Positions 1 to 64,000 of a stretch of 64,000 nucleotides of DNA are shown here, in pieces. A model generated the notes under the pieces. That model was not told the DNA's origin, searched no databases, and was given only the letters and a program-made list of their open reading frames with translations. A program made the position numbers and the translations under genes. Numbering within the stretch: the first letter of the stretch is position 1; each line of letters starts with the position of its first letter. The stretch is taken from positions 3,187,279 to 3,251,278 of the forward strand of contig AP025583.1 of NCBI GenBank assembly GCA_022846095.1, in the 5' to 3' direction. This DNA comes from Oscillospiraceae bacterium. GTDB taxonomy: Bacteria; Bacillota; Clostridia; Oscillospirales; Oscillospiraceae.

Positions 1-3000
1 CTGCGGGAGAGCATTCGCTATGATACCAACAAATATGAGCTGACCGTCTACGACGAGGGAGGCTTTGATATTAACGTTCCAGGGAGCTATACCGTGGAAT
101 ATATGCTGACCCCTGCAAACCCCTCCACGCCGGCACCCGAGGCAACCTCCACGCCCGCACCCGAGGCAACCTCCACGCCCGCACCCGAGGCAACCCCCAC
201 GCCGGCACCCGAGGCAACCCCCACGCCGGCACCCGAGGCAACCCCCACGCCGGCACCCGAGGCAACCCCCGCGCCCGCGCCGGAGGCAACCCCCACGCCG
301 GCACCCGAGGCAACCTCCGGGCCGGCACCTGAGGCAACCCCCGCGCCCATACCTGAGGCAACCCCCGTGCCCGCACCGGAGGCAACCTCCACGCCCACAC
401 CTGAGTCAACCCCCGCGCCCGCACCCGAGGCATCCCCCGCGCCAGAGGTAACCTTACCCCAGGACAGCGCGGACGAACCTACAGTCAGCATCCCGGATGC
501 GCCGGTGCCCAAAAGCGGCCTGCCAATGCAGCTTGAAGAAAACCTCACCTCCGGTACATACACAACAGAGGCCGCCTACGCCCCGGAGACGATCTTCTTT
601 ACCCGCACGGTCGTCGTGAGAGCTGCTGTACAGTATCAGAATATACGGTTTGATATAAATACGGACGCAGGCCTGATGGACGGGATGGTCTACGATGAAG
701 GGCAGTACAGTGTCAGCATTTTGGATGACGGCGGCTTTGACGTCGGCAAAATCGGCGAATACCGGGCGGCTTATCAGGTGACAAATATCCAGACCGGCCT
801 TTTCGTAGCGGAGATAGCGCGGTATCTGTGGGTCACGGCACCCGGCGTGACCTTTGACGCGCCCGAACTGTCCCTCGCCCTAAACCAGCAAAGCTACGAT
901 CTGCTCCAGGGGATTACTTACGATGCCACCCGCTACGACCTGGGCCTTTTGGACCCGGACGCCTTTGACATCGCTGCGGCGGAGACGCAGCGGGTTATGT
1001 TCCGCCTGACCGAAACCGCTGACGCGCAGCATACGCAGGAGCCAGTCAAGGCCGTTTTCGGCCGCGATGTACACGTGGGGGTGGGGCCGGTGGTGGTAAT
1101 TGACGCGCCCGCGCTGGTGTACACGGTGGGAACCGCTGACCGCCACGATCTGCTGGAGGGCGTGACGGCGAAGGACGAGACCGGCGCGCCGGTAGCCCCC
1201 CAGGTGGAGGACCGCACGGAGCTGGACCGGGCCTCTGCCTGGAGGTCCGCCCAGGATACCGGCCTCCCGGCGCCGGACGCCGCGCCCGGGGACGCGGAAG
1301 GTCTGCCGGAGCGCACACAGCTGCCCCCGGACCTGCTCCCCGGCGAATATACTGTCACCCTGGCCGCCAAACACCCGGTTACGGGGGCGGTCTTCACCGC
1401 CCAGCGGTCGGTGGTGGTGCTGGCGGGCGACAGCGTCGGCCAGAGGACGCTGACAAGCGGAATTTACAATATTAATGTAGAGACCGAAAAAAACGCCCTC
1501 GTCATTCAAGGAAACGTCGTGCTCAGGCTCAGCGGCACGGGCACAATTGACGCTAACAATGCCACAGTTCCCAATACTAGGGTCCCCAATGCCATAAGGG
1601 TCGCGCCGGGCGCCGCTCTGGTTCTGATTCTGGAGCCGGACGCGGATGTAACGCTGATCGGCAGAAACGCGGGCAATTTTGATGTTCCCGGCCAGGAGGC
1701 GGCCAGCAACGCGCCCGCCGGGGCGGGCATCAATGTTGAGCCTGACATGGGGCAGTTCACTTCTCCCCGCCTGTTGGGCGGCCGCCTGTACGTGCTGGGC
1801 AGCGGCAAGCTCACCGCCAGGGGCGGGGCTGCGGCCAAAGGCGGCGTGATAATGGTCTCGAGCAACGGCGGCTCGGGCGGCGGTGGTGCTGGGGCCGGCA
1901 TCGGCGGTATCGGCGGCGATGGCGGCTGGGGCGGCATCGGCTATGGCAGCGGCGGCGCGGGCAGCGTCGGCAGAGCGGCGGGCGAAATCTATTTCTACAC
2001 CGCACCAGGGAGTGTAGCGGCCTATGGCGGGACCGGCGGCAACGTCGGCGGAACCGCAACTGCGACAACCTTCGGCGCGGGCGGCAGCGGATTCCCCGGG
2101 GCGGGGATCGGCAGCGGCGGCGCGGGCGGCGGCGGCGGCGGCAGGGGCGGCGGCGGCGGCGGCTTCAGCGGCGGCAGCGCCCCGGGCACCACTGTCAACC
2201 CCGGCGTTCCCGGCCAGAACGGCAACGACGCTCCGGGCAACGGCGGCAAGGGATGGTACGGAAATTCGTACGGCGGCGGCGGCACCGGCGGCAACGGCGG
2301 CCCTTCCACGGCGTTCAAAGGCATAGCCCTGATGGAAAACGGCGGCGCTGCCGGCGCGGTTACGGCGGAATACGGCTCGGTGGGCACGATTCAGGGAAAG
2401 CTTCTCGGATATGACGCTGTCAATGACCCCGGTTTCCCCTTTTACGGTATGGGCATCGGCATCGGCGGGCCGGAGTCCTCCGCTGCCATGGCGGCAAAGG
2501 CAGAAGTGGACGTCCTCCCGGACCTCGGCGGCAGCCTCGCGGACAACACCTACTATACCGGCAGGAATCCGCCTCCGCTGGGGGCGCTCACCGCCAGCCG
2601 GGGCGGACCACTGAACACGGAGATCACCCTCAAATGGCTGCCGCCCTTGGGCATGGACGGCGATACGGCCTACTCCCTGCCTGCGGGCTACAGCTACACC
2701 GAGTATGTCATCAGCTATTACGACGCCGCTCCCACAGTGACCAAGCCGCTGGGCAAGCCCACCGCGGTGGTGCGCGTACCCGCAGACGAGATCAGCGCGG
2801 GCCCTGGCGGCCTTTGCAGCTACACCGAGTACATGCCCCGCCAGCTCTATGCGGTGGTCTGTCTGGAGGCCGCAAATGCGAGTGGGGACGTGCTCCGCAG
2901 CCTGCCCGCCGGTATTACAATCAACCCACCCGCAATCCCCTCTGTCAAAGAGAGCGCCGCGCGGGAGATCAGCGTGAGCGGCCAGTACCATATTGACGTG

Positions 3001-6000
3001 AGTACGGCCGCGGGCAAGGCCCCCCTGAACATCACGGCGCCCAAAGCCACGCTGTACCTCAGCGGCCGCGGCGCGCTCAACCGCGACACCGAAAGCGGCA
3101 GCGGCATCCGTATCGCCCCCAACAGCCAGGTGACCCTGGTGCTGGCGGACGGAGCGGTGGTGACGGCCCTGGGCCGCGCCGCCGGCGTGGACAAGCCGGG
3201 GACGGCGGCCATCGCCGTCCCCGCGGGCGCGTCTTTACACGTCGTGGGTTCCGGCGTGCTGTACGCCCTGGGCGGCGACGCAAAGGCCGGCGCGAACGCC
3301 GCCGCCGCCCCTGGGGCGGGCGGCGGCGGCGCGGGCGCGGGCATCGGCGGCAGCGGCGGTGAGGCGGCGGGCTCGGTCTACCTGTATACCGGCACAGTGT
3401 CAAGCTACGGCGGCCTGGGCGGCCTGGGCGGCAACGGCACGGACGGCACCGCCGGATACAGCGGCGAAGACGGGCAGCCCGGCTCCGCCGCCCAGGCAAA
3501 CGTCCTGGGCGGCGGGGGCGGCGGCTTCCCCGGTGCTGGCATCGGCGGCGGCGGCGCGTCCGGCGGCGGCGCAAGCGGTACGGACGGCGCGGGCGGGTTC
3601 TCCGGCGGCGGCGGCGGTACAAGCGGTGCGGGCGGACAGGGCTTCCTCAGCGGCTCCGAGGGCGCGGGCGCGTTCAGCCCCTTCGGGGGCGTCGCCCTGA
3701 TGTTTAACGGCGCAGATCCCGCAAAGCCCACCGCCGCGTACGGCAGCGCCAGCGTTATCGGACGGCGGACGGACTGGGCGGACTTTACCGGGATCGACCG
3801 GTCCAGCCCCTTCAGGGGCGTGGGGATCGGCCTGGGCAGGCCCGACGGGGCGGAAGCTGCGGGGCTTAACACAGCGGCGGTTGTGACCCAGAATGTGGAT
3901 ATTGTTCATTCCCGCCTGGAGGAAAACTCCTACAACACATCGCGCAGCCCCGCCATGCCCGTAGAGGTTGAGGCAGTCCTGACGCCCTGGAGTCAGGATG
4001 AAGCCAAGGCCCTGCACGTCTCCTGGCAGGCCCCGCAGGAGGGGATCGACGGCTACGCCCTTCCGGACGGCGCGGCCGTAACGGGTTATATCATCAGCTA
4101 CTACACGGCGGAACCCGACGGTACGGCAGCACCCACCGAAACCCTCGTTTCAATCGGCAATCTCACGCCTGACCCGGTCACGGGACGTTATTCCTTCGAC
4201 CTTGGAGGGGCTGCGGCCGACGCGGAATGGGTCTGCGTGCGCACCGTCACGGGGCAGGACGCGGTGACCCTCAAGAGCGTGGAAACTGTGGAGCGGGTGT
4301 CGCGCATTCGCGTCAACTCCCCCGACGGCTCCTTCTCCTATTATCCCGGCCTGGACCGGGCCCTGGACGGCATTGCCGCGCAAAACCCGCAGGGGGAATA
4401 CACGCTGTCCCTGCTGGGGGACTATACCCTGACGGATAGCGACCTGACGGCGCTGGGCAAGACCATCCCCGGGGTCACCAAGCTCACGCTGGACGGACAG
4501 TGTATGGACGACAGCCTGACGCCACAGGGTGTAAAAACCTTCGCCCTGGCGGCAGCGGGCGACCTGCTTCTGCCGGAGTCCGGCCCGGAGTACGTCATCC
4601 GGCGCGTGACCCTCAAGTCTGATGCGGCGCGCCTGCTGGCCGCGTGTGGCAGCAAGCTGACGGTGGGCCCGGGTGTGGTGGCCGAGGGCGGTTGGAGCCT
4701 GGCGGGCGGCGGCGCGGATTCAAAACCACGGGCCACGGACCTGACCGTCAACAGCGGAAGCTGGACCCGGATTCTCGGGGGCAATACCGGCGGAAACGGC
4801 GAAGCAATTGCCAAGCTGACCGTCGGCGGCACGAGCTCCGCCGGGCTCCTTTCCAACTTTGACCTGCTCAACGTATCGGAGAACGCCAAGCTGACTGTCA
4901 CCGGGCGCATGAGCCATGACAGCGGCGGAGCCGGATACGGCGGAGTGATTCAAATCGGCGCCGGGGCGTCGCTGGCCCTCCCCAGGCCCACGGGAGGAGA
5001 TGCGGCCACCCAGCTCAACCGGGCGGTGAGGGTCAGCGCGGCGGGCGCCAATGCCGCGCTCATTCTGGCGCGGACGGGCTCCGATTACCCGAACCTGTAC
5101 CTCCTGGGGGAGGTGCCCGACACTCAGGCCGGAAAGCTGACCCTGCGCTGTGCCGACGGCGAAACCGCCGCGAGCGGAGACCAGCTCCTGCAGTTTGCCC
5201 AGCCCGCCAACGCGGTGGTCTATCCCGACGGGGGCAAGGTGGACGGCTCCTATGCGCGGGACTTCCTCAGCGGAGTATACGGCCAGGGTGATGGCCGCAT
5301 TGACCTGTACGCGGACCCCACCACGGGCCTGGTCTCGTTCTTGGGCCAGAATTTCGAGCTGACGGCGCCGGGCAGCACCTCGGTCAACACCTACCACACG
5401 CTGAAAGAGGTATACGACGCGCTGCTGAAAAGCGCTGAAAGCGGACTGGCCCCGGGCAACTATATCATCACCATGCTGGCGGATTACAGCTTTACGCAGG
5501 CGGATCAAGCGGCCCTCTCCGCCCTCACGGGGCTGAACCCAAACGCCACCCTCACGCTGACCGGCCTGAATCCCGGCGGGGCCAACCGGACCCTGGACGC
5601 GGGCTCACGGGATATACTCTTTCCGGCGGCAGAGAACGCGGGGCAGTCGGCGGCGTTCGTCTTCGAGCACCTGAAGCTGGTGGGCACAGGAGGACGGACC
5701 CTCGCCGCCATGGGCAGTAAGCTGACCATAGGCCCCGGCGTGGAGACCTCGGCCGGCGGGTGGTCCCTGTGCGGAGGCACCACGGGGGATACCGCGATCA
5801 CCGCCCACACGGATGTGACGGTCCGGAGCGGTATCTTCTCCAGCGTGTACGGCGGCAGCATGGGCTTAGGCACGATGACCGGCGGCAGCAAGGTAACGGT
5901 AGCCGGCGGCACAGTCACCGACCGGCTGATCGGCGGCAGCCGCGGCAGCCAGGTTGGCGGCAGCGCCGTCACCATCGGCACGGCGGCTGTTGTGGACGGA

Positions 6001-9000
6001 GAAGTATACGGCGCGGGCCAGGCGCACAGCGGCGACAGTGTGGTGACCATAGCGGGCGGCACGGTGAACGGGACGGTATATGCCTCATATTTCCGGCAGA
6101 ACGGCACAGCCACGGTCAATATCAACGGCGGCACGGTAAACGCTGGCATTCAGCGGGCCCACAGCACCATTGATCCGGCCGCCTTGCCCGCCGTTATCCT
6201 GAATGTAAACGCCGACCAGAGCCTGACATACCTCAACGGCTTTGACGCGCTAACCCTGAGCGACGGCGTCCGGCTGACCCTCGGCCCCGGCGGCACGGCC
6301 GCCTCCCCCTCCATGGACGCCCTTTGGGGGAACGGCAGTGCCGGCGGCGCGGTGACCCTAGGCGCGAACAGTGTCCTCACGCTCACCGGAACGGGTAATC
6401 AGGCGGGCAGCCTGGCCACCACGGGCGATAACGCCAGGCTGGTCTTCTCCAGCACGGGCACAGAACCCGCGCTGATCGTAAGCGCGGGGAGCAATCCCGT
6501 GAATACGCATACCCACCCCCTGACCCTCGCGCTGGCCGGCGGGACGCCGTCCAGCGGGGACAAGCTGCTGGAATTTACCGGCGTGCCAATGAGCGCCGAT
6601 ACGGCGGACTACGTCAACGGCTTTACGGGCAACCTGGCGCTCCTGGCGGATAAGACAACAGGCAGCGTTTACCTTGGCGTTGCGGTTTCTGTGGCCGACG
6701 GCACGGGCGGCGAGACGCGTTACGGCAGCCTGGCGCAGGCCATGGAGGCCATCGGCGACAGCGCGGGCGAGTACACCGTGGCAATCCATATGGAGGGCTA
6801 CCACGTGACGGCCGCCGACGGCCTGGCGCTGATGGACAACGGCGGCAACGCCGAGATCACCTACACCAGCAGAGTGCGCATTACCGGGGAGTATCCGCTG
6901 GCGCCGGGGGATGTCCCCGGAGCGGAAGCCACCCGGACGGTAATCCTGGGCAGTGCGGATTCCGGCGCCCCAAAGGCGGACATCAGCCTGAACGGCCCCA
7001 CCATTATCAAGGAAATGCGGCTGCAGTACCTGCAAGCCGACTGCGCCCTCTATGCCAACGGCCACCCCCTGACCGTGGGCCCGGCGGTGGATATTCTGAG
7101 CGCCGGCGACCACTACCCCGTGTTCTACGGCGGATCGGAAACCGGCACGGTGGCAAGCACCAGCATGACGCTCCTGAGCGGAAACTACGGGGGCGTGTAC
7201 GGCGGCGGCCGGCAGGCATCCGCCCGGGTCACCGGGGACAGCCGGGTCACCATGGGCGGGGACGCCGTGCTCACCGGTCCCGTATACGGCGGGGGAAAGG
7301 CCGGGGATGTGGGCGGAACGGCCACGGTGACCATTACGGGCGGCCTCGCCCTGGCGCCCGCGGGAGATAAAAACACCATAGTGGGCGGCGGCGAGACCGG
7401 AGACACAGGCGCCGTTCACATCATCTCCGCCGGGGGCAAGGCAAACGGGACCATCGAGGTCGCCGGCCTGGACCGGGGCAAGACCACTGGGGACGTGACC
7501 ATCGAGATCCGGGAGACAGACCCCGGAATTGACGAGCAGACTGCCGTGCTGGCAAATATCTACGGCGCGACCCTGGCAGGCGCCGGCGCGTCCGACGCGG
7601 TGGGCGGCAAGATTGACATACATATCTTAAACGGCAGGAACTACGGGGCGATCCGCGGCGGCGCGGGCGAGGCCGCGGGCGGCGCGTCCATCACCTTGGG
7701 AAGCGCTGCGCTGACCATGCAGGACATCACCGACTTCGACACGCTGAACCTGGGCATCCCGGCGGATCCCGGCGTGTCCGTGCCCGCCAGCCGAATTACG
7801 CTTATTTTGACGGGGAGGCTCCAGGGCGGCGACCTCAATTTCTGGAGCGGCAGCGTCCTGACGCTGCAGGGAACCAGCGAGGTACCCGGCGATCTGACCG
7901 TTCGCAATCTGCATACCGACGCCACATTCAACCGCAGCCATCTTCACGTCTATAAGGCGCCCACCGCCGGCGGGGATATTGCCACGCGGCCCCTGCATGT
8001 CACGGGTGAGAATACAAGCGCCCCGGACTGCAAGCTGGTTCTGGGGGTATACGGCGTCGACTCATTGACCGCCCTGCAGTCGGGCGCGGACGGAGATGAT
8101 CTGCTGGTGTTTGCCCTTGCGGATAACGCCAAATCCGGACAGTACGTTAGCGACGTGCAGGGCCTGGACATTGTGGAGAACAAGGATGCGCACAACACGA
8201 TCGAACTGGGCCTGGCCGGCTCCCCCCAGCTTGCACTGATAGGGGTCCGGCACACCGACGTCGGCGGCACGACCCAGGCGGACCGGCCGGACAGGGCCGC
8301 GGTCAAGACCTTGACCTTTGATATTGCGAGTTTTACAGATCTGGACCCCTCCGCCGTGGGCAACCCCATTGAAAGCGCATATATCGACACGAGCTGGAAG
8401 GCCGACGAGACCTGGGCAGGCGATGGGACGATCCCCGCCGGGGTGACTGAAATTACAGTCACCCACCCGGATGAGAGCAGCGTGCACTGGACAGGGACCG
8501 CGACCATGCCCATCTCCCCGCCCGCCGGAACGGCGCCTGAATACTATTTTGCCCATGTGCGGGATGACACCGGGCGCACACGCACCATTGTGCTGGACGT
8601 TCATAGCGCTCTAAAGACCGCCAGCGCCAAGGTCGAGAAAAACAGCGCCGGGGACTACACCTTTACGGTGACGCTGCAGGACCCGAAGCCGGAAAAGCCC
8701 GACGAGGTGGACCCCGACATCATCTATACCGCCTCCGGCCTGCACCAGCTGGCCTGGGCGGTGGGGCCCGCGCACGATACCGACCCCGCGGGCCAGGCGG
8801 CGGCACTGGGTGAGAATATGGCTGACGATACCAGCGGCGCGCTGCATGGCGTCACAACCCTGGACGTGCCCGCCGTCGATCCCCACGAGTGGACCTTCAC
8901 CGTGCCGTCCGGTGTGCTGGGGGAAAATCCCGATCGCCAGGTGGTCTATGTCTACGCAAAGGACGCCATGGGTAATACGGGCGTGTACCCCATCCCACTG

Positions 9001-9510
9001 GATATAAACCTCATTGACGTGGAGGTCCCCATGGCGGCGGGAGTCGTCGCCCTTCGGGGCACAGGAGACGGCGCCAAGCTGCTTGCGCCGAACTGCTATC
9101 TGGTCAACTGGAGCGCCCAGCCGGTAAAAGCCGAGCTGGTGGGCGCGGAGATCCCCGCGGCGCAGGGCAGCTCCGGAGACGGCAAGCTGGTGTTCACCGC
9201 AAAGGGCGACGGCTTCGCGGACAATGAGATGAACCTGCAGGTGGTGAGCGTGGACGACGGGCTGGGGAACAATTTCCACAGCGAGTCGGTGTTGAACCTC
9301 GGGGACGCGCCGGTGAATCTGGCGGTTATGCCCGCAGTCACCGAGCCGGACCACGGAGCCAGCTTCACCTTTTACGGGCTGTACGACGCCGGGCATATCA
9401 TTAAGACCAGCGGCTGGAGCCAATGTGTGCTTTCCTACCGCTTCACCATAGTGCCGCCCGCGCCTTCCGCGCGGGAATCCACACCGGAGGGGGGCGTCGC
9501 CAATGGCTGA
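1..9510 (+). CDS. giant secreted beta-repeat surface protein, 5' partial
   Basis: The reading frame is open from base 1, so the gene begins upstream; 3169 residues are visible. Modules in order: Ig-like repeats sharing a Y-D-x-x-x-Y ... G-x-Y pattern (1-110, about 670-1030, 1080-1430) interrupted by a Pro/Thr/Glu stalk; two glycine-rich beta-helix-like modules, each followed by an Fn3-like segment (about 1440-2940 and 2950-4310); three longer modules built on 'L-T-V-G-P-G-V' and 'Y-G-G' turns (about 4320-5350, 5360-6690, 6690-8250); and a C-terminal Ig-like part. No LPXTG motif, SLH domain or membrane segment closes the protein, so its cell attachment is unexplained and may depend on the small membrane proteins encoded next. 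A role as adhesin or surface-layer scaffold is inferred from architecture only. The stop overlaps the next start by 8 bases, which implies translational coupling. Confidence 0.85.
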   Translation: MRESIRYDTNKYELTVYDEGGFDINVPGSYTVEYMLTPANPSTPAPEATSTPAPEATSTPAPEATPTPAPEATPTPAPEATPTPAPEATPAPAPEATPTPAPEATSGPAPEATPAPIPEATPVPAPEATSTPTPESTPAPAPEASPAPEVTLPQDSADEPTVSIPDAPVPKSGLPMQLEENLTSGTYTTEAAYAPETIFFTRTVVVRAAVQYQNIRFDINTDAGLMDGMVYDEGQYSVSILDDGGFDVGKIGEYRAAYQVTNIQTGLFVAEIARYLWVTAPGVTFDAPELSLALNQQSYDLLQGITYDATRYDLGLLDPDAFDIAAAETQRVMFRLTETADAQHTQEPVKAVFGRDVHVGVGPVVVIDAPALVYTVGTADRHDLLEGVTAKDETGAPVAPQVEDRTELDRASAWRSAQDTGLPAPDAAPGDAEGLPERTQLPPDLLPGEYTVTLAAKHPVTGAVFTAQRSVVVLAGDSVGQRTLTSGIYNINVETEKNALVIQGNVVLRLSGTGTIDANNATVPNTRVPNAIRVAPGAALVLILEPDADVTLIGRNAGNFDVPGQEAASNAPAGAGINVEPDMGQFTSPRLLGGRLYVLGSGKLTARGGAAAKGGVIMVSSNGGSGGGGAGAGIGGIGGDGGWGGIGYGSGGAGSVGRAAGEIYFYTAPGSVAAYGGTGGNVGGTATATTFGAGGSGFPGAGIGSGGAGGGGGGRGGGGGGFSGGSAPGTTVNPGVPGQNGNDAPGNGGKGWYGNSYGGGGTGGNGGPSTAFKGIALMENGGAAGAVTAEYGSVGTIQGKLLGYDAVNDPGFPFYGMGIGIGGPESSAAMAAKAEVDVLPDLGGSLADNTYYTGRNPPPLGALTASRGGPLNTEITLKWLPPLGMDGDTAYSLPAGYSYTEYVISYYDAAPTVTKPLGKPTAVVRVPADEISAGPGGLCSYTEYMPRQLYAVVCLEAANASGDVLRSLPAGITINPPAIPSVKESAAREISVSGQYHIDVSTAAGKAPLNITAPKATLYLSGRGALNRDTESGSGIRIAPNSQVTLVLADGAVVTALGRAAGVDKPGTAAIAVPAGASLHVVGSGVLYALGGDAKAGANAAAAPGAGGGGAGAGIGGSGGEAAGSVYLYTGTVSSYGGLGGLGGNGTDGTAGYSGEDGQPGSAAQANVLGGGGGGFPGAGIGGGGASGGGASGTDGAGGFSGGGGGTSGAGGQGFLSGSEGAGAFSPFGGVALMFNGADPAKPTAAYGSASVIGRRTDWADFTGIDRSSPFRGVGIGLGRPDGAEAAGLNTAAVVTQNVDIVHSRLEENSYNTSRSPAMPVEVEAVLTPWSQDEAKALHVSWQAPQEGIDGYALPDGAAVTGYIISYYTAEPDGTAAPTETLVSIGNLTPDPVTGRYSFDLGGAAADAEWVCVRTVTGQDAVTLKSVETVERVSRIRVNSPDGSFSYYPGLDRALDGIAAQNPQGEYTLSLLGDYTLTDSDLTALGKTIPGVTKLTLDGQCMDDSLTPQGVKTFALAAAGDLLLPESGPEYVIRRVTLKSDAARLLAACGSKLTVGPGVVAEGGWSLAGGGADSKPRATDLTVNSGSWTRILGGNTGGNGEAIAKLTVGGTSSAGLLSNFDLLNVSENAKLTVTGRMSHDSGGAGYGGVIQIGAGASLALPRPTGGDAATQLNRAVRVSAAGANAALILARTGSDYPNLYLLGEVPDTQAGKLTLRCADGETAASGDQLLQFAQPANAVVYPDGGKVDGSYARDFLSGVYGQGDGRIDLYADPTTGLVSFLGQNFELTAPGSTSVNTYHTLKEVYDALLKSAESGLAPGNYIITMLADYSFTQADQAALSALTGLNPNATLTLTGLNPGGANRTLDAGSRDILFPAAENAGQSAAFVFEHLKLVGTGGRTLAAMGSKLTIGPGVETSAGGWSLCGGTTGDTAITAHTDVTVRSGIFSSVYGGSMGLGTMTGGSKVTVAGGTVTDRLIGGSRGSQVGGSAVTIGTAAVVDGEVYGAGQAHSGDSVVTIAGGTVNGTVYASYFRQNGTATVNINGGTVNAGIQRAHSTIDPAALPAVILNVNADQSLTYLNGFDALTLSDGVRLTLGPGGTAASPSMDALWGNGSAGGAVTLGANSVLTLTGTGNQAGSLATTGDNARLVFSSTGTEPALIVSAGSNPVNTHTHPLTLALAGGTPSSGDKLLEFTGVPMSADTADYVNGFTGNLALLADKTTGSVYLGVAVSVADGTGGETRYGSLAQAMEAIGDSAGEYTVAIHMEGYHVTAADGLALMDNGGNAEITYTSRVRITGEYPLAPGDVPGAEATRTVILGSADSGAPKADISLNGPTIIKEMRLQYLQADCALYANGHPLTVGPAVDILSAGDHYPVFYGGSETGTVASTSMTLLSGNYGGVYGGGRQASARVTGDSRVTMGGDAVLTGPVYGGGKAGDVGGTATVTITGGLALAPAGDKNTIVGGGETGDTGAVHIISAGGKANGTIEVAGLDRGKTTGDVTIEIRETDPGIDEQTAVLANIYGATLAGAGASDAVGGKIDIHILNGRNYGAIRGGAGEAAGGASITLGSAALTMQDITDFDTLNLGIPADPGVSVPASRITLILTGRLQGGDLNFWSGSVLTLQGTSEVPGDLTVRNLHTDATFNRSHLHVYKAPTAGGDIATRPLHVTGENTSAPDCKLVLGVYGVDSLTALQSGADGDDLLVFALADNAKSGQYVSDVQGLDIVENKDAHNTIELGLAGSPQLALIGVRHTDVGGTTQADRPDRAAVKTLTFDIASFTDLDPSAVGNPIESAYIDTSWKADETWAGDGTIPAGVTEITVTHPDESSVHWTGTATMPISPPAGTAPEYYFAHVRDDTGRTRTIVLDVHSALKTASAKVEKNSAGDYTFTVTLQDPKPEKPDEVDPDIIYTASGLHQLAWAVGPAHDTDPAGQAAALGENMADDTSGALHGVTTLDVPAVDPHEWTFTVPSGVLGENPDRQVVYVYAKDAMGNTGVYPIPLDINLIDVEVPMAAGVVALRGTGDGAKLLAPNCYLVNWSAQPVKAELVGAEIPAAQGSSGDGKLVFTAKGDGFADNEMNLQVVSVDDGLGNNFHSESVLNLGDAPVNLAVMPAVTEPDHGASFTFYGLYDAGHIIKTSGWSQCVLSYRFTIVPPAPSARESTPEGGVANG
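124..447 (+). repeat. 24-bp tandem repeat encoding an 8-residue Pro/Thr/Glu stalk
   Basis: About 13 units encode variants of S-T-P-A-P-E-A-T, with drift towards the 3' end (G-P, P-I, P-V, S-T variants). The frame is preserved throughout. It separates Ig-like modules in the giant surface protein and probably acts as an extended linker. Copy number is likely to vary between strains. Confidence 0.9.
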
Positions 9511-10048
9511 GCGGGATACAGCTTCCCGGCGGGGCCGGACCGCCCGCCGGACGGTGCTTGCCCTATGCGCGGTGCTGGCGGCGGCGGCGGCCGTCCTGGC
9601 CCTGCGGCGGCCCCCGGGGGATCTCTACCGGCCCGACCCCAACGCAGCTCCCGCCTCCGGGCGGCAGGACATGAGCCTGGCTGAGATGCAGGACCAGCTT
9701 CAGTCCCAGGCGGACGAGAGCGCCTTCCGGCTGCGGATTAACACCCGCCCCACGGTGGTGGACGGGCAGGCGGATCTTCTGCTGGAAAACCCGGTGGAGA
9801 ACGGAATGGACCTGCGGGTCACCATCACCCTGGACGCGGACGGCCAAGTCGTCTATGTGAGCCCCGACCTGGTTCCGGGCGCCCAGGTCCTGCAGGGCGA
9901 ACTGACGGTAAAGCTCCCGCCCGGGGAGCACCCCGCCACCGCCCAGTTTACCGCGCTAGACCCCGGGACGGGCGAGGCGGTGAGCACGCCGGGAGGCGTG
10001 GAATTGATCCTGACGGCGGAAGCCCCACCCGGTATACAAGAGCCGTGA
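9503..10048 (+). CDS. membrane-anchored small protein, paralogue 1 of 3
   Basis: This 181-residue protein has a basic N-terminus, one membrane segment at about residues 17-34, and an outward beta-rich domain. The domain contains 'R-I-N-T-R-P', a D-G-Q ... L-L-E-N core and a closing 'F-T-A-L-D-P' segment. The same pattern recurs in the proteins at 11672 and 12245, so the three form a local paralogous family; this copy lacks their 'G-x-x-P-G-x-T-x-x-E-I-Q' segment. The ATG overlaps the stop of the giant surface gene, so expression is probably coupled to it. I do not recognise a characterised family. An accessory role in assembling or anchoring the surface protein is inferred from position only. 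Confidence 0.75.
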   Translation: MAERDTASRRGRTARRTVLALCAVLAAAAAVLALRRPPGDLYRPDPNAAPASGRQDMSLAEMQDQLQSQADESAFRLRINTRPTVVDGQADLLLENPVENGMDLRVTITLDADGQVVYVSPDLVPGAQVLQGELTVKLPPGEHPATAQFTALDPGTGEAVSTPGGVELILTAEAPPGIQEP

Positions 10049-10059
10049 GGCTCTGTATA
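10033..10059 (+). promoter_or_regulatory. hairpin spanning the stop codon
   Basis: TATACA-a-GAGCC (10033-10044) pairs with GGCTC-TGTATA (10049-10059) around a GTGA tetraloop, with one bulged A. It lies over the TGA of the upstream gene and just before the ribosome-binding site of the next. There is no U-run, so it is more likely an mRNA stability or processing element than a terminator. Confidence 0.5.
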
Positions 10060-10090
10060 GATACATAAATATTGAGAGGAGCAAAACACA

Positions 10091-10786
10091 ATGAAGTACA
10101 AAAGACTGATTGGCGCAGGCCTTTCCCTGGCTCTCGCCCTTTCCGCGGCCGTTCCGGTCCTGGCGGCGGATGACACCGCAGGGGTGTTCAAGACGGAGGG
10201 CAACAGCACCATTTCCATCATGACCGCGGCGGTGGACCCCAAAAACGTCTCCTTCACGGTCCCCCTGTACGTCACCCTGGCCGTGGTGTCGGACGATCCG
10301 AACGTCAAGGTACCCGACCCCAATGTGTACACAATTACCAACACCTCCAACGGGGGAACGCCCTCAGCCGACTACAAAATCGGCGTGACCGGCGTGACGT
10401 TTGAAAAGCTGGCCGGCGGCAGCTTTAATACCGTTGCTAACCCGGGTGCCGGCAGCCCGGTGACAGGGGACGACAATATATACCTGACCATCGGCGGGCT
10501 CGATATGCCGGTGCTCGCCGCTGCGGGAAGCCAGGCTGTCACGACGACGGCTGCCAGCGTGTTTGGCGCGCCCAACGCCCCCACGGCCATCGCCGTTAAC
10601 CAGGCGTTGGATCTGCCCATCACCGGGCTGGTGGCAGGCTCTAACCGAACCGGTGCGACCACTGCGGCGCAGTTCCGGGTCAGGTACACCATATCCCTGC
10701 TGAGCGGCGGCACTACCCCGCTGGGCCTTGTCTACGTGGGCAACGATTCCAACGCCGCCGGCCTCGGCCCCAACTACGCGCCCTAA
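10091..10786 (+). CDS. secreted beta-rich protein, paralogue A
   Basis: This 231-residue protein has a clear signal peptide (basic start, hydrophobic stretch, cleavage near residue 25 in V-L-A-A-D). The mature part holds 'S-F-T-V-P-L-Y-V-T-L', an I-G-V-T-G-V motif and a C-terminal 'A-Q-F-R-V-R-Y-T-I-S-L-L' strand. The next gene (10838) shares all three, so the two are tandem paralogues. There is no LPXTG motif, W-x-L motif or membrane anchor. The ribosome-binding site is GAGAGGA about 9 bases before the ATG. No characterised family is recognised. A secreted matrix or fibre subunit would fit the size, signal peptide and neighbourhood, but this is inference. Confidence 0.75.
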   Translation: MKYKRLIGAGLSLALALSAAVPVLAADDTAGVFKTEGNSTISIMTAAVDPKNVSFTVPLYVTLAVVSDDPNVKVPDPNVYTITNTSNGGTPSADYKIGVTGVTFEKLAGGSFNTVANPGAGSPVTGDDNIYLTIGGLDMPVLAAAGSQAVTTTAASVFGAPNAPTAIAVNQALDLPITGLVAGSNRTGATTAAQFRVRYTISLLSGGTTPLGLVYVGNDSNAAGLGPNYAP

Positions 10787-10837
10787 CCTGCCGGACGAAA
10801 CCGGCGCCGCCGACCAGCGCGACAGGAGGACAAAAGG

Positions 10838-11572
10838 ATGAATCTGAAAAAGTGTTTGCGGCGCCTGTTGGCGGCGCTGGCGGCCTGCTCGGCGCTCACC
10901 GCCGGAGGGATGGCCCTGGGGGTGTCTCCACCCCCGGGCTTCCCCCCCACGCAGCCCGGAAAGACCACCGTGGGAGTGCAGACTGCGGACCTCCCGCCGG
11001 ACAACCTGTCTTTTACCGTGCCCCTCTATCTGACGGTGGCGGCCATCCCCGCCCCCGGCGGCGGGCAGATTATCGCCCCTGACGGCTATGCCCTGCGCAA
11101 TACCACGGCCAAGCTGCCGGACGGAAGCTATCCGGACATCGCCGTCACCGGCCTGGAGGTAAGCGGGGTGGCCGGGGGCACATGGAGCCTGTCGGCCACA
11201 CCCACGCAAGCGAAAGAGGTCTCGCTGACCATCGGCGGGGTGACGCTGCCCGAGGTTTCCGCCGCCAGTCAAACGCCCGCCGCCGCGGATCTGATGGCTG
11301 GAGATAACAGTTTTTACGACCCTACGGGGAAAGGGAGCTTTCGCTCCGTCCCCGGCGGCCCCGACGCCGAGTCCTTGCCGCTGCCGGTCTCCGGCGTACT
11401 CTCTTCGGCCTTTTCAGCGGACCCGGCCCGGGCGGCAGCCCAGTTCCGCGTTACCTATACGGTAAGCCTGCTTGACGGGGCGGGCATGCCCGTGGGCGCC
11501 TACTACGGCGGCCCCACCGGCGCTGAGGCTGCGGCTCCCGCGCCCACCCCCGCTCCCACGGCTGGGCCGTAA
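10838..11572 (+). CDS. secreted beta-rich protein, paralogue B
   Basis: This 244-residue protein has an N-terminal signal sequence (about residues 1-27). Its mature core matches the preceding protein: 'S-F-T-V-P-L-Y-L-T-V', 'I-A-V-T-G-L-E-V', 'L-T-I-G-G-V' and a terminal 'A-Q-F-R-V-T-Y-T-V-S-L-L'. It ends in an Ala/Pro/Thr tail that resembles a short stalk. GGAGG (10825-10829) lies 8 bases before the ATG. The pair probably arose by tandem duplication and may be two subunits of one extracellular structure. The exact function is unknown. Confidence 0.75.
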   Translation: MNLKKCLRRLLAALAACSALTAGGMALGVSPPPGFPPTQPGKTTVGVQTADLPPDNLSFTVPLYLTVAAIPAPGGGQIIAPDGYALRNTTAKLPDGSYPDIAVTGLEVSGVAGGTWSLSATPTQAKEVSLTIGGVTLPEVSAASQTPAAADLMAGDNSFYDPTGKGSFRSVPGGPDAESLPLPVSGVLSSAFSADPARAAAQFRVTYTVSLLDGAGMPVGAYYGGPTGAEAAAPAPTPAPTAGP

Positions 11573-11577
11573 ATACA

Positions 11578-11641
11578 CAGAACCGGTTTTTGCCGGTTCT
11601 GTCCAGAGCCCGGGCCTTCTCTTCCGGACTCTGGACAGAAC
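11578..11641 (+). promoter_or_regulatory. two mutually exclusive hairpins upstream of paralogue 2
   Basis: Hairpin 1 pairs CAGAACCGG (11578-11586) with CCGGTTCTG (11593-11601). Hairpin 2 pairs GTTCTGTCCAGAG (11596-11608) with CTCTGGACAGAAC (11629-11641). They share bases 11596-11601, so only one can form at a time. The element sits between a stop codon and the AGGAGGAGG ribosome-binding site of the next gene. It resembles an attenuator or mRNA-processing switch. Neither hairpin is followed by a U-run. Confidence 0.6.
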
Positions 11642-11671
11642 TGACCAATATCGCAGGAGGAGGAAGAAAAC

Positions 11672-12241
11672 GTGGAGAGTGGAATGGAACAGGCGCGGGC
11701 GGGCGCCCCCGCCCGGCCAGGCCGGGGGTGGAAAAAAGGGGGGCTGGCGCTGTTGGTGCTGGCGCTGCTTCTGTGCGGCGCCGCGCTGGCCTGGAAATGG
11801 CTCGCTCCTCAGCCCCAGAGCCAATATGAGCTGGACGCCAACGCCCTGGCGGGCTTTTTACCCGGAAAGACGGAGGAGGAAATTCAGGCCGAGCTCAACC
11901 GGATCATTGAGAAGGGCTACTTTAACGTATCCATTAACCCCACCCCGAACGTAGCGCCCGACGGCACGGTGAACCTGAATATCGAAAACGTGCCGGGCAA
12001 CAACTATTGGATGCAGGTCAACGTGTACATCATCGGCGAGGACGGCGGAGAAACCCTGCTCTACGCATCGGGTATCATCAAGCAGGGATATTACATTAAC
12101 GAGGCGGAGGCGGCCGGCAAGCTGCCCGCGCCCGGGCAGTATAACGGCAGAGCGGACTTTACGGCATTGATGCCGGATACCCAGGAGAACATCGGCCAGA
12201 CCGCCGCCACCATGCTGATCAACGTGCTGGGGGAGGAATAA
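11672..12241 (+). CDS. membrane-anchored small protein, paralogue 2 of 3
   Basis: The GTG start is chosen because AGGAGGAGG (11655-11663) lies 8 bases upstream; the in-frame ATG at 11684 is too far. The 189-residue protein has a Pro/Gly/Arg-rich cytoplasmic tip and a membrane segment at about residues 23-41. Its outer domain contains 'G-F-L-P-G-K-T-E-E-E-I-Q', 'N-V-S-I-N-P', 'L-N-I-E-N-V' and 'A-D-F-T-A-L'. These match the next gene closely and the protein at 9503 more distantly. The family appears undescribed. Its position suggests an accessory role for the surface or secreted proteins. Confidence 0.75.
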   Translation: MESGMEQARAGAPARPGRGWKKGGLALLVLALLLCGAALAWKWLAPQPQSQYELDANALAGFLPGKTEEEIQAELNRIIEKGYFNVSINPTPNVAPDGTVNLNIENVPGNNYWMQVNVYIIGEDGGETLLYASGIIKQGYYINEAEAAGKLPAPGQYNGRADFTALMPDTQENIGQTAATMLINVLGEE

Positions 12242-12244
12242 GCC

Positions 12245-12796
12245 GTGCCGGAAACCAAGGAAACCGCCGCCCCGAGTACGAAAAAAGGGCGGAGCGGCAC
12301 CCTCTTCAAGGCCGTGGTGCTCCTGCTGCTGGCCGCTATTGCGGCGCTGCTGCTGTACCGGTTTGTATTCGTCCCCCCGGAGCGCGTGGGCTCTCTGGAG
12401 CGGGAGCTGAGCGCCGAGCTGGGCCTCCTGCCCGGCATGACCGACGACGAGATTCAGGATGCCCTAAACCGCAAGGTCGCGGAGGGGATGCTCAATGTTT
12501 CCATGAATCCCAAGCCCTCCTTCCCGGACGGGACGAGCCCCGGAAACGTGCGCATCCAAAACATCGAGGGCAACCATTACTCCGTGGCGGTGACCATTGT
12601 GCGCAGCGATACGGAGCAGGCCATATTGACCACGCAGCTGATTGATCCGGGGTACTACGTTGCGGAGATGAAGCTGGACAAACCGCTTCCGGCAGGGGAG
12701 TATCTGTGCGTCGCAAGTTTCGCCGCGTATGATCCCGACACGCTGGACTACATCGGCGAAACTGGGATGCAGGTGCTCATAACCGTGGAACGGTAA
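12245..12796 (+). CDS. membrane-anchored small protein, paralogue 3 of 3
   Basis: The GTG start sits 3 bases after the preceding stop, with GGAGGA about 8 bases upstream inside the previous gene. The 183-residue protein has a lysine-rich cytoplasmic tip, a membrane segment at about residues 19-42, and the family domain: '[12 protein letters not shown]', 'N-V-S-M-N-P-K-P', 'I-D-P-G-Y-Y-V' and a final 'V-L-I-T-V'. It is most similar to paralogue 2. The tight spacing places it in the same transcript. The molecular function is unknown. Confidence 0.75.
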
Positions 12797-12804
12797 GGAG
12801 GTGA
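12794..12804 (+). promoter_or_regulatory. full-length Shine-Dalgarno overlapping a stop codon
   Basis: TAAGGAGGTGA complements the 3' end of 16S rRNA over 11 bases, and its TAA is also the stop codon of the upstream gene. The GTG inside it (12801) cannot serve as its own start. The first suitable in-frame codon at normal spacing is CTG at 12810. Confidence 0.65.
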
Positions 12805-12809
12805 AGGCG

Positions 12810-13838
12810 CTGAGACAGATACAGACGGGGCTGTTGGCCCTCTTCCTGACGCTGGCCTTTGGATTTCCGGCCCAGGCCGCCGCCACCGCCGGCGGGACGG
12901 GGGCGGACAGCACCATCAGGATTGAAATTATTGAAAAGCAGATTACTCTGACCGTTCAGGTAAACGACAAGCAGAGCGGCGTACATCTGGCCGGAGTGAG
13001 TGTGAAATTAACCGACCCGGATCATCCGGATGCACCGCCCATCACCGGCTCACCTCACGGGGTCCATATGACAGATGCAAACGGCAAAATTGAAATTCTG
13101 CTCTTCCCGGACCCGGACAAGCGCTATCAAATCAAGGTGGAGCGTTCAGGGTACACCTCCTATGCTGGTGACATCTTTACCGTAACGAATGATACCTACA
13201 AGCTTGTCGAACTTGAGCGGTCGGGCGGCGGCGGAGGCGGTGGTGGAGGCGGCGGCGGTGGAGTGTCGCCGACGCCCACGCCAGGGCCGACGCCCACGCC
13301 AGGGCCGACGCCCACGCAGGGGCCCACGCCCTCGCCGGGGCCCACGCCCACACCCGGGCCCACGCCCACGCCGGGGTCCACGCCCACACCAAGGCCGACG
13401 CCCACACCGGGGCCGACGCCCACGCCAGGGCCGACGCCCACACCGGGGCCCACGCCCACGCCAGGGCCCACGCCCACGCCAGGGTCGACGCCCACACCAG
13501 GGCCGACGCCCACACCAGGCCCGACGCCCACGCCAGGGCCGACGTCCACACCAGGGCCGACGCCCACACCCGGGCCGATACCGCCGCCCGGGCCGACCCA
13601 CGGCCCAGGCGGGCAGGAGCCCACCCCACCCGGTTCAGATCCGGGAACCCCCGGCGGGGAGAAGGGCGGTTTTCTTCAAGCCGTTATGCTATGGGGCCAG
13701 AACTGGTGGATTGTTGTGTGCATTGCCCTCACGACCCTGCTGGGCGTCGGGCGGCTATGGGTGGTATACCGTGGGGTTAAACGCCTGGATCGGGAATTAT
13801 TGGCGCTAAACGCAAGAAAGGAGATGGCCAAGAAGTGA
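12810..13838 (+). CDS. CnaB-like domain, Pro/Thr-stalk, membrane-anchored surface protein
   Basis: The chosen start is CTG at 12810, eight bases after the full Shine-Dalgarno sequence; the upstream GTG (12801) lies inside that sequence. This gives 342 residues beginning directly with a signal peptide (cleavage near A-Q-A). Next comes a transthyretin-like (carboxypeptidase-regulatory or CnaB-like) beta-sandwich at about residues 35-125. A glycine run, about 18 P-T-P-T-P-G units and a C-terminal membrane helix (about 299-318) with a short basic cytoplasmic tail follow. The layout is that of a rod displaying a small domain away from the membrane. It is probably part of the same surface assembly as its neighbours. 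The start codon should be treated as tentative. Confidence 0.75.
13267..13590 (+). repeat. 18-bp tandem repeat encoding P-T-P-T-P-G stalk
   Basis: About 18 in-frame units encode P-T-P-T-P-G, with occasional S, R, Q or I substitutions. It forms an extended rod between a glycine run and the C-terminal membrane anchor. It is not related in sequence to the 24-bp repeat at 124-447. Confidence 0.9.
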
Positions 13839-14074
13839 GAAACATGCATGGCATCAGGAAATTTTATATCATTGCGGGCGCAATACTTCTAATTTGCTTA
13901 ACCGGGCTTTTCTTCTTCCGATGGAGCGGCAGAGGTCCGATCGGTATTCTCCTGCTTTGCTTTTGGATTGTTGAGCTGCTGACGGCAGCCATTTTGTTGC
14001 TGCGAGCCGAGCGAAGGCTGAAGGAGCAGGAGAAACTCTACTTAGATGCGCAATACAGGCAGAATAACGAGTAA
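13835..14074 (+). CDS. small two-helix membrane protein
   Basis: This 79-residue protein has two hydrophobic helices (about residues 10-28 and 33-55) and a charged C-terminal tail rich in R, K, E and Q that may form a short coiled coil. The GTG at 13835 overlaps the previous stop; an ATG at 13844 is an alternative. An AAGGAG motif lies about 12 bases upstream. The sequence matches nothing I recognise. Its place between the surface protein and the DivIVA-like and signal peptidase genes suggests a membrane partner in that assembly. Confidence 0.55.
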
Positions 14075-14078
14075 GTCC

Positions 14079-14318
14079 ATGTGTTTTCTAGAATTGAGGC
14101 GAACATTCCTGTTGGGCTACCGCAGGGACGATGTTCTGATTTTTATAAAAAAGTTGTTAAGGGAGCAGCAATCAGAGCGTGACAGGCTGAATGGGGACCT
14201 GGAGGCAATGGAGGCCCTCGTCCACGAGCTGTCGGCGGAAAATGAGGCGCTGCACCTGAGAAAGCAACAGCTGGAGGAGTGGTACGCGCGCCATGTGGAA
14301 GACAGCAAGCGCACGTAA
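14079..14318 (+). CDS. short DivIVA-like coiled-coil protein
   Basis: The protein has 79 residues from ATG 14079; ATG 14046, which overlaps the previous gene, is the alternative, and neither has a strong ribosome-binding site. The N-terminal part reads L-R-R-T-F-L-L-G-Y-R-R-D-D-V-L-I-F-I, which fits the DivIVA membrane-binding pattern (G-Y-x-x-x-x-V-x-x-F). A heptad-like coiled coil follows to the end. DivIVA-family proteins bind curved membrane and recruit partners, so this could position the surface or pilus machinery. Its 3' end overlaps the signal peptidase gene by 26 bases. Confidence 0.55.
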   Translation: MCFLELRRTFLLGYRRDDVLIFIKKLLREQQSERDRLNGDLEAMEALVHELSAENEALHLRKQQLEEWYARHVEDSKRT

Positions 14319-14850
14319 TTCTACCGCGGTGGAGCGGGAGCTAAAGCGCTTGCAACGCACACGCCGCCTGCGTCGCTATTGGGGCCCTGTGTTGTGTGGG
14401 GCGGCAATCTGTATCCTGCTGCTGCACTTCGTTGTGCGTATCCACATCGTCTCCGGCGCCTCAATGGCACCCTCCCTCTTGCCCGGCGACGTCATCATCT
14501 GTTGGATGCCCTGTGTCGAACCAGAACGTGGAGACCTGGTAATTATTCATGAGCCCACAGGCATGGAGATGGTCAAGCGGGTGGTGGGCCTGGCTGGGGA
14601 CACCTTGGAAATCACCCCGGAGGGGCATGTCATACGCAACGGCCAGCTCCTCAAGGAGGATGCCGCCTGGTACGGTGGCCAGGACTCCAGCCAGTGGGAG
14701 ACTTTTCCGCTGGTGGTGCCAGAGGGAACCGTCTTCTGCTTGGGGGACAACCGCCCCCTCTCTCTTGACAGCCGGCACCGGGCCATCGGCCCCATCCCTC
14801 TGAAAGAGGTATTGGGCGAGGTGATTTTTGTACTGCGCTGGCAGCGGTAA
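14293..14850 (+). CDS. lepB: type I signal peptidase
   Basis: This is a 185-residue S26-family serine protease that removes signal peptides outside the membrane. One membrane helix (about residues 32-48) follows a basic N-terminus. Catalytic Ser57 lies in S-G-A-S-M-A-P-S and the general-base Lys95 in M-V-K-R-V-V-G. The conserved G-D-N-R box is followed by S-x-D-S-R. All catalytic boxes are present and the length is normal for Gram-positive enzymes. It ends the run of surface-protein genes and overlaps the preceding gene, so it may be dedicated to the secreted proteins encoded upstream. That specialisation is inferred. Confidence 0.9.
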   Translation: MWKTASARNSTAVERELKRLQRTRRLRRYWGPVLCGAAICILLLHFVVRIHIVSGASMAPSLLPGDVIICWMPCVEPERGDLVIIHEPTGMEMVKRVVGLAGDTLEITPEGHVIRNGQLLKEDAAWYGGQDSSQWETFPLVVPEGTVFCLGDNRPLSLDSRHRAIGPIPLKEVLGEVIFVLRWQR

Positions 14851-14941
14851 CGCGGGCCACGGAATAACAGGCCGTTCAGAGGGTGCCGCCCCTAAAATAT
14901 GATCGGGAATTTTATCGCTACTACAGAAAGAAGGCATTGAT

Positions 14942-16648
14942 ATGGCGTACCAGCGCATAGGTGAGATGCTGCTGGCGAGGGGACTGATAACGGAGGCTGA
15001 ATTGGCCCGCGCGTTAAAAGAAAAGGAGCGCTCCACAAAGCGTATTGGTGAAATCCTGATTGCCCAGGGTGCCGTCGGGGAAGATGCGTTTCTAGTGGTG
15101 CTGGGCGATCAGTTGGGGGTACAGGTGGTTGATTTGGCGGCATACCCGCCTGCGCCCGGTGCGATGCAGCTTATTGACCAGACGCTGGCGAAAAAATACG
15201 GGGTGGTTCCGCTGGGAACCCAAGAAGACACCCTGTATGTGGCCATGACAGACCCTCTGAACTTTTTTGCTGTGGAAGATATTAAGCGGCAGACGGGTTT
15301 AAAAGTCGTTACCATGCTGGGCTCTCATAGAAGCATCGACCAGACGCTTGCAAAGCTGTACGGGAACGCCGATGCAGACCAGGCGCTGCAAGAGATTAGC
15401 CAACGCGCCGGTGAAGGGCCCGTACAAATGGATTCCAACGTGGTGGCCGGGGTAAACAGGATTACGGACGACCCATCGGCTGCGCCGACCGTCCGTCTGG
15501 TCAATTCCATCCTTGAGCGCGCTATAACGGAGCGGGCCTCAGACGTTCATTTTGAGCCCCGCGAGTCGGAGATGGTTGTGCGGCTGAGAGTTGACGGGGC
15601 GCTGCACACCTTGTTCCACATCCCCATGCAGGCAATGAATTCGGTGATTTCCAGGTTAAAAATTATGGGCAATATGGACATTGCGGAGCGAAAGATCCCC
15701 CAGGACGGCCGCGCTAATATCCAGTTGCGGGAACGCAGCGTGGACCTTCGTATTTCCACGCTCCCCACGGTATATGGTGAGAAGATGGTTATCCGGCTTC
15801 TCGACAAAGCCGCGGCAAACCTGGGCAGGCAGGGAATTGGGCTGACAGGCACCAGCCTGGAGCGCTATGAGGCCCTGCTGCGCAATTCCAGCGGCGTCCT
15901 CTTGATTTCCGGCCCTACAGGCTCCGGCAAATCCTCCACCATGTACACCATGATTCAGGATCTGAACACTGAGGATGTCAACCTTGTCACCCTGGAGGAC
16001 CCCGTGGAGTTCAATACGGAGGGTATTAACCAGTGCCAAATTAATGAGAAGACAGGCATGACCTTCGCAAACGGACTGCGTGCAATCTTGCGGCAGGACC
16101 CGGACATTATCGTCGTCGGAGAGATACGGGATGGTGAAACTGCCTCCATTGCAATGCGCGCCGCTATTACCGGCCACTTGGTCCTCTCCACCATCCATAC
16201 GAACGATACGATTGCAACGGTGGACAGGCTGCTGGACATGGGGGTAGAGCCCTTCCTGATTTCCACGGCGCTCAAAGGCGTAATCGCCCAGCGGCTTGTT
16301 CGGCGCATTTGCCCGCGCTGCAAGGAGCACTACTCCCCCACCAAGGAGGAATGTGAGCTGGTGGGGATCCCTTACCGGCCCGACCTTCTGTTTTATCGTG
16401 GCAGGGGCTGCCGTGAGTGCTTCGACAGCGGCTACCGCGGACGGGCGGCGGTGTTTGAGATTCTGCTCGTGGACAACGCAATCCGCAAGCTGATTACGTT
16501 AAAGGCGGATCGTGAGGAGTACATGCACACTCTGACCGGATCGACCTTCCTGTCCCTTTCCGATTATAGCAGGAACATGATTCTCGACGGGGTCACAACT
16601 GCCCAGGAGGCGGTACGCACAATCTACTCTACCGTATCCGAGGCGTGA
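14942..16648 (+). CDS. pilB: type IV pilus extension ATPase PilB
   Basis: This 568-residue GspE/PilB-family hexameric ATPase powers pilus polymerisation at the inner face of the membrane. The N-terminal third is an MshEN-type domain, which binds cyclic di-GMP in some relatives. Walker A is G-P-T-G-S-G-K-S at about residues 324-331, followed by an Asp box (E-D-P-V-E-F) and Walker B/His boxes (V-G-E-I-R-D, S-T-I-H-T-N-D). A Zn-binding tetracysteine (C-P-R-C ... C-R-E-C) lies near residues 460-495. It is the first gene of the pilus operon and is followed at short spacing by pilT. An EAL-domain gene lies downstream at 30494. Confidence 0.95.
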   Translation: MAYQRIGEMLLARGLITEAELARALKEKERSTKRIGEILIAQGAVGEDAFLVVLGDQLGVQVVDLAAYPPAPGAMQLIDQTLAKKYGVVPLGTQEDTLYVAMTDPLNFFAVEDIKRQTGLKVVTMLGSHRSIDQTLAKLYGNADADQALQEISQRAGEGPVQMDSNVVAGVNRITDDPSAAPTVRLVNSILERAITERASDVHFEPRESEMVVRLRVDGALHTLFHIPMQAMNSVISRLKIMGNMDIAERKIPQDGRANIQLRERSVDLRISTLPTVYGEKMVIRLLDKAAANLGRQGIGLTGTSLERYEALLRNSSGVLLISGPTGSGKSSTMYTMIQDLNTEDVNLVTLEDPVEFNTEGINQCQINEKTGMTFANGLRAILRQDPDIIVVGEIRDGETASIAMRAAITGHLVLSTIHTNDTIATVDRLLDMGVEPFLISTALKGVIAQRLVRRICPRCKEHYSPTKEECELVGIPYRPDLLFYRGRGCRECFDSGYRGRAAVFEILLVDNAIRKLITLKADREEYMHTLTGSTFLSLSDYSRNMILDGVTTAQEAVRTIYSTVSEA

Positions 16649-16678
16649 TAAATCTTGAGAAGATGGAGCTGAGCTTGT

Positions 16679-17740
16679 ATGGAGCTTGTTGAAATCATTC
16701 AAAATGCACTGGGGAGCAAGAATGTTTCCAGTGCCTCCGACATCCACCTGGTCTATGGACTTCCTCCCAAGATGCGGCGGGACGGTAAGTTGGACGCCCT
16801 TGAAGGAGCACCCGCGCTGGATGACGCGCAGTGCATCAAATTTGCAAAAGAGCTGGCGGGGGATCAGTGGGGGGAAGTTGAAAACGGGGGTGAATTGGAT
16901 TTGGCCCGCACCTATGGGCAGGTGCGTATCCGCGGCAACCTATTTTGGCAGCAGGGGCACATTTCCAGCGCAATCCGTCTTCTGAGCGATAACATACCGG
17001 CGCTGGAGGCGCTGGGGCTTCCCTCCGTCGTCTCGACGTTTCCGGACTTCAAACGCGGTGTCGTCCTCGTGACAGGCGTAACCGGCTCAGGCAAGTCGAC
17101 AACGCTGGCCTCCATACTTCAGCGGATCAATGAAACGCGCTATGACCATATCGTTACGCTGGAGGACCCCATCGAATATATCTACCACCCCCAACGCTGC
17201 GTCATCAATCAGCGGGAGATCAACCGCGATACCGATAGCTACGCAAGCGGCCTGAAGGCTGTGCTCCGTGAGGACCCGGACGTCATTCTGATCGGAGAAA
17301 TGCGCGATTTGGAGACCATCCAGATTGCCCTAACCGCGGCGGAAACGGGACATCTGGTCTTTGCAACGCTCCATACAGCCTCCGCGCCGGACTCTGTCGA
17401 CCGTATAGTGGAGGTGTTCCCCACCGGCATGCAGAAGCAGATCCGCATGCAGCTGTCGCAGACCTTACAGGCCGTGCTCTCCCAGCAGCTCCTTCCCAGG
17501 GCGGGCGGAATCGGACGTGTCTGCGCGTGTGAGGTAATGGTGGTCAACCACGCAATCCGCAACCTTATCCGCGAGGGGAAAACGCCCCAGATCGCCAACG
17601 CTTTGGCGACCTCCGCGGACGAGGGCGGCATCACAATGGACAACGCGATTCTGCGCCTGCTGGCCTCCAGAGTTATTACACCAGAGACGGCGCTGCGCGC
17701 CGCCCGCGATCCGGAGCTGCTCTCCAAGAGCTTCGTTTAG
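16679..17740 (+). CDS. pilT: type IV pilus retraction ATPase PilT
   Basis: This 353-residue PilT-family ATPase drives pilus retraction and so twitching or DNA uptake. It has the N-terminal PAS-like half, Walker A (G-V-T-G-S-G-K-S, about residues 131-138), E-D-P-I-E-Y, the Walker B region with I-G-E-M-R-D, and A-T-L-H-T-A. It lacks the MshEN domain and zinc cysteines of PilB, which separates it from the extension motor. The start has only a weak ribosome-binding site, so expression may be coupled to pilB 30 bases upstream. Its presence predicts retractable pili. Confidence 0.93.
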   Translation: MELVEIIQNALGSKNVSSASDIHLVYGLPPKMRRDGKLDALEGAPALDDAQCIKFAKELAGDQWGEVENGGELDLARTYGQVRIRGNLFWQQGHISSAIRLLSDNIPALEALGLPSVVSTFPDFKRGVVLVTGVTGSGKSTTLASILQRINETRYDHIVTLEDPIEYIYHPQRCVINQREINRDTDSYASGLKAVLREDPDVILIGEMRDLETIQIALTAAETGHLVFATLHTASAPDSVDRIVEVFPTGMQKQIRMQLSQTLQAVLSQQLLPRAGGIGRVCACEVMVVNHAIRNLIREGKTPQIANALATSADEGGITMDNAILRLLASRVITPETALRAARDPELLSKSFV

Positions 17741-17761
17741 CTAGAGAAAGGACGTGATCGG

Positions 17762-18961
17762 GTGCCTACGTACAGGTATAACGTAATCTCCGATTCCGGC
17801 GAAAGGCTCAGTGGCGTTTTAGAAGCGTCTGACGAGTTTGACGCGGCCCGAAAAATTAAGACGTCCGTCGGTGGGTTCATCCAGACCATATCACGGGTCG
17901 GCTTTAATATTGACATCGAGCTTACCAAGCCGAGGCTCCGTGAGAAATCACTCTCCATGTGCTGTTCCCAGTTCTCAATTCTACTGAAGGCAGGTCTGCC
18001 TTTGGCGCGCACGGTAGAGGTCGTGGCGGAGCAATCGGTGGACAAAGTGCTAAGAAAAATTCTCCAGGAGGTCCTGAAGGACGTCAGGGAGGGTTATGGC
18101 CTTGCAAACAGCCTGGAGAAGCACGGTGATGTGCTGCCCCTTGTCTTTACGGAAACAGTGCGTGCGGGCGAGGCATCCGGCACCCTGGAGTCCTCCTTTG
18201 CCAAGATGGAACAGTACTTCAGCAAAGCGTCCAAGCTGAAGAAAAAGGTCAAGAGCGCCATGACCTATCCCATTTTCCTGATCGTGGTCGCAGTCGTAGT
18301 GGTTGCCATTGTCGTGCAGATGGTGCTTCCGGCGTTTCTCCCCATGTTCGCGGGCCGGGAGCTGCCCATCCCGACGCAGGTTCTCCTCAGCATCTATGGC
18401 TTTTTTGCAAGCTACTGGTACATCCCACTCGCGGCGGTCATTTTATCGGCCATGCTCTTTATAAACTACCGGAAGAGCGAGCTTGGAAAACTGAATCTGG
18501 CCCGCACGGTACTTAAGCTGCCCATCATAGGCAAGGTCGGCACCATGAACGCCGCCGCCCAGTTCTCCAACACCATGGCGGCCCTCCTGTCCTCCGGCTT
18601 GCCCATGGTGCACGCTCTGAAAATCACGGGAAAGGTGCTCAGCAACCTGGCCGTGGGCCGCTCCATCCAGGAGGCGACAAAAGGAGTCACGGAGGGGAAG
18701 CGCCTGGGGGAGGCCATGCGGGAGAACCAATTTCTGCCCCCGCTTCTAATCGAGATGACGGCGGTGGGCGAGGAGTCGGGCGCCTTGGAGGAGACGCTGT
18801 TTACCATCGGCGCCTTCTACGACGAGGAGGCGGACGCCGCCACCACCAGCGCGCTCTCCAAGCTTGAACCCATTATTACTATCGTAATGGGAATGGTTGT
18901 GGCTTTTATCATGATCGCACTCTATATGCCCATGTTCGATATGGTGGGCGGCATTACCTGA
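17762..18961 (+). CDS. pilC: type IV pilus inner-membrane platform protein PilC
   Basis: This 399-residue GspF/PilC-family protein has two homologous cytoplasmic helical domains (about residues 60-180 and 265-385), each followed by membrane helices near 170-195, 215-235 and 370-395. Hallmarks include 'F-S-I-L-L-K-A-G-L-P-L' and 'E-E-S-G-A-L-E-E-T-L'. It links the ATPases to the growing pilus. The GTG start is supported by GAAAGGA just upstream. The two major pilin genes follow directly. Confidence 0.93.
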   Translation: MPTYRYNVISDSGERLSGVLEASDEFDAARKIKTSVGGFIQTISRVGFNIDIELTKPRLREKSLSMCCSQFSILLKAGLPLARTVEVVAEQSVDKVLRKILQEVLKDVREGYGLANSLEKHGDVLPLVFTETVRAGEASGTLESSFAKMEQYFSKASKLKKKVKSAMTYPIFLIVVAVVVVAIVVQMVLPAFLPMFAGRELPIPTQVLLSIYGFFASYWYIPLAAVILSAMLFINYRKSELGKLNLARTVLKLPIIGKVGTMNAAAQFSNTMAALLSSGLPMVHALKITGKVLSNLAVGRSIQEATKGVTEGKRLGEAMRENQFLPPLLIEMTAVGEESGALEETLFTIGAFYDEEADAATTSALSKLEPIITIVMGMVVAFIMIALYMPMFDMVGGIT

Positions 18962-18966
18962 CGGAT

Positions 18967-19014
18967 AAAACGGGCGGAAAGCCCCTGCCGTTACGGTAGC
19001 GCTTGAATCAAGCG
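18967..19014 (+). promoter_or_regulatory. leader hairpins upstream of first pilin
   Basis: AACGG (18969-18973) pairs with CCGTT (18988-18992) around a G/C-rich inner stem. CGCTTG (19000-19005) pairs with CAAGCG (19009-19014) immediately before the ribosome-binding site. A close copy of the first element precedes the second pilin (19480-19512), so the leader was duplicated with the gene. It may tune pilin mRNA level relative to the motor genes. Confidence 0.5.
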
Positions 19015-19035
19015 TGAAAGGAGCTGACAAACCTG

Positions 19036-19479
19036 ATGCGGAAACTGAAAACGAGCGCGCCCGGTCTGAAGCAGAAGCTCAAAAGCGCGGCCGCCTTCAC
19101 CCTGGTGGAGCTATTGATCGCCGTCGCCATCGTTGGCATCCTGGCCGCCATTGCCATTCCCGCGTACAGCTCCTCCGTGGAGAAGGCCCGTGTGAATACG
19201 GATTTAGCCAACGCCCGCGCGGCCAACTCCCTGGCCACCTCCGATTATACGCTGGAGGGCAGAGCCGGTAACGTTGCTTATACCTTTGTAGTAACCGAAA
19301 GTGGGAACATTGCCATCTCGAACCCCCTGCCCGCCGGCGTACCGGTCCCCACCGGCGCGGCGGTTACAGCCCTCTCGCAAAAGCTCCTTGGGGGCACCGC
19401 CGGCGGCGCCCCATTCCTTATCGTCATCGTAAATAACGGCACGGTAAAAAACAGCTGGCTCTCGGTACTTAACAACTAA
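19036..19479 (+). CDS. pilA: type IV pilin, copy 1
   Basis: This is a 147-residue prepilin. A 20-residue basic leader ends in S-A-A-A, followed by F-T-L-V-E-L-L and the hydrophobic assembly helix; the conserved Glu is at mature position +5. Unusually, the residue before the cleavage site is Ala20 where prepilin peptidases normally need Gly, whereas copy 2 has Gly. The globular domain is short, has no disulfide cysteines and ends in N-S-W-L-S-V-L-N-N. It is about as long as copy 2 and near-identical through the first 50 codons, so they are tandem duplicates that diverged at the exposed C-terminus. Confidence 0.9.
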   Translation: MRKLKTSAPGLKQKLKSAAAFTLVELLIAVAIVGILAAIAIPAYSSSVEKARVNTDLANARAANSLATSDYTLEGRAGNVAYTFVVTESGNIAISNPLPAGVPVPTGAAVTALSQKLLGGTAGGAPFLIVIVNNGTVKNSWLSVLNN

Positions 19480-19512
19480 CGGATAAAACGGGCAGACAAC
19501 CCCTGCCGTTTT
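19480..19512 (+). terminator. partial terminator or attenuator between the two pilins
   Basis: AAAACGGGCAG (19485-19495) pairs with CTGCCGTTTT (19503-19512) with one bulged G; the T-run is part of the arm and is followed by ATATAAAT. It could partly terminate after pilin copy 1 or protect its mRNA end. Pilin copy 2 starts 41 bases later on the same strand. Confidence 0.5.
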
Positions 19513-19552
19513 ATATAAATACTTAGTATAGATAGAAAGGAAGTTGACACAA

Positions 19553-19987
19553 ATGATGCAGAAACTGAAAACCAACGCACCCGGTCTGAAGCAGAAGCTC
19601 AAAAGCGCGGCCGGCTTCACCTTGGTGGAGCTTTTGATCGTGGTCGCTATCGTGGGTATCCTGGCCGCCATCGCCATTCCGGCGTACAGCGCCTCTATGG
19701 AGAAAGCCCGTGAAAACACTGATTTGGCCAACGCCCGCGCGGCCAGCTCCCTGGCCACCTCCGACTATATGCTGCAAGGCAGGACTGGTGCTGTAGCCTA
19801 CACCTTCGTTATTACTGCCGATGGTAACCTCGGCATCTCGAGCCCCACGGTTGCTGGCGCACCAACCCTTACTGGCAACCCTGTGAAGGCCCTCTCGCAA
19901 AAGGTTCTCAACGGTGCAACCCCGGCTCTGACAGTCAGCGTAAATGACGGCGTGGTAAGCAATAACTGGATTGATTATTTGACCTAA
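19553..19987 (+). CDS. pilA: type IV pilin, copy 2
   Basis: This 144-residue prepilin has a canonical cleavage site: basic leader, S-A-A-G, then F-T-L-V-E with Glu at +5. The start is ATG 19553 (ATG 19556 is also possible); the TTG at 19544 is only 2 bases after the GAAAGGA site and is rejected. After the shared helix and 'E-K-A-R-x-N-T-D-L-A-N-A-R-A' segment, the C-terminal domain diverges from copy 1 (ends W-I-D-Y-L-T). It is probably the major pilin, because its processing site is intact. Strong RNA hairpins follow it. Confidence 0.92.
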   Translation: MMQKLKTNAPGLKQKLKSAAGFTLVELLIVVAIVGILAAIAIPAYSASMEKARENTDLANARAASSLATSDYMLQGRTGAVAYTFVITADGNLGISSPTVAGAPTLTGNPVKALSQKVLNGATPALTVSVNDGVVSNNWIDYLT

Positions 19988-20001
19988 TAATTTAAGCCTC
20001 A

Positions 20002-20107
20002 CCAGCCGGGTTGTGGCTGGATATTAAAACGCACCTGCCGGACATAGGAACCTATGTCCGGCAGTGCGGGGCGGAAAAACACCTGCTTTTCCGCCCCGCA
20101 CTGCCGG
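20002..20107 (+). promoter_or_regulatory. hairpin array between pilin and pilD
   Basis: There are three dyads. CCAGCC/GGCTGG is at 20002-20020. A 14-bp stem pairs 20035-20048 with 20051-20064. A perfect 21-bp stem pairs 20058-20078 with 20087-20107 around an 8-base loop. The last two share bases 20058-20064, so they compete. No U-run follows. This may act as a transcript-processing or attenuation element that separates abundant pilin mRNA from the downstream assembly genes. Confidence 0.6.
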
Positions 20108-20147
20108 ATATTAAGTTAAGCAAAATCGCTGATTGGAGTTGAAATGA

Positions 20148-20975
20148 TTGATAAGTTCCCCCGAGGTTCTGCTCTACCTGCTGCTGGCCGCCGCTGCCGC
20201 CGTGCTGGGCGCCTGTATCGGCTCCTTTTGCAACAACTGGGCCTACCGCGCCTGCCGGAAGCAGTCGGTGATACTGGGACGCTCCAGATGCCCCGCCTGT
20301 AAGCATGTGTTGGCGGGCAGGGATTTGATCCCCTTGGTCAGCTGCCTCCTGCTCAAGGGCCGCTGCCGCTACTGCGGCAGGGGTATCTCCATCCGCTATC
20401 CGCTCACGGAAGCCGCCACAGCCGTCTTCTATTTAGCCGCCTTTGTTCTCTTTTTCCCCGCAAACGATTTGGAGCTGGTGCGCTGGTCGGTCCTGGCGGG
20501 ACTGACCCTTACCCTCGGCCTGGTGGATTTGGAGAGCTGGGAGCTTCCGAATGGACTGATCCTGGCCGGAGTCCTCTGGTTTTTTATCCTTGTCCCTTTT
20601 TCCGGGCTTCCCTCACTGTGGATGGGGCTCGCCGGCAGCGCCGTCATAGCCGTCCCCCTGCTGCTGCTGGTTTTGCTGATGGACAAGCTGCTCGGAAAGG
20701 AGACCATGGGCGGGGGCGATATTAAACTTGTCGCGATGCTCGGCCTCCATCTGGGCGCCGGCAGGACCCTGCTGACCCTGATAATCGCGTGCATAATCGG
20801 CATCCTGATGGCTCTGCTCTGGAAACCCATCGTGCCCCCTGTCCCCGGAGAGGAGGGAGCTTCCCAACCCCGCCCAGGCAGAATACCCTTTGGCCCGGCG
20901 CTGATCCTGGCCGCGTGGATATGCGCCCTGTGGGGAAAACCGCTCCTTGATCTGTACTACTCGGCATTTGTATAA
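20148..20975 (+). CDS. pilD: prepilin peptidase / N-methyltransferase PilD
   Basis: This 275-residue membrane aspartyl protease cleaves prepilin leaders and methylates the new N-terminus. The first domain carries the zinc-type cysteines C-P-A-C-K ... C-R-Y-C-G (about residues 48-80). The peptidase domain has the first catalytic Asp in L-V-D-L-E-S-W-E-L-P-N and the second in G-G-G-D-I-K-L. Six or more hydrophobic helices are visible. The start is TTG 20148, preceded by GGAG; the ATG 4 bases upstream is out of frame. It would process both major pilins and the minor pilins encoded downstream. Confidence 0.93.
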   Translation: MISSPEVLLYLLLAAAAAVLGACIGSFCNNWAYRACRKQSVILGRSRCPACKHVLAGRDLIPLVSCLLLKGRCRYCGRGISIRYPLTEAATAVFYLAAFVLFFPANDLELVRWSVLAGLTLTLGLVDLESWELPNGLILAGVLWFFILVPFSGLPSLWMGLAGSAVIAVPLLLLVLLMDKLLGKETMGGGDIKLVAMLGLHLGAGRTLLTLIIACIIGILMALLWKPIVPPVPGEEGASQPRPGRIPFGPALILAAWICALWGKPLLDLYYSAFV

Positions 20976-21014
20976 AACTTCGGCGCCGCAGCCGACTGGA
21001 AAGGAGCCACTATA

Positions 21015-22040
21015 ATGGCATCGAACACGACAAAGCCTTGCTTGGGATTTGACTTCGGCGGTGTGTACATGAAACTGGCGCTGACGGACAAGAAAGGCAT
21101 ATCCCGTATCATCGTGGAGGAGTTCCCGGAGGGAATATTCAAGGATGGCGACATCACCGCCCCCAATTCCGCGCTGGTGCTTCTGCGGGAGGTTTTAAAA
21201 AAGCACCGCGTCAAGGCGAAGGAGTGCGCCTTTATCCTACCGCCGGGAAAGGTCCTGTTTCGTCAGCTGAGTACGCCGGTGATGGACGCCCACCAGATCA
21301 GAAAAAACCTTCCGTTTGAGTTCCGGGACCTTATCTCCGGGAAGAAGGAAGACTACTTTTTCGACTATGCCATTGGCAGTTACCAGAAAAACGCGGACGG
21401 TGAAGTGACGGGGCTAAACTTAATGATAAGCGCTGTTCAGAGAAAAAATATGGAGTCCTATATCCGCTTTTTCAATAAACTCGGCATTAAGCTTCGGGTC
21501 GCCGCCCCTCTGGAGAGCGCCTTCTCCAACATTATCCGTACTTATGAGGCCAATCACTTGGACGTGCCCGAGGGCAGGGATTATTGTTTTCTGGACATCG
21601 GCCATAGTGCGACCCGCATCCACCTGTACTCCGGCCCCCTGTTCCAGGCCACCCGCGTCATCGAGTATGGCGGCGCAATGGTGGAATCGGCCATCGCCCG
21701 GGATTTGAACATCGACCTGAGCGCCGCAAGAGCCTATAAGGAAAACAGCCAGGAGGCCACGCGATACCTCAAGGAAACCTCCACGGCCTATACCAGCATT
21801 GCCCTGGAAATACGCAAGGCCGTCAACTTTTACAGCAGCAATGAAAAGGAGCTGCGCAAAATCGAGACTATCTATTGCTGCGGCGGAGGCGGCTGGATGA
21901 CCCCGCTGCTCGACACGATTCGGGAGGGTGCCGGTCTGGAGATCCGTCCGATTACCGAGCTTCTGCCACCCAATCGGAACGATGCAGAGGGGGGGCTCAA
22001 CCTGATCGGGGCGGTAGCGGTTGGAATTACGCTGCAATAA
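21015..22040 (+). CDS. pilM: type IV pilus assembly ATPase-fold protein PilM
   Basis: This 341-residue actin-like protein forms the cytoplasmic ring that binds the N-terminal tail of PilN. Visible actin-fold signatures are the phosphate loop G-F-D-F-G-G-V-Y-M-K near the start, D-I-G-H-S-A-T-R (about residues 195-202) and Y-C-C-G-G-G-G in the adenosine motif. AAAGGAG lies 8 bases before the ATG. The gene order pilM-pilN-pilO is the standard one; no pilP or pilQ follows, as expected without an outer membrane. Confidence 0.9.
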   Translation: MASNTTKPCLGFDFGGVYMKLALTDKKGISRIIVEEFPEGIFKDGDITAPNSALVLLREVLKKHRVKAKECAFILPPGKVLFRQLSTPVMDAHQIRKNLPFEFRDLISGKKEDYFFDYAIGSYQKNADGEVTGLNLMISAVQRKNMESYIRFFNKLGIKLRVAAPLESAFSNIIRTYEANHLDVPEGRDYCFLDIGHSATRIHLYSGPLFQATRVIEYGGAMVESAIARDLNIDLSAARAYKENSQEATRYLKETSTAYTSIALEIRKAVNFYSSNEKELRKIETIYCCGGGGWMTPLLDTIREGAGLEIRPITELLPPNRNDAEGGLNLIGAVAVGITLQ

Positions 22041-22052
22041 GGGGGATGAAAA

Positions 22053-23600
22053 ATGGGAGACTGGGATAAGTTCAGGTGGACGCCGCCGGCCGCCGGAGAC
22101 AAAGTGGATCCTCCGGTTGTGGATCCATTGGCAGGAGCATCGGCCACGGGAAGCATTTCCTCGCAGGCGGAGGTGGATGCGGTACTTAAGGAAGTTGTAG
22201 AGGTAATCGAGCACGGCGTGGACACCAGCCGCTGGCATTCCGACGATGAAGCGCAGGCGGAACAGCAGGATGGGCCTGGAGGATATGCATACTGGACGGG
22301 CGGCCCCTCCAGCCCGGAGCCGCTGCCCGCCGGCACGCCGACTGCCGGCGTGGAGCATATCAAAGCTGCCGTGGGGCTGGCGATTGCTGACGTGCACAGC
22401 ACAGTGCATGGTGAGGAGCCACCGGAGGCCGCACCGCGCCAGGAGTTTGATCCGGCTACGGCAGCAGCTGTAGCCGCCGCAATGGCAAACGTGTTTACAA
22501 GCCTGAGCGGGACACGTTTTGCCACCGGGCAGGAGACGCCCGGCCAGAGTGCCGGGCCCCGCGACCCTCTGGACATTAACGAGGTATTCTCCGCCATATT
22601 CAAAGAAGCACAGCGCAATGCCCCTGCCGGGCCCCCGGAAGATCAGCAGGCAGCGTCGGAGGTCATTGAAGCGGATGCCTACCAGGTCGCGGAGTCACGC
22701 GATCAGCCTGCCGCAGGTGCCTCCGCCCGGGATGTCCCTGCGGATGATGGACCGGCAGAGGCTTCGGCCAGGGCCAGGGTTCAGGAGGAGCCGGATGCGG
22801 CCTCCCGTCCCCCCGTGTCAGAGCCGTCCACGCCGCCCAAGAGGAAACGGGAGAAAACACGCCAGCAATCGCGGGACAGGGCGCCTTATCGCGGCGTCCG
22901 GGGACGCCGTAAGCCCCCAAAGCTCAGGATCGCCAAGGGCTTTAAGGCGAAAGGGATGCGGGGCAGCCTGGATACCGACAAGACCGCCCTGAACATGGCG
23001 GTGAAGGTCAAAACGCTGGCCAGCCCATCCAGGGCCATCCCGCTCTTCCTCTTAGCCTGTGTCATGATATTGGCGTTTTCAAAATTCGGTGTAATCGACC
23101 AAATGGAGCGTGAGCGCGCGCTTCAGCGCCAGCTTACCCAGCTTCAGGAAGAGAGTCAGCGTCTTATTGCAGCAACGGCGGACTATGACAGCGTGTTCCA
23201 GAAATATTTGCTGTACGGCACCACGTGGATGAGCGAAGCGGAACTGGCGCAGGTGGATGTCATGGATGTGCTCGCCATCTGTGACGACACCATATTACCC
23301 AACGCCAGAATCACTGAAATATCCATGAACAACAATTTAGTGGACATGACCGTGTCTGGCATCAATCTGATCAAGGCGGCTTCCCTGACGCAGCAGCTGG
23401 AGGACCTCCCCCTTGTAAGGAGTGTTTCGCTCCAGCTGGTAACACTGAATACTGGCGAAACACCTGCCATTCCGTTGGATCCTGCCTACTCCGCACCCAC
23501 TAAATCGACGGCTTATCAATTCCAGATAAAACTTGCATTGCCCGGAGCACCCGAAGAGGCGGGCGAGGAAGAAGGAGGCAGCATAAATGGAACAGCTTAA
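22053..23600 (+). CDS. pilN: PilN-like protein with long disordered cytoplasmic extension
   Basis: This protein has 515 residues, against roughly 200 for typical PilN. The C-terminal part is PilN-like: one membrane helix at about residues 327-347, a short coiled coil and a small alpha/beta periplasm-type domain. The preceding 320 residues are low-complexity, rich in Ala, Pro, Glu and Gln. A strongly basic stretch (about 265-315, with K-R-K-R-E-K and R-G-R-R-K-P-P-K) lies next to the membrane. The PilM-binding motif expected at the N-terminus is not obvious, though the first residues (W-D-K-F-R-W) could serve. The identity rests on order between pilM and pilO and on topology. Confidence 0.75.
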   Translation: MGDWDKFRWTPPAAGDKVDPPVVDPLAGASATGSISSQAEVDAVLKEVVEVIEHGVDTSRWHSDDEAQAEQQDGPGGYAYWTGGPSSPEPLPAGTPTAGVEHIKAAVGLAIADVHSTVHGEEPPEAAPRQEFDPATAAAVAAAMANVFTSLSGTRFATGQETPGQSAGPRDPLDINEVFSAIFKEAQRNAPAGPPEDQQAASEVIEADAYQVAESRDQPAAGASARDVPADDGPAEASARARVQEEPDAASRPPVSEPSTPPKRKREKTRQQSRDRAPYRGVRGRRKPPKLRIAKGFKAKGMRGSLDTDKTALNMAVKVKTLASPSRAIPLFLLACVMILAFSKFGVIDQMERERALQRQLTQLQEESQRLIAATADYDSVFQKYLLYGTTWMSEAELAQVDVMDVLAICDDTILPNARITEISMNNNLVDMTVSGINLIKAASLTQQLEDLPLVRSVSLQLVTLNTGETPAIPLDPAYSAPTKSTAYQFQIKLALPGAPEEAGEEEGGSINGTA

Positions 23601-24150
23601 AAAGCCGCTCGGTAAGCAAGCCGCCGTTTTTGTGCTCATATTACTCCTGGCCGGGATAGGCGCCCTCTATTACGTACTCTTCCTCCAGCCTCTCCTGGGA
23701 AGTATCTCCAGCACAGAAAATCAAATACTGACTGAGCAGGACAGCCTGGAAGTGCTGCGATTGCGCGCAACAAAGTGTTTGCAAATGAAAGACGAACTGC
23801 AAACGGCGCAGGATAATGAGCAGCCTGTGGTTGAATATAACAACCAAAAAGCATTGATGACCGCGCTGGAGCCCGTTTTGGCGCCCATGCTGGGTTATGA
23901 GCTGTCGTGGGAAGGCGCGCCCAGTGAGGACGCAACGCTGTATCGCCGTGAGCTATATCTCACGTTTCGCTGCTCCGGCTATGCGCAGGCACGCCAGATG
24001 GTCGCCGGGCTTCACGGACTGCCCTTCCGGTGCCAGGTCAGCGCGCTTACCATTGCCGCCGGAGCTGAGCAGGGCGACCGGGGAGATGGGAATATTTTAA
24101 CGGATGAGATCGCCGGCAGCGTAGTGATTACATTCTTCGAGGCACTGTAG
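23587..24150 (+). CDS. pilO: PilO-like pilus assembly protein
   Basis: This 187-residue protein has a short cytoplasmic N-terminus, one membrane helix (about residues 13-34), a coiled coil and a C-terminal ferredoxin-like domain, the PilO layout. It overlaps the PilN-like gene by 14 bases and has AAGGAGG before its ATG, so the two are made together. PilN and PilO normally form the heterodimer that connects the PilM ring to the pilus. Direct sequence similarity is weak; assignment relies on topology and order. Confidence 0.75.
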   Translation: MEQLKKPLGKQAAVFVLILLLAGIGALYYVLFLQPLLGSISSTENQILTEQDSLEVLRLRATKCLQMKDELQTAQDNEQPVVEYNNQKALMTALEPVLAPMLGYELSWEGAPSEDATLYRRELYLTFRCSGYAQARQMVAGLHGLPFRCQVSALTIAAGAEQGDRGDGNILTDEIAGSVVITFFEAL

Positions 24151-24180
24151 CGCGCGTTTGGTAAAAAGGAGGTCCCTGCG

Positions 24181-26370
24181 GTGGGTGAGGTGAGAAAATT
24201 ACGTCGAACCAGCGGGTTTACACTGGTGGAAGTCCTGATAACCGTTGCCGTTTTGGCGGTTATAGCCAGCTTTGCAATGCCGGCCTTTTCCAGCTTCCTT
24301 AAGGACTCAAAGATGGCGGAACTGGATCACGGTGCTAAGCAGATTTTTCTGGCGGCGCAAAACCGAATGATTTCCATGCGGACTGCCGGGGTATTGAGCA
24401 GTATCGACCAGCCTGTCAGCCTGGGCACCGTCAGCCTTGCCGATGATGCGGCTGCCGGCATTATTAAGGATTACTCATATGTCGATACTGCAGCGGCCGG
24501 ATCAGATGCTGCCGTGAAAAAAATATTGGGTCATATACTCCCCGTGGGGGCCGTGTCCAATGAGATATACTCCGGGCACTACATTCTTATTTTCGATACC
24601 CAAACAGGCCTTATGCGGGGCGTGCTTTACTCTGAGCACTGGTTGGACAGCGGGCGCATCAGGGATCTGATGGATAATTTCACTCTTCGCAGAGAGCAGC
24701 TGGTTGGGTTCTATGATGGCGGGGGCGTCGTCACGCCGGACGTGGCGGAGCTGCCAGCCCCCATTTTAACGGTTGAAAATGGGGAGCGCTTATTGGTAAA
24801 AATACAGCTGCCTGTCACGATAACCGATCCCACGCAGGTGCAGGTCAAGTTGACCGTGGAACATCAGGAGTTGTCCGGGCAGAACGTGACCTGGAATTTG
24901 GACTGCAGGGTTGCCGCGGGCAATGGCTTCGATGAGGTGGACACCAGCGACATTCGAAACAAAACCTATATCAAAGTGCTCGACGAATTGAGCGGTACGG
25001 TATCTGAAAGCGGCGCAAAGAGTTTTGATGCTGTATGCAGCTCAATTGCAGCCGGCGCGAATATACGCATCACAGCTTCGCTGGTTCCCGTTCCCTCCGC
25101 CAGTGCGGATTTCCGGCCGTCAATCAGCGTTTCTCAGGAGACAAACAGCCTGTTTGACTCAATGGAGCTCGAAGGCGATACCGTCAGGATCCGTATTGCA
25201 ACCGGGCGGCATCTGCAAAACCTGCGGTGGTTCTCCGGGTGGGGCCGGGATATTTTTACACCTGAAATGCTTCCCACGCTTACTTCCGGCATGAGGCCTT
25301 ATTTTACGGTGGAGCAGAGCAACCGTATCGACTGGACAAGCTATTACGGCAGAAAAGGAATCAGTTTTTACCCACTGGAGGACATTGATTATTTAAAGTC
25401 ATTCAACGGCAACGGCCTGGAGATAAGCGGGCTGCGCGTTCTAACCTCGGACGGGGCAGGCGGGGCAGGGATTTTTGGGCGGCTGGGGGCGGGCCGGGCC
25501 GCAGACGGCGGGCCGGAGTGCGTATTTACCAGTGTCAACATAGTCGATCCCGTCATCCGGGCCGGCGGGAGCAGCACTGCCGCAGGCGCCTTGGCCGGGA
25601 TAACCAGCAAGACCAGATTTACCGACTGCCACGTATTTGTTACGGACACAGCCAATCTGAACAACTATGGCGTTTGGAGCGGCGACATAGCCGGCGGCTT
25701 GATCGGCATGGCAACAGGCGCCTCCTTTAATCATTGCAGTGCATCTATGCCTAATATTGTTGTCCGAACCAATTCAGGTACCGCAGGAGGGTTAGTCGGA
25801 ACAGCTGTGGCGTGTTCGTCACTCATCAATTCCTACGGCAACACAGGGAATCTGGCTTCCTCCGCCAGTTCCTATGCGGCGGGCGCACTGGTTGGATCAG
25901 TTATCCCTTCCAGTGTGGAGATGCAGGTCCGGAATAGCTACGGAATTGGGAATATAAGCGGCCGGTGGGTCTATCCGTCCGGACTGATTGGAAACGGGCT
26001 GTCCAGCAAACTGTCAAACTGTTACGCCTTAACAACGTTCGCGGGCGCTTCTCTGGCATCTCCGGGGATAAACAATTCCTTTCATGGGGTCGCTTATGGC
26101 GCAAATCTCGGCAGCATACTGCTTTGCCTCACAAGGGATGTGAGCGCCGTCCCCGGCGACGCGGGGTTTGAGCCCCAGGGCGCTACCTTTGCCAATAAGG
26201 ATGAATTTTCCAGGCACTTCTTTGATGACGGAAATTGGGGAATGGTATCGGCCACAGGCACATTCCCATATTCCAATGCGCTTCGCGGCCTAGCATATCC
26301 CTATCCCGTCTCAAAAGGCGCGGGCGGAGGCAATACCGTGTACGGGGACTGGCCACAGTTGGGGGGATGA
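24181..26370 (+). CDS. very large prepilin with GLUG-type repeats, candidate pilus-tip adhesin
   Basis: This 729-residue prepilin has a GTG start supported by AAAGGAGGT. The leader ends in T-S-G with cleavage G12/F13, followed by F-T-L-V-E (Glu +5) and a normal assembly helix. The large exported part contains Ig-like segments (about residues 195-330) and a C-terminal series of G-G-L-I-G, G-G-L-V-G and G-A-L-V-G motifs. These match GLUG repeats seen in bacterial surface adhesins. Its size and place at the head of the minor-pilin genes fit a tip-located adhesin incorporated by the pilus. It would be processed by PilD. Confidence 0.85.
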   Translation: MGEVRKLRRTSGFTLVEVLITVAVLAVIASFAMPAFSSFLKDSKMAELDHGAKQIFLAAQNRMISMRTAGVLSSIDQPVSLGTVSLADDAAAGIIKDYSYVDTAAAGSDAAVKKILGHILPVGAVSNEIYSGHYILIFDTQTGLMRGVLYSEHWLDSGRIRDLMDNFTLRREQLVGFYDGGGVVTPDVAELPAPILTVENGERLLVKIQLPVTITDPTQVQVKLTVEHQELSGQNVTWNLDCRVAAGNGFDEVDTSDIRNKTYIKVLDELSGTVSESGAKSFDAVCSSIAAGANIRITASLVPVPSASADFRPSISVSQETNSLFDSMELEGDTVRIRIATGRHLQNLRWFSGWGRDIFTPEMLPTLTSGMRPYFTVEQSNRIDWTSYYGRKGISFYPLEDIDYLKSFNGNGLEISGLRVLTSDGAGGAGIFGRLGAGRAADGGPECVFTSVNIVDPVIRAGGSSTAAGALAGITSKTRFTDCHVFVTDTANLNNYGVWSGDIAGGLIGMATGASFNHCSASMPNIVVRTNSGTAGGLVGTAVACSSLINSYGNTGNLASSASSYAAGALVGSVIPSSVEMQVRNSYGIGNISGRWVYPSGLIGNGLSSKLSNCYALTTFAGASLASPGINNSFHGVAYGANLGSILLCLTRDVSAVPGDAGFEPQGATFANKDEFSRHFFDDGNWGMVSATGTFPYSNALRGLAYPYPVSKGAGGGNTVYGDWPQLGG

Positions 26371-27155
26371 TCGCTATGTGTCAAATTCGGCGTAAGGTTT
26401 CGGCCCGTACAGGAGCGGCACTGCTTCTGGCCCTTTTCTACTTTCTCTTGTGCTGTGTGGTCGGTGGCATTACCGTCACGGCAGCCTCGACCAACGCAGT
26501 TAGAATGTCGCGGGCAAAACTTGACCAGCAGACTTATCTTGCGGTCCGTTCGGCAGCACGCACATTAATTGCCGATTTGGAGACTACATCGCTGCAGGGC
26601 ACGTTCCAGGTGCGCAGCAACAGAATCAATTGGCACGGCGGCGTAGTCGGAAACGAATTCCACACCTGCTTCCCCTATAGCCAGCTAAACGGCGTCTTTG
26701 TAAACGGAAGGCTTGCTGATTTGTTGCCGGAGGAGGATTTAAAAAATCTCTATCTCAGCACCGTGGAATACGCTTCCGGCGGCACGAGCTCCTATGTTCG
26801 TCAAAAAGTCTCCAGCAGCGACTCCGACTGGGACGGATCTCCCATGGCCTTTACTTATAGAACGCCAATATCTGTTTCCTTTGAGATGGAAGTCAACGGC
26901 TACCCCTCTATCCCACCAGTCTTGGTAACGCTCACCTTCGGAACGGCGAGCGGAAAGCAGATGGAGGCCGAACTTACGCTGAAAAGCCGGGACGGCAGCT
27001 ATCAAATGGTTTTCCGCTCCCGTGTAAGCCGCTTCCGCAGCCCGCGTACCGATCCGGAGCGAATTATGTCCAGTGAAATGGATCGCACCTGGTTCCAGCA
27101 GAATACTACCGTAACGGACACGTTCACCTGGACAAATTGGGAGGCGGTGGAATGA
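26367..27155 (+). CDS. PilX-like minor pilus protein
   Basis: The ATG at 26367 overlaps the preceding TGA (ATGA), so this start is chosen over an upstream in-frame ATG inside the previous gene; it gives 262 residues. A basic N-terminus and A-R-T-G-A-A-L-L-L-A-L-F-Y-F helix resemble PilX-type N-terminal segments, with Gly before the hydrophobic core but no Glu at +5. The exported remainder is beta-rich and unrecognised. Position among minor pilins supports a role in pilus initiation or tip complex. Confidence 0.7.
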   Translation: MIAMCQIRRKVSARTGAALLLALFYFLLCCVVGGITVTAASTNAVRMSRAKLDQQTYLAVRSAARTLIADLETTSLQGTFQVRSNRINWHGGVVGNEFHTCFPYSQLNGVFVNGRLADLLPEEDLKNLYLSTVEYASGGTSSYVRQKVSSSDSDWDGSPMAFTYRTPISVSFEMEVNGYPSIPPVLVTLTFGTASGKQMEAELTLKSRDGSYQMVFRSRVSRFRSPRTDPERIMSSEMDRTWFQQNTTVTDTFTWTNWEAVE

Positions 27156-27156
27156 T

Positions 27157-27501
27157 ATGCGAAGCTTGAAAAAAAGGAAGTGGAGCCAGCGCTTACGGGA
27201 TCAGTGCGGGGCAACGATACTGGAAATCCTCTGCGCCCTATTGCTGGTGGCGATGACCTCGCTTCTTTTCTCGAAGCTGATTGGAACGGCAAACACAATC
27301 AATATTGCCGCCGATAAAGTAACACGGGAATTGGAGCAGGAGCTCACCATTACTGAAAGCAGCACTGCCTCCGGGTCCCACGGCGTGCCGGGCCGCATTC
27401 GGGTAACTGCCTCTGGGCCTGGGGCGCCTTACCGGGAAATCAACGTGTATTTGTACACCTCCGGCCCGGATTCACTTATTGCCTATGAAATCAGGCCATG
27501 A
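27157..27501 (+). CDS. minor pilin-like protein
   Basis: This 114-residue protein has a long basic leader (18 residues) ending in Q-C-G, then A-T-I-L-E-I-L. The cleavage site would therefore be Gly18/Ala19 with Glu at +5, an acceptable variant of the usual Phe +1. The hydrophobic helix is followed by a short exported domain. It starts one base after the preceding stop. Such small minor pilins usually help start pilus assembly. Confidence 0.75.
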   Translation: MRSLKKRKWSQRLRDQCGATILEILCALLLVAMTSLLFSKLIGTANTINIAADKVTRELEQELTITESSTASGSHGVPGRIRVTASGPGAPYREINVYLYTSGPDSLIAYEIRP

Positions 27502-27517
27502 TGGAGGCGATTGAACC

Positions 27518-28009
27518 GTGAGAATAATGAAGCTAAAAGACCGGGGCGGTTTTACACTGATTGAGGCACTGATTTCCGTTGCACTTCTCGGTATTTTTAC
27601 AATGGGTATTGGCGTCGGTGTTTCTGCCGCAGCCCAGACAATGGGGAGCTCCGTAACTGTCTCGGAGGCCGGGCTGCTGTCAGATACCCTGGTGAAAGCG
27701 ATCCGGGGAGAATTGCGATATGCCCGGGATATTGTATCCGGCGGCGGTACTGCCGTTTATACCAGCCAGCGCTACGGGACTACAGCGACGATAGTGGACA
27801 ACCCCAATACGGAAGGCAATGCAAGAATATATGTGGCGTCCGACGCCGGCTACTTTGACCTCTTGAGCGAAGGCGCTTATACCAATCTACAGGCGAATGT
27901 CTCTGTCACATACAACGAAGCCCAATCGACCTTTGAGGTAGAGCTCCGGATTATTCTGCCCGGCGGGCAGATTAGAACTACAAATTTCAAGGTCTACACT
28001 CTGCTTTAG
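27518..28009 (+). CDS. minor pilin (pseudopilin-like)
   Basis: This 163-residue protein has the leader M-R-I-M-K-L-K-D-R-G-G and cleavage at Gly11/Phe12, followed by F-T-L-I-E-A-L-I-S with Glu +5. The GTG start lies 11 bases after a GGAGG site; an ATG nine bases later is the alternative. The exported part is a small beta-rich domain without cysteines. It closes the four-gene minor pilin set. Confidence 0.85.
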   Translation: MRIMKLKDRGGFTLIEALISVALLGIFTMGIGVGVSAAAQTMGSSVTVSEAGLLSDTLVKAIRGELRYARDIVSGGGTAVYTSQRYGTTATIVDNPNTEGNARIYVASDAGYFDLLSEGAYTNLQANVSVTYNEAQSTFEVELRIILPGGQIRTTNFKVYTLL

Positions 28010-28048
28010 CAGTCAATCCAAGCTTATAAGTTGAAAGGAGCGGAAAAA

Positions 28049-29014
28049 ATGAAAGCTGTTGAAATGCAATTACGTACCGTTGCTATGGGTGGTTATGCAA
28101 AGGAAGACGTCCAAAGGTACATCGAAAATATGGAGCGTGACTATCAGGAGCGCAGGGAGAGCATGGAAAAGATACTCGCTGCGGCCCAGCGGGCCAGAAG
28201 CGAGGCTGAGATGAAACTTTCAAGCCATCAGTTCTCTCAAACGCAGAACAGCGATGAGGTTCAGGCGCTTCGGGCACGCGCATCGGAGCTCGAGGCTAAA
28301 GTGAACGAGCTCCAGGTACAGTTGGTGGCAAAGGATACAGAGCTGCGCGCCGCCCTAAGTGAATTGGAGCAGGCGCTGGCCACCGGAGATGGTTCCGCCG
28401 CAGCGGCCGAGTTGGCTTCAGCACGCCTGGAGATTGCTGCACTCAAAGATAAAATTACACGGCTGCAGGAGGAGCAGGGCTCCTCCGAGGAACTGGAGCT
28501 GCTGAGGAACAAGCTGAGTGAACAGGAGATGATCCTGCCCGTCCTCAATCAAGAGAATCTGGCACTGAAGGCCAAGGTGGCTATGCTGGAGAGCGCAGGC
28601 ATGGAAAAGCTGGAATCGCTTCAGCATGAGCTGGACGCCGCGCGGACCACGATCAGCCAATATGAGGCCGCCGGACTTAATCTTCAGCAGGCGGAGGCCC
28701 AGTCCCGCACGCTGGAAGAAGCGGCTCAGCGCCGCGTGAAGGAGCTCCTGAGCGATGCCGAAGCAGATGCGGCAAGGCTGCGCGCTGAAGCCGACACCTG
28801 GCTCCTGGGTGTACAGCGCAACTATGAGCACGTAAAGCAGGGCACACTGGAGAGCGTCCAGCGAGCAGCGGATGAAATCAGCCGCCTTCAGGGACTGCTG
28901 TGTCAGTTGGAGGAGGGAAAAGACAAACAAATGCCGGATTTTAACCAGGCCCATGCCGCATCGCCGAAGATTGTGCAAATGGGCAATTATGAGAAGCAGC
29001 GGGGTGTGCAGTAA
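28049..29014 (+). CDS. DivIVA-like coiled-coil protein at end of pilus operon
   Basis: ATG 28049 is chosen because AAAGGAG (28034-28040) precedes it; the upstream TTG overlaps that site. This gives 321 residues. The N-terminus (L-R-T-V-A-M-G-G-Y-A-K-E-D-V-Q-R-Y-I) matches the DivIVA membrane-binding pattern. The rest is almost entirely coiled coil with a short Gln/Asn-containing tail. DivIVA proteins mark poles or septa, so it may localise the pilus machine. A shorter DivIVA-like protein lies upstream of pilB at 14079, so the operon is bracketed by two such proteins. Confidence 0.75.
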   Translation: MKAVEMQLRTVAMGGYAKEDVQRYIENMERDYQERRESMEKILAAAQRARSEAEMKLSSHQFSQTQNSDEVQALRARASELEAKVNELQVQLVAKDTELRAALSELEQALATGDGSAAAAELASARLEIAALKDKITRLQEEQGSSEELELLRNKLSEQEMILPVLNQENLALKAKVAMLESAGMEKLESLQHELDAARTTISQYEAAGLNLQQAEAQSRTLEEAAQRRVKELLSDAEADAARLRAEADTWLLGVQRNYEHVKQGTLESVQRAADEISRLQGLLCQLEEGKDKQMPDFNQAHAASPKIVQMGNYEKQRGVQ

Positions 29015-29073
29015 TAGCCCAACAGCCTGCGTAAGCTGTCCGATGCAGAACAAACTTGAAGAGGGTGTTGCTG

Positions 29074-29940
29074 ATGCAAAAAGTGGGCATTTTGACCGAT
29101 TCTGCTTGCGATTTGCCGCCGGAACTTCAACGGCGTTATCAAATTGATATTTTAAATTTCCATATCAGAATAAACGGTAAAGATTACGAAGAACGTAAAG
29201 ACTTTATGCCCAAGCAGTTTTATTCCATGTTGGCGAAGGTACAGTCCACCCCTACCACGGAAATTATATCGGCCGGGGAATACCTGTCCGCCTACCAGCG
29301 CTATTCCGAAGCGGACTATACGGACTTACTTATTGTAACTATCGCCTCAAATGTTTCACAGACGAATAATAACGCGCATCTCGCCCTCACCCGCTTCTAT
29401 GCGCAATATCCTGAGAGCACCTTGAGACTTCACATCATCGACAGCAAGCTATTCTCCATGGGATACGGCTACCCCCTCTGTATTGCCGCGGCGATGCTCC
29501 AGCAGGGAATAGATGTAAATGCAGTGATTAGCTATCTGGAGGACTGTTTTTCGCGAATCGAATTAGTATTTGCCGCCTATACCTGCAAATACTTAAAGAT
29601 GTCAGGCCGCACCAAAGGCTTTGCGGCCTTTATAGGAGATCTTTTCCGCCTCCGGCCTATGATGTCTTACATTGATGGCATTTCAAACGCCGAGGCCAGC
29701 ATCCAGGGTAACAAAGGGGTCATTCCCGCCATGTGCGAATACGCCGGAAGACGCATTGACCGCAGCCAGCCCTACCTGGTGGGCACAACAATGGATTCTC
29801 ATAGTAAGCTCCTTATTGACGAGTGTACACGCACCTTTGGATACGCCCCCCAGATGGTCTTTGACATTGGCTGTTCCCTGGCAACACACCTCGGACCTGA
29901 AGGGGATGCTATTGTCTTTTTTGGAGACAAAAGAAACTAA
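29074..29940 (+). CDS. DegV family fatty-acid-binding protein
   Basis: This is a 288-residue protein from ATG 29074 (GAGGG 9 bases upstream); a TTG at 29056 is less likely. The DegV signature G-I-L-T-D-S-A-C-D-L-P opens the protein. Further family segments are V-Q-S-T-P-T-T-E, the T-I-A-S-N-V-S-Q-T-N motif and I-D-S-K-L-F-S-M-G. Family members bind a fatty acid between two domains and present it to fatty-acid kinase (FakA). No kinase is in the window. This gene is more A+T-rich than the pilus operon before it. Confidence 0.88.
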   Translation: MQKVGILTDSACDLPPELQRRYQIDILNFHIRINGKDYEERKDFMPKQFYSMLAKVQSTPTTEIISAGEYLSAYQRYSEADYTDLLIVTIASNVSQTNNNAHLALTRFYAQYPESTLRLHIIDSKLFSMGYGYPLCIAAAMLQQGIDVNAVISYLEDCFSRIELVFAAYTCKYLKMSGRTKGFAAFIGDLFRLRPMMSYIDGISNAEASIQGNKGVIPAMCEYAGRRIDRSQPYLVGTTMDSHSKLLIDECTRTFGYAPQMVFDIGCSLATHLGPEGDAIVFFGDKRN

Positions 29941-30002
29941 CAGGCGTTCCTCCCCCTCCTGGCTTACCATGGATGCACACTCCTGCTATGAAAGGAGGCC
30001 AT

Positions 30003-30329
30003 ATGGTTAAAAAAAATCATTATCCAAGCCTTATTCTTCTAATCGTTTTCACATACATCTGCAATTTATTCGACCTTTGGTATACCTCTTTTGTACTTAA
30101 ATACGTAAGCAATGCAAGTGAAGGAAATCCATTTATAGAGTTTCTCTTTCGGTACCCGGCATTACTTATCTTATATAAGTTTGCCGTGATTCCCGTGGCA
30201 CTCGGTTATCTTTATTACAGCAGGAAAAAACCAATTGCCGTGTTTGGCCTGTTCCTGTGTGCCGTTTGCTTTGGTGGAGTTGTATTCTATCAGATTATGA
30301 TGATTCCACATTGGAAAATAGGATCTTAA
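30003..30329 (+). CDS. small membrane protein, DUF5658-like
   Basis: AAAGGAGG ends 5 bases before ATG 30003, giving 108 residues with three or four hydrophobic helices. The pattern 'N-L-F-D-L-W-Y-T ... E-G-N-P-F-I' between helices one and two resembles DUF5658-type small membrane proteins (D-x-x-x-T ... E-x-N-P). The function of that family is not established. It lies between DegV and the EAL-domain gene in the A+T-richer stretch. Confidence 0.65.
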   Translation: MVKKNHYPSLILLIVFTYICNLFDLWYTSFVLKYVSNASEGNPFIEFLFRYPALLILYKFAVIPVALGYLYYSRKKPIAVFGLFLCAVCFGGVVFYQIMMIPHWKIGS

Positions 30330-30493
30330 TTGTGGTACTCGGCTAAGAAGAATGTACTTTTCCGCTCTGCCCGAAAGCCTAAAAAGTTAACGGTTTCATT
30401 AACCGACAATATGGCGATCGCAGTTTCTCTGGAAAAAAGCCGCAGCAATTGTATCGGTGCAGGTTGAGTACGCCTGCGGATTGGAGCATATGA

Positions 30494-31282
30494 ATGACAC
30501 TTATTTTTCAGGAGTGGATGCTGGACGGTTTAGAACGGCAAGGAACAGAGTACTTTTACCAGCCTATTTATGAGGTATCAACTGGTCAAATTACCAAAGC
30601 AGAGATTCTGCTGCGGGTACAGGACGGGGACGGGGGCTACCTTGACACGGAATCTATTGTAGCCGAAGCTGAAACCCTTGGCTTTATCCATCAGCTGGAC
30701 AAGGCGGCTTTCCTGCATGCCTGTCTAGTGCAAGCGGAGTTCTACGGCCATGGCATCACTGAATTAGCTGTTAACCTCTCTCCCGCAGCCAGCCATGATC
30801 CTCATCTGCTTTCGGAAGCAAAGCGCATTTTGTTTGAAACCCAAGCAAATCCTGCGCGGCTGTGCATAGAACTCACGGAACTGTCCAATGTGGCCGACAT
30901 GGAGTCTTTCTATGCTTCTGTGCGTAATCTTTATAGCCTGGGGATAAAAATTGCAATTGATGACTTTGGCGTTGGTTATTCCGGTATAGGCCGGATGCTT
31001 AATATCCCCTTCCACAGCATCAAGCTGGATAAGAGCTTGGTATGGAGTTTAGACGGTAAACCTCTGGCCTCCTCACTGCTGGAGGAGATAATCCATTTTG
31101 CCCAACGTAATCAGCTCTCCGTCGTAGCTGAGGGCGTTGAGACAGAGGGACAAGCCCAAATTCTCACTTCACTGGGCTGTCAATATCTTCAGGGCTACCT
31201 CTATGGCAGGCCTATGGACAAGGAAAGCTTTTTTGAGCATTTGAGACTTTATCGTACCCAGAATAAAGTTAGGCAGCTATAA
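30494..31282 (+). CDS. EAL-domain cyclic di-GMP phosphodiesterase
   Basis: This 262-residue protein is a lone EAL domain with no attached sensor. The signature motif reads E-I-L-L-R (Ala replaced by Ile), but the metal and catalytic residues look complete: N in A-V-N-L-S, E in I-E-L-T-E, D-D in I-D-D-F-G-V-G-Y, K in K-L-D-K-S, E in A-E-G-V-E-T and Q in L-Q-G-Y. It is therefore probably active, hydrolysing cyclic di-GMP to pGpG. Closeness to a pilus operon whose PilB has an MshEN domain suggests control of pilus output by cyclic di-GMP. No riboswitch is recognised in the 164 bases upstream. Confidence 0.88.
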   Translation: MTLIFQEWMLDGLERQGTEYFYQPIYEVSTGQITKAEILLRVQDGDGGYLDTESIVAEAETLGFIHQLDKAAFLHACLVQAEFYGHGITELAVNLSPAASHDPHLLSEAKRILFETQANPARLCIELTELSNVADMESFYASVRNLYSLGIKIAIDDFGVGYSGIGRMLNIPFHSIKLDKSLVWSLDGKPLASSLLEEIIHFAQRNQLSVVAEGVETEGQAQILTSLGCQYLQGYLYGRPMDKESFFEHLRLYRTQNKVRQL

Positions 31283-31354
31283 GGTGTTTCAGTAATTGTG
31301 AGATAACAAGCGTCTTACAGTGTCCTTTCGTGCATAAGACTGCAAATTAATTAT

Positions 31355-31924
31355 ATGAGATGTGTGGAAATGAAAAATAACATACACGAACTGCTTATTG
31401 CTGAATCAGATATAGCCGAGGGTGAGAACGAAAACCTTCATCCGACGGACATAGGTACCTTCCCGTCTTCCATATTAGTCTATGTAGACCGCGTAGAAAA
31501 CGGAGTGTTCTGCGGGGTTTTCCAAAATGTCTTTGAGCGGAAGAATATGGTGTTTTGCGGTCTTGATGAGTTATTATTAAAAATTAACACCTATATGGAT
31601 AAAATTAAGTGCCCTCAGGCATTCATGCGCCAGAGAAGCTGGAACGTGTACAAGGCCCCCCAAACGCCTGACTTTAATAAGTTGCGGGAGTGGACCAAGC
31701 CCGTGGAACACAAGCGCGGATTGCCAGATCCAAGCGTTATAAATGCCCGCAGGGGCCGCATTGCCTCTTTCTGTATCAGCGTCCTGACGCGCCAAGGCGC
31801 CAGCTGGCAAGGAAGGATTATTTGGATCCCTGTATGGGGTCGTTCTCAGACAATCTACTTTCGCAGTGCCCTGGAGTTGCTGGGGCTGATGTATGAGGCC
31901 CTATGCTTCAAGGAAAGTTGTTAG
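31355..31924 (+). CDS. conserved hypothetical protein
   Basis: This 189-residue soluble protein has a central 'F-P-S-S-I-L-V-Y-V-D-R-V-E-N-G' segment. The C-terminal 'F-C-I-S-V-L-T-R-Q-G-A-S-W-Q-G-R-I-I-W ... F-R-S-A-L-E-L' resembles a short domain common in clostridial proteins of unknown role. No signal peptide or membrane helix is seen. An ATG 15 bases later is an alternative start; neither has a good ribosome-binding site. The codon use is A+T-richer than the window average. Confidence 0.6.
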   Translation: MRCVEMKNNIHELLIAESDIAEGENENLHPTDIGTFPSSILVYVDRVENGVFCGVFQNVFERKNMVFCGLDELLLKINTYMDKIKCPQAFMRQRSWNVYKAPQTPDFNKLREWTKPVEHKRGLPDPSVINARRGRIASFCISVLTRQGASWQGRIIWIPVWGRSQTIYFRSALELLGLMYEALCFKESC

Positions 31925-32007
31925 CCGGAAGTACGGGTTGTACTGCTAAAGGCTTGTATTAAGTATACTGCCCCGCAAAATCTATAAAAAACTTTTTGGA
32001 GGTAAGG

Positions 32008-32283
32008 ATGAACAAGAAGGAATTGGTTTCCGCAATGGCGGAGAAATCCGGCCTGACTAAGGCTGACAATGAAACAGCGCTCAACGCCGCAATGGCAGTA
32101 ATTGAGGCGGCGCTGGCCGCTGGTGAAAAAGTTCAGCTGGTCGGTTTCGGCGCTTTCGAGATTAAGAGCCGGCCTGAGCGGATTGGCCACAACCCCAAGA
32201 CCAATGAGAAAATGATTGTCCCTGCCAGAAAGGCACCCGTGTTCAAGCCCGGCAAGGCCCTTAGAGCGGTCATAGCGGGCTGA
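32008..32283 (+). CDS. hup: HU family DNA-binding protein
   Basis: This 91-residue histone-like protein has the HU/IHF signature G-F-G-A-F-E-I-K-S-R-P-E-R-I-G-H-N-P and the DNA-clasping arm up to V-P-A-R-K-A-P-V-F-K-P-G-K-A-L. GGAGG lies 5 bases before ATG 32008. It acts as a homodimer that bends DNA and shapes the nucleoid. A bidirectional terminator follows about 190 bases downstream. Confidence 0.95.
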   Translation: MNKKELVSAMAEKSGLTKADNETALNAAMAVIEAALAAGEKVQLVGFGAFEIKSRPERIGHNPKTNEKMIVPARKAPVFKPGKALRAVIAG

Positions 32284-32326
32284 TAAAGGAAAGAGCGCCC
32301 CAATAGGTTTTTCTTCGATTCTTGGT

Positions 32327-32470
32327 GTGTGTGTTAAAACCTCAGTGGTTTACGGGTGGCGAAACGATACGGAACGCGAGGCTAAGAGACGCATTGAGAC
32401 ACGACAAGGTGAACTCAAAATGCTTTCTCCTCTGGACGTGTGGCTTCAAGATCCACCACCGGTACCATAA
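32327..32470 (+). other. possible short reading frame or coding remnant after HU
   Basis: A 47-residue frame from GTG 32327 contains a charged stretch (Y-G-W-R-N-D-T-E-R-E-A-K-R-R-I-E-T-R-Q-G) and ends at the terminator stem. It has no ribosome-binding site and other frames are equally open. It is recorded as the content of the HU-to-terminator gap rather than as a gene. Confidence 0.2.
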
Positions 32471-32501
32471 AAAGTCCGAACGCAATGCGTTCGGACTTTT
32501 T
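32469..32501. terminator. bidirectional intrinsic terminator
   Basis: AAAAAGTCCGAACGCA (32469-32484) and its exact complement (32486-32501) form a 16-bp stem flanked by A and T runs on both strands. It can end the HU transcript on the + strand and the HD-domain transcript on the - strand. Confidence 0.9.
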
Positions 32502-32517
32502 CTTTTTCTTAAGTTCA

Positions 32518-32556
32518 GAAGTGGGAGAGGACAGGCGTCCCCTCCCACTTCTTTTC
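32518..32556. terminator. second hairpin in the convergent gap
   Basis: A 14-base arm (32518-32531) pairs with 32538-32551 with one A-C mismatch around AGGC. A pyrimidine-rich CTTTTCCC run follows on the + strand. It is probably an auxiliary terminator backing the one at 32469. Confidence 0.55.
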
Positions 32557-32559
32557 CCT

Positions 32560-33171
32560 TCAGCGTCCGCATTTTTGCAGAAATACCTGGATATTGGCCG
32601 TCTCCTCCGCGGGGTCCGCGCCCAGCCGCCCCAGCCTGTCGCACAGGCCCAGCAGGGCCACCTCCTCCACGTCGGCCCCGGCCTTCATCCCCGCCAAATC
32701 CGCAAAGGGCAGGCCCTTGACCACAAAGAGGATCTGCATGTGATACCGGACCAGTGCGCACACCCGGTCGATCAGGCCGCTGTCCGCCATAAACCCGGAC
32801 AGGAACCGCCGGGCCAGCGCCGCCCCCACCTTTTCGTGTCCATAGGAGGTGATCTTCCCCCGCCGGACACGCGTGGTGTCCGGCTTGCCCACATCGTGGA
32901 GCAGGGCGGCCCACATCAGGGCCTGGGGACACTTGCTCTCCGTCCTGCGCTTCGCCGCCTCGTCCACCACCAGCAGGGTGTGGTTCCACACGCTCCCCTC
33001 CGGATGGTGGACGGGCGACTGCTGGGTGGACTTCATACGCCGCAGCGGCGCAAAGGCCGGGGGCAGAGGATGTGCGAACAGCCGCTCCAAAGCCGCCCCA
33101 GGCTGCGGCTCCCGCTGCAAAATGTGCTCCAGCTCCCGGAACGCCGTTTGGCCCGCGTCCGGGCCTGTCAT
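32560..33171 (-). CDS. HD-domain phosphohydrolase
   Basis: This 203-residue protein has an HD domain: H-P-E-G-S-V-W-N-H-T-L, the metal-binding doublet in L-L-H-D-V-G-K-P, then G-H-E-K-V-G-A and V-R-Y-H. The arrangement resembles the HD domain of CCA-adding tRNA nucleotidyltransferases but without the polymerase part, so it may be a nucleotide or RNA phosphohydrolase. Its ATG overlaps the stop of the 50-residue gene upstream (TGA/ATG), so the two are co-translated. Confidence 0.8.
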   Translation of the reverse strand: MTGPDAGQTAFRELEHILQREPQPGAALERLFAHPLPPAFAPLRRMKSTQQSPVHHPEGSVWNHTLLVVDEAAKRRTESKCPQALMWAALLHDVGKPDTTRVRRGKITSYGHEKVGAALARRFLSGFMADSGLIDRVCALVRYHMQILFVVKGLPFADLAGMKAGADVEEVALLGLCDRLGRLGADPAEETANIQVFLQKCGR

Positions 33172-33320
33172 CGGTTCGTATTGGGCCCCAGGGCCACCTT
33201 CTTCGACGCGTGGGGCAGCTCGCCGTTAAACGCCGGATCGCCGCTGGGCGTCTCCGCCCCGGTCTTTTCCTGCCGGAGCTGCGCGTTGGCGTTCTTACCC
33301 GTCTTTTTTCCCTTGGTCAT
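33168..33320 (-). CDS. 50-residue basic hydrophilic protein
   Basis: A small frame on the - strand starts at ATG 33320 with GGAGG 6 bases upstream and overlaps the start of the HD-domain gene. The product is rich in Lys, Asn, Gln and Gly (begins M-T-K-G-K-K-T-G-K-N-A-N) with no hydrophobic segment. The composition recalls small acid-soluble spore or nucleic-acid-binding proteins, but no family is recognised. The good ribosome-binding site and overlapping stop/start support its being a gene. Confidence 0.6.
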   Translation of the reverse strand: MTKGKKTGKNANAQLRQEKTGAETPSGDPAFNGELPHASKKVALGPNTNR

Positions 33321-33378
33321 TTTCTTCACCTCCCTATTTAGTATGCCGCGGAATTACGGCCAGGCCCGTTTTTCCGCC

Positions 33379-34635
33379 CTATCCCCGCCAGCCGGGGCAG
33401 CCGTCGATGGTGCAGCGCTTTTTCCAGCCCACCGCGATGCTGAACAGCGCCAGCAGGAGCAGCAGGAGCATCCCCAGCAGGACCGGGACGTAGCTGCCCA
33501 TATGGTCGTAGATAAAGCCGTAGGCCGGGATTAGCAGGATGGAGGCCAGCGGCGCCCCCATGGACACCTTGGCATAGATCTTCTCATAATCCTGCTGCCC
33601 GTAGAATTTCAGGGTGAGGATGGGGGCCAGCACCATGATCCCGGAGCTGGTGAGCCCGTGCAGGAACGTGGACAGCGCAAACAGCGCAAAGCCCCGCCCA
33701 GCCAGCAGGAAGCCCAGTATCGCCACAAGGCCCACGCCCAGCACGCCGTAGCAGGTTTTGAGCGCGCCGATCCGGTCGCTGACCATCCCGATGGCGATGG
33801 AGCCGATGGCGCTGCCCACCGACGCCAGGGCCAGGGCCGTGCCGGTCCGCTCCAGGGAGTAGCCCAAAAGGCCCCCGTAGGAGGGGATGTGCTGGGAGAA
33901 CACCGCCACGCCGGTGATGGCGATCATGAACAGCAGCAGCAGGTAAAAGGACAGGGAGCGCAGGGCCGCGGCCTGGCCCACGTTGAGCTGGCCGCCCGGG
34001 CGGGCCTGGGCGGCGCGGGGGCCCTCCTCCTGCCCGTAGGGCGCAAGCCCCTTGTCCCCCGGCCTGTCCCTGAGCAGCAGCAGGCCCGGAATCAGCACCG
34101 CCGCCAGGACGGCGATACCCAGAATGAAATAAGACGCGCGCCACCCGCGCCGCGCGATCAGGCCCGAGGTGACGGGCTGGAACACCGCGCCGAACAGCCC
34201 CACGAAGGCCATCTGGATGCCCAGCATCAGCCCCGTGTTCTTGGCGAACCAGCGGTTGATCAGGATGGGCCCCAGCAGGTTTGCCAGGATGGTGGCCCCC
34301 ATGGAGTAGGGCACCGCCAGCAGGTACCAGCCGTACACGCTGTTCATCCGGCCGAAGGCGGCGAAGGAGACTGCCTGGAGCAGCGCGCCCGCCAGCACCA
34401 CGGCGCGGATGTCGTACTTGTTGATGATCCTGCCCGCGATGGGGAGCCAGAACACCATGACGACGGAGGTGATGCTCAGGTAGATCGCCAGGCTGCCGAT
34501 GCCCACGCCCAGCTCCGCCGCCACGGGCGGCAGGAACAGCGCGGAGACCGTATTGAGGCCACCCCCCGCAAAGCCGCGGATCAGAATGACCCCCAGCAAA
34601 ACAAACCACGCAAAATGCAGCCTGTCCTTCTTCAT
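33379..34635 (-). CDS. major facilitator superfamily transporter (OFA-like)
   Basis: This 418-residue protein has 12 predicted helices and a cytoplasmic loop at about residues 190-215. The MFS motif between helices 2 and 3 is present in variant form (G-R-I-I-N-K-Y-D-I-R), with a second copy S-D-R-I-G-A-L-K between helices 8 and 9. The overall look resembles oxalate/formate antiporter-type carriers for small organic anions. It is divergently oriented to the YIEGIA gene. The first molybdenum hydroxylase genes lie about 1.2 kb away on the other strand, so it might import a related substrate, but this is a guess. Confidence 0.8.
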   Translation of the reverse strand: MKKDRLHFAWFVLLGVILIRGFAGGGLNTVSALFLPPVAAELGVGIGSLAIYLSITSVVMVFWLPIAGRIINKYDIRAVVLAGALLQAVSFAAFGRMNSVYGWYLLAVPYSMGATILANLLGPILINRWFAKNTGLMLGIQMAFVGLFGAVFQPVTSGLIARRGWRASYFILGIAVLAAVLIPGLLLLRDRPGDKGLAPYGQEEGPRAAQARPGGQLNVGQAAALRSLSFYLLLLFMIAITGVAVFSQHIPSYGGLLGYSLERTGTALALASVGSAIGSIAIGMVSDRIGALKTCYGVLGVGLVAILGFLLAGRGFALFALSTFLHGLTSSGIMVLAPILTLKFYGQQDYEKIYAKVSMGAPLASILLIPAYGFIYDHMGSYVPVLLGMLLLLLLALFSIAVGWKKRCTIDGCPGWRG

Positions 34636-34779
34636 ACCCTCATCCTCCCAGCCGTTTGGCCTATTATTCGTCCCGCCGCGCCTTTTTATGCCGCCCGGCG
34701 GATTCCCCGCCGGAGCAGGAATATTTTTCTTCCAGACGCCGATAATAACCTATCCAATTTCATACGGGAGGAGCTTCCT

Positions 34780-35697
34780 ATGCAGGAGTATATCGACCCG
34801 CACACGCTGCTGATCATTCTGTGCGGCATCGGCATGGGCACAGCCGCGCGGCTGGTCACGCTGAAAATCGACACCAGGCAGACCCCCAGCTTTCCCAACG
34901 GCATGTTTATCAGCGTCTTTATGGGGGTGGTGGCCTCCTTTTTGGGCGCGGTGGCCATCCCGGCCCTCCTGGCCCGGGATCTGACCGCCGTGACCTTCCT
35001 CACCCTGGGGGTGCAGCATTTCAGGGAGGTCAGGACCACCGAGAAGGAGAGCCTGGAGAAGCTGGAGAGCGTGGAGTTCACCAAGCGCGGCCCGGCCTAT
35101 ATCGACGGCATCGCCAAGACCTACGAGTCCCGGTACTATATCTCCCTGGTCACCGCGCTGGCCGTGGTGCTCGCCCTGGAGCTGCTGGGGCGGGCGGAGC
35201 CGGCTATTAACCTGGCGCTGGCCCTGGCGGTGGGTCTGGCCGTCATCGCCCTGCTGCGGGCGTTGACGAAGGGCAAGTGCGTGGGCGACATCTGCACGCT
35301 GAAGGAGGGCAAGCTCACCCTGGAGGGCTCCGACCTCTACGTGGACGGCATGTTCGTCACCAGCCAGCTGGGCACCGACCGCAGCCGGGCGCTCTTTTTG
35401 AAGGAGGGCGTGGGCTTCGTCATCACGCCCAAAAAGAAGAAGTTCGAGATCACCCTCAACAACTACGGCCAGCGCCAGGCCCTGCTCTTCGAGGCCACCA
35501 GGACCTTTGGCATGAAGCGCTTCGCCTTTACCCGCAAGAGCTTCAAGGAGGGCAAAATCGTGCTGGCCTTCGTCCCCATCCTGCGCCAGCCGGAGGCGAT
35601 CATGGACGTGCTGGGCAAGACCCCCGTCCTGGAGAACAGCAGAAAAATCCACACGCTGATGCAGGAGCCTGTGGTGGGAGGGCAAGCAAATGGCTAA
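34780..35697 (+). CDS. YIEGIA family membrane protein
   Basis: The start is ATG 34780 with GGGAGGAG just upstream; the frame stays open far upstream but only as antisense to the transporter gene. The 305-residue protein has two pairs of membrane helices (about residues 8-65 and 120-165) and, between them, G-P-A-Y-I-D-G-I-A-K, the family motif with Asp in place of Glu. The C-terminal half is a soluble domain. The family is known from endospore-forming Firmicutes and is paired with the small protein encoded next. Its biochemical role is not established. Confidence 0.8.
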   Translation: MQEYIDPHTLLIILCGIGMGTAARLVTLKIDTRQTPSFPNGMFISVFMGVVASFLGAVAIPALLARDLTAVTFLTLGVQHFREVRTTEKESLEKLESVEFTKRGPAYIDGIAKTYESRYYISLVTALAVVLALELLGRAEPAINLALALAVGLAVIALLRALTKGKCVGDICTLKEGKLTLEGSDLYVDGMFVTSQLGTDRSRALFLKEGVGFVITPKKKKFEITLNNYGQRQALLFEATRTFGMKRFAFTRKSFKEGKIVLAFVPILRQPEAIMDVLGKTPVLENSRKIHTLMQEPVVGGQANG

Positions 35698-35878
35698 GAG
35701 CGCGGAGATTCTGGTCTATATCACCGCAAACAAGGAGCGGGTGCTCTCAGGCGACCCGCTGACCCTGTATATCACCGACCCGGCCGAGGTGCAGCAGACC
35801 CTGATCGACCTGGTCCGGGCGCTGAAGGCCGACGCGATCCAGCTCAAAAACGGGGACTATATCCTCGTCAGCGGTTAA
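35690..35878 (+). CDS. small capping-complex subunit partner of YIEGIA
   Basis: This 62-residue soluble protein overlaps the YIEGIA gene by 8 bases. Features are I-L-V-Y-I-T-A-N-K at the start, L-S-G-D-P-L in the middle and a closing N-G-D-Y-I-L-V. This matches the small subunit that accompanies YIEGIA proteins in spore formers. The overlap implies stoichiometric production. No catalytic residues are evident. Confidence 0.75.
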   Translation: MAKSAEILVYITANKERVLSGDPLTLYITDPAEVQQTLIDLVRALKADAIQLKNGDYILVSG

Positions 35879-35891
35879 GGGGGGATTGGGT

Positions 35892-38219
35892 ATGGACGCA
35901 CAGATCGGGGCCAGCGTGCCCCGCAAGGAGGCCTGGGACAAGGTGACCGGCGCCGCCAAATACACCGCGGACCTGGCCCAGCCCGCCATGCTCCACGCCG
36001 CCCTGCACACCAGCACCCAGGCCCACGCCCTGCTGGTGGCGGTGGACACGGCCCAGGCCGCGGCCATGCCCGGCGTGCGGGCCGTGGTCACCGGGGCGGA
36101 CGCTGGCAACCTGTTCTGCGGCCCCCTCCTGCGGGACATGCCCCCCCTGGCCCGGGGCAAGGTGCGCTATTTCGGGGAGCCGGTGGCCATCGTGGTGGCG
36201 GAGGAGCCGGAGCAGGCCATGGCCGCCGCCGCCGCCATCGCCGTGCAGTACAGCCCCCTCGCCCCGGTGACCACCCTGGAGCAGGCCACCGCGCCCGACC
36301 CGGTGCTGGTCCACGACGACCCGGCCTCCTACCAGCGCATGGAGGCGGACATTTACCCCGTGCCCAAGTCCAACCTCTTCCACGCGGTCAAGATCCGCAA
36401 GGGCGACATGGACAACGGCTGGGCCCGGGGGGAGGTGGCCGTGGAGGGGACGTTCCACCTGCCCCAGTCCAGCCACGCCGCCATGGAGACCCGGGCGGTG
36501 CGCTGCTTCATCACACCCGGCGGGCTTATCGACGTCACCACCGCCTCCCAGTCCCCCTTCGAGGTGCGGGAGCTGCTCAGCGACTACTTCGACGTGCCCC
36601 AGGGGCTGATCGCCGTCCACACCCCCCTGGTGGGGGGCGCGTTCGGCGGGAAGGCCGCGGTGCAGCTGGAGGTGCTGGCCGTGCTGGCCTCCAGGGCGGC
36701 GGGCGGGGCCTGCGTGAGCCTGGTGAACACCCGGGAGCAGGATATGGCCTCCTCCCCCTGCAAGCTGGGGCTGCGGGCCGAGCTGAAGCTGGCCGCCGCC
36801 CGCACCGGCGAGGTCACCGCCGCGCAGATGGTGTTCCACCTCAACGCGGGGGCCTACGCGGACATCTCCCCAAAGCTGGCCAAGGCGGTGGCGGTGGACT
36901 GCGCGGGGCCCTACGATTTTCCAAACATTTGCTGCGACTGCTACGCCGTGTACACCAACGCCCCCTACGCCACCTCCTACCGCGGCTTCGGCCACGCCGA
37001 GCTGACCTTCTGCCTGGAGCGGATGATGGACAAGCTCTCCGACGCGCTGGGCATGGACCCCATCGCGCTGCGCGCCGTCAACGCCCTGGAGGACGGGGAT
37101 CTCACCGCCACCCAGGTCAAGGCCACCGTGAGCAGCATGGGCCGGCTCAGGCCCTGCCTGGACAAGCTGGGGCCCCTGATCCACTGGGAGGAGGGCACCC
37201 GCACGGAGGAGCCGGGGGGCCTGATCCGCGCCAAGGGTATGGCCTGCCTGTGCAAGACCTCCGACACCCCCACCACCGCCTCCGCGGCCGCCACGGCGTC
37301 CTTCCTGCCCGACGGCACGGTGAGCCTCAACTGCGCCGCCGTGGAGATAGGGCCGGGCATCCGCACGGCCATGGCCCAGATCCTGGCCGAGACCCTGCGC
37401 ATGGACGTAAACCGGGTATTCGTCAACATGGAGGTGGACACCCAGACCGCCCCCTACTACTGGAAAACCGTGGCCAGCATGACCACCTATATGATGGGCC
37501 GGGCCGTCCGCGCCGCCGGGCGGGACGCCAAGCGACAGCTTTTGGATCTGGGGGCCACGGTGCTGCGCTGCCCGGCCGAGGATCTGGACGTGGAGAACGA
37601 GCGTGTCTGCCTCAAAGCCGACCCCATGATGTACGTCGCCGTCAAGGACCTGGCCACGGGCTACTCCTATGAAAACGGCAACGCCGTGGGCGGGCCCGTG
37701 GTGGGCCGGGGCAGCTACGTGATGAACCATCTGACCCTGCTGGACCGGGAGACGGGGCTGGGCAAGGCGGGGCGGAGCTGGACCCTGGGGGCCCAGGCCG
37801 TGGAGGTGGAGTACGACCCGGCGCTGCACACCTACCGGCTGCTGAAGGCCGCCACCGTGCTGGACGCGGGCCGGGTGCTCAACCCCATGACCGCCCGGGG
37901 CGTGGTCATGGGCGGCATGAGCATGGGCCTGGGCCTGGCCACCCGGGAGGAGTACGTCCAGGCCCCCGACGGCGTGGTGGGCACCACCAGCTTCCGCACC
38001 TACAAGATGCTGCGCATCGGCGAGGAGCCGGAGTACCTGGTGGACTTTGTGGAGACGCCCCAGCTGGACGCCCCCTTCGGGGCGCGGGGCATCGCGGAGC
38101 ACGGCGTCATCGGTATGCCCGCCGCCCTGGCCAACGCCATCTCCCGCGCCGCGGGGGTGGACGTCGCCGAGCTGCCCGTGACCCCGGAGCTGATTTGGAG
38201 AAAGAAGGGCGGAGCATGA
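35892..38219 (+). CDS. molybdenum hydroxylase large subunit, set 1 (xanthine dehydrogenase family)
   Basis: This 775-residue protein runs from ATG 35892, with AAGGGGGG 7 bases upstream. It has the aldehyde oxidase/xanthine dehydrogenase hammerhead domain at the start (D-K-V-T-G-A-A-K-Y-T-A-D), then the molybdopterin-binding domain with G-G-A-F-G-G-K, the S-Y-R-G-F-G-H-A-E motif, and the catalytic Glu in G-A-R-G-I-A-E-H-G. Such enzymes hydroxylate purines, pyrimidines, nicotinate or aldehydes; the substrate cannot be told from sequence here. FAD and iron-sulfur subunits follow with overlapping starts. The protein differs clearly from the second large subunit at 54631. Confidence 0.88.
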   Translation: MDAQIGASVPRKEAWDKVTGAAKYTADLAQPAMLHAALHTSTQAHALLVAVDTAQAAAMPGVRAVVTGADAGNLFCGPLLRDMPPLARGKVRYFGEPVAIVVAEEPEQAMAAAAAIAVQYSPLAPVTTLEQATAPDPVLVHDDPASYQRMEADIYPVPKSNLFHAVKIRKGDMDNGWARGEVAVEGTFHLPQSSHAAMETRAVRCFITPGGLIDVTTASQSPFEVRELLSDYFDVPQGLIAVHTPLVGGAFGGKAAVQLEVLAVLASRAAGGACVSLVNTREQDMASSPCKLGLRAELKLAAARTGEVTAAQMVFHLNAGAYADISPKLAKAVAVDCAGPYDFPNICCDCYAVYTNAPYATSYRGFGHAELTFCLERMMDKLSDALGMDPIALRAVNALEDGDLTATQVKATVSSMGRLRPCLDKLGPLIHWEEGTRTEEPGGLIRAKGMACLCKTSDTPTTASAAATASFLPDGTVSLNCAAVEIGPGIRTAMAQILAETLRMDVNRVFVNMEVDTQTAPYYWKTVASMTTYMMGRAVRAAGRDAKRQLLDLGATVLRCPAEDLDVENERVCLKADPMMYVAVKDLATGYSYENGNAVGGPVVGRGSYVMNHLTLLDRETGLGKAGRSWTLGAQAVEVEYDPALHTYRLLKAATVLDAGRVLNPMTARGVVMGGMSMGLGLATREEYVQAPDGVVGTTSFRTYKMLRIGEEPEYLVDFVETPQLDAPFGARGIAEHGVIGMPAALANAISRAAGVDVAELPVTPELIWRKKGGA

Positions 38220-39025
38220 TCCCCTTTGAATTTGAATATTACCGCCCCGACACCCCCGCGGAGGCCTTCGACTGCTACGCCCGCCTGGCGAAGGCGGGCA
38301 AGCGCCCGGTCTGGTACGCCGGGGGCACGGAGCTTATCAGCATGGCCCGGGTGGGCAGCCGCAGCTTCGGCGCGGTGGTGGATCTCAAGGGCGTGCCGGA
38401 CTGCACCCGCCTGGGGCCGGAGCGGGGGCGGCTGCGCCTGGGCGCGGCCCTGACCCTGACCCAGATCGCCGAGTCCGGCCTCTTTCCCCTGCTGGGCCGG
38501 ACCGCGGCGCGCATCGCCGACCACACCATCCAGGGCAAAATCACACTGGGCGGCAACCTGGCCGGCACCATCAAGTACCGGGAGGCCGCCCTCCCCCTGC
38601 TGCTCTGCGGCGCAAAGGCCCGGGTGATGACGGCGGCAGGCCCGGAGGAGCGCCCCTTCGCGGGGATTTTCGACGGGCGCATGGCGCTGGGCGGAGGCGA
38701 GTTCCTGCTCGGCGTCGACGTGCCGGAGCGGGAGGCCGCCCTCCCCCACTGTCACGCCAAGCGCACCAAGCTGGACAAGATCGACTACCCGCTGGTCACC
38801 CTCTGCGCCGTCCGGGACGGGGCGTGCGTCCGCGCCGCCGTCTCAGGCTACGGCGACGCCCCCATGCTGCTGCCCGGGGCGTTCCTGCGCGCCGCCGCGG
38901 AGCCGCAGGCCGTGGAGCAGGTCTCCGCCCTGGGGCGGGACAGCCTGTCCGGCAGCCGCGCCTACAAGGACTTCGTGCTCAAAGCCATGGTGGCCCGGGC
39001 GCTGGCCGAATTGGGGGTGGCGTGA
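38216..39025 (+). CDS. molybdenum hydroxylase FAD subunit, set 1
   Basis: This 269-residue protein's ATG overlaps the preceding TGA. It is a CoxM/XdhB-type FAD-binding subunit with the pyrophosphate-binding A-G-G-T-E-L motif and the second FAD motif Q-G-K-I-T-L-G-G-N-L-A-G. It carries electrons from the iron-sulfur clusters to FAD and on to an acceptor. The length is slightly short for the family (about 280-290). Confidence 0.87.
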   Translation: MIPFEFEYYRPDTPAEAFDCYARLAKAGKRPVWYAGGTELISMARVGSRSFGAVVDLKGVPDCTRLGPERGRLRLGAALTLTQIAESGLFPLLGRTAARIADHTIQGKITLGGNLAGTIKYREAALPLLLCGAKARVMTAAGPEERPFAGIFDGRMALGGGEFLLGVDVPEREAALPHCHAKRTKLDKIDYPLVTLCAVRDGACVRAAVSGYGDAPMLLPGAFLRAAAEPQAVEQVSALGRDSLSGSRAYKDFVLKAMVARALAELGVA

Positions 39026-39498
39026 TGCAGTCCTACAAGGGAAAGGTCTTTTTGGATCTCAACGTCAACGGCCGCACCGCAGCCGTGTGCGTCAAGCCGT
39101 CGGACACCCTGCTCCACGTCCTGCGGGCCCAGCTGGGCCTAACCGGCGCCAAGCCGGGCTGCGAAAACGGGGACTGCGGCGCGTGCACGGTGCTGGTGGA
39201 CGGTATGCCCGTCAAGTCCTGCCTGATGCTGGCGGTGGAGGCCGTGGGCCGCAGCATCACCACCGTGGAGGGGCTGAAGGACGCCCCGATTCAGAAGGCC
39301 TTTGTGGAGCAGTGGGGCTTCCAGTGCGGCTACTGCACCTCCGGCTTTCTGATGGTGTGCCACGCGCTGGCCCAGCGCCACCCCGACGCGGACGACGCCC
39401 TCACCGAGACGTGGCTCCAGTCCAACCTCTGCCGCTGCACCGGCTACGCGGAGATCCGCGCGGCGGTCAGGTCCATCCTGGCGGGGGGCGGACAGTAG
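39025..39498 (+). CDS. molybdenum hydroxylase 2Fe-2S subunit, set 1
   Basis: This 157-residue protein's ATG overlaps the previous stop (TGATG). The plant-type 2Fe-2S cluster ligands are C-E-N-G-D-C-G-A-C plus a downstream Cys. The second, all-helical cluster domain carries C-G-Y-C and C-R-C. The set-1 order is large subunit, FAD subunit, iron-sulfur subunit, all translationally coupled. The other set in this window (53300-56940) has the same order. Confidence 0.92.
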   Translation: MQSYKGKVFLDLNVNGRTAAVCVKPSDTLLHVLRAQLGLTGAKPGCENGDCGACTVLVDGMPVKSCLMLAVEAVGRSITTVEGLKDAPIQKAFVEQWGFQCGYCTSGFLMVCHALAQRHPDADDALTETWLQSNLCRCTGYAEIRAAVRSILAGGGQ

Positions 39499-39617
39499 CG
39501 CGGCCCCCGCTCAATGTTTTCCATTTGTTCACACGGCTTTCAGGTTGTTTTTAGAAAGCCATGGTAAACTCTTCCGATACAGGGACGGCCTGTCCCTGTG
39601 GAAAGGAGCTGAGCAAT

Positions 39618-40247
39618 GTGAACAGGCCGGGAAGCAAATGGAAGCGGGCCTCGCTGCTGGTCATGGCCCTGTGCATAACGGTGAGCCTCCCGCTCTCCGC
39701 CCTGGCGGAGGAGCCGGGGGCGGACGCCCCGGAGGGGGCCGTCTATACCGCCGTCCAGGTGGGGCCGGGAGAATTTCTCGCGCGGGTGTTCCGCGCCACG
39801 GACGCGGGGCGGCCCCTGGACGGCACCACCCGGGCGCAGTACGTCACCATCATCTACAACGCCGCCGGGGCCCCCGAGGTCAGCGGACGGCCCACCTTCC
39901 CCGACGTGGAGGAGGACGCCGACTACGCCGATGCGCTGGCCTGGGCCGAGCAGGCGGGGGTGATCTCCGCCGCGGACGGCGCGCCCTTCGACCCGGAGGG
40001 CTATATCACCAGCGGCGACGCCCTGGACATGCTCTGCCGGGCCGCTGCGGCCGTCGGCGGAGCCGCCAGGGACATCGCAAACGGCGTGCTGGCCAGCTAC
40101 ACGGGGCGCTGCAGGGACGAGGACTACGTCCTCGCCCCCGCCGACATCCTGGCCGTGCTGGACCGGATCACCCGGGAGGACGGCAGCGCCGCCCCCTGCC
40201 TCCGGAGCGTTGAAAGCGCCGCCGGAGACCCGCCGTTCCTGGTTTAG
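39618..40247 (+). CDS. secreted protein with SLH-like repeats
   Basis: The GTG start at 39618 lies ten bases after AAAGGAG; the ATG two bases earlier is out of frame and stops at once. The 209-residue product has a signal peptide (basic N-terminus, hydrophobic core, cleavage after A-L-A). The SLH-type segment follows: T-T-R-A-Q-Y-V-T, then F-P-D-V-E ... Y-A-D-A-L-A-W-A ... G-V-I, and a second partial repeat. SLH domains bind secondary cell-wall polymers. It could be an envelope protein of its own or an anchor for others. Confidence 0.75.
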   Translation: MNRPGSKWKRASLLVMALCITVSLPLSALAEEPGADAPEGAVYTAVQVGPGEFLARVFRATDAGRPLDGTTRAQYVTIIYNAAGAPEVSGRPTFPDVEEDADYADALAWAEQAGVISAADGAPFDPEGYITSGDALDMLCRAAAAVGGAARDIANGVLASYTGRCRDEDYVLAPADILAVLDRITREDGSAAPCLRSVESAAGDPPFLV

Positions 40248-40270
40248 GCGGCCCCGCCGGGGCTGATTGC

Positions 40271-40309
40271 AAAAGAGGAGGACGGCCCGCGGGCCGTCCT
40301 CCTCTTTTT
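40271..40309. terminator. bidirectional intrinsic terminator
   Basis: GAGGAGGACGGCCC (40275-40288) pairs with its complement (40291-40304); A-run before and T-run after serve both strands. It separates the SLH-like gene (+) from the PHP-domain gene (-). Confidence 0.9.
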
Positions 40310-40936
40310 CTAAAACTCATCCACCACGTCGTAGCCCGAGCCGTTCCAAACCGCGGGCCGTGTGGGGCGGCTGCGCAGCTGCGCCACGAAGTCCTCCAGG
40401 GTAAACACCATCTCGGGCAGCCAGGTGGCGTATTTTCCCACCTGCCCCGTCACGTGGGCGTCGCTGGCGCCGATGGGCTTCAGGCCCAGCTCCCGGCAAT
40501 AGCGCAGGGCGGTGCGGTTGGCCTGCGCGTCGGTGCTGCCGTTGAGCACCTCCACCCCGTGCAGCCCCCGCACCCGGCGCAGATTGTCCTCCAGCCCCCG
40601 CATGTTGCTGCGGAAGGGGTGGCAGGACACGCAGAAGCCCCCCGCCGCGTTCACCCGGTCGATAAAGGGCTGGGCGTCGATGCGGCGTTCCGGGTAGGTA
40701 TCGATCCCCCAGGCGGTGATGTCCCCCTGGAGGGAGAAAAACTCGATGCCCACGAAGATGGGGAAATCCGCCTTTTTCGCAAACTCCGCGGCGTAGTCCC
40801 GCAGGCCCATGCTGTCGTGGTCGGTGATGCAGACCGCGTCGAGGCCCTTGGCCCGGGCGATGGAGACGATCTCCTCCAGCGCGAGAAAGCTGTCGGAGGA
40901 ATGGGTGCGCTCATGCAGGTGCATGTCTACAAGCAT
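40310..40936 (-). CDS. PHP-domain phosphoesterase
   Basis: This 208-residue protein has metal-binding PHP motifs: D-M-H-L-H-E at the start, T-D-H-D-S-M-G, a central Glu in G-I-E-F-F, S-C-H-P-F, and G-A-S-D-A-H-V near the end. The family includes DNA polymerase-associated exonuclease domains, histidinol phosphatases and YciV/RnaAM-like 5'-3' exonucleases acting on 3',5'-nucleotide bisphosphates. The free-standing form here fits the last group or an uncharacterised phosphatase. The gap to the ABC importer is only 22 bases, so it may be the last gene of that operon. Confidence 0.85.
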   Translation of the reverse strand: MLVDMHLHERTHSSDSFLALEEIVSIARAKGLDAVCITDHDSMGLRDYAAEFAKKADFPIFVGIEFFSLQGDITAWGIDTYPERRIDAQPFIDRVNAAGGFCVSCHPFRSNMRGLEDNLRRVRGLHGVEVLNGSTDAQANRTALRYCRELGLKPIGASDAHVTGQVGKYATWLPEMVFTLEDFVAQLRSRPTRPAVWNGSGYDVVDEF

Positions 40937-40958
40937 GAAAATGGCTCCTTCCGCTGTG

Positions 40959-41714
40959 TCAGATAATCCGCTTCATCAGCCCCCCGTCCTCCGACCAGAT
41001 CAGCTCCTCCAGGTTGAGGAACTCGGCTACGAAGGGGGTGGCGGGGTTGTGGTAGATGTTCAGGGGTGTGTCGTTTTGAACCAGCCGGCCCTGCTCCATA
41101 ATCGCCATGGAGTCGGCCAGAATGAGGGCCTCCTCCTGGTCGTGGGTGACGAAGACCATGGTCATGTCCAGCTCCCGCTGGATCCGCTTCAGCTCGGCGC
41201 GCATCTTCACCCGCAGGGCGGCGTCCAGGTTGCAGAAGGGCTCGTCCAGCAGGCAGAGCTTGGGCTCCACAATCAGCGCCCGGGCCAGGGCCACCCGCTG
41301 CTGCTGGCCGCCGCTGATCTCGTGGATGTACGCGCCCGCGTAGCCGGCCAGATCCACCAGCTCCAGATACCGCATCCCCTTCTCCCGGGCCTCGCCGCGG
41401 CCCAGGCGCCTGAATTTCAGGCCGTAGATCACGTTTTGCAGCACCGTCATGTGGGGAAACAGGCCGTAGGACTGGAACACGGTGGTCACCGGCCTGCGCT
41501 CGGGCGGGAGATGGGTGATCTCCTGCCCGTCCAGCAGGATGCGCCCCCCGTCGGGGGCCAGGAAGCCGCCGATCATGTTCAGTGTGGTGGTTTTCCCGCA
41601 GCCGGAGGAGCCCAGGATGCACAAAAGCCGCCCCCGCTCCAGGGAGAGGGACAGATCCTGCACCACCTCCCTGCCGCCAAAGCGCTTGGTGAGATGTGAC
41701 AGCTCAAGATACAC
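40959..41714 (-). CDS. ABC importer ATPase, ferric/polyamine type
   Basis: The GTG start at 41714 is chosen because the family normally begins 'Y-L-E-L-S-H-L-T-K'; it overlaps the permease stop by 11 bases. The 251-residue protein has Walker A (G-S-S-G-C-G-K-T-T), Q-loop, ABC signature (I-S-G-G-Q-Q-Q-R), Walker B (L-C-L-L-D-E-P) and H-loop (V-T-H-D). It belongs to the PotA/FbpC-like group and supplies energy to the adjacent double permease. Confidence 0.9.
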   Translation of the reverse strand: MYLELSHLTKRFGGREVVQDLSLSLERGRLLCILGSSGCGKTTTLNMIGGFLAPDGGRILLDGQEITHLPPERRPVTTVFQSYGLFPHMTVLQNVIYGLKFRRLGRGEAREKGMRYLELVDLAGYAGAYIHEISGGQQQRVALARALIVEPKLCLLDEPFCNLDAALRVKMRAELKRIQRELDMTMVFVTHDQEEALILADSMAIMEQGRLVQNDTPLNIYHNPATPFVAEFLNLEELIWSEDGGLMKRII

Positions 41715-43392
41715 GGGGCTTCGCCACCTTCCATGTGAGAAAATAGACCAGGGCCTCCACGGCCAGGACAATGAGGATGATCAGCGCGGAGATCAGGGAG
41801 GCCAGGGCGTATTTGCCGGTATAGACCGCGTCGAACAGGCGGAACACCGCCAGCTGCTGGCCCGGGTTGATGAGGAACAATATGGCCCCCGCGGTGGTCA
41901 TGCTGCTGGAGAAGTTGTACACAAAGCAGCTCAGGAAGGCGGGGCGCAGGCCGGGCAGGATCACGTCCCGCAGCACGGCGAACTGCCCGCCCCCCAGATC
42001 CCGGGCCGCCCGCTCCAGGGAGACCGGCACCTGGGTCAGGGCGGCGGAGCAGATCTTGGTGGTGGTGGGCAGCTGCTTGAAGAGCATGTTGGCCAGGACG
42101 ATGAGGGCCGTGCCCGTCAGCTTCAGGGGCGGATGGTTGAAGGCCAGGATGTACCCGATGCCGAAGCAGGTGCCGGGCAGCATGTAGGGCAGGGTGGCCA
42201 GGCAGTCGAAGAGGCCGCGCCCCGGCACCTTCCGCCGCTCCATATAGTAGGCGAAGAGCATGGCGAAGGCCGTGCCCGCCAGGGAGACGATCAGGGCGTA
42301 CTGCACGCTGCGCAGCATGGTGCCCGCGTCGTAGCGCAGCAGCTGCTCCAGATACTCGGTGGTGAAGCTGTAGACCCCCTTGACGGGCTTGAGGAAGCCG
42401 GAGAGGAAGATGCACCCGTACTGCAGGAGCATCATGCCGAAGAACAGCACGCTCACCCCCACGGCCAGCACGCCCGCCGGGCCGCAGCGCAGCAGCTTGA
42501 GGCTGAGCTGCTCCTGCTTGGCGCGGGAGGCCTCCACCAGCAGGTCCGAGCGGCGCATCAGGCGCCGGTAGAGGAAAAAGGCGGCGATGGAGGGCAGCAG
42601 CAGGAACATATTCATGGCCGACGCCTTTTCCAGGTTGGAGTACCCCACCAGCTGGAGGTAGATCTCCGAGGCGATGGTGCTGAACCGCCCGCCGATGATC
42701 ACCGGGGTGCCGAAGTCGGCCAGGGAGCGCACGAAGGACAGCAGCAGCGACACCAGGATGCCCGGCCGCATCAGGGGCAGCACGATGTCCCGGAGAATGG
42801 CGCCGGGGCGGGCCCCCAGATCCCGGGCGGCCTGGAGGCTGGCGCCGTCCAGCTTGGAGAGGATCCCGCTGAGAAACAGGGCGTTGAGGGGGACAAAGGA
42901 GATGCTCTGCATCCAGATGACCCCCCAGCAGTTGTAGGGGTCCCAGGACAGGCCCAGCAGCCGGTGGGTGATCCAGCCCCTGCGCCCGTAGAGCTGGATA
43001 TAGGCCAGGGAGGAGACGAAGGGGGGCGAGACCATGGTGATCAGCAGCAGCCCCATGCATAAGAGCTTAACCCAGCCCCGCTTGGTGGACAGGAACAGGG
43101 CGGTGGCCACGGAAAAAATAGTGCAGAACAGGGCGGTCAGCACACCCACGAACAGGCTGTTCCAGAGGTTGGTGCGGTACTGGCTCCACACCGCGCGGTA
43201 GCTGTCCAGGTTCAGGCCCGCCCCGCCCTGGAAGCTGCGCAGGAAAATGCACAGGATGGGGTAGAGCACAAACAGGCAGATCGCGCCCAGCAGGACGGCC
43301 AGCAGCAGCTTGTCCGCCGCCCAGCCCCCAACGCGAAAAAGGGCATCCTCAGATGCCCTTTTCCCCGCTTTGGCGCTGCCGCGATCAGTCAT
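41704..43392 (-). CDS. ABC importer double-domain permease (FbpB-like)
   Basis: This 562-residue protein consists of two fused binding-protein-dependent permease domains, about 12 helices, each with an E-A-A-like loop (A-A-R-D-L-G-A-R-P ... and A-A-R-D-L-G-G-G-Q ...). This fused layout is typical of ferric-ion (FbpB), thiamine and phosphonate importers. Its start overlaps the end of the binding-protein gene by 8 bases. Confidence 0.9.
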   Translation of the reverse strand: MTDRGSAKAGKRASEDALFRVGGWAADKLLLAVLLGAICLFVLYPILCIFLRSFQGGAGLNLDSYRAVWSQYRTNLWNSLFVGVLTALFCTIFSVATALFLSTKRGWVKLLCMGLLLITMVSPPFVSSLAYIQLYGRRGWITHRLLGLSWDPYNCWGVIWMQSISFVPLNALFLSGILSKLDGASLQAARDLGARPGAILRDIVLPLMRPGILVSLLLSFVRSLADFGTPVIIGGRFSTIASEIYLQLVGYSNLEKASAMNMFLLLPSIAAFFLYRRLMRRSDLLVEASRAKQEQLSLKLLRCGPAGVLAVGVSVLFFGMMLLQYGCIFLSGFLKPVKGVYSFTTEYLEQLLRYDAGTMLRSVQYALIVSLAGTAFAMLFAYYMERRKVPGRGLFDCLATLPYMLPGTCFGIGYILAFNHPPLKLTGTALIVLANMLFKQLPTTTKICSAALTQVPVSLERAARDLGGGQFAVLRDVILPGLRPAFLSCFVYNFSSSMTTAGAILFLINPGQQLAVFRLFDAVYTGKYALASLISALIILIVLAVEALVYFLTWKVAKPRVS

Positions 43393-44494
43393 TGACCGCC
43401 TTGTCCCCCATCAGCGCCTCGAACTGCTCCAGCACGGCGGTGCGCTGGGCGCCGAACAGGGACAGGTCCTCGTCCAGCAGGATGGCGGTGTCGTAGTCCA
43501 GCTCAATGCCCTCCAGGTTGGGCTTGATGAGCTTGACGCTGGTCTTCTGGTCGATCTCGGCCAGCAGCTTGAGATTCTCGTCGCTGCTGAACAGCCACTC
43601 GATAAAGTACTTGGCGGCCTCCACATTGTCGGCGTTCTTGAACGCGGCGACGCCGTCGGGCATCCAGGGAATCCCGTCGGTGGGGTAGACGATGCTCACG
43701 TCGTACTCGTCCAGCAGGTCCTCGATGGTGCCGTCGATGTAGGTGATCCCGATGGCGTACTCGTCGGCGATGACCTTGTTCTTGGGGTCGGAGCCGCGCT
43801 TGCCGTAGAAGGCGATATTCTCGTTAAGGCTGTTGAAGTAGTCCCAGCCCGCCTCCTCGCCCAGCTTTTGCAGCATGGCGTTGACCACGGCGTAGTTGGT
43901 GCCGGACACGGCGGGGTTGGACATGACGATCTCGCCCTTGTACTCGCTGTTGAGCAGGTCGGTCCAGGTGGCGGGGGCGGTAATGTTCAGCTCCCCCATC
44001 AGGGTGTTGTTCACCAGGAAGCCCACAATGGTCAGGCCCTTGGAGAACCAGTAGCCGTCGGCGTCCTTGAAGGCGTCGGCCAGGTCGGAGGAGGCGGCGA
44101 AGCTCACCTGCTCCAGCAGGCCGTCGTCCTTGGCGCTCATGAACGCGTCGATGCCGCCGCCAAACCACAGGTCGGCGGAGGGGGTGCCGCCCTCGGCCCG
44201 CAGCTTGGAGAGCACGTCGCCGGAGGACATGGACAGCAGCTCCACCTTGACGCCGGTCTCCGCGGCGAACTTCTCGAACAGGGTCATATAGGTCTCGTTG
44301 GTGGCCACCACCTTCAGGGTGCCGGACAGCTCGGGCGCCGCCGGGGCGGTCTCGGGCACGGGGGTGGGCTCCACGGCGGGAGTGGGCTCGGCCGCGGGCG
44401 TGGGGGTGGGGGTCCCGGCGCCGCCCGCGGAGCAGGCCGCCAGGGCGGCGACCATGGACAGGGCCAGGAGCAGAGAGAGCAGCTTCTTTTTCAT
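43385..44494 (-). CDS. ABC importer substrate-binding lipoprotein
   Basis: This 369-residue protein starts at ATG 44494; an upstream TTG overlaps the GGAAAGGA site. A lipoprotein signal ends in the lipobox L-A-A-C, followed by a Pro/Thr/Glu linker. The mature domain (begins S-G-T-L-K-V-V-A-T-N-E) resembles ferric-type periplasmic binding proteins, with A-D-L-W-F-G-G-G near the N-terminus. The ligand is unproven: ferric complexes, thiamine or 2-aminoethylphosphonate are all possible. It is the first gene of the operon and has its own promoter. Confidence 0.87.
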   Translation of the reverse strand: MKKKLLSLLLALSMVAALAACSAGGAGTPTPTPAAEPTPAVEPTPVPETAPAAPELSGTLKVVATNETYMTLFEKFAAETGVKVELLSMSSGDVLSKLRAEGGTPSADLWFGGGIDAFMSAKDDGLLEQVSFAASSDLADAFKDADGYWFSKGLTIVGFLVNNTLMGELNITAPATWTDLLNSEYKGEIVMSNPAVSGTNYAVVNAMLQKLGEEAGWDYFNSLNENIAFYGKRGSDPKNKVIADEYAIGITYIDGTIEDLLDEYDVSIVYPTDGIPWMPDGVAAFKNADNVEAAKYFIEWLFSSDENLKLLAEIDQKTSVKLIKPNLEGIELDYDTAILLDEDLSLFGAQRTAVLEQFEALMGDKAVND

Positions 44495-44575
44495 GGTATG
44501 GTATCTATCCTTTCCTTTCAATCCAACCGGCGAAAGGCCGCAAAACGCAGGGCACGCCGGCTGTCAAGCCGATTT

Positions 44576-44604
44576 AACATACCATATTTCGCAACTTTTT
44601 TCAA
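44576..44604 (-). promoter_or_regulatory. promoter of the ABC importer operon
   Basis: On the - strand, TTGAAA (44599-44604) and TATGTT (44576-44581) are separated by exactly 17 bases in an A+T-rich stretch. It lies about 80 bases before the ATG of the binding-protein gene. A small CGGCT/AGCCG dyad (44558-44571) sits in the leader. Confidence 0.65.
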
Positions 44605-44686
44605 CAAAAATATGCATTTATAGCAAAAATCAATTGTTGTTCGTTCATTTATCGATAATATCTATCAAAGGCGGGCAAAACCGTTC

Positions 44687-44721
44687 AAAAAGGGGCCGCC
44701 GATCGTCAGATCGGCGGCCCC
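44687..44721 (-). terminator. terminator of the pntAB operon
   Basis: GGGGCCGCCGATC (44692-44704) and its complement (44709-44721) form a 13-bp stem with a 4-base loop. The - strand transcript continues into TTTTTG. It lies 17 bases after the pntB stop. Confidence 0.88.
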
Positions 44722-44737
44722 TTGGGGGGTGGGCGGC

Positions 44738-46657
44738 CTATACCGCCTCGATCAGCTGTTTCACCGTGTCCGCGGCGTCCCCCAGAAGGAGCACGGTATG
44801 CTCCCGGTCGTAGAGCGGGTTCGGCACCCCGGCGTAGCCCGGGCTGCGGTCGAAGTTGCAGACGATGACGTGCCTGGCCCGCCCCGCGTCCAGCACCGGC
44901 ATGCCGTAGATGGGCGTGCCCTCCGCCTCGTTGGCCGCGGGGTTGACCACGTCGTTGGCGCCGATTACAATCGCCACGTCGCAGTCCGCGAACTCCGGGT
45001 TGATGTCGTCCATCTCCCGCAGCTTCTCGTAGGGCACGTCGGCCTCGGCCAGCAGCACGTTCATGTGCCCCGGCATCCGCCCCGCCACAGGGTGGATCGC
45101 GAAATCCACCCGCGCGCCGCGGCGCTCCAGCTTTTCCGCCAGCTGCCACACCTGCCGCTGCGCCTGGGCGATGGCCATGCCGTAGCCGGGGATCAGGATG
45201 ACCCGTTTCGCCCCGTCCAGGATGGCGTGCAGATCCGTCCCGCCCTCCGGGCGCACATCCCGGCCGGCCTGCGCCTCCCCGTCCAGCGCGTCCAGCAGTG
45301 CCTGCACCGTATCCGCGGCGTTTCCCGGCAGGAACACGGTATTTTTCCGGTCGTAGAGGGGGTTCGGCACCCCGGCGTAGCCCGGGCTGCGGTCGAAATT
45401 GCAGACGACGACGTGCTTGGCCCGCCCCGCGTCCAGCACCGGCATGCCGTAGATGGGCGTGCCCTCCGCCTCGTTGGCCGCGGGATTGACCACGTCGTTG
45501 GCGCCGATGATCACCGCCACGTCGCAGTCCGCGAACTCCGGGTTGATGTCGTCCATCTCCCGCAGCTTCTCATAGGGCACGTCGGCCTCGGCCAGCAGCA
45601 CGTTCATGTGCCCCGGCATCCGCCCCGCCACAGGGTGGATCGCGAAATCCACCTGCGCGCCGTTGCGCTCCAGCCACTGGGCCAGCTGCTGTACCTGCCG
45701 CTGCGCCTGGGCGATGGCCATACCGTAGCCGGGGATCAGGATGACCCGCCGGGCGGACCGCAGCAGCCGGTCCGGCGTCTCCTCCGCCTCCTGCCGCGCG
45801 GGCGCCTGGGCGTCCGTGGGCGCCGGGCGCGCCGCCTGGGCGGGCGCCGCAGAAGTCCGCCCCAGCAGGATGTCCACCAGCCGGCGGTTCATGGAGCGGC
45901 ACATAATCTGCGTAAGCAACAGGCCGGACGCGCCCACCACGCCGCCCACGGCCACCAGGAGCGGATCGCCGATGGCCATGCCCGCGATGGCGCCCGCCAC
46001 GCCCGAGAGGGAGTTGAGCAGCGAAATTGTGATGGGCATATCCGCGCCGCCCACCCGGATGGCGAAGGCGACGCCGAAAAACCCGCTGATCAGGGCGCAC
46101 AGCGCCACGGACAGGCCGGTTGAAATGACCTGCGCGGCCACCAGCACCACCGCGGCGGTCGCCGCCAGCAGGGCCGCCGTGGTAATGGCCTGGTGCGCGG
46201 GCCAGACGACGGGGCGCTGGCCCAGCACCTTATGGAGCTTGCCCGCGGCGATCAGGCTCCCGGTCAGCGTCACCATGCCCACCGCGAGGGCAAGCCCGGC
46301 CGTGGCAAGGCCGAACACGCCGGGCCCGCCGCCCCCCAGCAGGGACACCGCCGCCACCAGCGCGGACGCCGCGCCGCCGAAGCCGTTGAGCAGCGCCACC
46401 ACCTGGGGCATCTCGATCATCTTGATGCGCCGGGCCCACACAAGCCCGCACACCAGCCCGGCCCCCAGGCAAATCCACAGCTCCGGCAGCGTAAAGATGG
46501 CGTAGCGGTACATCGTCAGCAGCACCGCGCCCGCCGTACAGGCCGCGCTGAGCAGGTTGCCGGCCACGGCGGTGCGCACCCTGCTCATCATGGAGATGCC
46601 GGCGAGCACGCCCAGGGTCAGCAGAGCGCAGGTTATGTAATACGCCACGGCGCTCAT
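44738..46657 (-). CDS. pntB: NAD(P) transhydrogenase beta subunit with duplicated NADP-binding domain
   Basis: This protein has 639 residues, against about 460 in typical PntB. Residues 1-265 form the membrane domain (dII, about nine helices). After a proline/alanine linker come two complete NADP(H)-binding domains (dIII), at about residues 303-455 and 484-639. Each retains P-G-Y-G-M-A-I-A-Q-A-Q, H-P-V-A-G-R-M-P-G-H-M-N-V, G-A-N-D-V-V-N-P-A-A and G-Y-A-G-V-P-N-P-L. The copies are nearly identical at both DNA and protein level with an offset of 543 bases and no frame disruption. The enzyme couples proton flow to hydride transfer between NADH and NADP+. How a second dIII would fit is unclear. 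Confidence 0.93.
   Translation of the reverse strand: MSAVAYYITCALLTLGVLAGISMMSRVRTAVAGNLLSAACTAGAVLLTMYRYAIFTLPELWICLGAGLVCGLVWARRIKMIEMPQVVALLNGFGGAASALVAAVSLLGGGGPGVFGLATAGLALAVGMVTLTGSLIAAGKLHKVLGQRPVVWPAHQAITTAALLAATAAVVLVAAQVISTGLSVALCALISGFFGVAFAIRVGGADMPITISLLNSLSGVAGAIAGMAIGDPLLVAVGGVVGASGLLLTQIMCRSMNRRLVDILLGRTSAAPAQAARPAPTDAQAPARQEAEETPDRLLRSARRVILIPGYGMAIAQAQRQVQQLAQWLERNGAQVDFAIHPVAGRMPGHMNVLLAEADVPYEKLREMDDINPEFADCDVAVIIGANDVVNPAANEAEGTPIYGMPVLDAGRAKHVVVCNFDRSPGYAGVPNPLYDRKNTVFLPGNAADTVQALLDALDGEAQAGRDVRPEGGTDLHAILDGAKRVILIPGYGMAIAQAQRQVWQLAEKLERRGARVDFAIHPVAGRMPGHMNVLLAEADVPYEKLREMDDINPEFADCDVAIVIGANDVVNPAANEAEGTPIYGMPVLDAGRARHVIVCNFDRSPGYAGVPNPLYDREHTVLLLGDAADTVKQLIEAV
44741..45752 (-). 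repeat. internal tandem duplication within pntB
   Basis: Two direct copies, about 44741-45209 and 45285-45752, lie 543 bases (181 codons) apart. Long stretches are nearly base-for-base identical. Differences are scattered and mostly synonymous or conservative, so both copies appear to be under selection, or the duplication is recent and maintained by gene conversion. Confidence 0.93.
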
Positions 46658-46941
46658 TTCCCGTCCTCCTTGTGCCGAAACATCTTCAGCATGCGGTGGG
46701 TCACGCCGAAGCCGCCCGCCACGTTGAGCATCGCCAGAAAAATGGCCAGGAAGCCCAGGATACGGTTTCCGGTGGCCGCCGCGGCGGCGGTCGCCGTCAA
46801 AGCGCCCAGCACCGTGATACCGGACAGCGCGTTCATGCCGGACATCAGCGGCGTGTGCAGCAGGCTGGGCACATTTTTAATGATTTTGTACCCAATCAGC
46901 GCCGCCGCCGCGAACAGTACGATCAGCACGACAGGATGCAT
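46654..46941 (-). CDS. pntAB: NAD(P) transhydrogenase alpha-2 subunit (membrane part)
   Basis: This 95-residue membrane protein has three hydrophobic segments, including N-V-P-S-L-L-H-T-P-L-M-S-G-M-N-A-L-S-G, the conserved membrane-domain motif of the split transhydrogenase alpha subunit. Its stop overlaps the pntB start by 4 bases. In this lineage the alpha chain is encoded as two genes. Confidence 0.93.
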   Translation of the reverse strand: MHPVVLIVLFAAAALIGYKIIKNVPSLLHTPLMSGMNALSGITVLGALTATAAAAATGNRILGFLAIFLAMLNVAGGFGVTHRMLKMFRHKEDGK

Positions 46942-46978
46942 ACAGACCCTCCAGTCTTTATTTTGTGTCCGCCGGCCG

Positions 46979-48136
46979 CTACAGCCCCATGGCCTCCCTG
47001 GCCCCGGCGTGGACCAGCTCCCCGCGGACGGTGGTCAGGGCGGAGGCGACGATCTCGTCCTGCTCGTTCAGGTGCAGCCCGCCGTCCTTCGCCAGGTACA
47101 GCACCAGGTTGCAGATGTTGTGCGCAAACATCCAGGTGGAGCTGGTGGGCAGCAGGCCGGGGATATTCTTGATGCCGTTGATGGTCACGCCGTGCTTTCT
47201 GCACACCTCCCCGGGGTCGGTCAGGGCGCAGTTGCCGCCCTGGTCGATGGAGATGTCCACAATCACAGACCCGGGCCGCATGCGCTCCACCATCTCTTCG
47301 TCCAGCAGCACGGGCGCCACACGGCTCGGCACCAGGGCGCTGCAGAACACCACGTCCATGTCCTTCACCACGTCCCGCAGGACGGCGCGCTCCTTCTCCA
47401 GCCACTCCCCGCTCAGCGCGTTGGCGTAGCCGCCCTTCCCCACCGCAACCTCGGCGGGCACACCCAGCTCCACGCTCTTCGCGCCCAGGCTCTTCGCCTG
47501 CTCCACGGCGTCGGGCCGGATGTCGGCGGCGTAGGTCACCGCGCCCAGCCGCTTGGCGGTGGCCAGGGCCTGGAGCCCCGCCACGCCGCAGCCGATGACC
47601 AGCGCGTTGATGGGCTTGATCATGCCCACGGCGCAGAAAATCTGGGGGGCGAACTTGGCCAGGGCGTCGGCCGCCATGATCATGCCCTTGTAGCCCGCGC
47701 AGGTGCTCATGGAGGTGAGCGCGTCCATGTTCTGCGCCCGGGAGATCCGCGGGATCCCGTCCAGCGTCAGGCTGACGACGCCCTTGGCCGCCAGGGCGCG
47801 CACCATCTCGTGGTTGGCCGGCGCCGCCGGGTGGATAAACGTGATCAGATACTGGCCGGCGTGCATCATATCGACCTCGTGCAGCTGCTTCGCCCCGTTG
47901 TACTGGGGCTCCTTCACCTTCAAAATCAGATCCGCCTGGGCGTACAGCTCCGCCGCATCGTCAAGGATGCGCGCCCCCGCGGCCTCGTACTGCCCGTCCT
48001 GGTAGAAGGCCCCCGCGCCCGCGCCCTTTTCCACCAGAACGTCGAACCCGGCCTTGACGTACTTTTCCACGGTCTCAGGGATGGCGGAAACGCGCCGCTC
48101 CCCGTGCATGATCTCCGCAGGAATTCCGATAACCAT
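46979..48136 (-). CDS. pntAA: NAD(P) transhydrogenase alpha-1 subunit (NAD-binding)
   Basis: This 385-residue soluble subunit (dI) binds NAD(H). The alanine dehydrogenase/transhydrogenase N-terminal domain opens with G-I-P-A-E-I-M-H-G-E-R-R-V. The nucleotide fold carries V-I-G-C-G-V-A-G-L-Q-A and the mobile-loop region follows. GGAGG precedes the ATG. With pntAB and pntB it forms a three-gene set that makes NADPH at the expense of the proton gradient, or the reverse. Confidence 0.93.
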   Translation of the reverse strand: MVIGIPAEIMHGERRVSAIPETVEKYVKAGFDVLVEKGAGAGAFYQDGQYEAAGARILDDAAELYAQADLILKVKEPQYNGAKQLHEVDMMHAGQYLITFIHPAAPANHEMVRALAAKGVVSLTLDGIPRISRAQNMDALTSMSTCAGYKGMIMAADALAKFAPQIFCAVGMIKPINALVIGCGVAGLQALATAKRLGAVTYAADIRPDAVEQAKSLGAKSVELGVPAEVAVGKGGYANALSGEWLEKERAVLRDVVKDMDVVFCSALVPSRVAPVLLDEEMVERMRPGSVIVDISIDQGGNCALTDPGEVCRKHGVTINGIKNIPGLLPTSSTWMFAHNICNLVLYLAKDGGLHLNEQDEIVASALTTVRGELVHAGAREAMGL

Positions 48137-48151
48137 TATAATGCCTCCAAA

Positions 48152-48607
48152 TTATGATGTTTTTTCGGGCAGGACACACAGATCATTTTTCACAGTAGAG
48201 AATACCACCATTGTCTTTGTTGCGGAGACGCCCTTGATCGCCTTGATCGCGTCCAGCACGTGCTCGAGATCCTGGGTGGAGCTGGCCACGACCTTCAGGA
48301 GGTAGTCCAGATCGCCCGTCACGTAGTGGCACTCCGCAATTTGGCGCATGTTCAGCACCGTGGCGCGAAAGGCCTCGTTATACTTGGGGTGCTCAATGCC
48401 CACCGAGATGAACGCCAGAATCCCCATATCGATCTTGCCGTAGTCCAGCAGAATGGAGTACTGCCGGATCATCCCGCCGCTCTCCAGCTTCTTGATGCGC
48501 TCAATGACGGCGGAGACGGAGAGGTTGATCTTTGCGCTGATAGACGATGCGTTTTCCCGCGCGTTCTTTTTCAGACACTCCAGAATTTGTATGTCGATAC
48601 TATCCAT
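48152..48607 (-). CDS. Lrp/AsnC family regulator
   Basis: This 151-residue protein has an N-terminal winged helix-turn-helix (I-D-I-Q-I-L-E-C-L-K-K-N-A-R, then I-S-A-K-I-N-L-S-V-S-A-V-I-E-R-I) and a C-terminal RAM ligand-binding domain ending in a beta strand. It lies 15 bases upstream of pntAA on the same strand, so it is probably co-transcribed with the transhydrogenase genes and may control them. Usual effectors are amino acids; none can be deduced here. Confidence 0.9.
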   Translation of the reverse strand: MDSIDIQILECLKKNARENASSISAKINLSVSAVIERIKKLESGGMIRQYSILLDYGKIDMGILAFISVGIEHPKYNEAFRATVLNMRQIAECHYVTGDLDYLLKVVASSTQDLEHVLDAIKAIKGVSATKTMVVFSTVKNDLCVLPEKTS

Positions 48608-48641
48608 CGCGGCGCTCCTTTCCCCACTATTATTTATCTAC

Positions 48642-48669
48642 ATTATGCCATAACGGCAAAAAAAGTAAA
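48642..48669 (-). promoter_or_regulatory. candidate promoter of the lrp-pnt operon
   Basis: On the - strand, TTTACT (48664-48669), a 16-base spacer and CATAAT (48642-48647) with an upstream TG give an extended -10 promoter. The dyad TGCC-ATAAC-GGCA (48646-48658) overlaps the spacer and could be an autoregulatory operator. Confidence 0.45.
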
Positions 48670-48854
48670 GTCAAATCAAATAGTACCGTATTATTTTTTG
48701 TAAAAATGCATTTTCTCGAAAAACTTTTATTGCACATCATTTGCCGGCCTGACCCACCAAAAATTTTATCGCCGGGGGGGCGGCGGGCCTGCTATAATGG
48801 AGGGGAACCCCGGGGCGGGCCCTCTCCGCCACCTACACGAAGCGAGGCGCATCC

Positions 48855-50969
48855 ATGACCTTTTCCGAATTCAGACGGCACTTTCACCTCACCCTCAACC
48901 CCCGGCAGGAGGAGGCCGTCCGGCAGACCGGGGGCCCCGTGCTGCTGCTGGCCGTGCCGGGCAGCGGCAAGACCACCGTGCTGGTGGCCCGGCTGGGCTA
49001 TATGCTCTACTGCGAGGGGGTCCGCCCGGAGCAGATCCTCACCGTCACCTACACGGTGGCGGCCACCAGGGACATGCGGCGGCGCTTCTCCGCCGCCTTT
49101 GGGGAGGAGTACGCCGGGCGGCTGACCTTCCGCACCATCAACGGCATCTGCGCCGTGGTCATCCGGCACTACGCGGCCCGGAAGGGCGCCCGGGCCTTCG
49201 CCCTGGCGGACGACGAGGGGCAGCTGAACGCCGTGGTGCGGGAGCTGCTGGCCAAGAGCGGCTCCTCCTACCCCAGCGAGCTCCAGGTCAAGGACGCCCG
49301 CACCCACATCACCTTCTGCAAGAACAGGATGCTCACCGAGGCTGAAATCCGGGAGCACAAGGTGGACGGCATGGATTTCCCGGCGGTCTGGACCGGCTAC
49401 CAGGACTTTCTGAACCGCAGCCGCCTCATGGACTACGACGACCAGATGGTCTTTACCTACCGCATCTTCCGCCAGTACCCCGACATACTCGCCCACTTCC
49501 GGCAGCGCTACCCCTACCTCTGCGTGGACGAGGCCCAGGACACCTCCAAAATCCAGCACGCCATTCTCCGCCTGCTCGCGGCGGGGAGCGGCAATATCTT
49601 CATGGTGGGGGACGAGGACCAGAGCATCTACGGCTTCCGAGCCGCCTGGCCCCAGGCCCTGCTGGAGTTCGAGCGCACCTATCCGGGGGCCCGGGTGCTG
49701 GTGATGGACGTGAACTACCGCTCCACCCGGGCCATCGTGGAGAAGGCGGACGCCTTCATCCATTGCAACCGGGACCGCCACCCCAAGCACATGCGCACGG
49801 ACAACCCCCAGGGCGCGCCCGTGCGCAAAATCGTGCTGCCCGACTACAACCGCCAGTACCGCTATCTGCTCAGGGAGGCCCGGGCCTGCATGGAGCCCAC
49901 CGCCATCCTCTACCGCAACAACGACAGCGCCCTGCCCCTCATTGACCTGCTGGAGCAAAACGGCGTGCCCTACGCCTGCCGCCAGCGGGAGGGCTTCTTT
50001 TTCACCAGCCCCCTGGTGCGGGATCTCACCGACATGCTGGAATTCGCCTTTGACGACGGCAACCGGGAGCTGTTCCTGCGCTTCTACTACAAGCTGGATT
50101 TGAAAGTAAAGAAGGCGGCGCTGGCCGGGCTGCTGCGGGGGATGCGGGAGGACGAGACGGTGTTCGGGGTCCTGCTGGACAGCGGCGGGCTGGAGCCCTG
50201 GCAGGCGGGCAAGGTGAAGGCCCTCCAGACCCACTTCTCCAAGCTGCCCCGGCTCACCAGCTTCGCCGCCCTCCAGCGGCTGGTGAAGTACATGGGCTAC
50301 GGCGACTACCTGAAGGAGCAGCGCGCGGATACCTCCAAGCTGGACGTGCTGCTCTCCCTGGCCAACCAGACCCCCGGGCTGGAGTCCTTCCTGCTGCGCC
50401 TGCGGGAACTGCGCGCCCTCCTGGAGGAGCCCCCCAGGGCGGACTGCCCCCTGACCCTGTCCACCATCCACGCCAGCAAGGGCCTGGAGTACGACCGGGT
50501 CATCCTCATCGACGTGGTGGACGGCCTGTTCCCCTCGGTGGCCGAGCCGGGGGACGAGGCGGAGCGGGCCGCGCTGGAGGAGGAGCGGCGGCTCTTCTAC
50601 GTGGGGGCCACCCGGGCGCGGTACCAGCTGGATCTGCTGTACTGCGAGAACCGCTTCGGCGAGCCGTCGGGCTCCGGCTCCTCCTTCCTCTCCCAGTTTT
50701 TGGGGGAGCCGTCCAAGTCCCCCGCGCCCGCCGCCCCGGCCCCCGCCAAAGCAGGCGGGCCCGCCGGGCCCTCGGCGGACCAGGTCTCCGCCTGGGAGAA
50801 AGACTACATCCCCGGCGTGGAGGTGCTCCACAGGCGCTTCGGACGCGGGCTGCTCCAGAGCCGCACCGGGAGCATCGCCACAATTTCCTTCCGGGAGGGG
50901 GGCGTCAGGAAGGTGGATCTGCCCACCTGCCTGCGGCAGGGCCTGCTTCAGCCGGCCCGCCCCGAGTGA
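48855..50969 (+). CDS. UvrD/Rep-type superfamily 1 DNA helicase
   Basis: This 704-residue protein contains the SF1A motifs: Q-motif (L-N-P-R-Q), Walker A (A-V-P-G-S-G-K-T-T), Walker B (C-V-D-E-A-Q-D-T), motif III (V-G-D-E-D-Q-S-I-Y-G-F-R-A), motif V (S-T-I-H-A-S-K-G-L-E) and motif VI (L-F-Y-V-G-A-T-R-A-R). A small SH3-like C-terminal domain (V-L-H-R-R-F-G-R-G) resembles the PcrA/UvrD RNA-polymerase-binding tail. It probably acts as a 3'-5' DNA helicase in repair or transcription-coupled processes. A TATAAT hexamer lies at 48793-48798 but lacks a partner -35. Confidence 0.92.
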   Translation: MTFSEFRRHFHLTLNPRQEEAVRQTGGPVLLLAVPGSGKTTVLVARLGYMLYCEGVRPEQILTVTYTVAATRDMRRRFSAAFGEEYAGRLTFRTINGICAVVIRHYAARKGARAFALADDEGQLNAVVRELLAKSGSSYPSELQVKDARTHITFCKNRMLTEAEIREHKVDGMDFPAVWTGYQDFLNRSRLMDYDDQMVFTYRIFRQYPDILAHFRQRYPYLCVDEAQDTSKIQHAILRLLAAGSGNIFMVGDEDQSIYGFRAAWPQALLEFERTYPGARVLVMDVNYRSTRAIVEKADAFIHCNRDRHPKHMRTDNPQGAPVRKIVLPDYNRQYRYLLREARACMEPTAILYRNNDSALPLIDLLEQNGVPYACRQREGFFFTSPLVRDLTDMLEFAFDDGNRELFLRFYYKLDLKVKKAALAGLLRGMREDETVFGVLLDSGGLEPWQAGKVKALQTHFSKLPRLTSFAALQRLVKYMGYGDYLKEQRADTSKLDVLLSLANQTPGLESFLLRLRELRALLEEPPRADCPLTLSTIHASKGLEYDRVILIDVVDGLFPSVAEPGDEAERAALEEERRLFYVGATRARYQLDLLYCENRFGEPSGSGSSFLSQFLGEPSKSPAPAAPAPAKAGGPAGPSADQVSAWEKDYIPGVEVLHRRFGRGLLQSRTGSIATISFREGGVRKVDLPTCLRQGLLQPARPE

Positions 50970-50978
50970 CGGGACGGC

Positions 50979-51018
50979 AAACAGCCCCCTGTAACCTTGC
51001 GGTTACAGGGGGCTGTTT
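50979..51018. terminator. bidirectional intrinsic terminator
   Basis: An 18-bp perfect stem (50979-50996 with 51001-51018) and TTGC loop are followed by a T-rich run on the + strand. It separates the helicase gene (+) from the XRE-cupin gene (-), which converge here. Confidence 0.9.
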
Positions 51019-51025
51019 TGTTTTG

Positions 51026-51607
51026 CTAGCTGTAGAGGCCCTTCCTGCCGTTGGGCGGGGTGGAGACCTGGATGATCCGGGCCGGCTGGGCCTCGGTGAA
51101 GAGGGCGTGCTCCCGCTCCGAGGCGAAGAACACCGAGTCCCCCTGGTGCAGCACGTACCGCTTCCCCTCAATCAGGAAGATCAGCGTGCCCTCCAGTACC
51201 GAGACGAACTCCTCCCCCTTCTCGCCGCGGATGACCTGCCGCTCGTTGGGCGTGTTGGGCGGCATGGTGACGAAGCTCACCTTCATGTTCTTGGCCGACT
51301 CCGCCGTAATGAGGTTGACCAGGATCCCGTCCTGCGTCACCTCCTGCTTTCCGCTCTCCTCCAGCAGGAATACCGGGGGATCCTCGCTGGTGTCCAGGAA
51401 GTGGATCAGCTCTACGTCGAAGAAATCCGCCAGCCGCTGCAGCGTGCTGATGGAGATGGAGTGCTTGTCGTTTTCCAGGCCGGAGAGATAGGAGTAGCTC
51501 ATCCCCGTCTCCTCGGCCAGCTGCTGCAGCGATATGTCCCGCATCTTCCTCAGCTGGCGCAGCTTTATCCCGATACTGACCTTGTTTTTTCCGGCTTGCT
51601 CTGCCAC
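51026..51607 (-). CDS. XRE-cupin transcriptional regulator
   Basis: This 193-residue protein has an N-terminal helix-turn-helix (I-K-L-R-Q-L-R-K ... S-L-Q-Q-L-A-E-E-T-G ... S-Y-L-S-G-L-E-N) and a C-terminal cupin with V-L-E-G-T-L-I-F and H-Q-G-D-S-V-F-F. XRE-cupin regulators often sense small metabolites and control nearby catabolic genes. It sits next to the amidohydrolase/molybdenum hydroxylase/carbamate kinase cluster but points away from it. A role in controlling that cluster is inferred. Confidence 0.9.
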   Translation of the reverse strand: MAEQAGKNKVSIGIKLRQLRKMRDISLQQLAEETGMSYSYLSGLENDKHSISISTLQRLADFFDVELIHFLDTSEDPPVFLLEESGKQEVTQDGILVNLITAESAKNMKVSFVTMPPNTPNERQVIRGEKGEEFVSVLEGTLIFLIEGKRYVLHQGDSVFFASEREHALFTEAQPARIIQVSTPPNGRKGLYS

Positions 51608-51652
51608 GTTGATTCCTCCGTCTATATACTGCCCCGTCGCGATATGTATGAT

Positions 51653-51681
51653 ATTTTATACCAGTGGTGGAAATTCGTCAA
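51653..51681 (-). promoter_or_regulatory. promoter of the XRE-cupin gene
   Basis: On the - strand, TTGACG (51676-51681) and TAAAAT (51653-51658) are separated by 17 bases, about 45 bases before the ATG. The spacing and sequence are a good housekeeping-sigma match. Confidence 0.7.
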
Positions 51682-51765
51682 CACAAATCGCGCTTACCAT
51701 TTCGCTGGCCCCCCGCGCCCCTGTGTGGTATGATATGCTATATCGTACTGCGGAGGGCTGGACGG

Positions 51766-52317
51766 ATGGGCTTTACCTATGAGATTGTGATTTTGGGCGC
51801 GGCGGCGGAGACCGCCGCATTTTTCCTGGAGGCCGTGGCGCGCGCCGCCGCTCTGCGGGGGCTGGAGGCCCTGGCCGGGCCGGGAGAGGCCCAGGGCCGC
51901 ACCCTGCTGCTCCACGAGCCGGGGGACATTTGCCGCCCCGCCGGCGCGGCCAGGCTGGCGGTGGCGGTGGGCCCGGTGGCGGCCCGGGCCTGCCCCGCCC
52001 GCCTGGGCCCGGAGGGCGCCTACCTGCTCTGCGTGGCCACCCAGGCGGAGCTGCCCCTTCTGCTGGACGCGCAGCAGGCGCTGGAGGCCTCCGGACACAA
52101 AGGAAAGGTGCTGCCTCCGGCCCCCTGCGGGGCGGCAGCACCTTTCCTTCTGGGGGGCGCCATGTCCGCGCTGCGCGCGGCGGATCTGTTTGCGGTGGAG
52201 GAGCTGGCCGAGGCCGTGGCCCGCTGCGACGCCCATAACGCGGCGCGGAATCTGGAGTTGCTGGAGCAGGGCCTCTGCGCGCCCGGCGCGCACCGCTGCC
52301 GGGCCGGGCGGGACTAG
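51766..52317 (+). CDS. degenerate 2-oxoacid:ferredoxin oxidoreductase gamma-like protein
   Basis: This 183-residue protein runs from ATG 51766, with GGAGGG 8 bases upstream. Its fold pattern follows the gamma/IorB-type domain: an opening strand and loop (I-V-I-L-G-A-A-A-E-T), a central L-L-C-V strand, then F-L-L-G-G-A and a helical tail (H-N-A-A-R-N-L-E-L-L-E-Q-G). The usual Gly-rich G-x-G-G-Q-G loop is replaced by G-A-A-A-E-T, so cofactor or TPP-subunit contact is probably lost. It stands alone on the + strand, with its stop overlapping the carbamate kinase stop by 4 bases. It may be a regulatory or scaffold homologue, or a decaying gene. Confidence 0.55.
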   Translation: MGFTYEIVILGAAAETAAFFLEAVARAAALRGLEALAGPGEAQGRTLLLHEPGDICRPAGAARLAVAVGPVAARACPARLGPEGAYLLCVATQAELPLLLDAQQALEASGHKGKVLPPAPCGAAAPFLLGGAMSALRAADLFAVEELAEAVARCDAHNAARNLELLEQGLCAPGAHRCRAGRD

Positions 52318-53255
52318 CCCTCTATCCGGGTGCCAGTCTCGCCGTTGATGCCGGCCTTGGCCTTCTCCAGCAGGGTGATGAGGGAGGTGCGGCCGGGGCC
52401 GGACTCGGCGAATTGCACCGCGGCCTGGACCTTGGGCAGCATGGAGCCGGGGGCGAAATGCCCCTCGCCCATGTACTTGCGGGCCTCGTCGGGGGTGAGG
52501 GAGTCCAGCCACTGCTCGTCGGGCTTGCCGAAGTTGATTGCCACCTTCTCCACGGCGGTGAGGATGATGAGGGAGTCGGCGTTCAGCTGCTGGGCCAGCA
52601 CGGCGGAGGCGAAGTCCTTGTCGATGACGGCGGCCGCCCCCTTCAGGCCGTGGCCCCCGGTGGAGACCACGGGGATGCCGCCGCCGCCGCAGGCCACCAC
52701 CACCAGCCCCGCGTCCACCATGGTGCGGATGGAGGAGATCTCCACGATGGACTGGGGCCTGGGGGAGGCCACCACGCGCCGGTAGCCCCGGCCCGCGTCC
52801 TCCACCACGGTGTAGCCCCGCTCGGAGGCCAGGGTCTCGGCCTCCTCTTTGTCCATAAACGCGCCGATGGGCTTGGTGGGCTTCTGGAAGGCGGGGTCGG
52901 CGGGGTCCACCTGCACCTGGGTGAGCACGGTGGCCACGCCCTTTTCGATGCCCCGGTTCAAAAGCTCCTCCCGCAGGGCGTTTTGGAGGTCGTAGCCGAT
53001 ATAGCCCTGGCTCATGGCCACGCAGACCGAGAGGGGGCAGGGGATGTACTTCTCGGGGTCGGAGCGGGTGAGCTCGGTCATGGCGTTTTGGATCATGCCC
53101 ACCTGGGGGCCGTTTCCGTGGGCGACGACCACCTCGTGGCCCTCCTGGATCAGGTCCACAATGGCGGCGGCGGTCTGGCGGACCGCGATGGCCTGCTCGG
53201 GCAGGTTGCTGCCCAGGGCGTTGCCGCCCAGAGCGATGACAATGCGTTTACCCAT
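52314..53255 (-). CDS. arcC: carbamate kinase
   Basis: This 313-residue amino-acid kinase-fold enzyme is of normal length for carbamate kinases. Signatures are I-A-L-G-G-N-A-L-G, A-H-G-N-G-P-Q-V-G, C-G-G-G-G-I-P-V and the C-terminal F-A-P-G-S-M-L-P-K-V. It makes ATP from carbamoyl phosphate and ADP in fermentation of arginine, agmatine, purines or allantoin. No carbamoyltransferase is in the window. The gene ends the - strand cluster, 44 bases after the iron-sulfur subunit. Confidence 0.93.
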   Translation of the reverse strand: MGKRIVIALGGNALGSNLPEQAIAVRQTAAAIVDLIQEGHEVVVAHGNGPQVGMIQNAMTELTRSDPEKYIPCPLSVCVAMSQGYIGYDLQNALREELLNRGIEKGVATVLTQVQVDPADPAFQKPTKPIGAFMDKEEAETLASERGYTVVEDAGRGYRRVVASPRPQSIVEISSIRTMVDAGLVVVACGGGGIPVVSTGGHGLKGAAAVIDKDFASAVLAQQLNADSLIILTAVEKVAINFGKPDEQWLDSLTPDEARKYMGEGHFAPGSMLPKVQAAVQFAESGPGRTSLITLLEKAKAGINGETGTRIEG

Positions 53256-53299
53256 AATGTTGTATCACCTTTCCTGCGCTGCGCCGGATGGGGGCGGGC

Positions 53300-53767
53300 C
53301 TACGACCCGTCCGCCACGGCCTGAATGGCCTCCACCACCTGGTGGTAGCCCGTGCAGCGGCACAGATTTCCAGAGATTCCGACGCGGATCTCCGCCTCGG
53401 TGGGATGGGGGTTGTGGTCCAGCAGGGATTTGGCGCTCAGCAGCAGCCCCGGCGTGCAGTAGCCGCACTGGACCGCGCCGTGGTCGATGAAGGCCTGCTG
53501 GAGCGGGTGGAGCTTCTCGTCCCGCATCAGCCCCTCAACGGTGAGGATCTCCCGGCCCTCCAGGGCGGGGGCCAGCATCAGGCAGCTGTTGACCGAGGCT
53601 CCGTCCACGATGACCGTGCACGCGCCGCACTCGCCCACGCCGCAGCCCTCCTTCACGCTGGTGTACTTCAAATCCTCCCGCAGCACCTTGAGCAGGGTGT
53701 CGTAGGGGTTGACCTGCACGGCCACGGCCTCGCCGTTCACCGTCATATGTACCGTAATCTTCTCCAT
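53300..53767 (-). CDS. molybdenum hydroxylase 2Fe-2S subunit, set 2
   Basis: This 155-residue protein has the two expected clusters: plant-type ligands in C-G-V-G-E-C-G-A-C plus a downstream Cys, and the helical domain with C-G-Y-C and C-R-C-T-G-Y. It is the third gene of set 2, starting 3 bases after the FAD subunit. Confidence 0.93.
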   Translation of the reverse strand: MEKITVHMTVNGEAVAVQVNPYDTLLKVLREDLKYTSVKEGCGVGECGACTVIVDGASVNSCLMLAPALEGREILTVEGLMRDEKLHPLQQAFIDHGAVQCGYCTPGLLLSAKSLLDHNPHPTEAEIRVGISGNLCRCTGYHQVVEAIQAVADGS

Positions 53768-53770
53768 ATC

Positions 53771-54634
53771 CTATCCCTCCAGCGCCTGCGCCAGGGCGCG
53801 GCTTACCAGGGTCTCCAGCACCGGCTGCTTGTACTCGGTGGACCAGCGCACGCCCGTGGCCTCCACCATGGCCCGGCCCGCCTCTGCCCCGGCCGCCGCA
53901 AACAGCTCCGGGGTGGGCACGGCGCCTGTGAGCAGCGCCTCGGCGCTGTCCACCCGGCGGGTGGTGGGGAAAGCGGCGCCCACGGCGATACGGGCGGCCT
54001 TTACGGCCTCCCCCTCCCGCTCCAGCACCACCGCCACGTTGAGCCGGGCGATGGACATGGCCTTCCTCCGGCCCAGCTTCACGAAGGCGCAGGCGGTGCT
54101 GGGGTCCAGGGCGCGGAAGCTCAGGTGGGTGAGGATCTCCCCCGCCCCCAGGTTCGTCCGCTCGTTCCCGGCCAGGAGATCGGCCACGGCCGCCTCGCGC
54201 GTGCCCTCCGGCCCCGTGATATGGGCCGCGGCGTCCAGAGCCACCAGGGCGGTGACCGGGTCGGCGGAGAGGGAGGCGTTGCACAGGTTGCCCCCCACGG
54301 TGCCCAGGTTCCTGGTCTGGGGCCCGCCCACCTTGCCGCAGGCGCAGGCCAGCAGCGGCGCGGCGGCGCGCAGCAGCGGGGAGGCCGCCGCCTCGGCGTG
54401 GGTGGTCAGCGCGCCCACAATGACCTCGCCGCCCTCCGCCCGGATGCCCCGCAGCTCGTCCAGGCCGCCGATGTCCACCACATACTCCAGGCCGCCCACC
54501 CGGCGGCTTCCGGCGCGGATCTGCACCATCAGGTCGGTGCCCCCCGCCAGCACCCGGGCCGTCCCGGGGTGCCCGGCCAGGAAGGCCGCGGCCCCGTCCA
54601 GCGAGGCGGGCTTCACATACTCAAAGCGCATCAT
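53771..54634 (-). CDS. molybdenum hydroxylase FAD subunit, set 2
   Basis: This 287-residue protein carries both FAD motifs, A-G-G-T-D-L near residue 31 and T-V-G-G-N-L-C-N-A near residue 110, with a complete C-terminal domain. Its ATG overlaps the large-subunit stop by 4 bases. It is closer to classical xanthine dehydrogenase FAD subunits in length than the set 1 counterpart. Confidence 0.92.
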   Translation of the reverse strand: MMRFEYVKPASLDGAAAFLAGHPGTARVLAGGTDLMVQIRAGSRRVGGLEYVVDIGGLDELRGIRAEGGEVIVGALTTHAEAAASPLLRAAAPLLACACGKVGGPQTRNLGTVGGNLCNASLSADPVTALVALDAAAHITGPEGTREAAVADLLAGNERTNLGAGEILTHLSFRALDPSTACAFVKLGRRKAMSIARLNVAVVLEREGEAVKAARIAVGAAFPTTRRVDSAEALLTGAVPTPELFAAAGAEAGRAMVEATGVRWSTEYKQPVLETLVSRALAQALEG

Positions 54635-56940
54635 ACCCGTTCACCCTCCCGCAAGAGATGCTTATGCAGCGCCATCCGCTCCAGATCCGCGGGCAGCGAG
54701 CGCACGCGGTCCCCGGTGGCGTTGTAGATCGCGTTGGCCACGGCGGCGGCCACCGCCTCGGTGGCGGGCTCGCCCAGGCTCTTGGCTCCGAAGGTGCCCG
54801 CCGGGTCGTCGCACTCGAAGAGCAGGGGCATGACCTGGGGTACGTCCAGGGCGGTGGGGATGAGGTAGGTGTTCAGGTTCTTGTTTCTCAGGATGCCCTT
54901 GCGGATGTCCAGCTCCTCCAGCACCGCGAAGCCCACGCCCATGGCCACGCCGCCGTTGATCTGGCCCACGGCCATTTTGGGGTTGACCACGGTGCCCACG
55001 TCGTGCCCGGACCAGACCTTCTCCACGGTGACCTGGCCGGTGCCGGTGTCCACGGCCACCTCGGCCGCCACGGCGGTGTAGGTGTAAGACGGGAAGGCCT
55101 TACCCCCGCCGCCCTGCTCGAAGCTGTAGCCCAAATCGGCCGGGCGGTTCCAGCAGTAGACGGTGGACTGGTGGCCCGTCCAGTAGTGGGCGGCGCACAC
55201 CGCGTCGAAGGGGATTTTGGCGTCGGGCACGCCCTTTATCACGAAGAAGCCGTCCACCAGGTCGATCTGCTCCGCCGGGCAGTGGAACATCAGCTCGGCC
55301 GCGGTGTCGATCATATGGCCCTTGAGCTCCTCCGCCGCCCGCTTCAGGGAGATGGAGCCGATGGCGGTGGCCCGGGAGGCGGCGGTGATGCCGCCGTCGG
55401 AGATGGTGTTGGTGTCCACGCCGATAAAGGTGATCTTCTCGGGCGGGATGGTCAGCACCTCGGCCACGATCTGGGTAAAGGTGGTCTTGAGGCCCTGGCC
55501 GTTCTCCACCAGGCCCGAGTTGATGGTCACGGAGCCGTCGTCGTGGCTCTCCACGATGCAGCCCGACGCGTCGGCGGACTCCGCCCCCAGGCCGCAGCCC
55601 CGGTAGCAGATGGCCAGGCCGATGCCCTTCCGGATCTCCCCGTCCTGCCCGGCCCAGGCCGCCCGCTTGGCGTAGTAATCACTCTCCCGCAGGACGGCGT
55701 CCACCACCTCGTCCAGGATGACCTCCGCGTCCAGCACCTGGCCGGTGGGGGTGGTGCCCCCCTGCCGGAGCATATTGCGCTTTTTGAACTCCACCTCGTC
55801 CATGCCCAGCGCCTCGGCCACCTCTTCCATAAGCTGCTCCTGGGCAAAGATGATCTGGGGGGAGCTGTACCCCCGCATGGCCCCGGCGGTGACCGTGTTG
55901 GTGAGCACGCCGAACACGTCCACGTGGACGTTGGGGATCTCGTACACCCCGGCCGCGTGGACCGAGGCGCGGAAGTTCATGAACTGGTGCATGCTGTAGG
56001 CGCCGCAGTTCTCCGCGATCTCGCACTTGAGCGCCTGGAGCGTCCCGTCCCGGTTGACGCCCACCTTGTAGCGCAGGCGCATGGGGTGGCGCTTGGTGGA
56101 GCCGATGATGGACTCCTCCCGGGTGACCACCATCTTTACCGGGCGGAAGGTCTTGCGGGCCAGCAGGGCGGCCCGGCAGGCCACCTGGCCCAGCAGCTCC
56201 TCCTTGCCGCCGAAGCTGCCCCCCAGCACCTGCTGCACCACCCGCACCTTGCCCCGCTGGAGGCCCAGGCAGTCGGCGATCCAGTGGCGGGTGAAGAAGG
56301 GGTTGACGCAGGAGGCGTACACCGTCATCTCGGTGGCCCCGGTGTCGGGCACGGCCACCACCGCCTCGGGCTCCATGTAGGCGTGCTCCACCGGCGGGGT
56401 GCGGTACTCCCGCTCCAGCACCAGGTCGCACCGGGCGAAGGCGGCCTCCACGTCCCCCTTGCGCACCTTGAAGCTGCCGGGGGTGTGGATGTTGTCCGGG
56501 TACTCGTCCCGCACCGCGTGGGCCCCGGGGGCCATGGCCTCCTCGATGGTGAACACGGCGGCCTGGGGCTCATACTCCACCTCGATGGCCGCCAGGGCGT
56601 CGTCCACCGCCTCGCGGGTCTCGGCGGCCACCACGGCCACCGCGTCCCCCTGGAAGCGGATGGTGCCGGTGAGGTAGGGGTAGGTGCCCCAGCTGATCTG
56701 GTTGGGCAGGTCCGCGAAGGTAATGACGGCCTTCACCCCCGGCACCGCGCGGGCGCGGGCCACGTCGATCCGCGTGACCTTGGCGCTGGCGTAGGGGCTG
56801 TAGAGCGTCCCGCCGAAGAGCATATTGGCAAACTCCAAATCCCCGCTGTAGCGCGCCCGTCCGGTCACCTTATCGTAGGCGTCCACCCGGTTGATGGACT
56901 TGTTGAGGTATTTGAACTCTTTTTGGCCCATTATAGGCAT
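54631..56940 (-). CDS. molybdenum hydroxylase large subunit, set 2 (xanthine dehydrogenase family)
   Basis: This 769-residue protein runs from ATG 56940, which is well spaced from AGAGG; a GTG six bases upstream is the alternative. Domain order is hammerhead (D-K-V-T-G-R-A-R-Y-S-G-D), molybdopterin domain with G-G-S-F-G-G-K-E-E and A-M-R-G-Y-S-S-P-Q, and the active-site Glu in G-A-K-S-L-G-E-P-A. The likely reaction is hydroxylation of an N-heterocycle such as a purine. Substrate choice between hypoxanthine/xanthine and other heterocycles is not resolved. A dyad-rich operator precedes it, so it may have its own promoter within the larger cluster. Confidence 0.9.
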   Translation of the reverse strand: MPIMGQKEFKYLNKSINRVDAYDKVTGRARYSGDLEFANMLFGGTLYSPYASAKVTRIDVARARAVPGVKAVITFADLPNQISWGTYPYLTGTIRFQGDAVAVVAAETREAVDDALAAIEVEYEPQAAVFTIEEAMAPGAHAVRDEYPDNIHTPGSFKVRKGDVEAAFARCDLVLEREYRTPPVEHAYMEPEAVVAVPDTGATEMTVYASCVNPFFTRHWIADCLGLQRGKVRVVQQVLGGSFGGKEELLGQVACRAALLARKTFRPVKMVVTREESIIGSTKRHPMRLRYKVGVNRDGTLQALKCEIAENCGAYSMHQFMNFRASVHAAGVYEIPNVHVDVFGVLTNTVTAGAMRGYSSPQIIFAQEQLMEEVAEALGMDEVEFKKRNMLRQGGTTPTGQVLDAEVILDEVVDAVLRESDYYAKRAAWAGQDGEIRKGIGLAICYRGCGLGAESADASGCIVESHDDGSVTINSGLVENGQGLKTTFTQIVAEVLTIPPEKITFIGVDTNTISDGGITAASRATAIGSISLKRAAEELKGHMIDTAAELMFHCPAEQIDLVDGFFVIKGVPDAKIPFDAVCAAHYWTGHQSTVYCWNRPADLGYSFEQGGGGKAFPSYTYTAVAAEVAVDTGTGQVTVEKVWSGHDVGTVVNPKMAVGQINGGVAMGVGFAVLEELDIRKGILRNKNLNTYLIPTALDVPQVMPLLFECDDPAGTFGAKSLGEPATEAVAAAVANAIYNATGDRVRSLPADLERMALHKHLLREGERV

Positions 56941-56963
56941 GACCACACCTCTTTTCTGGAGCG

Positions 56964-57000
56964 TTTCTGAGCATAGTTTGACTATTTTCAGAAATGCTCA
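56964..57000 (-). promoter_or_regulatory. nested dyad, probable operator before set 2 hydroxylase
   Basis: TTTCTGA (56964-56970) pairs with TCAGAAA (56988-56994); inside it ATAG (56973-56976) pairs with CTAT (56982-56985). The outer TGAGCAT/ATGCTCA arms (56968-56974, 56994-57000) overlap the first. No U-run follows on the - strand, so an operator is more likely than a terminator. A G+C-rich stem (57019-57026 with 57040-57047) lies just upstream and also lacks a U-run. Confidence 0.5.
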
Positions 57001-57076
57001 TAGAGGACCCAATCCAGCCCGCCCCGCCCCGGCCTGGGACGGGGCGGACTGTGTTCTGCGCTCCCCGCGCTTGGAC

Positions 57077-57757
57077 TTACAGCAGGACCCTGGCGTCCAC
57101 CGTCAACACGCCCTTGCTGTACACGAACAGGGGATTGATGTCCAGTTCCTTGATTTCAGGGTTCTCCTCCACCATCCTGGCCACGTCCAGAATGAGCTGG
57201 GCCAGGGCGTCCACGTCCATGGGCGCCCGGCCCCGGGCGCCGCTGAGCAGCGCGTAGCCCTTCGTCTCCCGCAGCATGCGCAGCACCTCCGCCTTGTCCA
57301 GCGGAAGCACCCGGAAGGCCACGTCCTTTAAAAGCTCCACGAAGATGCCGCCCAGGCCGAACATAAACGCCGGGCCGAAGGAGGCGTCCTGGGTCATGCC
57401 CACAATGCACTCCAGGCCGCTCTCGGCCTGGGCGGCCACCAGGACGCCGTGGATGTCGGCCCCGGGGGCGCGCTCCGCCACACTCTCGCGGATGCGGTCG
57501 TAGGCCGCCCCGGCCTCTCCGGCGCTTTTCACGCCCACCACCACGCCGCCCACGTCGGACTTGTGGATAATGTCCGGGGAGACTACCTTGAGCACCACGG
57601 GGAAGTCGATCTCCCCCGCCGCGGCCTCCGCCTCCGCCCGGCTTTTGGCCAGGGCGAAGCGGGGGACCGGGATGCCGTACTGTGCAAAAAGCTCCATGGC
57701 CTCGTACTCCAGGAGGCTGCGGTGCTCCTCCCTGGCCCTGGAAATAAGCTGATTCAT
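57077..57757 (-). CDS. ADP-forming acyl-CoA synthetase, beta subunit
   Basis: This 226-residue ATP-grasp protein belongs to the beta subunit family of ADP-forming acetyl/acyl-CoA synthetases. Visible parts are F-A-Q-Y-G-I-P-V, the nucleotide-binding V-V-L-K-V-V-S-P-D-I-I-H-K-S-D-V-G-G, G-L-E-C-I-V-G-M and the closing E-L-D-I-N-P-L. With the alpha subunit (60383) it converts acyl-CoA + ADP + Pi to acid + CoA + ATP. The two subunits flank iorAB, which implies that the acyl-CoA comes from that oxidoreductase. Confidence 0.9.
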   Translation of the reverse strand: MNQLISRAREEHRSLLEYEAMELFAQYGIPVPRFALAKSRAEAEAAAGEIDFPVVLKVVSPDIIHKSDVGGVVVGVKSAGEAGAAYDRIRESVAERAPGADIHGVLVAAQAESGLECIVGMTQDASFGPAFMFGLGGIFVELLKDVAFRVLPLDKAEVLRMLRETKGYALLSGARGRAPMDVDALAQLILDVARMVEENPEIKELDINPLFVYSKGVLTVDARVLL

Positions 57758-57775
57758 TGCCTTACCCCCCTGCCG

Positions 57776-58396
57776 TTATGATTGGCAAGCCTCCTGGTAG
57801 GCCTTCTTCCCCAGCGCAAAGGCGTTGAGGTTGACCTCCAGCAGCTTGGCGGGCACGCGGTTTTTGATGGCCTCCAGCATGGTATCCTCGCCGTAGGGCA
57901 GCGCGCCGGAGGCGGTGAGGGCCCCCAGCATGACCACGCTCAGCGCCTTGGCGCTGCCGGCCTCGGCCGCAAGCTGGCTGCCGTCGAAGGCCACCACGGC
58001 CCGGCCGATTTTGCCCAGGGCCCCGGTGATGGCCTCCATCTCCGGGTACTCCACCGCGCCGATCTTCACGTCCACCGGCTGCTGGGGCACGGTGTTGAGG
58101 ATCGCCACACCGCCGGGGGCCAGATAGGGCACGCCCACGCGCAGGCCCTCCAGGGGCTCCAGCGCCAGGATCACGTCGGCCCGGCCCTGGCCCACCAGGG
58201 GGCCCTCCACGTCCGCGCCGATGCGCACGTGGGAGGCCACCGCGCCGCCCCGCTGGGCCGCGCCGAAGGTCTCGCCCACCCGGACGTTGAGGCGCTCGCC
58301 GTCCTTCTTGGACAGAATGGCCGCCTCCGCGATGATGTGCGAGGCCAGGATGCTGCCCTGGCCGCCCACGCCGGCCACAATCAAGTTCGTCTCCAT
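57776..58396 (-). CDS. iorB: indolepyruvate ferredoxin oxidoreductase beta subunit
   Basis: This 206-residue protein has the IorB/POR-gamma domain, with G-V-G-G-Q-G-S-I near the start (the loop that the protein at 51766 has lost) and Q-R-G-G-A-V-A-S-H. A GGAGG site precedes the ATG, and the gene starts 3 bases after iorA ends. With IorA it oxidises aryl pyruvates to aryl-acetyl-CoA and CO2, reducing ferredoxin. Confidence 0.92.
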   Translation of the reverse strand: METNLIVAGVGGQGSILASHIIAEAAILSKKDGERLNVRVGETFGAAQRGGAVASHVRIGADVEGPLVGQGRADVILALEPLEGLRVGVPYLAPGGVAILNTVPQQPVDVKIGAVEYPEMEAITGALGKIGRAVVAFDGSQLAAEAGSAKALSVVMLGALTASGALPYGEDTMLEAIKNRVPAKLLEVNLNAFALGKKAYQEACQS

Positions 58397-58399
58397 GGT

Positions 58400-60358
58400 T
58401 TACCTCCTCCTCATCCTGATGGCTTTGCTGGGGCACACCTGTGCGCACAGGCCGCAGTCCACGCAGAGCACCGGGTCGATGCCCGACTTTTTGGCGTGCA
58501 CGTCGAAGCGGATGGCGGGGCAGCCCAGCTGCACGCAGCTGCGGCAGCCGTCGCAGTCGTCGGTGCGCACGTGGGTCTTTGCCATGGTCTTCTTCACCCG
58601 GCGCTGCTTCTGAAGCTGGCACTCGCCGGTGACCACCACCACGGAGGGCCCCTCGAAGGCCAGCGCCGCGTCGATGGCGTCCACCATGGCCTCGCGGTCG
58701 TAGGCGTCCACGGTGGACAGGCTCTTCACGCCCATGGCCGTGACCACGCCCTGGATGTCGAAGGCCTCCTCCTGGGGCTCGGCGGCCGGTCCGTGGAGGT
58801 AGGTGTTGGGGTTGGGCTGGTGGCCCGTCATGCAGGTCCAGCGGTTGTCCAGGATCAGGAAGGTGATGTCGGAGTTGTTGTACACCGCGTTCACCAGCGC
58901 GGGCAGGGTGGCGTGGATGAAGGTGGAGTCGCCGGCCACGCTGAGCAGCTTGCCGTCCTTGTAGCCCACCTTGGACTGGCCGTGGGCCATGCTGATGCCC
59001 GAGCCCATGACGTAGATGGTGTCCAGCACGTCGTAGGGGGAGTCGGGGATGTAGGCCTTACTGTCCTCCCGGGTGCCCTTGATCCCGGCGGAGAAGATGC
59101 CGTAGCCGCCCTGCTCGTAGCAGCCGATGTCGCCGTTGACGATGTGCACGCCCTCGATCTTGGCCAGGCACTCCCGCACGGCGGAGTAGGTACCCAGGTG
59201 GGAGCAGCCGGCGCACAGGGTGGAGGAGCGGGGGGCCACCAGGGCCTGGCCCTCCTCCCGCTCCGCGGCCTTGGGGTCGGCGGTCACGCTCAGGCCGAAC
59301 ACGCCCGCCAGGGCGGCGGTGACAAGGTCGGTGTTAATCTCGCCGCAGCAGCTCAAAACGGGGTTGTAGGTCTTGCCGCAGATCTTCACGTTGGGGGCGA
59401 TCTCCTTGGCCAGGCTGCGCACGGCGGTCTCCACCACCGTGTCGCCCTCCTCCACGATCACCAGCTCCTCGATGCCGGAGCGGAGCAGCTGCTCCACCAG
59501 CGCGTCGGGCAGAGGGTAGATGAAGCCCAGCTTCAGAAGGCTGGCCTTGCCGTTCAGGTCCAGGCGGCCCATGGCCTCCCGGGTGTAGGAGGCGGCCAGG
59601 CCCGTGGCCAGCACGCCCACCTTGGCGCCCTCCGCCAGCTCCAGGTGGTTGAAGGGGCTCTCGTTGGCCAGCGCCTTGGCCTTGGGGAGCTGTTCGTGGA
59701 GCCACTCGTGCTTGTGCACGGCTCCGGGAGGGCCGTAGACGTTCCAGCGGTAAGGCATGCCGTAGTGCTTGTTGAAGGCGATGTTGTTGCGCTTTTCCTC
59801 GGGCACGCCCAGCGTCACGTCGCCGGAGGCGTGGGAGATGCGGCTGACCGAGCGCAGGAATACGGGCAGCTCCACGGCCTCGGAGATGTCGAAGGCGGCG
59901 CGGGCCATGTCCTTGGCCTCCTGCTGGCAGCAGGGCTCCAGACAGGGGATCTCGGCGTAGGCGGCCAGGGCGCGGGTGTCCTGCTCGTTGGAGGAGTAGT
60001 GGGCGTCCGGGTCGTCGGCCACCACCACCACCATGCCGCCCTTCACGCCGCCGTAGGGCACCGTCATGAAGGTGTCCATGGCCACGTTGAGGCCGGCGTT
60101 CTTCATGGCCACCATGGTCCGCGCCCCCACGAAGGACGCGCCGGCGGCCACCTCGAAGGCCACCTTCTCGTTGGTGGACCACTCGGTGTAGAAATCGCTC
60201 TCGCCGGAGGCCTCCAGCAGCACCTCGCCGATCTCGGAGGAGGGGGTGCCGGGGTAGGCGGCCATCAGCTGGATGCCCGCCTCCACCGCGCCGCGGGCGA
60301 TGGCCTCGTTGCCCATCAGCAGAACCTGTTTGCCAGGCTCCTCAAGAATCAAACTCAA
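58400..60358 (-). CDS. iorA: indolepyruvate ferredoxin oxidoreductase alpha subunit
   Basis: This 652-residue protein starts at a TTG with AAGGAGTG upstream. The pyrimidine-binding domain begins M-G-N-E-A-I-A-R-G with A-Y-P-G-T-P-S-S-E-I. The TPP domain holds G-D-I-G-C-Y and G-D-S-T-F-I-H followed by N-A-V-Y-N-N. A C-terminal two-cluster ferredoxin domain has C-D-G-C-R-S-C and C-V-D-C-G-L-C-A-Q-V-C. This is the full IorA architecture. Substrates in the family are indolepyruvate, phenylpyruvate and hydroxyphenylpyruvate from transamination of aromatic amino acids. Confidence 0.95.
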   Translation of the reverse strand: MSLILEEPGKQVLLMGNEAIARGAVEAGIQLMAAYPGTPSSEIGEVLLEASGESDFYTEWSTNEKVAFEVAAGASFVGARTMVAMKNAGLNVAMDTFMTVPYGGVKGGMVVVVADDPDAHYSSNEQDTRALAAYAEIPCLEPCCQQEAKDMARAAFDISEAVELPVFLRSVSRISHASGDVTLGVPEEKRNNIAFNKHYGMPYRWNVYGPPGAVHKHEWLHEQLPKAKALANESPFNHLELAEGAKVGVLATGLAASYTREAMGRLDLNGKASLLKLGFIYPLPDALVEQLLRSGIEELVIVEEGDTVVETAVRSLAKEIAPNVKICGKTYNPVLSCCGEINTDLVTAALAGVFGLSVTADPKAAEREEGQALVAPRSSTLCAGCSHLGTYSAVRECLAKIEGVHIVNGDIGCYEQGGYGIFSAGIKGTREDSKAYIPDSPYDVLDTIYVMGSGISMAHGQSKVGYKDGKLLSVAGDSTFIHATLPALVNAVYNNSDITFLILDNRWTCMTGHQPNPNTYLHGPAAEPQEEAFDIQGVVTAMGVKSLSTVDAYDREAMVDAIDAALAFEGPSVVVVTGECQLQKQRRVKKTMAKTHVRTDDCDGCRSCVQLGCPAIRFDVHAKKSGIDPVLCVDCGLCAQVCPSKAIRMRRR

Positions 60359-60382
60359 ATCGGTTCACTCCTTATATGTAAC

Positions 60383-61714
60383 CTATTTCACGCGCAGCAG
60401 CGCCCCGATGGCGCGCACCGCCCGCTCGGGGGTGGGGAAGACCGGGATCCCGGCGGTGAGCATCTTGGCGCTCTCCTCTTTCTCCACGTCCCCGCCCCCC
60501 AGGTAGACCACCACCAGGGGCTTGCCGGTGGAGGCGCGCAGGCGCTCCACCGCCTCGTAGGCCCCGGGGATGGGGTCGCCGAAGATCAGGATGGCCATAT
60601 CCACCTCCGGGTCCGCCAGCGCCACGCCCAGGGCGGTCTCGTACCGGTCCGCGCCGGTGTCGCCGGTGAGGTCCAGGGGGTTGGAGACCACGCAGTGGCT
60701 GGGGATGAGGGCCTTTACCGCGGCCTTCGTCTCCTCCCCCAGGGGGTGGATGTCCACGCCGCAGCCCTCGGCGGTATCGGTGGCCAGAATGCCGCTGCCG
60801 CCGCTGGAGGTGATGACCAGCGCCCTGTTCCCGGCGGGCTTCTTCAGCAGCGCCATCAGCTTGCAGTAGTCGTAGAACTCGGTGATGCCCTCGGCCCGGA
60901 TAACCCCCACCTGGCGGCACACCGCGTCGAACACGGCGTCGCTGCCCGCGATGGACTTGGTGTGGGACTCGGCGGCCTGGCGGCCCCGGGCCGTGCGGCC
61001 CGGCTTGAGGACCACCACCGGCTTTTTCTCCACCGCGTAGCGGGCCGCGTCCATAAAGGCGCGCCCGTCCTTGACGCCCTCCACGTTCAGGGCGATGACC
61101 GAGGTGGCCGGGTCGTCGGCGAAGTAGCGCAGCAGCTCCACCTCGCCGATGCCGCTCTTGTTGCCCAGGGCCACGGCGGCGGAAATGCCGATCTGCTCCT
61201 CCGCCGCCCAGCCCGCCATGGCCGCGCCGATGGTGCCGCTCTGGGCCACCACCGCCATGGAGCCCGCCCGGTCGATGAGGGGCCAGGAGGCGCACAGCTT
61301 GTTGGGGGTGTAGTTGACGCCCTGGCAGTTGGGGCCCACCACGCACATATCGTACTGCGCGGCGATGCCCATCACCTCGGCCTCCAGCTCCACCTCGCCG
61401 ATCTCCCGGAAGCCGCCGGAGATGATGATGGCCCCCTTGGCCCCCTTCTCCCCCGCCTTGCGCATGGCGCCGGGCACGGCGGCGGCGGGCACCACCATGA
61501 CCGCCAGATCCAGCGTGCCGGGGATCTCCGACAGGTCGGCGCAGCACTTCACGCCCAGGATCTCGTCGGCCTTGGGGTTGATGGGGTAAATTTTCCCGGT
61601 ATAGCCGCCGTCAATGATGTTTTTCAGGATGGTGTGTCCGGTCTTGCCCTCCTTGGCGGAGGCGCCCACCACCGCGACGGAGCGGGCGTTGAACATCCCT
61701 TTTACATCGATCAT
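60383..61714 (-). CDS. ADP-forming acyl-CoA synthetase, alpha subunit
   Basis: This 443-residue protein has a CoA-binding Rossmann domain at the N-terminus (V-A-V-V-G-A-S-A-K-E-G), a succinyl-CoA ligase-like flavodoxin domain (V-A-Q-S-G-T-I-G) and an E-S-H-T-K-S-I-A-G-S-D segment. It lies 24 bases upstream of iorA. The order alpha-iorA-iorB-beta joins 2-oxoacid oxidation directly to substrate-level ATP formation, as known in peptide-fermenting archaea. Confidence 0.92.
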   Translation of the reverse strand: MIDVKGMFNARSVAVVGASAKEGKTGHTILKNIIDGGYTGKIYPINPKADEILGVKCCADLSEIPGTLDLAVMVVPAAAVPGAMRKAGEKGAKGAIIISGGFREIGEVELEAEVMGIAAQYDMCVVGPNCQGVNYTPNKLCASWPLIDRAGSMAVVAQSGTIGAAMAGWAAEEQIGISAAVALGNKSGIGEVELLRYFADDPATSVIALNVEGVKDGRAFMDAARYAVEKKPVVVLKPGRTARGRQAAESHTKSIAGSDAVFDAVCRQVGVIRAEGITEFYDYCKLMALLKKPAGNRALVITSSGGSGILATDTAEGCGVDIHPLGEETKAAVKALIPSHCVVSNPLDLTGDTGADRYETALGVALADPEVDMAILIFGDPIPGAYEAVERLRASTGKPLVVVYLGGGDVEKEESAKMLTAGIPVFPTPERAVRAIGALLRVK

Positions 61715-61749
61715 TTCTTAGACCATTCCTTTCCGCAGGAATTCGCCGT

Positions 61750-63129
61750 TTACACGGATACGCCGTTTTTCCGCCAGAGGATTTTGGCCTGCTCCACGCA
61801 GGCGGCCTCCACCTCGTCCTCGTCCACGGTGGTCATCTTCTTATTCTCCACCACCAGGCTGCCGTCCACCACCACGGACTCCACGTGCTCGCCCTGGAAG
61901 GTGTTGACCAGGTAGCTCACGGCGGAGCAGGGGGCGGTGGGCACGGGGCTGTCGGGCTTGACGATCAGGATGTCCGCCTTCTTGCCCACCTCCAGGCTGC
62001 CGATCTCCTTCTCCTTGCCCAGGGCCTTGGCCGCGTTGCCCAGCAGCATATCCAGCACCTGGAAGGGGAACATGACGTTGGGGTTGGCGTTGTGGGCCTT
62101 GTGCACCAGGTAGGCGAAGCGCAGGTACTCCGCCGCGTCCAGGGTGAAGAAGCAGTCGTGGCCCAGGGTCACGTTCATGCCCTTCTCCAGCATCTCGGGC
62201 ACGCGGGCCACGCCGTTGCCGCCCAGGCCGTTGGTCATGGGGGTGTGGGCGATGTTGACGCCGTTGCGGCGCAGAATCTCCATGTCCTCGTCGTTGAGGT
62301 CGATGCAGTGGGCCGCCACCACGTCGCTGCCCAGCAGCCCGGCCTTCTCCAGGAAGGCGGGGGCGGACATGCCGTACTTCTCCACCAGGAAGGCCCGGGG
62401 GATCTCGGCGATGTGGATCTCCACGCCGCAGCCGTACTCGTCGGCGATGGCGCGGGCCTTCTTCAGGGTCTCCAGAGAGTTGGTGAAGGCGGTGTGCACG
62501 CCCAGGCGGCCCTCGATACGCCCGCCGTTGCCCTTGGGGTACTTCTTGATGAAGCGCACGTTCTCGGCGAAGCCCGCCTCGGCGTTTTCCACCAGCTGGT
62601 CGGTGCGGATGGACTTGCCCACCACACGCTCGGTGACCTCGTAGCCGATCTGGGCGCGGATGCCCACCTCGTCCACGGCCTTGGCGCTGTAGTCCAGCAC
62701 CCCGTCCATGTCCGTGGGGGCCTCCACCAGCTCACAGACGGTGGTGGTGCCGTGCTTGAGCATCTTCATGGCCGCGTAGCGGGTGGCGGCGTAGACGCCC
62801 TCCTTGGTGGTGATGTCCTCCAGCCACTCCCAGCCCATCTTCTGGAGCATATCCCAAAAGTCGTTGAGCTGGGAGAAGTCCACGGGCATGTTGTGCCCCA
62901 GCACGTAGGGCATATGGGTGTGGGTGACGATGAAGCCGGGCATCACGATGCGCCCCGCGGCGTCGATGACCTTTTCGGCCTTGCCGTACTTGGGCTCCAG
63001 CTCCTCGGTGGTGCCGATGGCCACGATCTCGCTGCCGGAGACCGCCACCGCGCCGTGGTCGATAACCCTGCCGCCCAGGGTGCCGTTCTCAAACGTAAGT
63101 ACCAGACCGTTTTTAATGAATAGATCCAT
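61750..63129 (-). CDS. amidohydrolase family deaminase (SsnA/TrzA-like)
   Basis: This 459-residue protein runs from ATG 63129, with AAAGGAG upstream. Metal ligands of the metal-dependent hydrolase barrel are visible: H-T-H in I-V-T-H-T-H-M, His in E-I-H-I-A-E, His in A-A-H-C-I-D-L, and Asp in L-G-H-D-C-F-F. The family covers guanine, adenosine and S-adenosylhomocysteine deaminases, chlorohydrolases and SsnA of purine-degradation clusters. Co-location with a xanthine dehydrogenase-type trimer, a PreA-like enzyme and carbamate kinase favours deamination of a purine or similar heterocycle. Confidence 0.88.
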   Translation of the reverse strand: MDLFIKNGLVLTFENGTLGGRVIDHGAVAVSGSEIVAIGTTEELEPKYGKAEKVIDAAGRIVMPGFIVTHTHMPYVLGHNMPVDFSQLNDFWDMLQKMGWEWLEDITTKEGVYAATRYAAMKMLKHGTTTVCELVEAPTDMDGVLDYSAKAVDEVGIRAQIGYEVTERVVGKSIRTDQLVENAEAGFAENVRFIKKYPKGNGGRIEGRLGVHTAFTNSLETLKKARAIADEYGCGVEIHIAEIPRAFLVEKYGMSAPAFLEKAGLLGSDVVAAHCIDLNDEDMEILRRNGVNIAHTPMTNGLGGNGVARVPEMLEKGMNVTLGHDCFFTLDAAEYLRFAYLVHKAHNANPNVMFPFQVLDMLLGNAAKALGKEKEIGSLEVGKKADILIVKPDSPVPTAPCSAVSYLVNTFQGEHVESVVVDGSLVVENKKMTTVDEDEVEAACVEQAKILWRKNGVSV

Positions 63130-63192
63130 AACCGGCTCTCCTTTCACGACGGCCCCCCAGACGGGAGGCGAAACAGCGTTTGAACCAGGGGG

Positions 63193-64000
63193 TTATTCGT
63201 AGTAGTTCTGGGCGATGGCCTTCTGGGAGCAGACCGAGGCGCACAGGCCGCAGCCGTGGCACTTGTCGGGGATGAAGATGGGGTTGGTCTCGCCCATCTC
63301 AATGGCCCCGTAGGTGCAGGCGTCCAGGCAGGCGCCGCAGACGGTGCAGCGGGCGTTGGTGCGCACGGGCAGCTTCACGTCGAAGATGATCTGGCGCTTC
63401 TTCTCCTCCCGCTCGCGGATGCGCTGCAGGGTGAGGCCGCGGAAGTCGCTCAGGCTCTCGTAGCCCTTGCGCTTCATGAACTTCTTGATCTCGTCGTACA
63501 CGTCGCCGTAGATCTCATAGCCCTTCACGGTGCTGGAGGTGGCCAGGGCCACCGCCGAGGCGCCCGCCATGATGTACTCCACCGCGTCGTTGCCGGAGGC
63601 CACGCCGCCGATGCCGATGATGGGCACGTCCACCGTCTCGGCGATCTCCAGCACCATCTTGAGCACGATGGGCTTGATGGCCGCGCCGGTCAGTCCGCCG
63701 TAGCCCCGGGGGCCGCCCAGCAGGGGCTCGCCGGTCTCGATGTCGATGCCGATGGCGGGGCCGATGCTGTCGGCCGCGGAGATGGCGTCGGCGCCGGCCT
63801 CCACGCAGGCCTTGGCCCAGTCCTTCACGTTGTAGTGGTAGATGGCGCTGAACTTGGAAATGACGGGGATACTGACCGCCTTCTTCACGGCCTCCACGGT
63901 GCGGGCGTAGTCGGAGGGGTCGTGGACCTCGGGCAGCACCATCTTCACGCCGGGGTACATGACCTCCAGCACGTTGGCCATGTGGGGGCAGGCGGTGGGC
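63193..64000 (-). CDS. preA: PreA-like dihydropyrimidine/dihydroorotate dehydrogenase, partial
   Basis: The C-terminal 268 residues are visible; the frame continues past the right edge (in-frame codons upstream of the first visible Met read P-T-A-C-P-H), so the N-terminus is missing. The FMN barrel part contains A-D-A-I-S-A-A-D-S, G-L-T-G-A-A-I-K-P-I and I-G-I-G-G-V-A-S-G. The tail has two 4Fe-4S motifs, C-T-V-C-G-A-C and C-H-G-C-G-L-C-A-S-V-C. PreA-type enzymes reduce or oxidise pyrimidine rings; in purine-fermentation clusters related subunits serve unknown heterocycles. Confidence 0.85.
   Translation of the reverse strand, partial: PTACPHMANVLEVMYPGVKMVLPEVHDPSDYARTVEAVKKAVSIPVISKFSAIYHYNVKDWAKACVEAGADAISAADSIGPAIGIDIETGEPLLGGPRGYGGLTGAAIKPIVLKMVLEIAETVDVPIIGIGGVASGNDAVEYIMAGASAVALATSSTVKGYEIYGDVYDEIKKFMKRKGYESLSDFRGLTLQRIREREEKKRQIIFDVKLPVRTNARCTVCGACLDACTYGAIEMGETNPIFIPDKCHGCGLCASVCSQKAIAQNYYE

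Follow-up and report, generated by a model that had tools for sequence, protein, structure and literature searches.

A prepilin with a GLUG β-solenoid in an Oscillospiraceae type IV pilus operon belongs to a widespread family of large modular pilins with constant partners

We find that a 729-residue prepilin (here BIG), encoded near the end of a type IV pilus (T4P) operon of an Oscillospiraceae bacterium, belongs to a family that is widespread and common in gut Clostridia, in which display modules have repeatedly been gained and lost. BIG probably serves an HIJK-like tip complex as its H-type minor pilin, with an Ig/FN3 spacer and a GLUG β-solenoid grafted onto its C-terminal side. What had looked like a single oddity thus becomes a family with a constant pilin, constant partners and a variable display domain.

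The window (the whole 64-kb stretch of DNA analysed, G000:C1:3187279-3251278) lies within a 4.31-Mb single-contig genome and carries T4P genes in the order PilB-T-C-A-A-D-M-N-O, followed by BIG and three minor pilins, here X, S1 and S2 (Table 1). Gaps or overlaps between the genes at this end of the operon measure a few to about 30 bases, and the ATG start codon of X overlaps the stop codon of BIG. A Pfam scan matched the PilN-like protein to no pilus family. Promoter and terminator scans ran close to chance (10 versus 9.4 and 22 versus 15.5 expected, respectively) and are therefore uninformative on the limits of the operon. The same genome holds two further pilus loci of the same layout (L009, 1871 aa; L010, 709 aa). 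No secretin was found in it by a search whose control was positive in 6 of 14 genomes, consistent with the monoderm host proposed in a first-pass annotation of the sequence; a PilY1 search of this genome gave no match, but neither did its control in any genome, and the result is not taken as absence.

Table 1. Coordinates of the pilus genes in the window and of the parts of BIG
Feature	Position	Strand	Basis or remark
PilB extension ATPase	14942..16648	+	T2SSE and MshEN
PilT-like retraction ATPase	16679..17740	+	T2SSE; T label from size and order
PilC platform protein	17762..18961	+	T2SSF
Major-type prepilin 1	19036..19479	+	N_methyl
Major-type prepilin 2	19544..19987	+	N_methyl
PilD prepilin peptidase	20148..20975	+	Peptidase_A24
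PilM	21015..22040	+	PilM_2, 66.6 bits
PilN-like, long N-terminal extension	22053..23600	+	Position; matches relatives labelled PilN
PilO-like	23587..24150	+	Position; weak T2SSM; matches relatives
Shine-Dalgarno AAGGAGGT	24166..24173	+	Direct reading; 7 nt 5' of GTG
BIG modular prepilin, 729 aa; proposed H-type minor pilin	24181..26370	+	GTG start; stop ends at 26370
Class III leader, residues 1-12	24181..24216	+	N_methyl; cut proposed after G12
Pilin module, residues 13-182 (helix 15-68, then sheet)	24217..24726	+	AlphaFold model
Ig/FN3-like domain, residues 190-339	24748..25197	+	AlphaFold model and fold match
GLUG β-solenoid, residues ~340-625	25198..26055	+	Pfam Glug; IgA1 protease profile match; fold match
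C-terminal cap, ends ...YGDWP	26056..26367	+	Alignment and AlphaFold model
X minor pilin, 262 aa, without Glu5 (G/AALLLAL)	26367..27155	+	K-type cap proposed
S1 minor pilin, 114 aa (CG/ATILE)	27157..27501	+	
S2 minor pilin, 163 aa	27518..28009	+	N_methyl

The position, length and class III leader ascribed to BIG from sequence alone are borne out. The leader reads RRTSG/FTLVE and includes Glu5, the N_methyl family matches at 27.2 bits (cut-off 21.2), and G12 and E17 are invariant among 34 aligned rows. The NCBIfam models did not tell an H type apart from other pilins in BIG. The GLUG-type repeats noted earlier hold at the level of fold rather than motif count: a single Glug motif (IPR011493) exceeds the curated cut-off (21.3 bits against 20.5; residues 504-526), but an AlphaFold model built with 34 aligned relatives (mean pLDDT 82.1, pTM 0.73; residues 626-666 of the C-terminal cap below 50) shows a multi-turn β-solenoid, which in the model spans residues ~374-621, the pilin sheet reaching to ~180. 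The Ig-like part that had been proposed was recovered in the same model, in which residues 190-339 match FN3/Ig domains with VIA-align Z scores of about 9.

In VIA-align comparisons, residues ~267-721 superpose on the Bacteroides ovatus GLUG protein 3n6z (Z 29.4, rmsd 3.1, 288 residues aligned), and IgA1 proteases (6xja, 6xjb, 7uvk) follow at Z 23.9-24.6, with 263-288 residues aligned across these GLUG-helix matches; pectate lyases score well below them (Z 12-14). In addition, a sequence profile matches the solenoid part to residues 158-369 of 6xjb at 1.1e-17, whereas the fold alignment uses residues 774-1089 of that entry in its own numbering. Foldseek with the BIG model returned no match at E≤0.001, and the fold relationship rests on VIA-align and the profile match. 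From these same matches BIG might be read as an enzyme carried at the tip, either an M26-like protease or a β-helix carbohydrase, all the more as the architecture IPR012902-IPR011493 is called a predicted M26 peptidase in the available text of PMC8179133. We consider this very improbable, given that the matched parts of the IgA1 proteases are β-helical stretches and that an HExxH motif is absent from BIG and present in only 4 of 111 relatives.

Matches to BIG at E≤1e-8 occur in 33 of 300 sampled genomes of the same GTDB family, so BIG is not a chance occurrence, and 134 of 165 genome-contig stretches selected by pattern encode a relative, of which 80 were kept. The records, mostly metagenome-assembled genomes, are labelled Oscillospiraceae, Lachnospiraceae, Erysipelotrichaceae, Clostridiaceae and others; single records assigned to Atopobiaceae and Dehalococcoidales could stem from misbinning. 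After pooling and de-duplication, the family set comprised 110 open reading frames (ORFs) of at least 600 aa. The 88 complete ones span 637-3598 aa with a median of 1739 (64 exceed 860 aa, 29 exceed 2,000 and 8 exceed 3,000), lengths that may be too great by some tens of residues, as the first possible start codon was taken. Moreover, two cut ORFs could be joined across adjoining stretches, giving 5,713 aa (G246) and 5,255 aa (G139) with no internal stop, the former also free of unknown residues. A 28,243-residue open frame (G253:C6) was dropped as a length record since 72,000 of its bases are N; of this frame only the unmasked start was retained, as a cut ORF of at least 3,706 aa (L172). Likewise, a class-wide profile search (62 of 391 genomes at E≤1e-20) was rejected as a measure of giant-pilin frequency because it mostly found GLUG domains of other proteins. 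The 729 residues of BIG thus lie at the small end of the range, and BIG is about the minimal form of its family: pilin, Ig domain, one module and an end. Most long members contain more than one copy of the GLUG module. A Pfam scan of 12 long members showed little besides Glug and N_methyl other than InlB-type repeats in three, none of which reached the cut-off, so a large share of the added length has no domain assignment. The pilin domain is absent from one complete member (L122:14930, 1504 aa) and one cut member (L146:2642).

The partners recur with the pilin. Searches with profiles derived from the genes of the window and from relatives of these genes, in which gene overlaps were tolerated, placed the X-S1-S2 trio directly downstream of BIG in 42 of the 110 loci and directly upstream in 32. 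Among the 66 complete loci flanked on either side by 2.5 kb or more of sequence, the full trio adjoins BIG in 54; at least two trio genes are present in 56, one in two and none in eight. Of these eight, two (L176, L184) carry the trio ahead of PilB at another place in the locus, one (L175) shows pilus genes and no trio, and in the remaining five (L043, L100, L122, L130, L147) the stretch examined contains no trio and no pilus genes. In only one of eight comparisons (L124/L130, tied at 0.85) did a trio-less copy have as its nearest relative the copy of its own genome that lies with a trio or in an operon; as this is not the general pattern, the comparison lends no support to exchange by recombination.

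Two small minor pilins had been predicted after X, and S1 and S2 answer to that description; their assignment to I and J types is less clear, the NCBIfam matches being weak and crossed. By means of a mature-site picker that gave Glu a bonus, Glu was found at mature position +5 in 0 of 78 X proteins, 76 of 79 S1, 84 of 85 S2 and 103 of 107 BIG proteins. The misses are mostly wrong frames or ORFs without a pilin, with one genuine exception, the Gln of L185. HIJK tip complexes are capped by a subunit without Glu5 (PMC10191384 and PMC10628169, in their accessible portions), and the consistent lack of Glu5 in X is as expected of the cap subunit of an HIJK-type pilus tip. The PilX-like label given to X in the first-pass annotation holds in this respect but not by profile, as PilX_N matches 2 of 62 relatives and not the X of the window. 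X also gave no sequence or fold match to GspK or PilX (best Z 3.7), and Foldseek with the X model gave none at E≤0.001.

In two sister genomes of one genus, BIG's slot is occupied by a plain pilin of 189 or 191 aa that scores 118 or 113 bits against the BIG profile; at one locus (L203) the order is plain pilin (H)-X-S1-S2, and the other (L202) is cut after S1. The giant form therefore resembles an H-type minor pilin to which modules have been grafted. In a tree of the pilin part (96 rows, 188 columns, arbitrary root), the plain pilins form a group (100/91) with two long members that are themselves divergent, so that the plain form could be ancestral or the result of loss. The same tree requires at least 12 changes between long and short length classes on well-supported branches. 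The change is recent and most evident in two Oscillibacter members of 757 aa (L117) and 1794 aa (L091), which share 58% identity over ~720 residues, and only L091 continues past the common core, for ~1,050 extra residues. Identity in this pair is 85% in leader and helix, 77% in the sheet, 59-65% in Ig domain and solenoid and 31% in the C-cap; in a second pair (L130/L123) it hardly drops along the protein. Across a 34-row alignment conservation is highest in the pilin helix (44.6% mean pairwise identity versus 25-33% elsewhere). We had expected the display domain to be more variable than the pilin, but at 33% the solenoid exceeds both the pilin sheet and the Ig part (25-26%).

These observations bear on whether BIG enters a pilus at all. 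It might instead be a membrane-held surface adhesin that uses the prepilin leader for export and anchoring only; sizes of up to 5,713 aa are awkward in a filament subunit, and trio-less members exist. No LPxTG motif was found in the C-terminal 60 residues of the 111 relatives, leaving the prepilin helix as the sole anchor seen. Against such an adhesin stand the position of BIG inside a complete T4P operon, the co-occurrence of the trio in 54 of 66 loci, the conservation of the pilin helix above all other parts and the plain pilin in the same slot elsewhere, and we regard it as unlikely. The first-pass proposal, a tip complex of these proteins that presents an adhesin, is thus partly supported, and the best reading is that the pili of a monoderm display a bulky domain on such a complex: the quartet is syntenic in T4P operons across many genera, X lacks Glu5 and a plain homologue fills the same slot, although X has no GspK fold match.

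Based on these results, we suggest that PilD would cleave BIG after G12, as its motif indicates, and that BIG, a K-type X at the apex, S1 and S2 would be laid down together as pilus assembly starts. The solenoid would then sit at the tip of a filament extended by PilB and retracted by PilT, where it may bind a host or dietary glycan or protein, another cell, or DNA. A place at the tip and not in the shaft is suggested by the bulk of BIG, its Glu5-less partner and the analogy with ComZ and the Streptococcus sanguinis pilins PilB and PilC; a pilin with a β-solenoid is argued to fit only at the tip in the available part of PMC6561018. In relatives, the same pilin would carry more solenoid modules and other domains, yielding tip proteins of thousands of residues, and the giants of the family probably sit at the tips of retractable filaments, gripping something. 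More tentatively, the H subunit may have grown by module stacking to more than 5,000 residues on retractable pili of gut Clostridia, and many genomes may keep additional copies outside operons, which could serve as interchangeable heads on one and the same X-S1-S2 base. The layout of the family makes it possible to test how adhesins are displayed on monoderm pili, how the tip of a filament accommodates a subunit weighing several hundred kDa and what the commensal Clostridia of the gut attach to, with the plain ~190-aa homologue as a natural control lacking the graft.

If DNA were the ligand, BIG could act like ComZ, as a DNA receptor carried on the tip of a pilus that takes up DNA, which we consider quite improbable; competence pili of Bacillota usually belong to a separate ComG system. 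ComZ of Thermus thermophilus is, as far as the accessible portions of PMC6561018 go, a minor pilin with a large DNA-binding β-solenoid of some hundreds of residues and a proposed tip location, features that BIG shares except that DNA binding is shown for ComZ only. The ComZ solenoid is inserted in the pilin sheet (PMC8179133, available text), whereas that of BIG is appended after the Ig domain.

A literature search, with subscription papers and the dataset of a 2021 survey outside its scope, did not find forms of several thousand residues, constant partners, module gain and loss or a plain homologue in the same slot. For GLUG with pilin it returned nothing judged related from the listing alone, for giant or mega pilins only PMC10628169, and for Oscillibacter type IV pili nothing about these pili by title and abstract. 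Modular pilins as such are an established kind, and the GLUG architecture was probably part of the 2021 survey (Raynaud et al. 2021, PMC8179133), whose available text includes IPR012902-IPR011493 and names 860 residues for its most extreme multi-domain modular pilin. The modular type IV pilins PilB and PilC of S. sanguinis described there resemble BIG in joining an N-terminal pilin to a grafted, non-pilus-specific domain, in a monoderm and beside adjoining minor pilins; BIG differs in its Ig/FN3 domain and GLUG solenoid(s), in its fixed quartet with a Glu5-less X and in relatives of several thousand residues. Its solenoid has the fold of the GLUG β-helix of IgA1 proteases and of B. ovatus 3n6z, but is carried on a pilin and comes without a protease domain. 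Finally, the window quartet resembles PilHIJK and GspHIJK in comprising four adjacent minor pilins, one of them without Glu5, and differs from them in that one subunit is greatly enlarged and the Glu5-less X has no detectable GspK fold match.

Family members at L090, L100, L122, L147, L150 and L153, loci of the giant pilin relatives, occur without the minor pilin trio (X, S1 and S2) or pilus genes on the stretch examined, some flanks of which are short. The genomes that encode them carry another family copy inside a pilus operon, and most of these members group in one part of the arbitrarily rooted tree of pilin modules. The genome containing the window encodes a further Glug-bearing open frame outside it. 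Relatives also have large prepilin-like open frames (420–534 residues) that share only the N-terminal motif with the family.

Both PilN-like proteins listed from this genome owe their extra length, compared with about 190–340 residues in relatives, to a long N-terminal extension. At two of the three pilus loci of the genome, the pilin set is followed by a coiled-coil, GpsB/DivIVA-like gene and then by DegV.

Coordinates of features in the window and at related loci
Feature	Position	Remark
Glug-bearing open frame, 1173 aa	L209 (G000:C1:1734678-1734749)	same genome, outside window
Large prepilin-like ORF	L047:9445-11049	N-terminal motif
Large prepilin-like ORF	L052:7574-9103	N-terminal motif
Large prepilin-like ORF	L053:556-1818	N-terminal motif
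PilN-like, 515 aa	window 22053-23600	
PilN-like, 596 aa	L010:9519-11309	
Coiled-coil, GpsB/DivIVA-like gene	window 28031-29014	weak NCBIfam GpsB match
Coiled-coil, GpsB/DivIVA-like gene	L010:3443-4468	
DegV	window 29056-29940	after coiled-coil gene
S1 with Glu at mature +1	L009:5891-6220	

In S1, the first mature residue is Glu in 73 of the 77 family copies (G|ETLxET), for example at L009, another pilus locus of the same genome; it is Ala in the window copy and Thr at L010, the third such locus. Glu at this position, as in most S1 proteins, is unusual among pilins.
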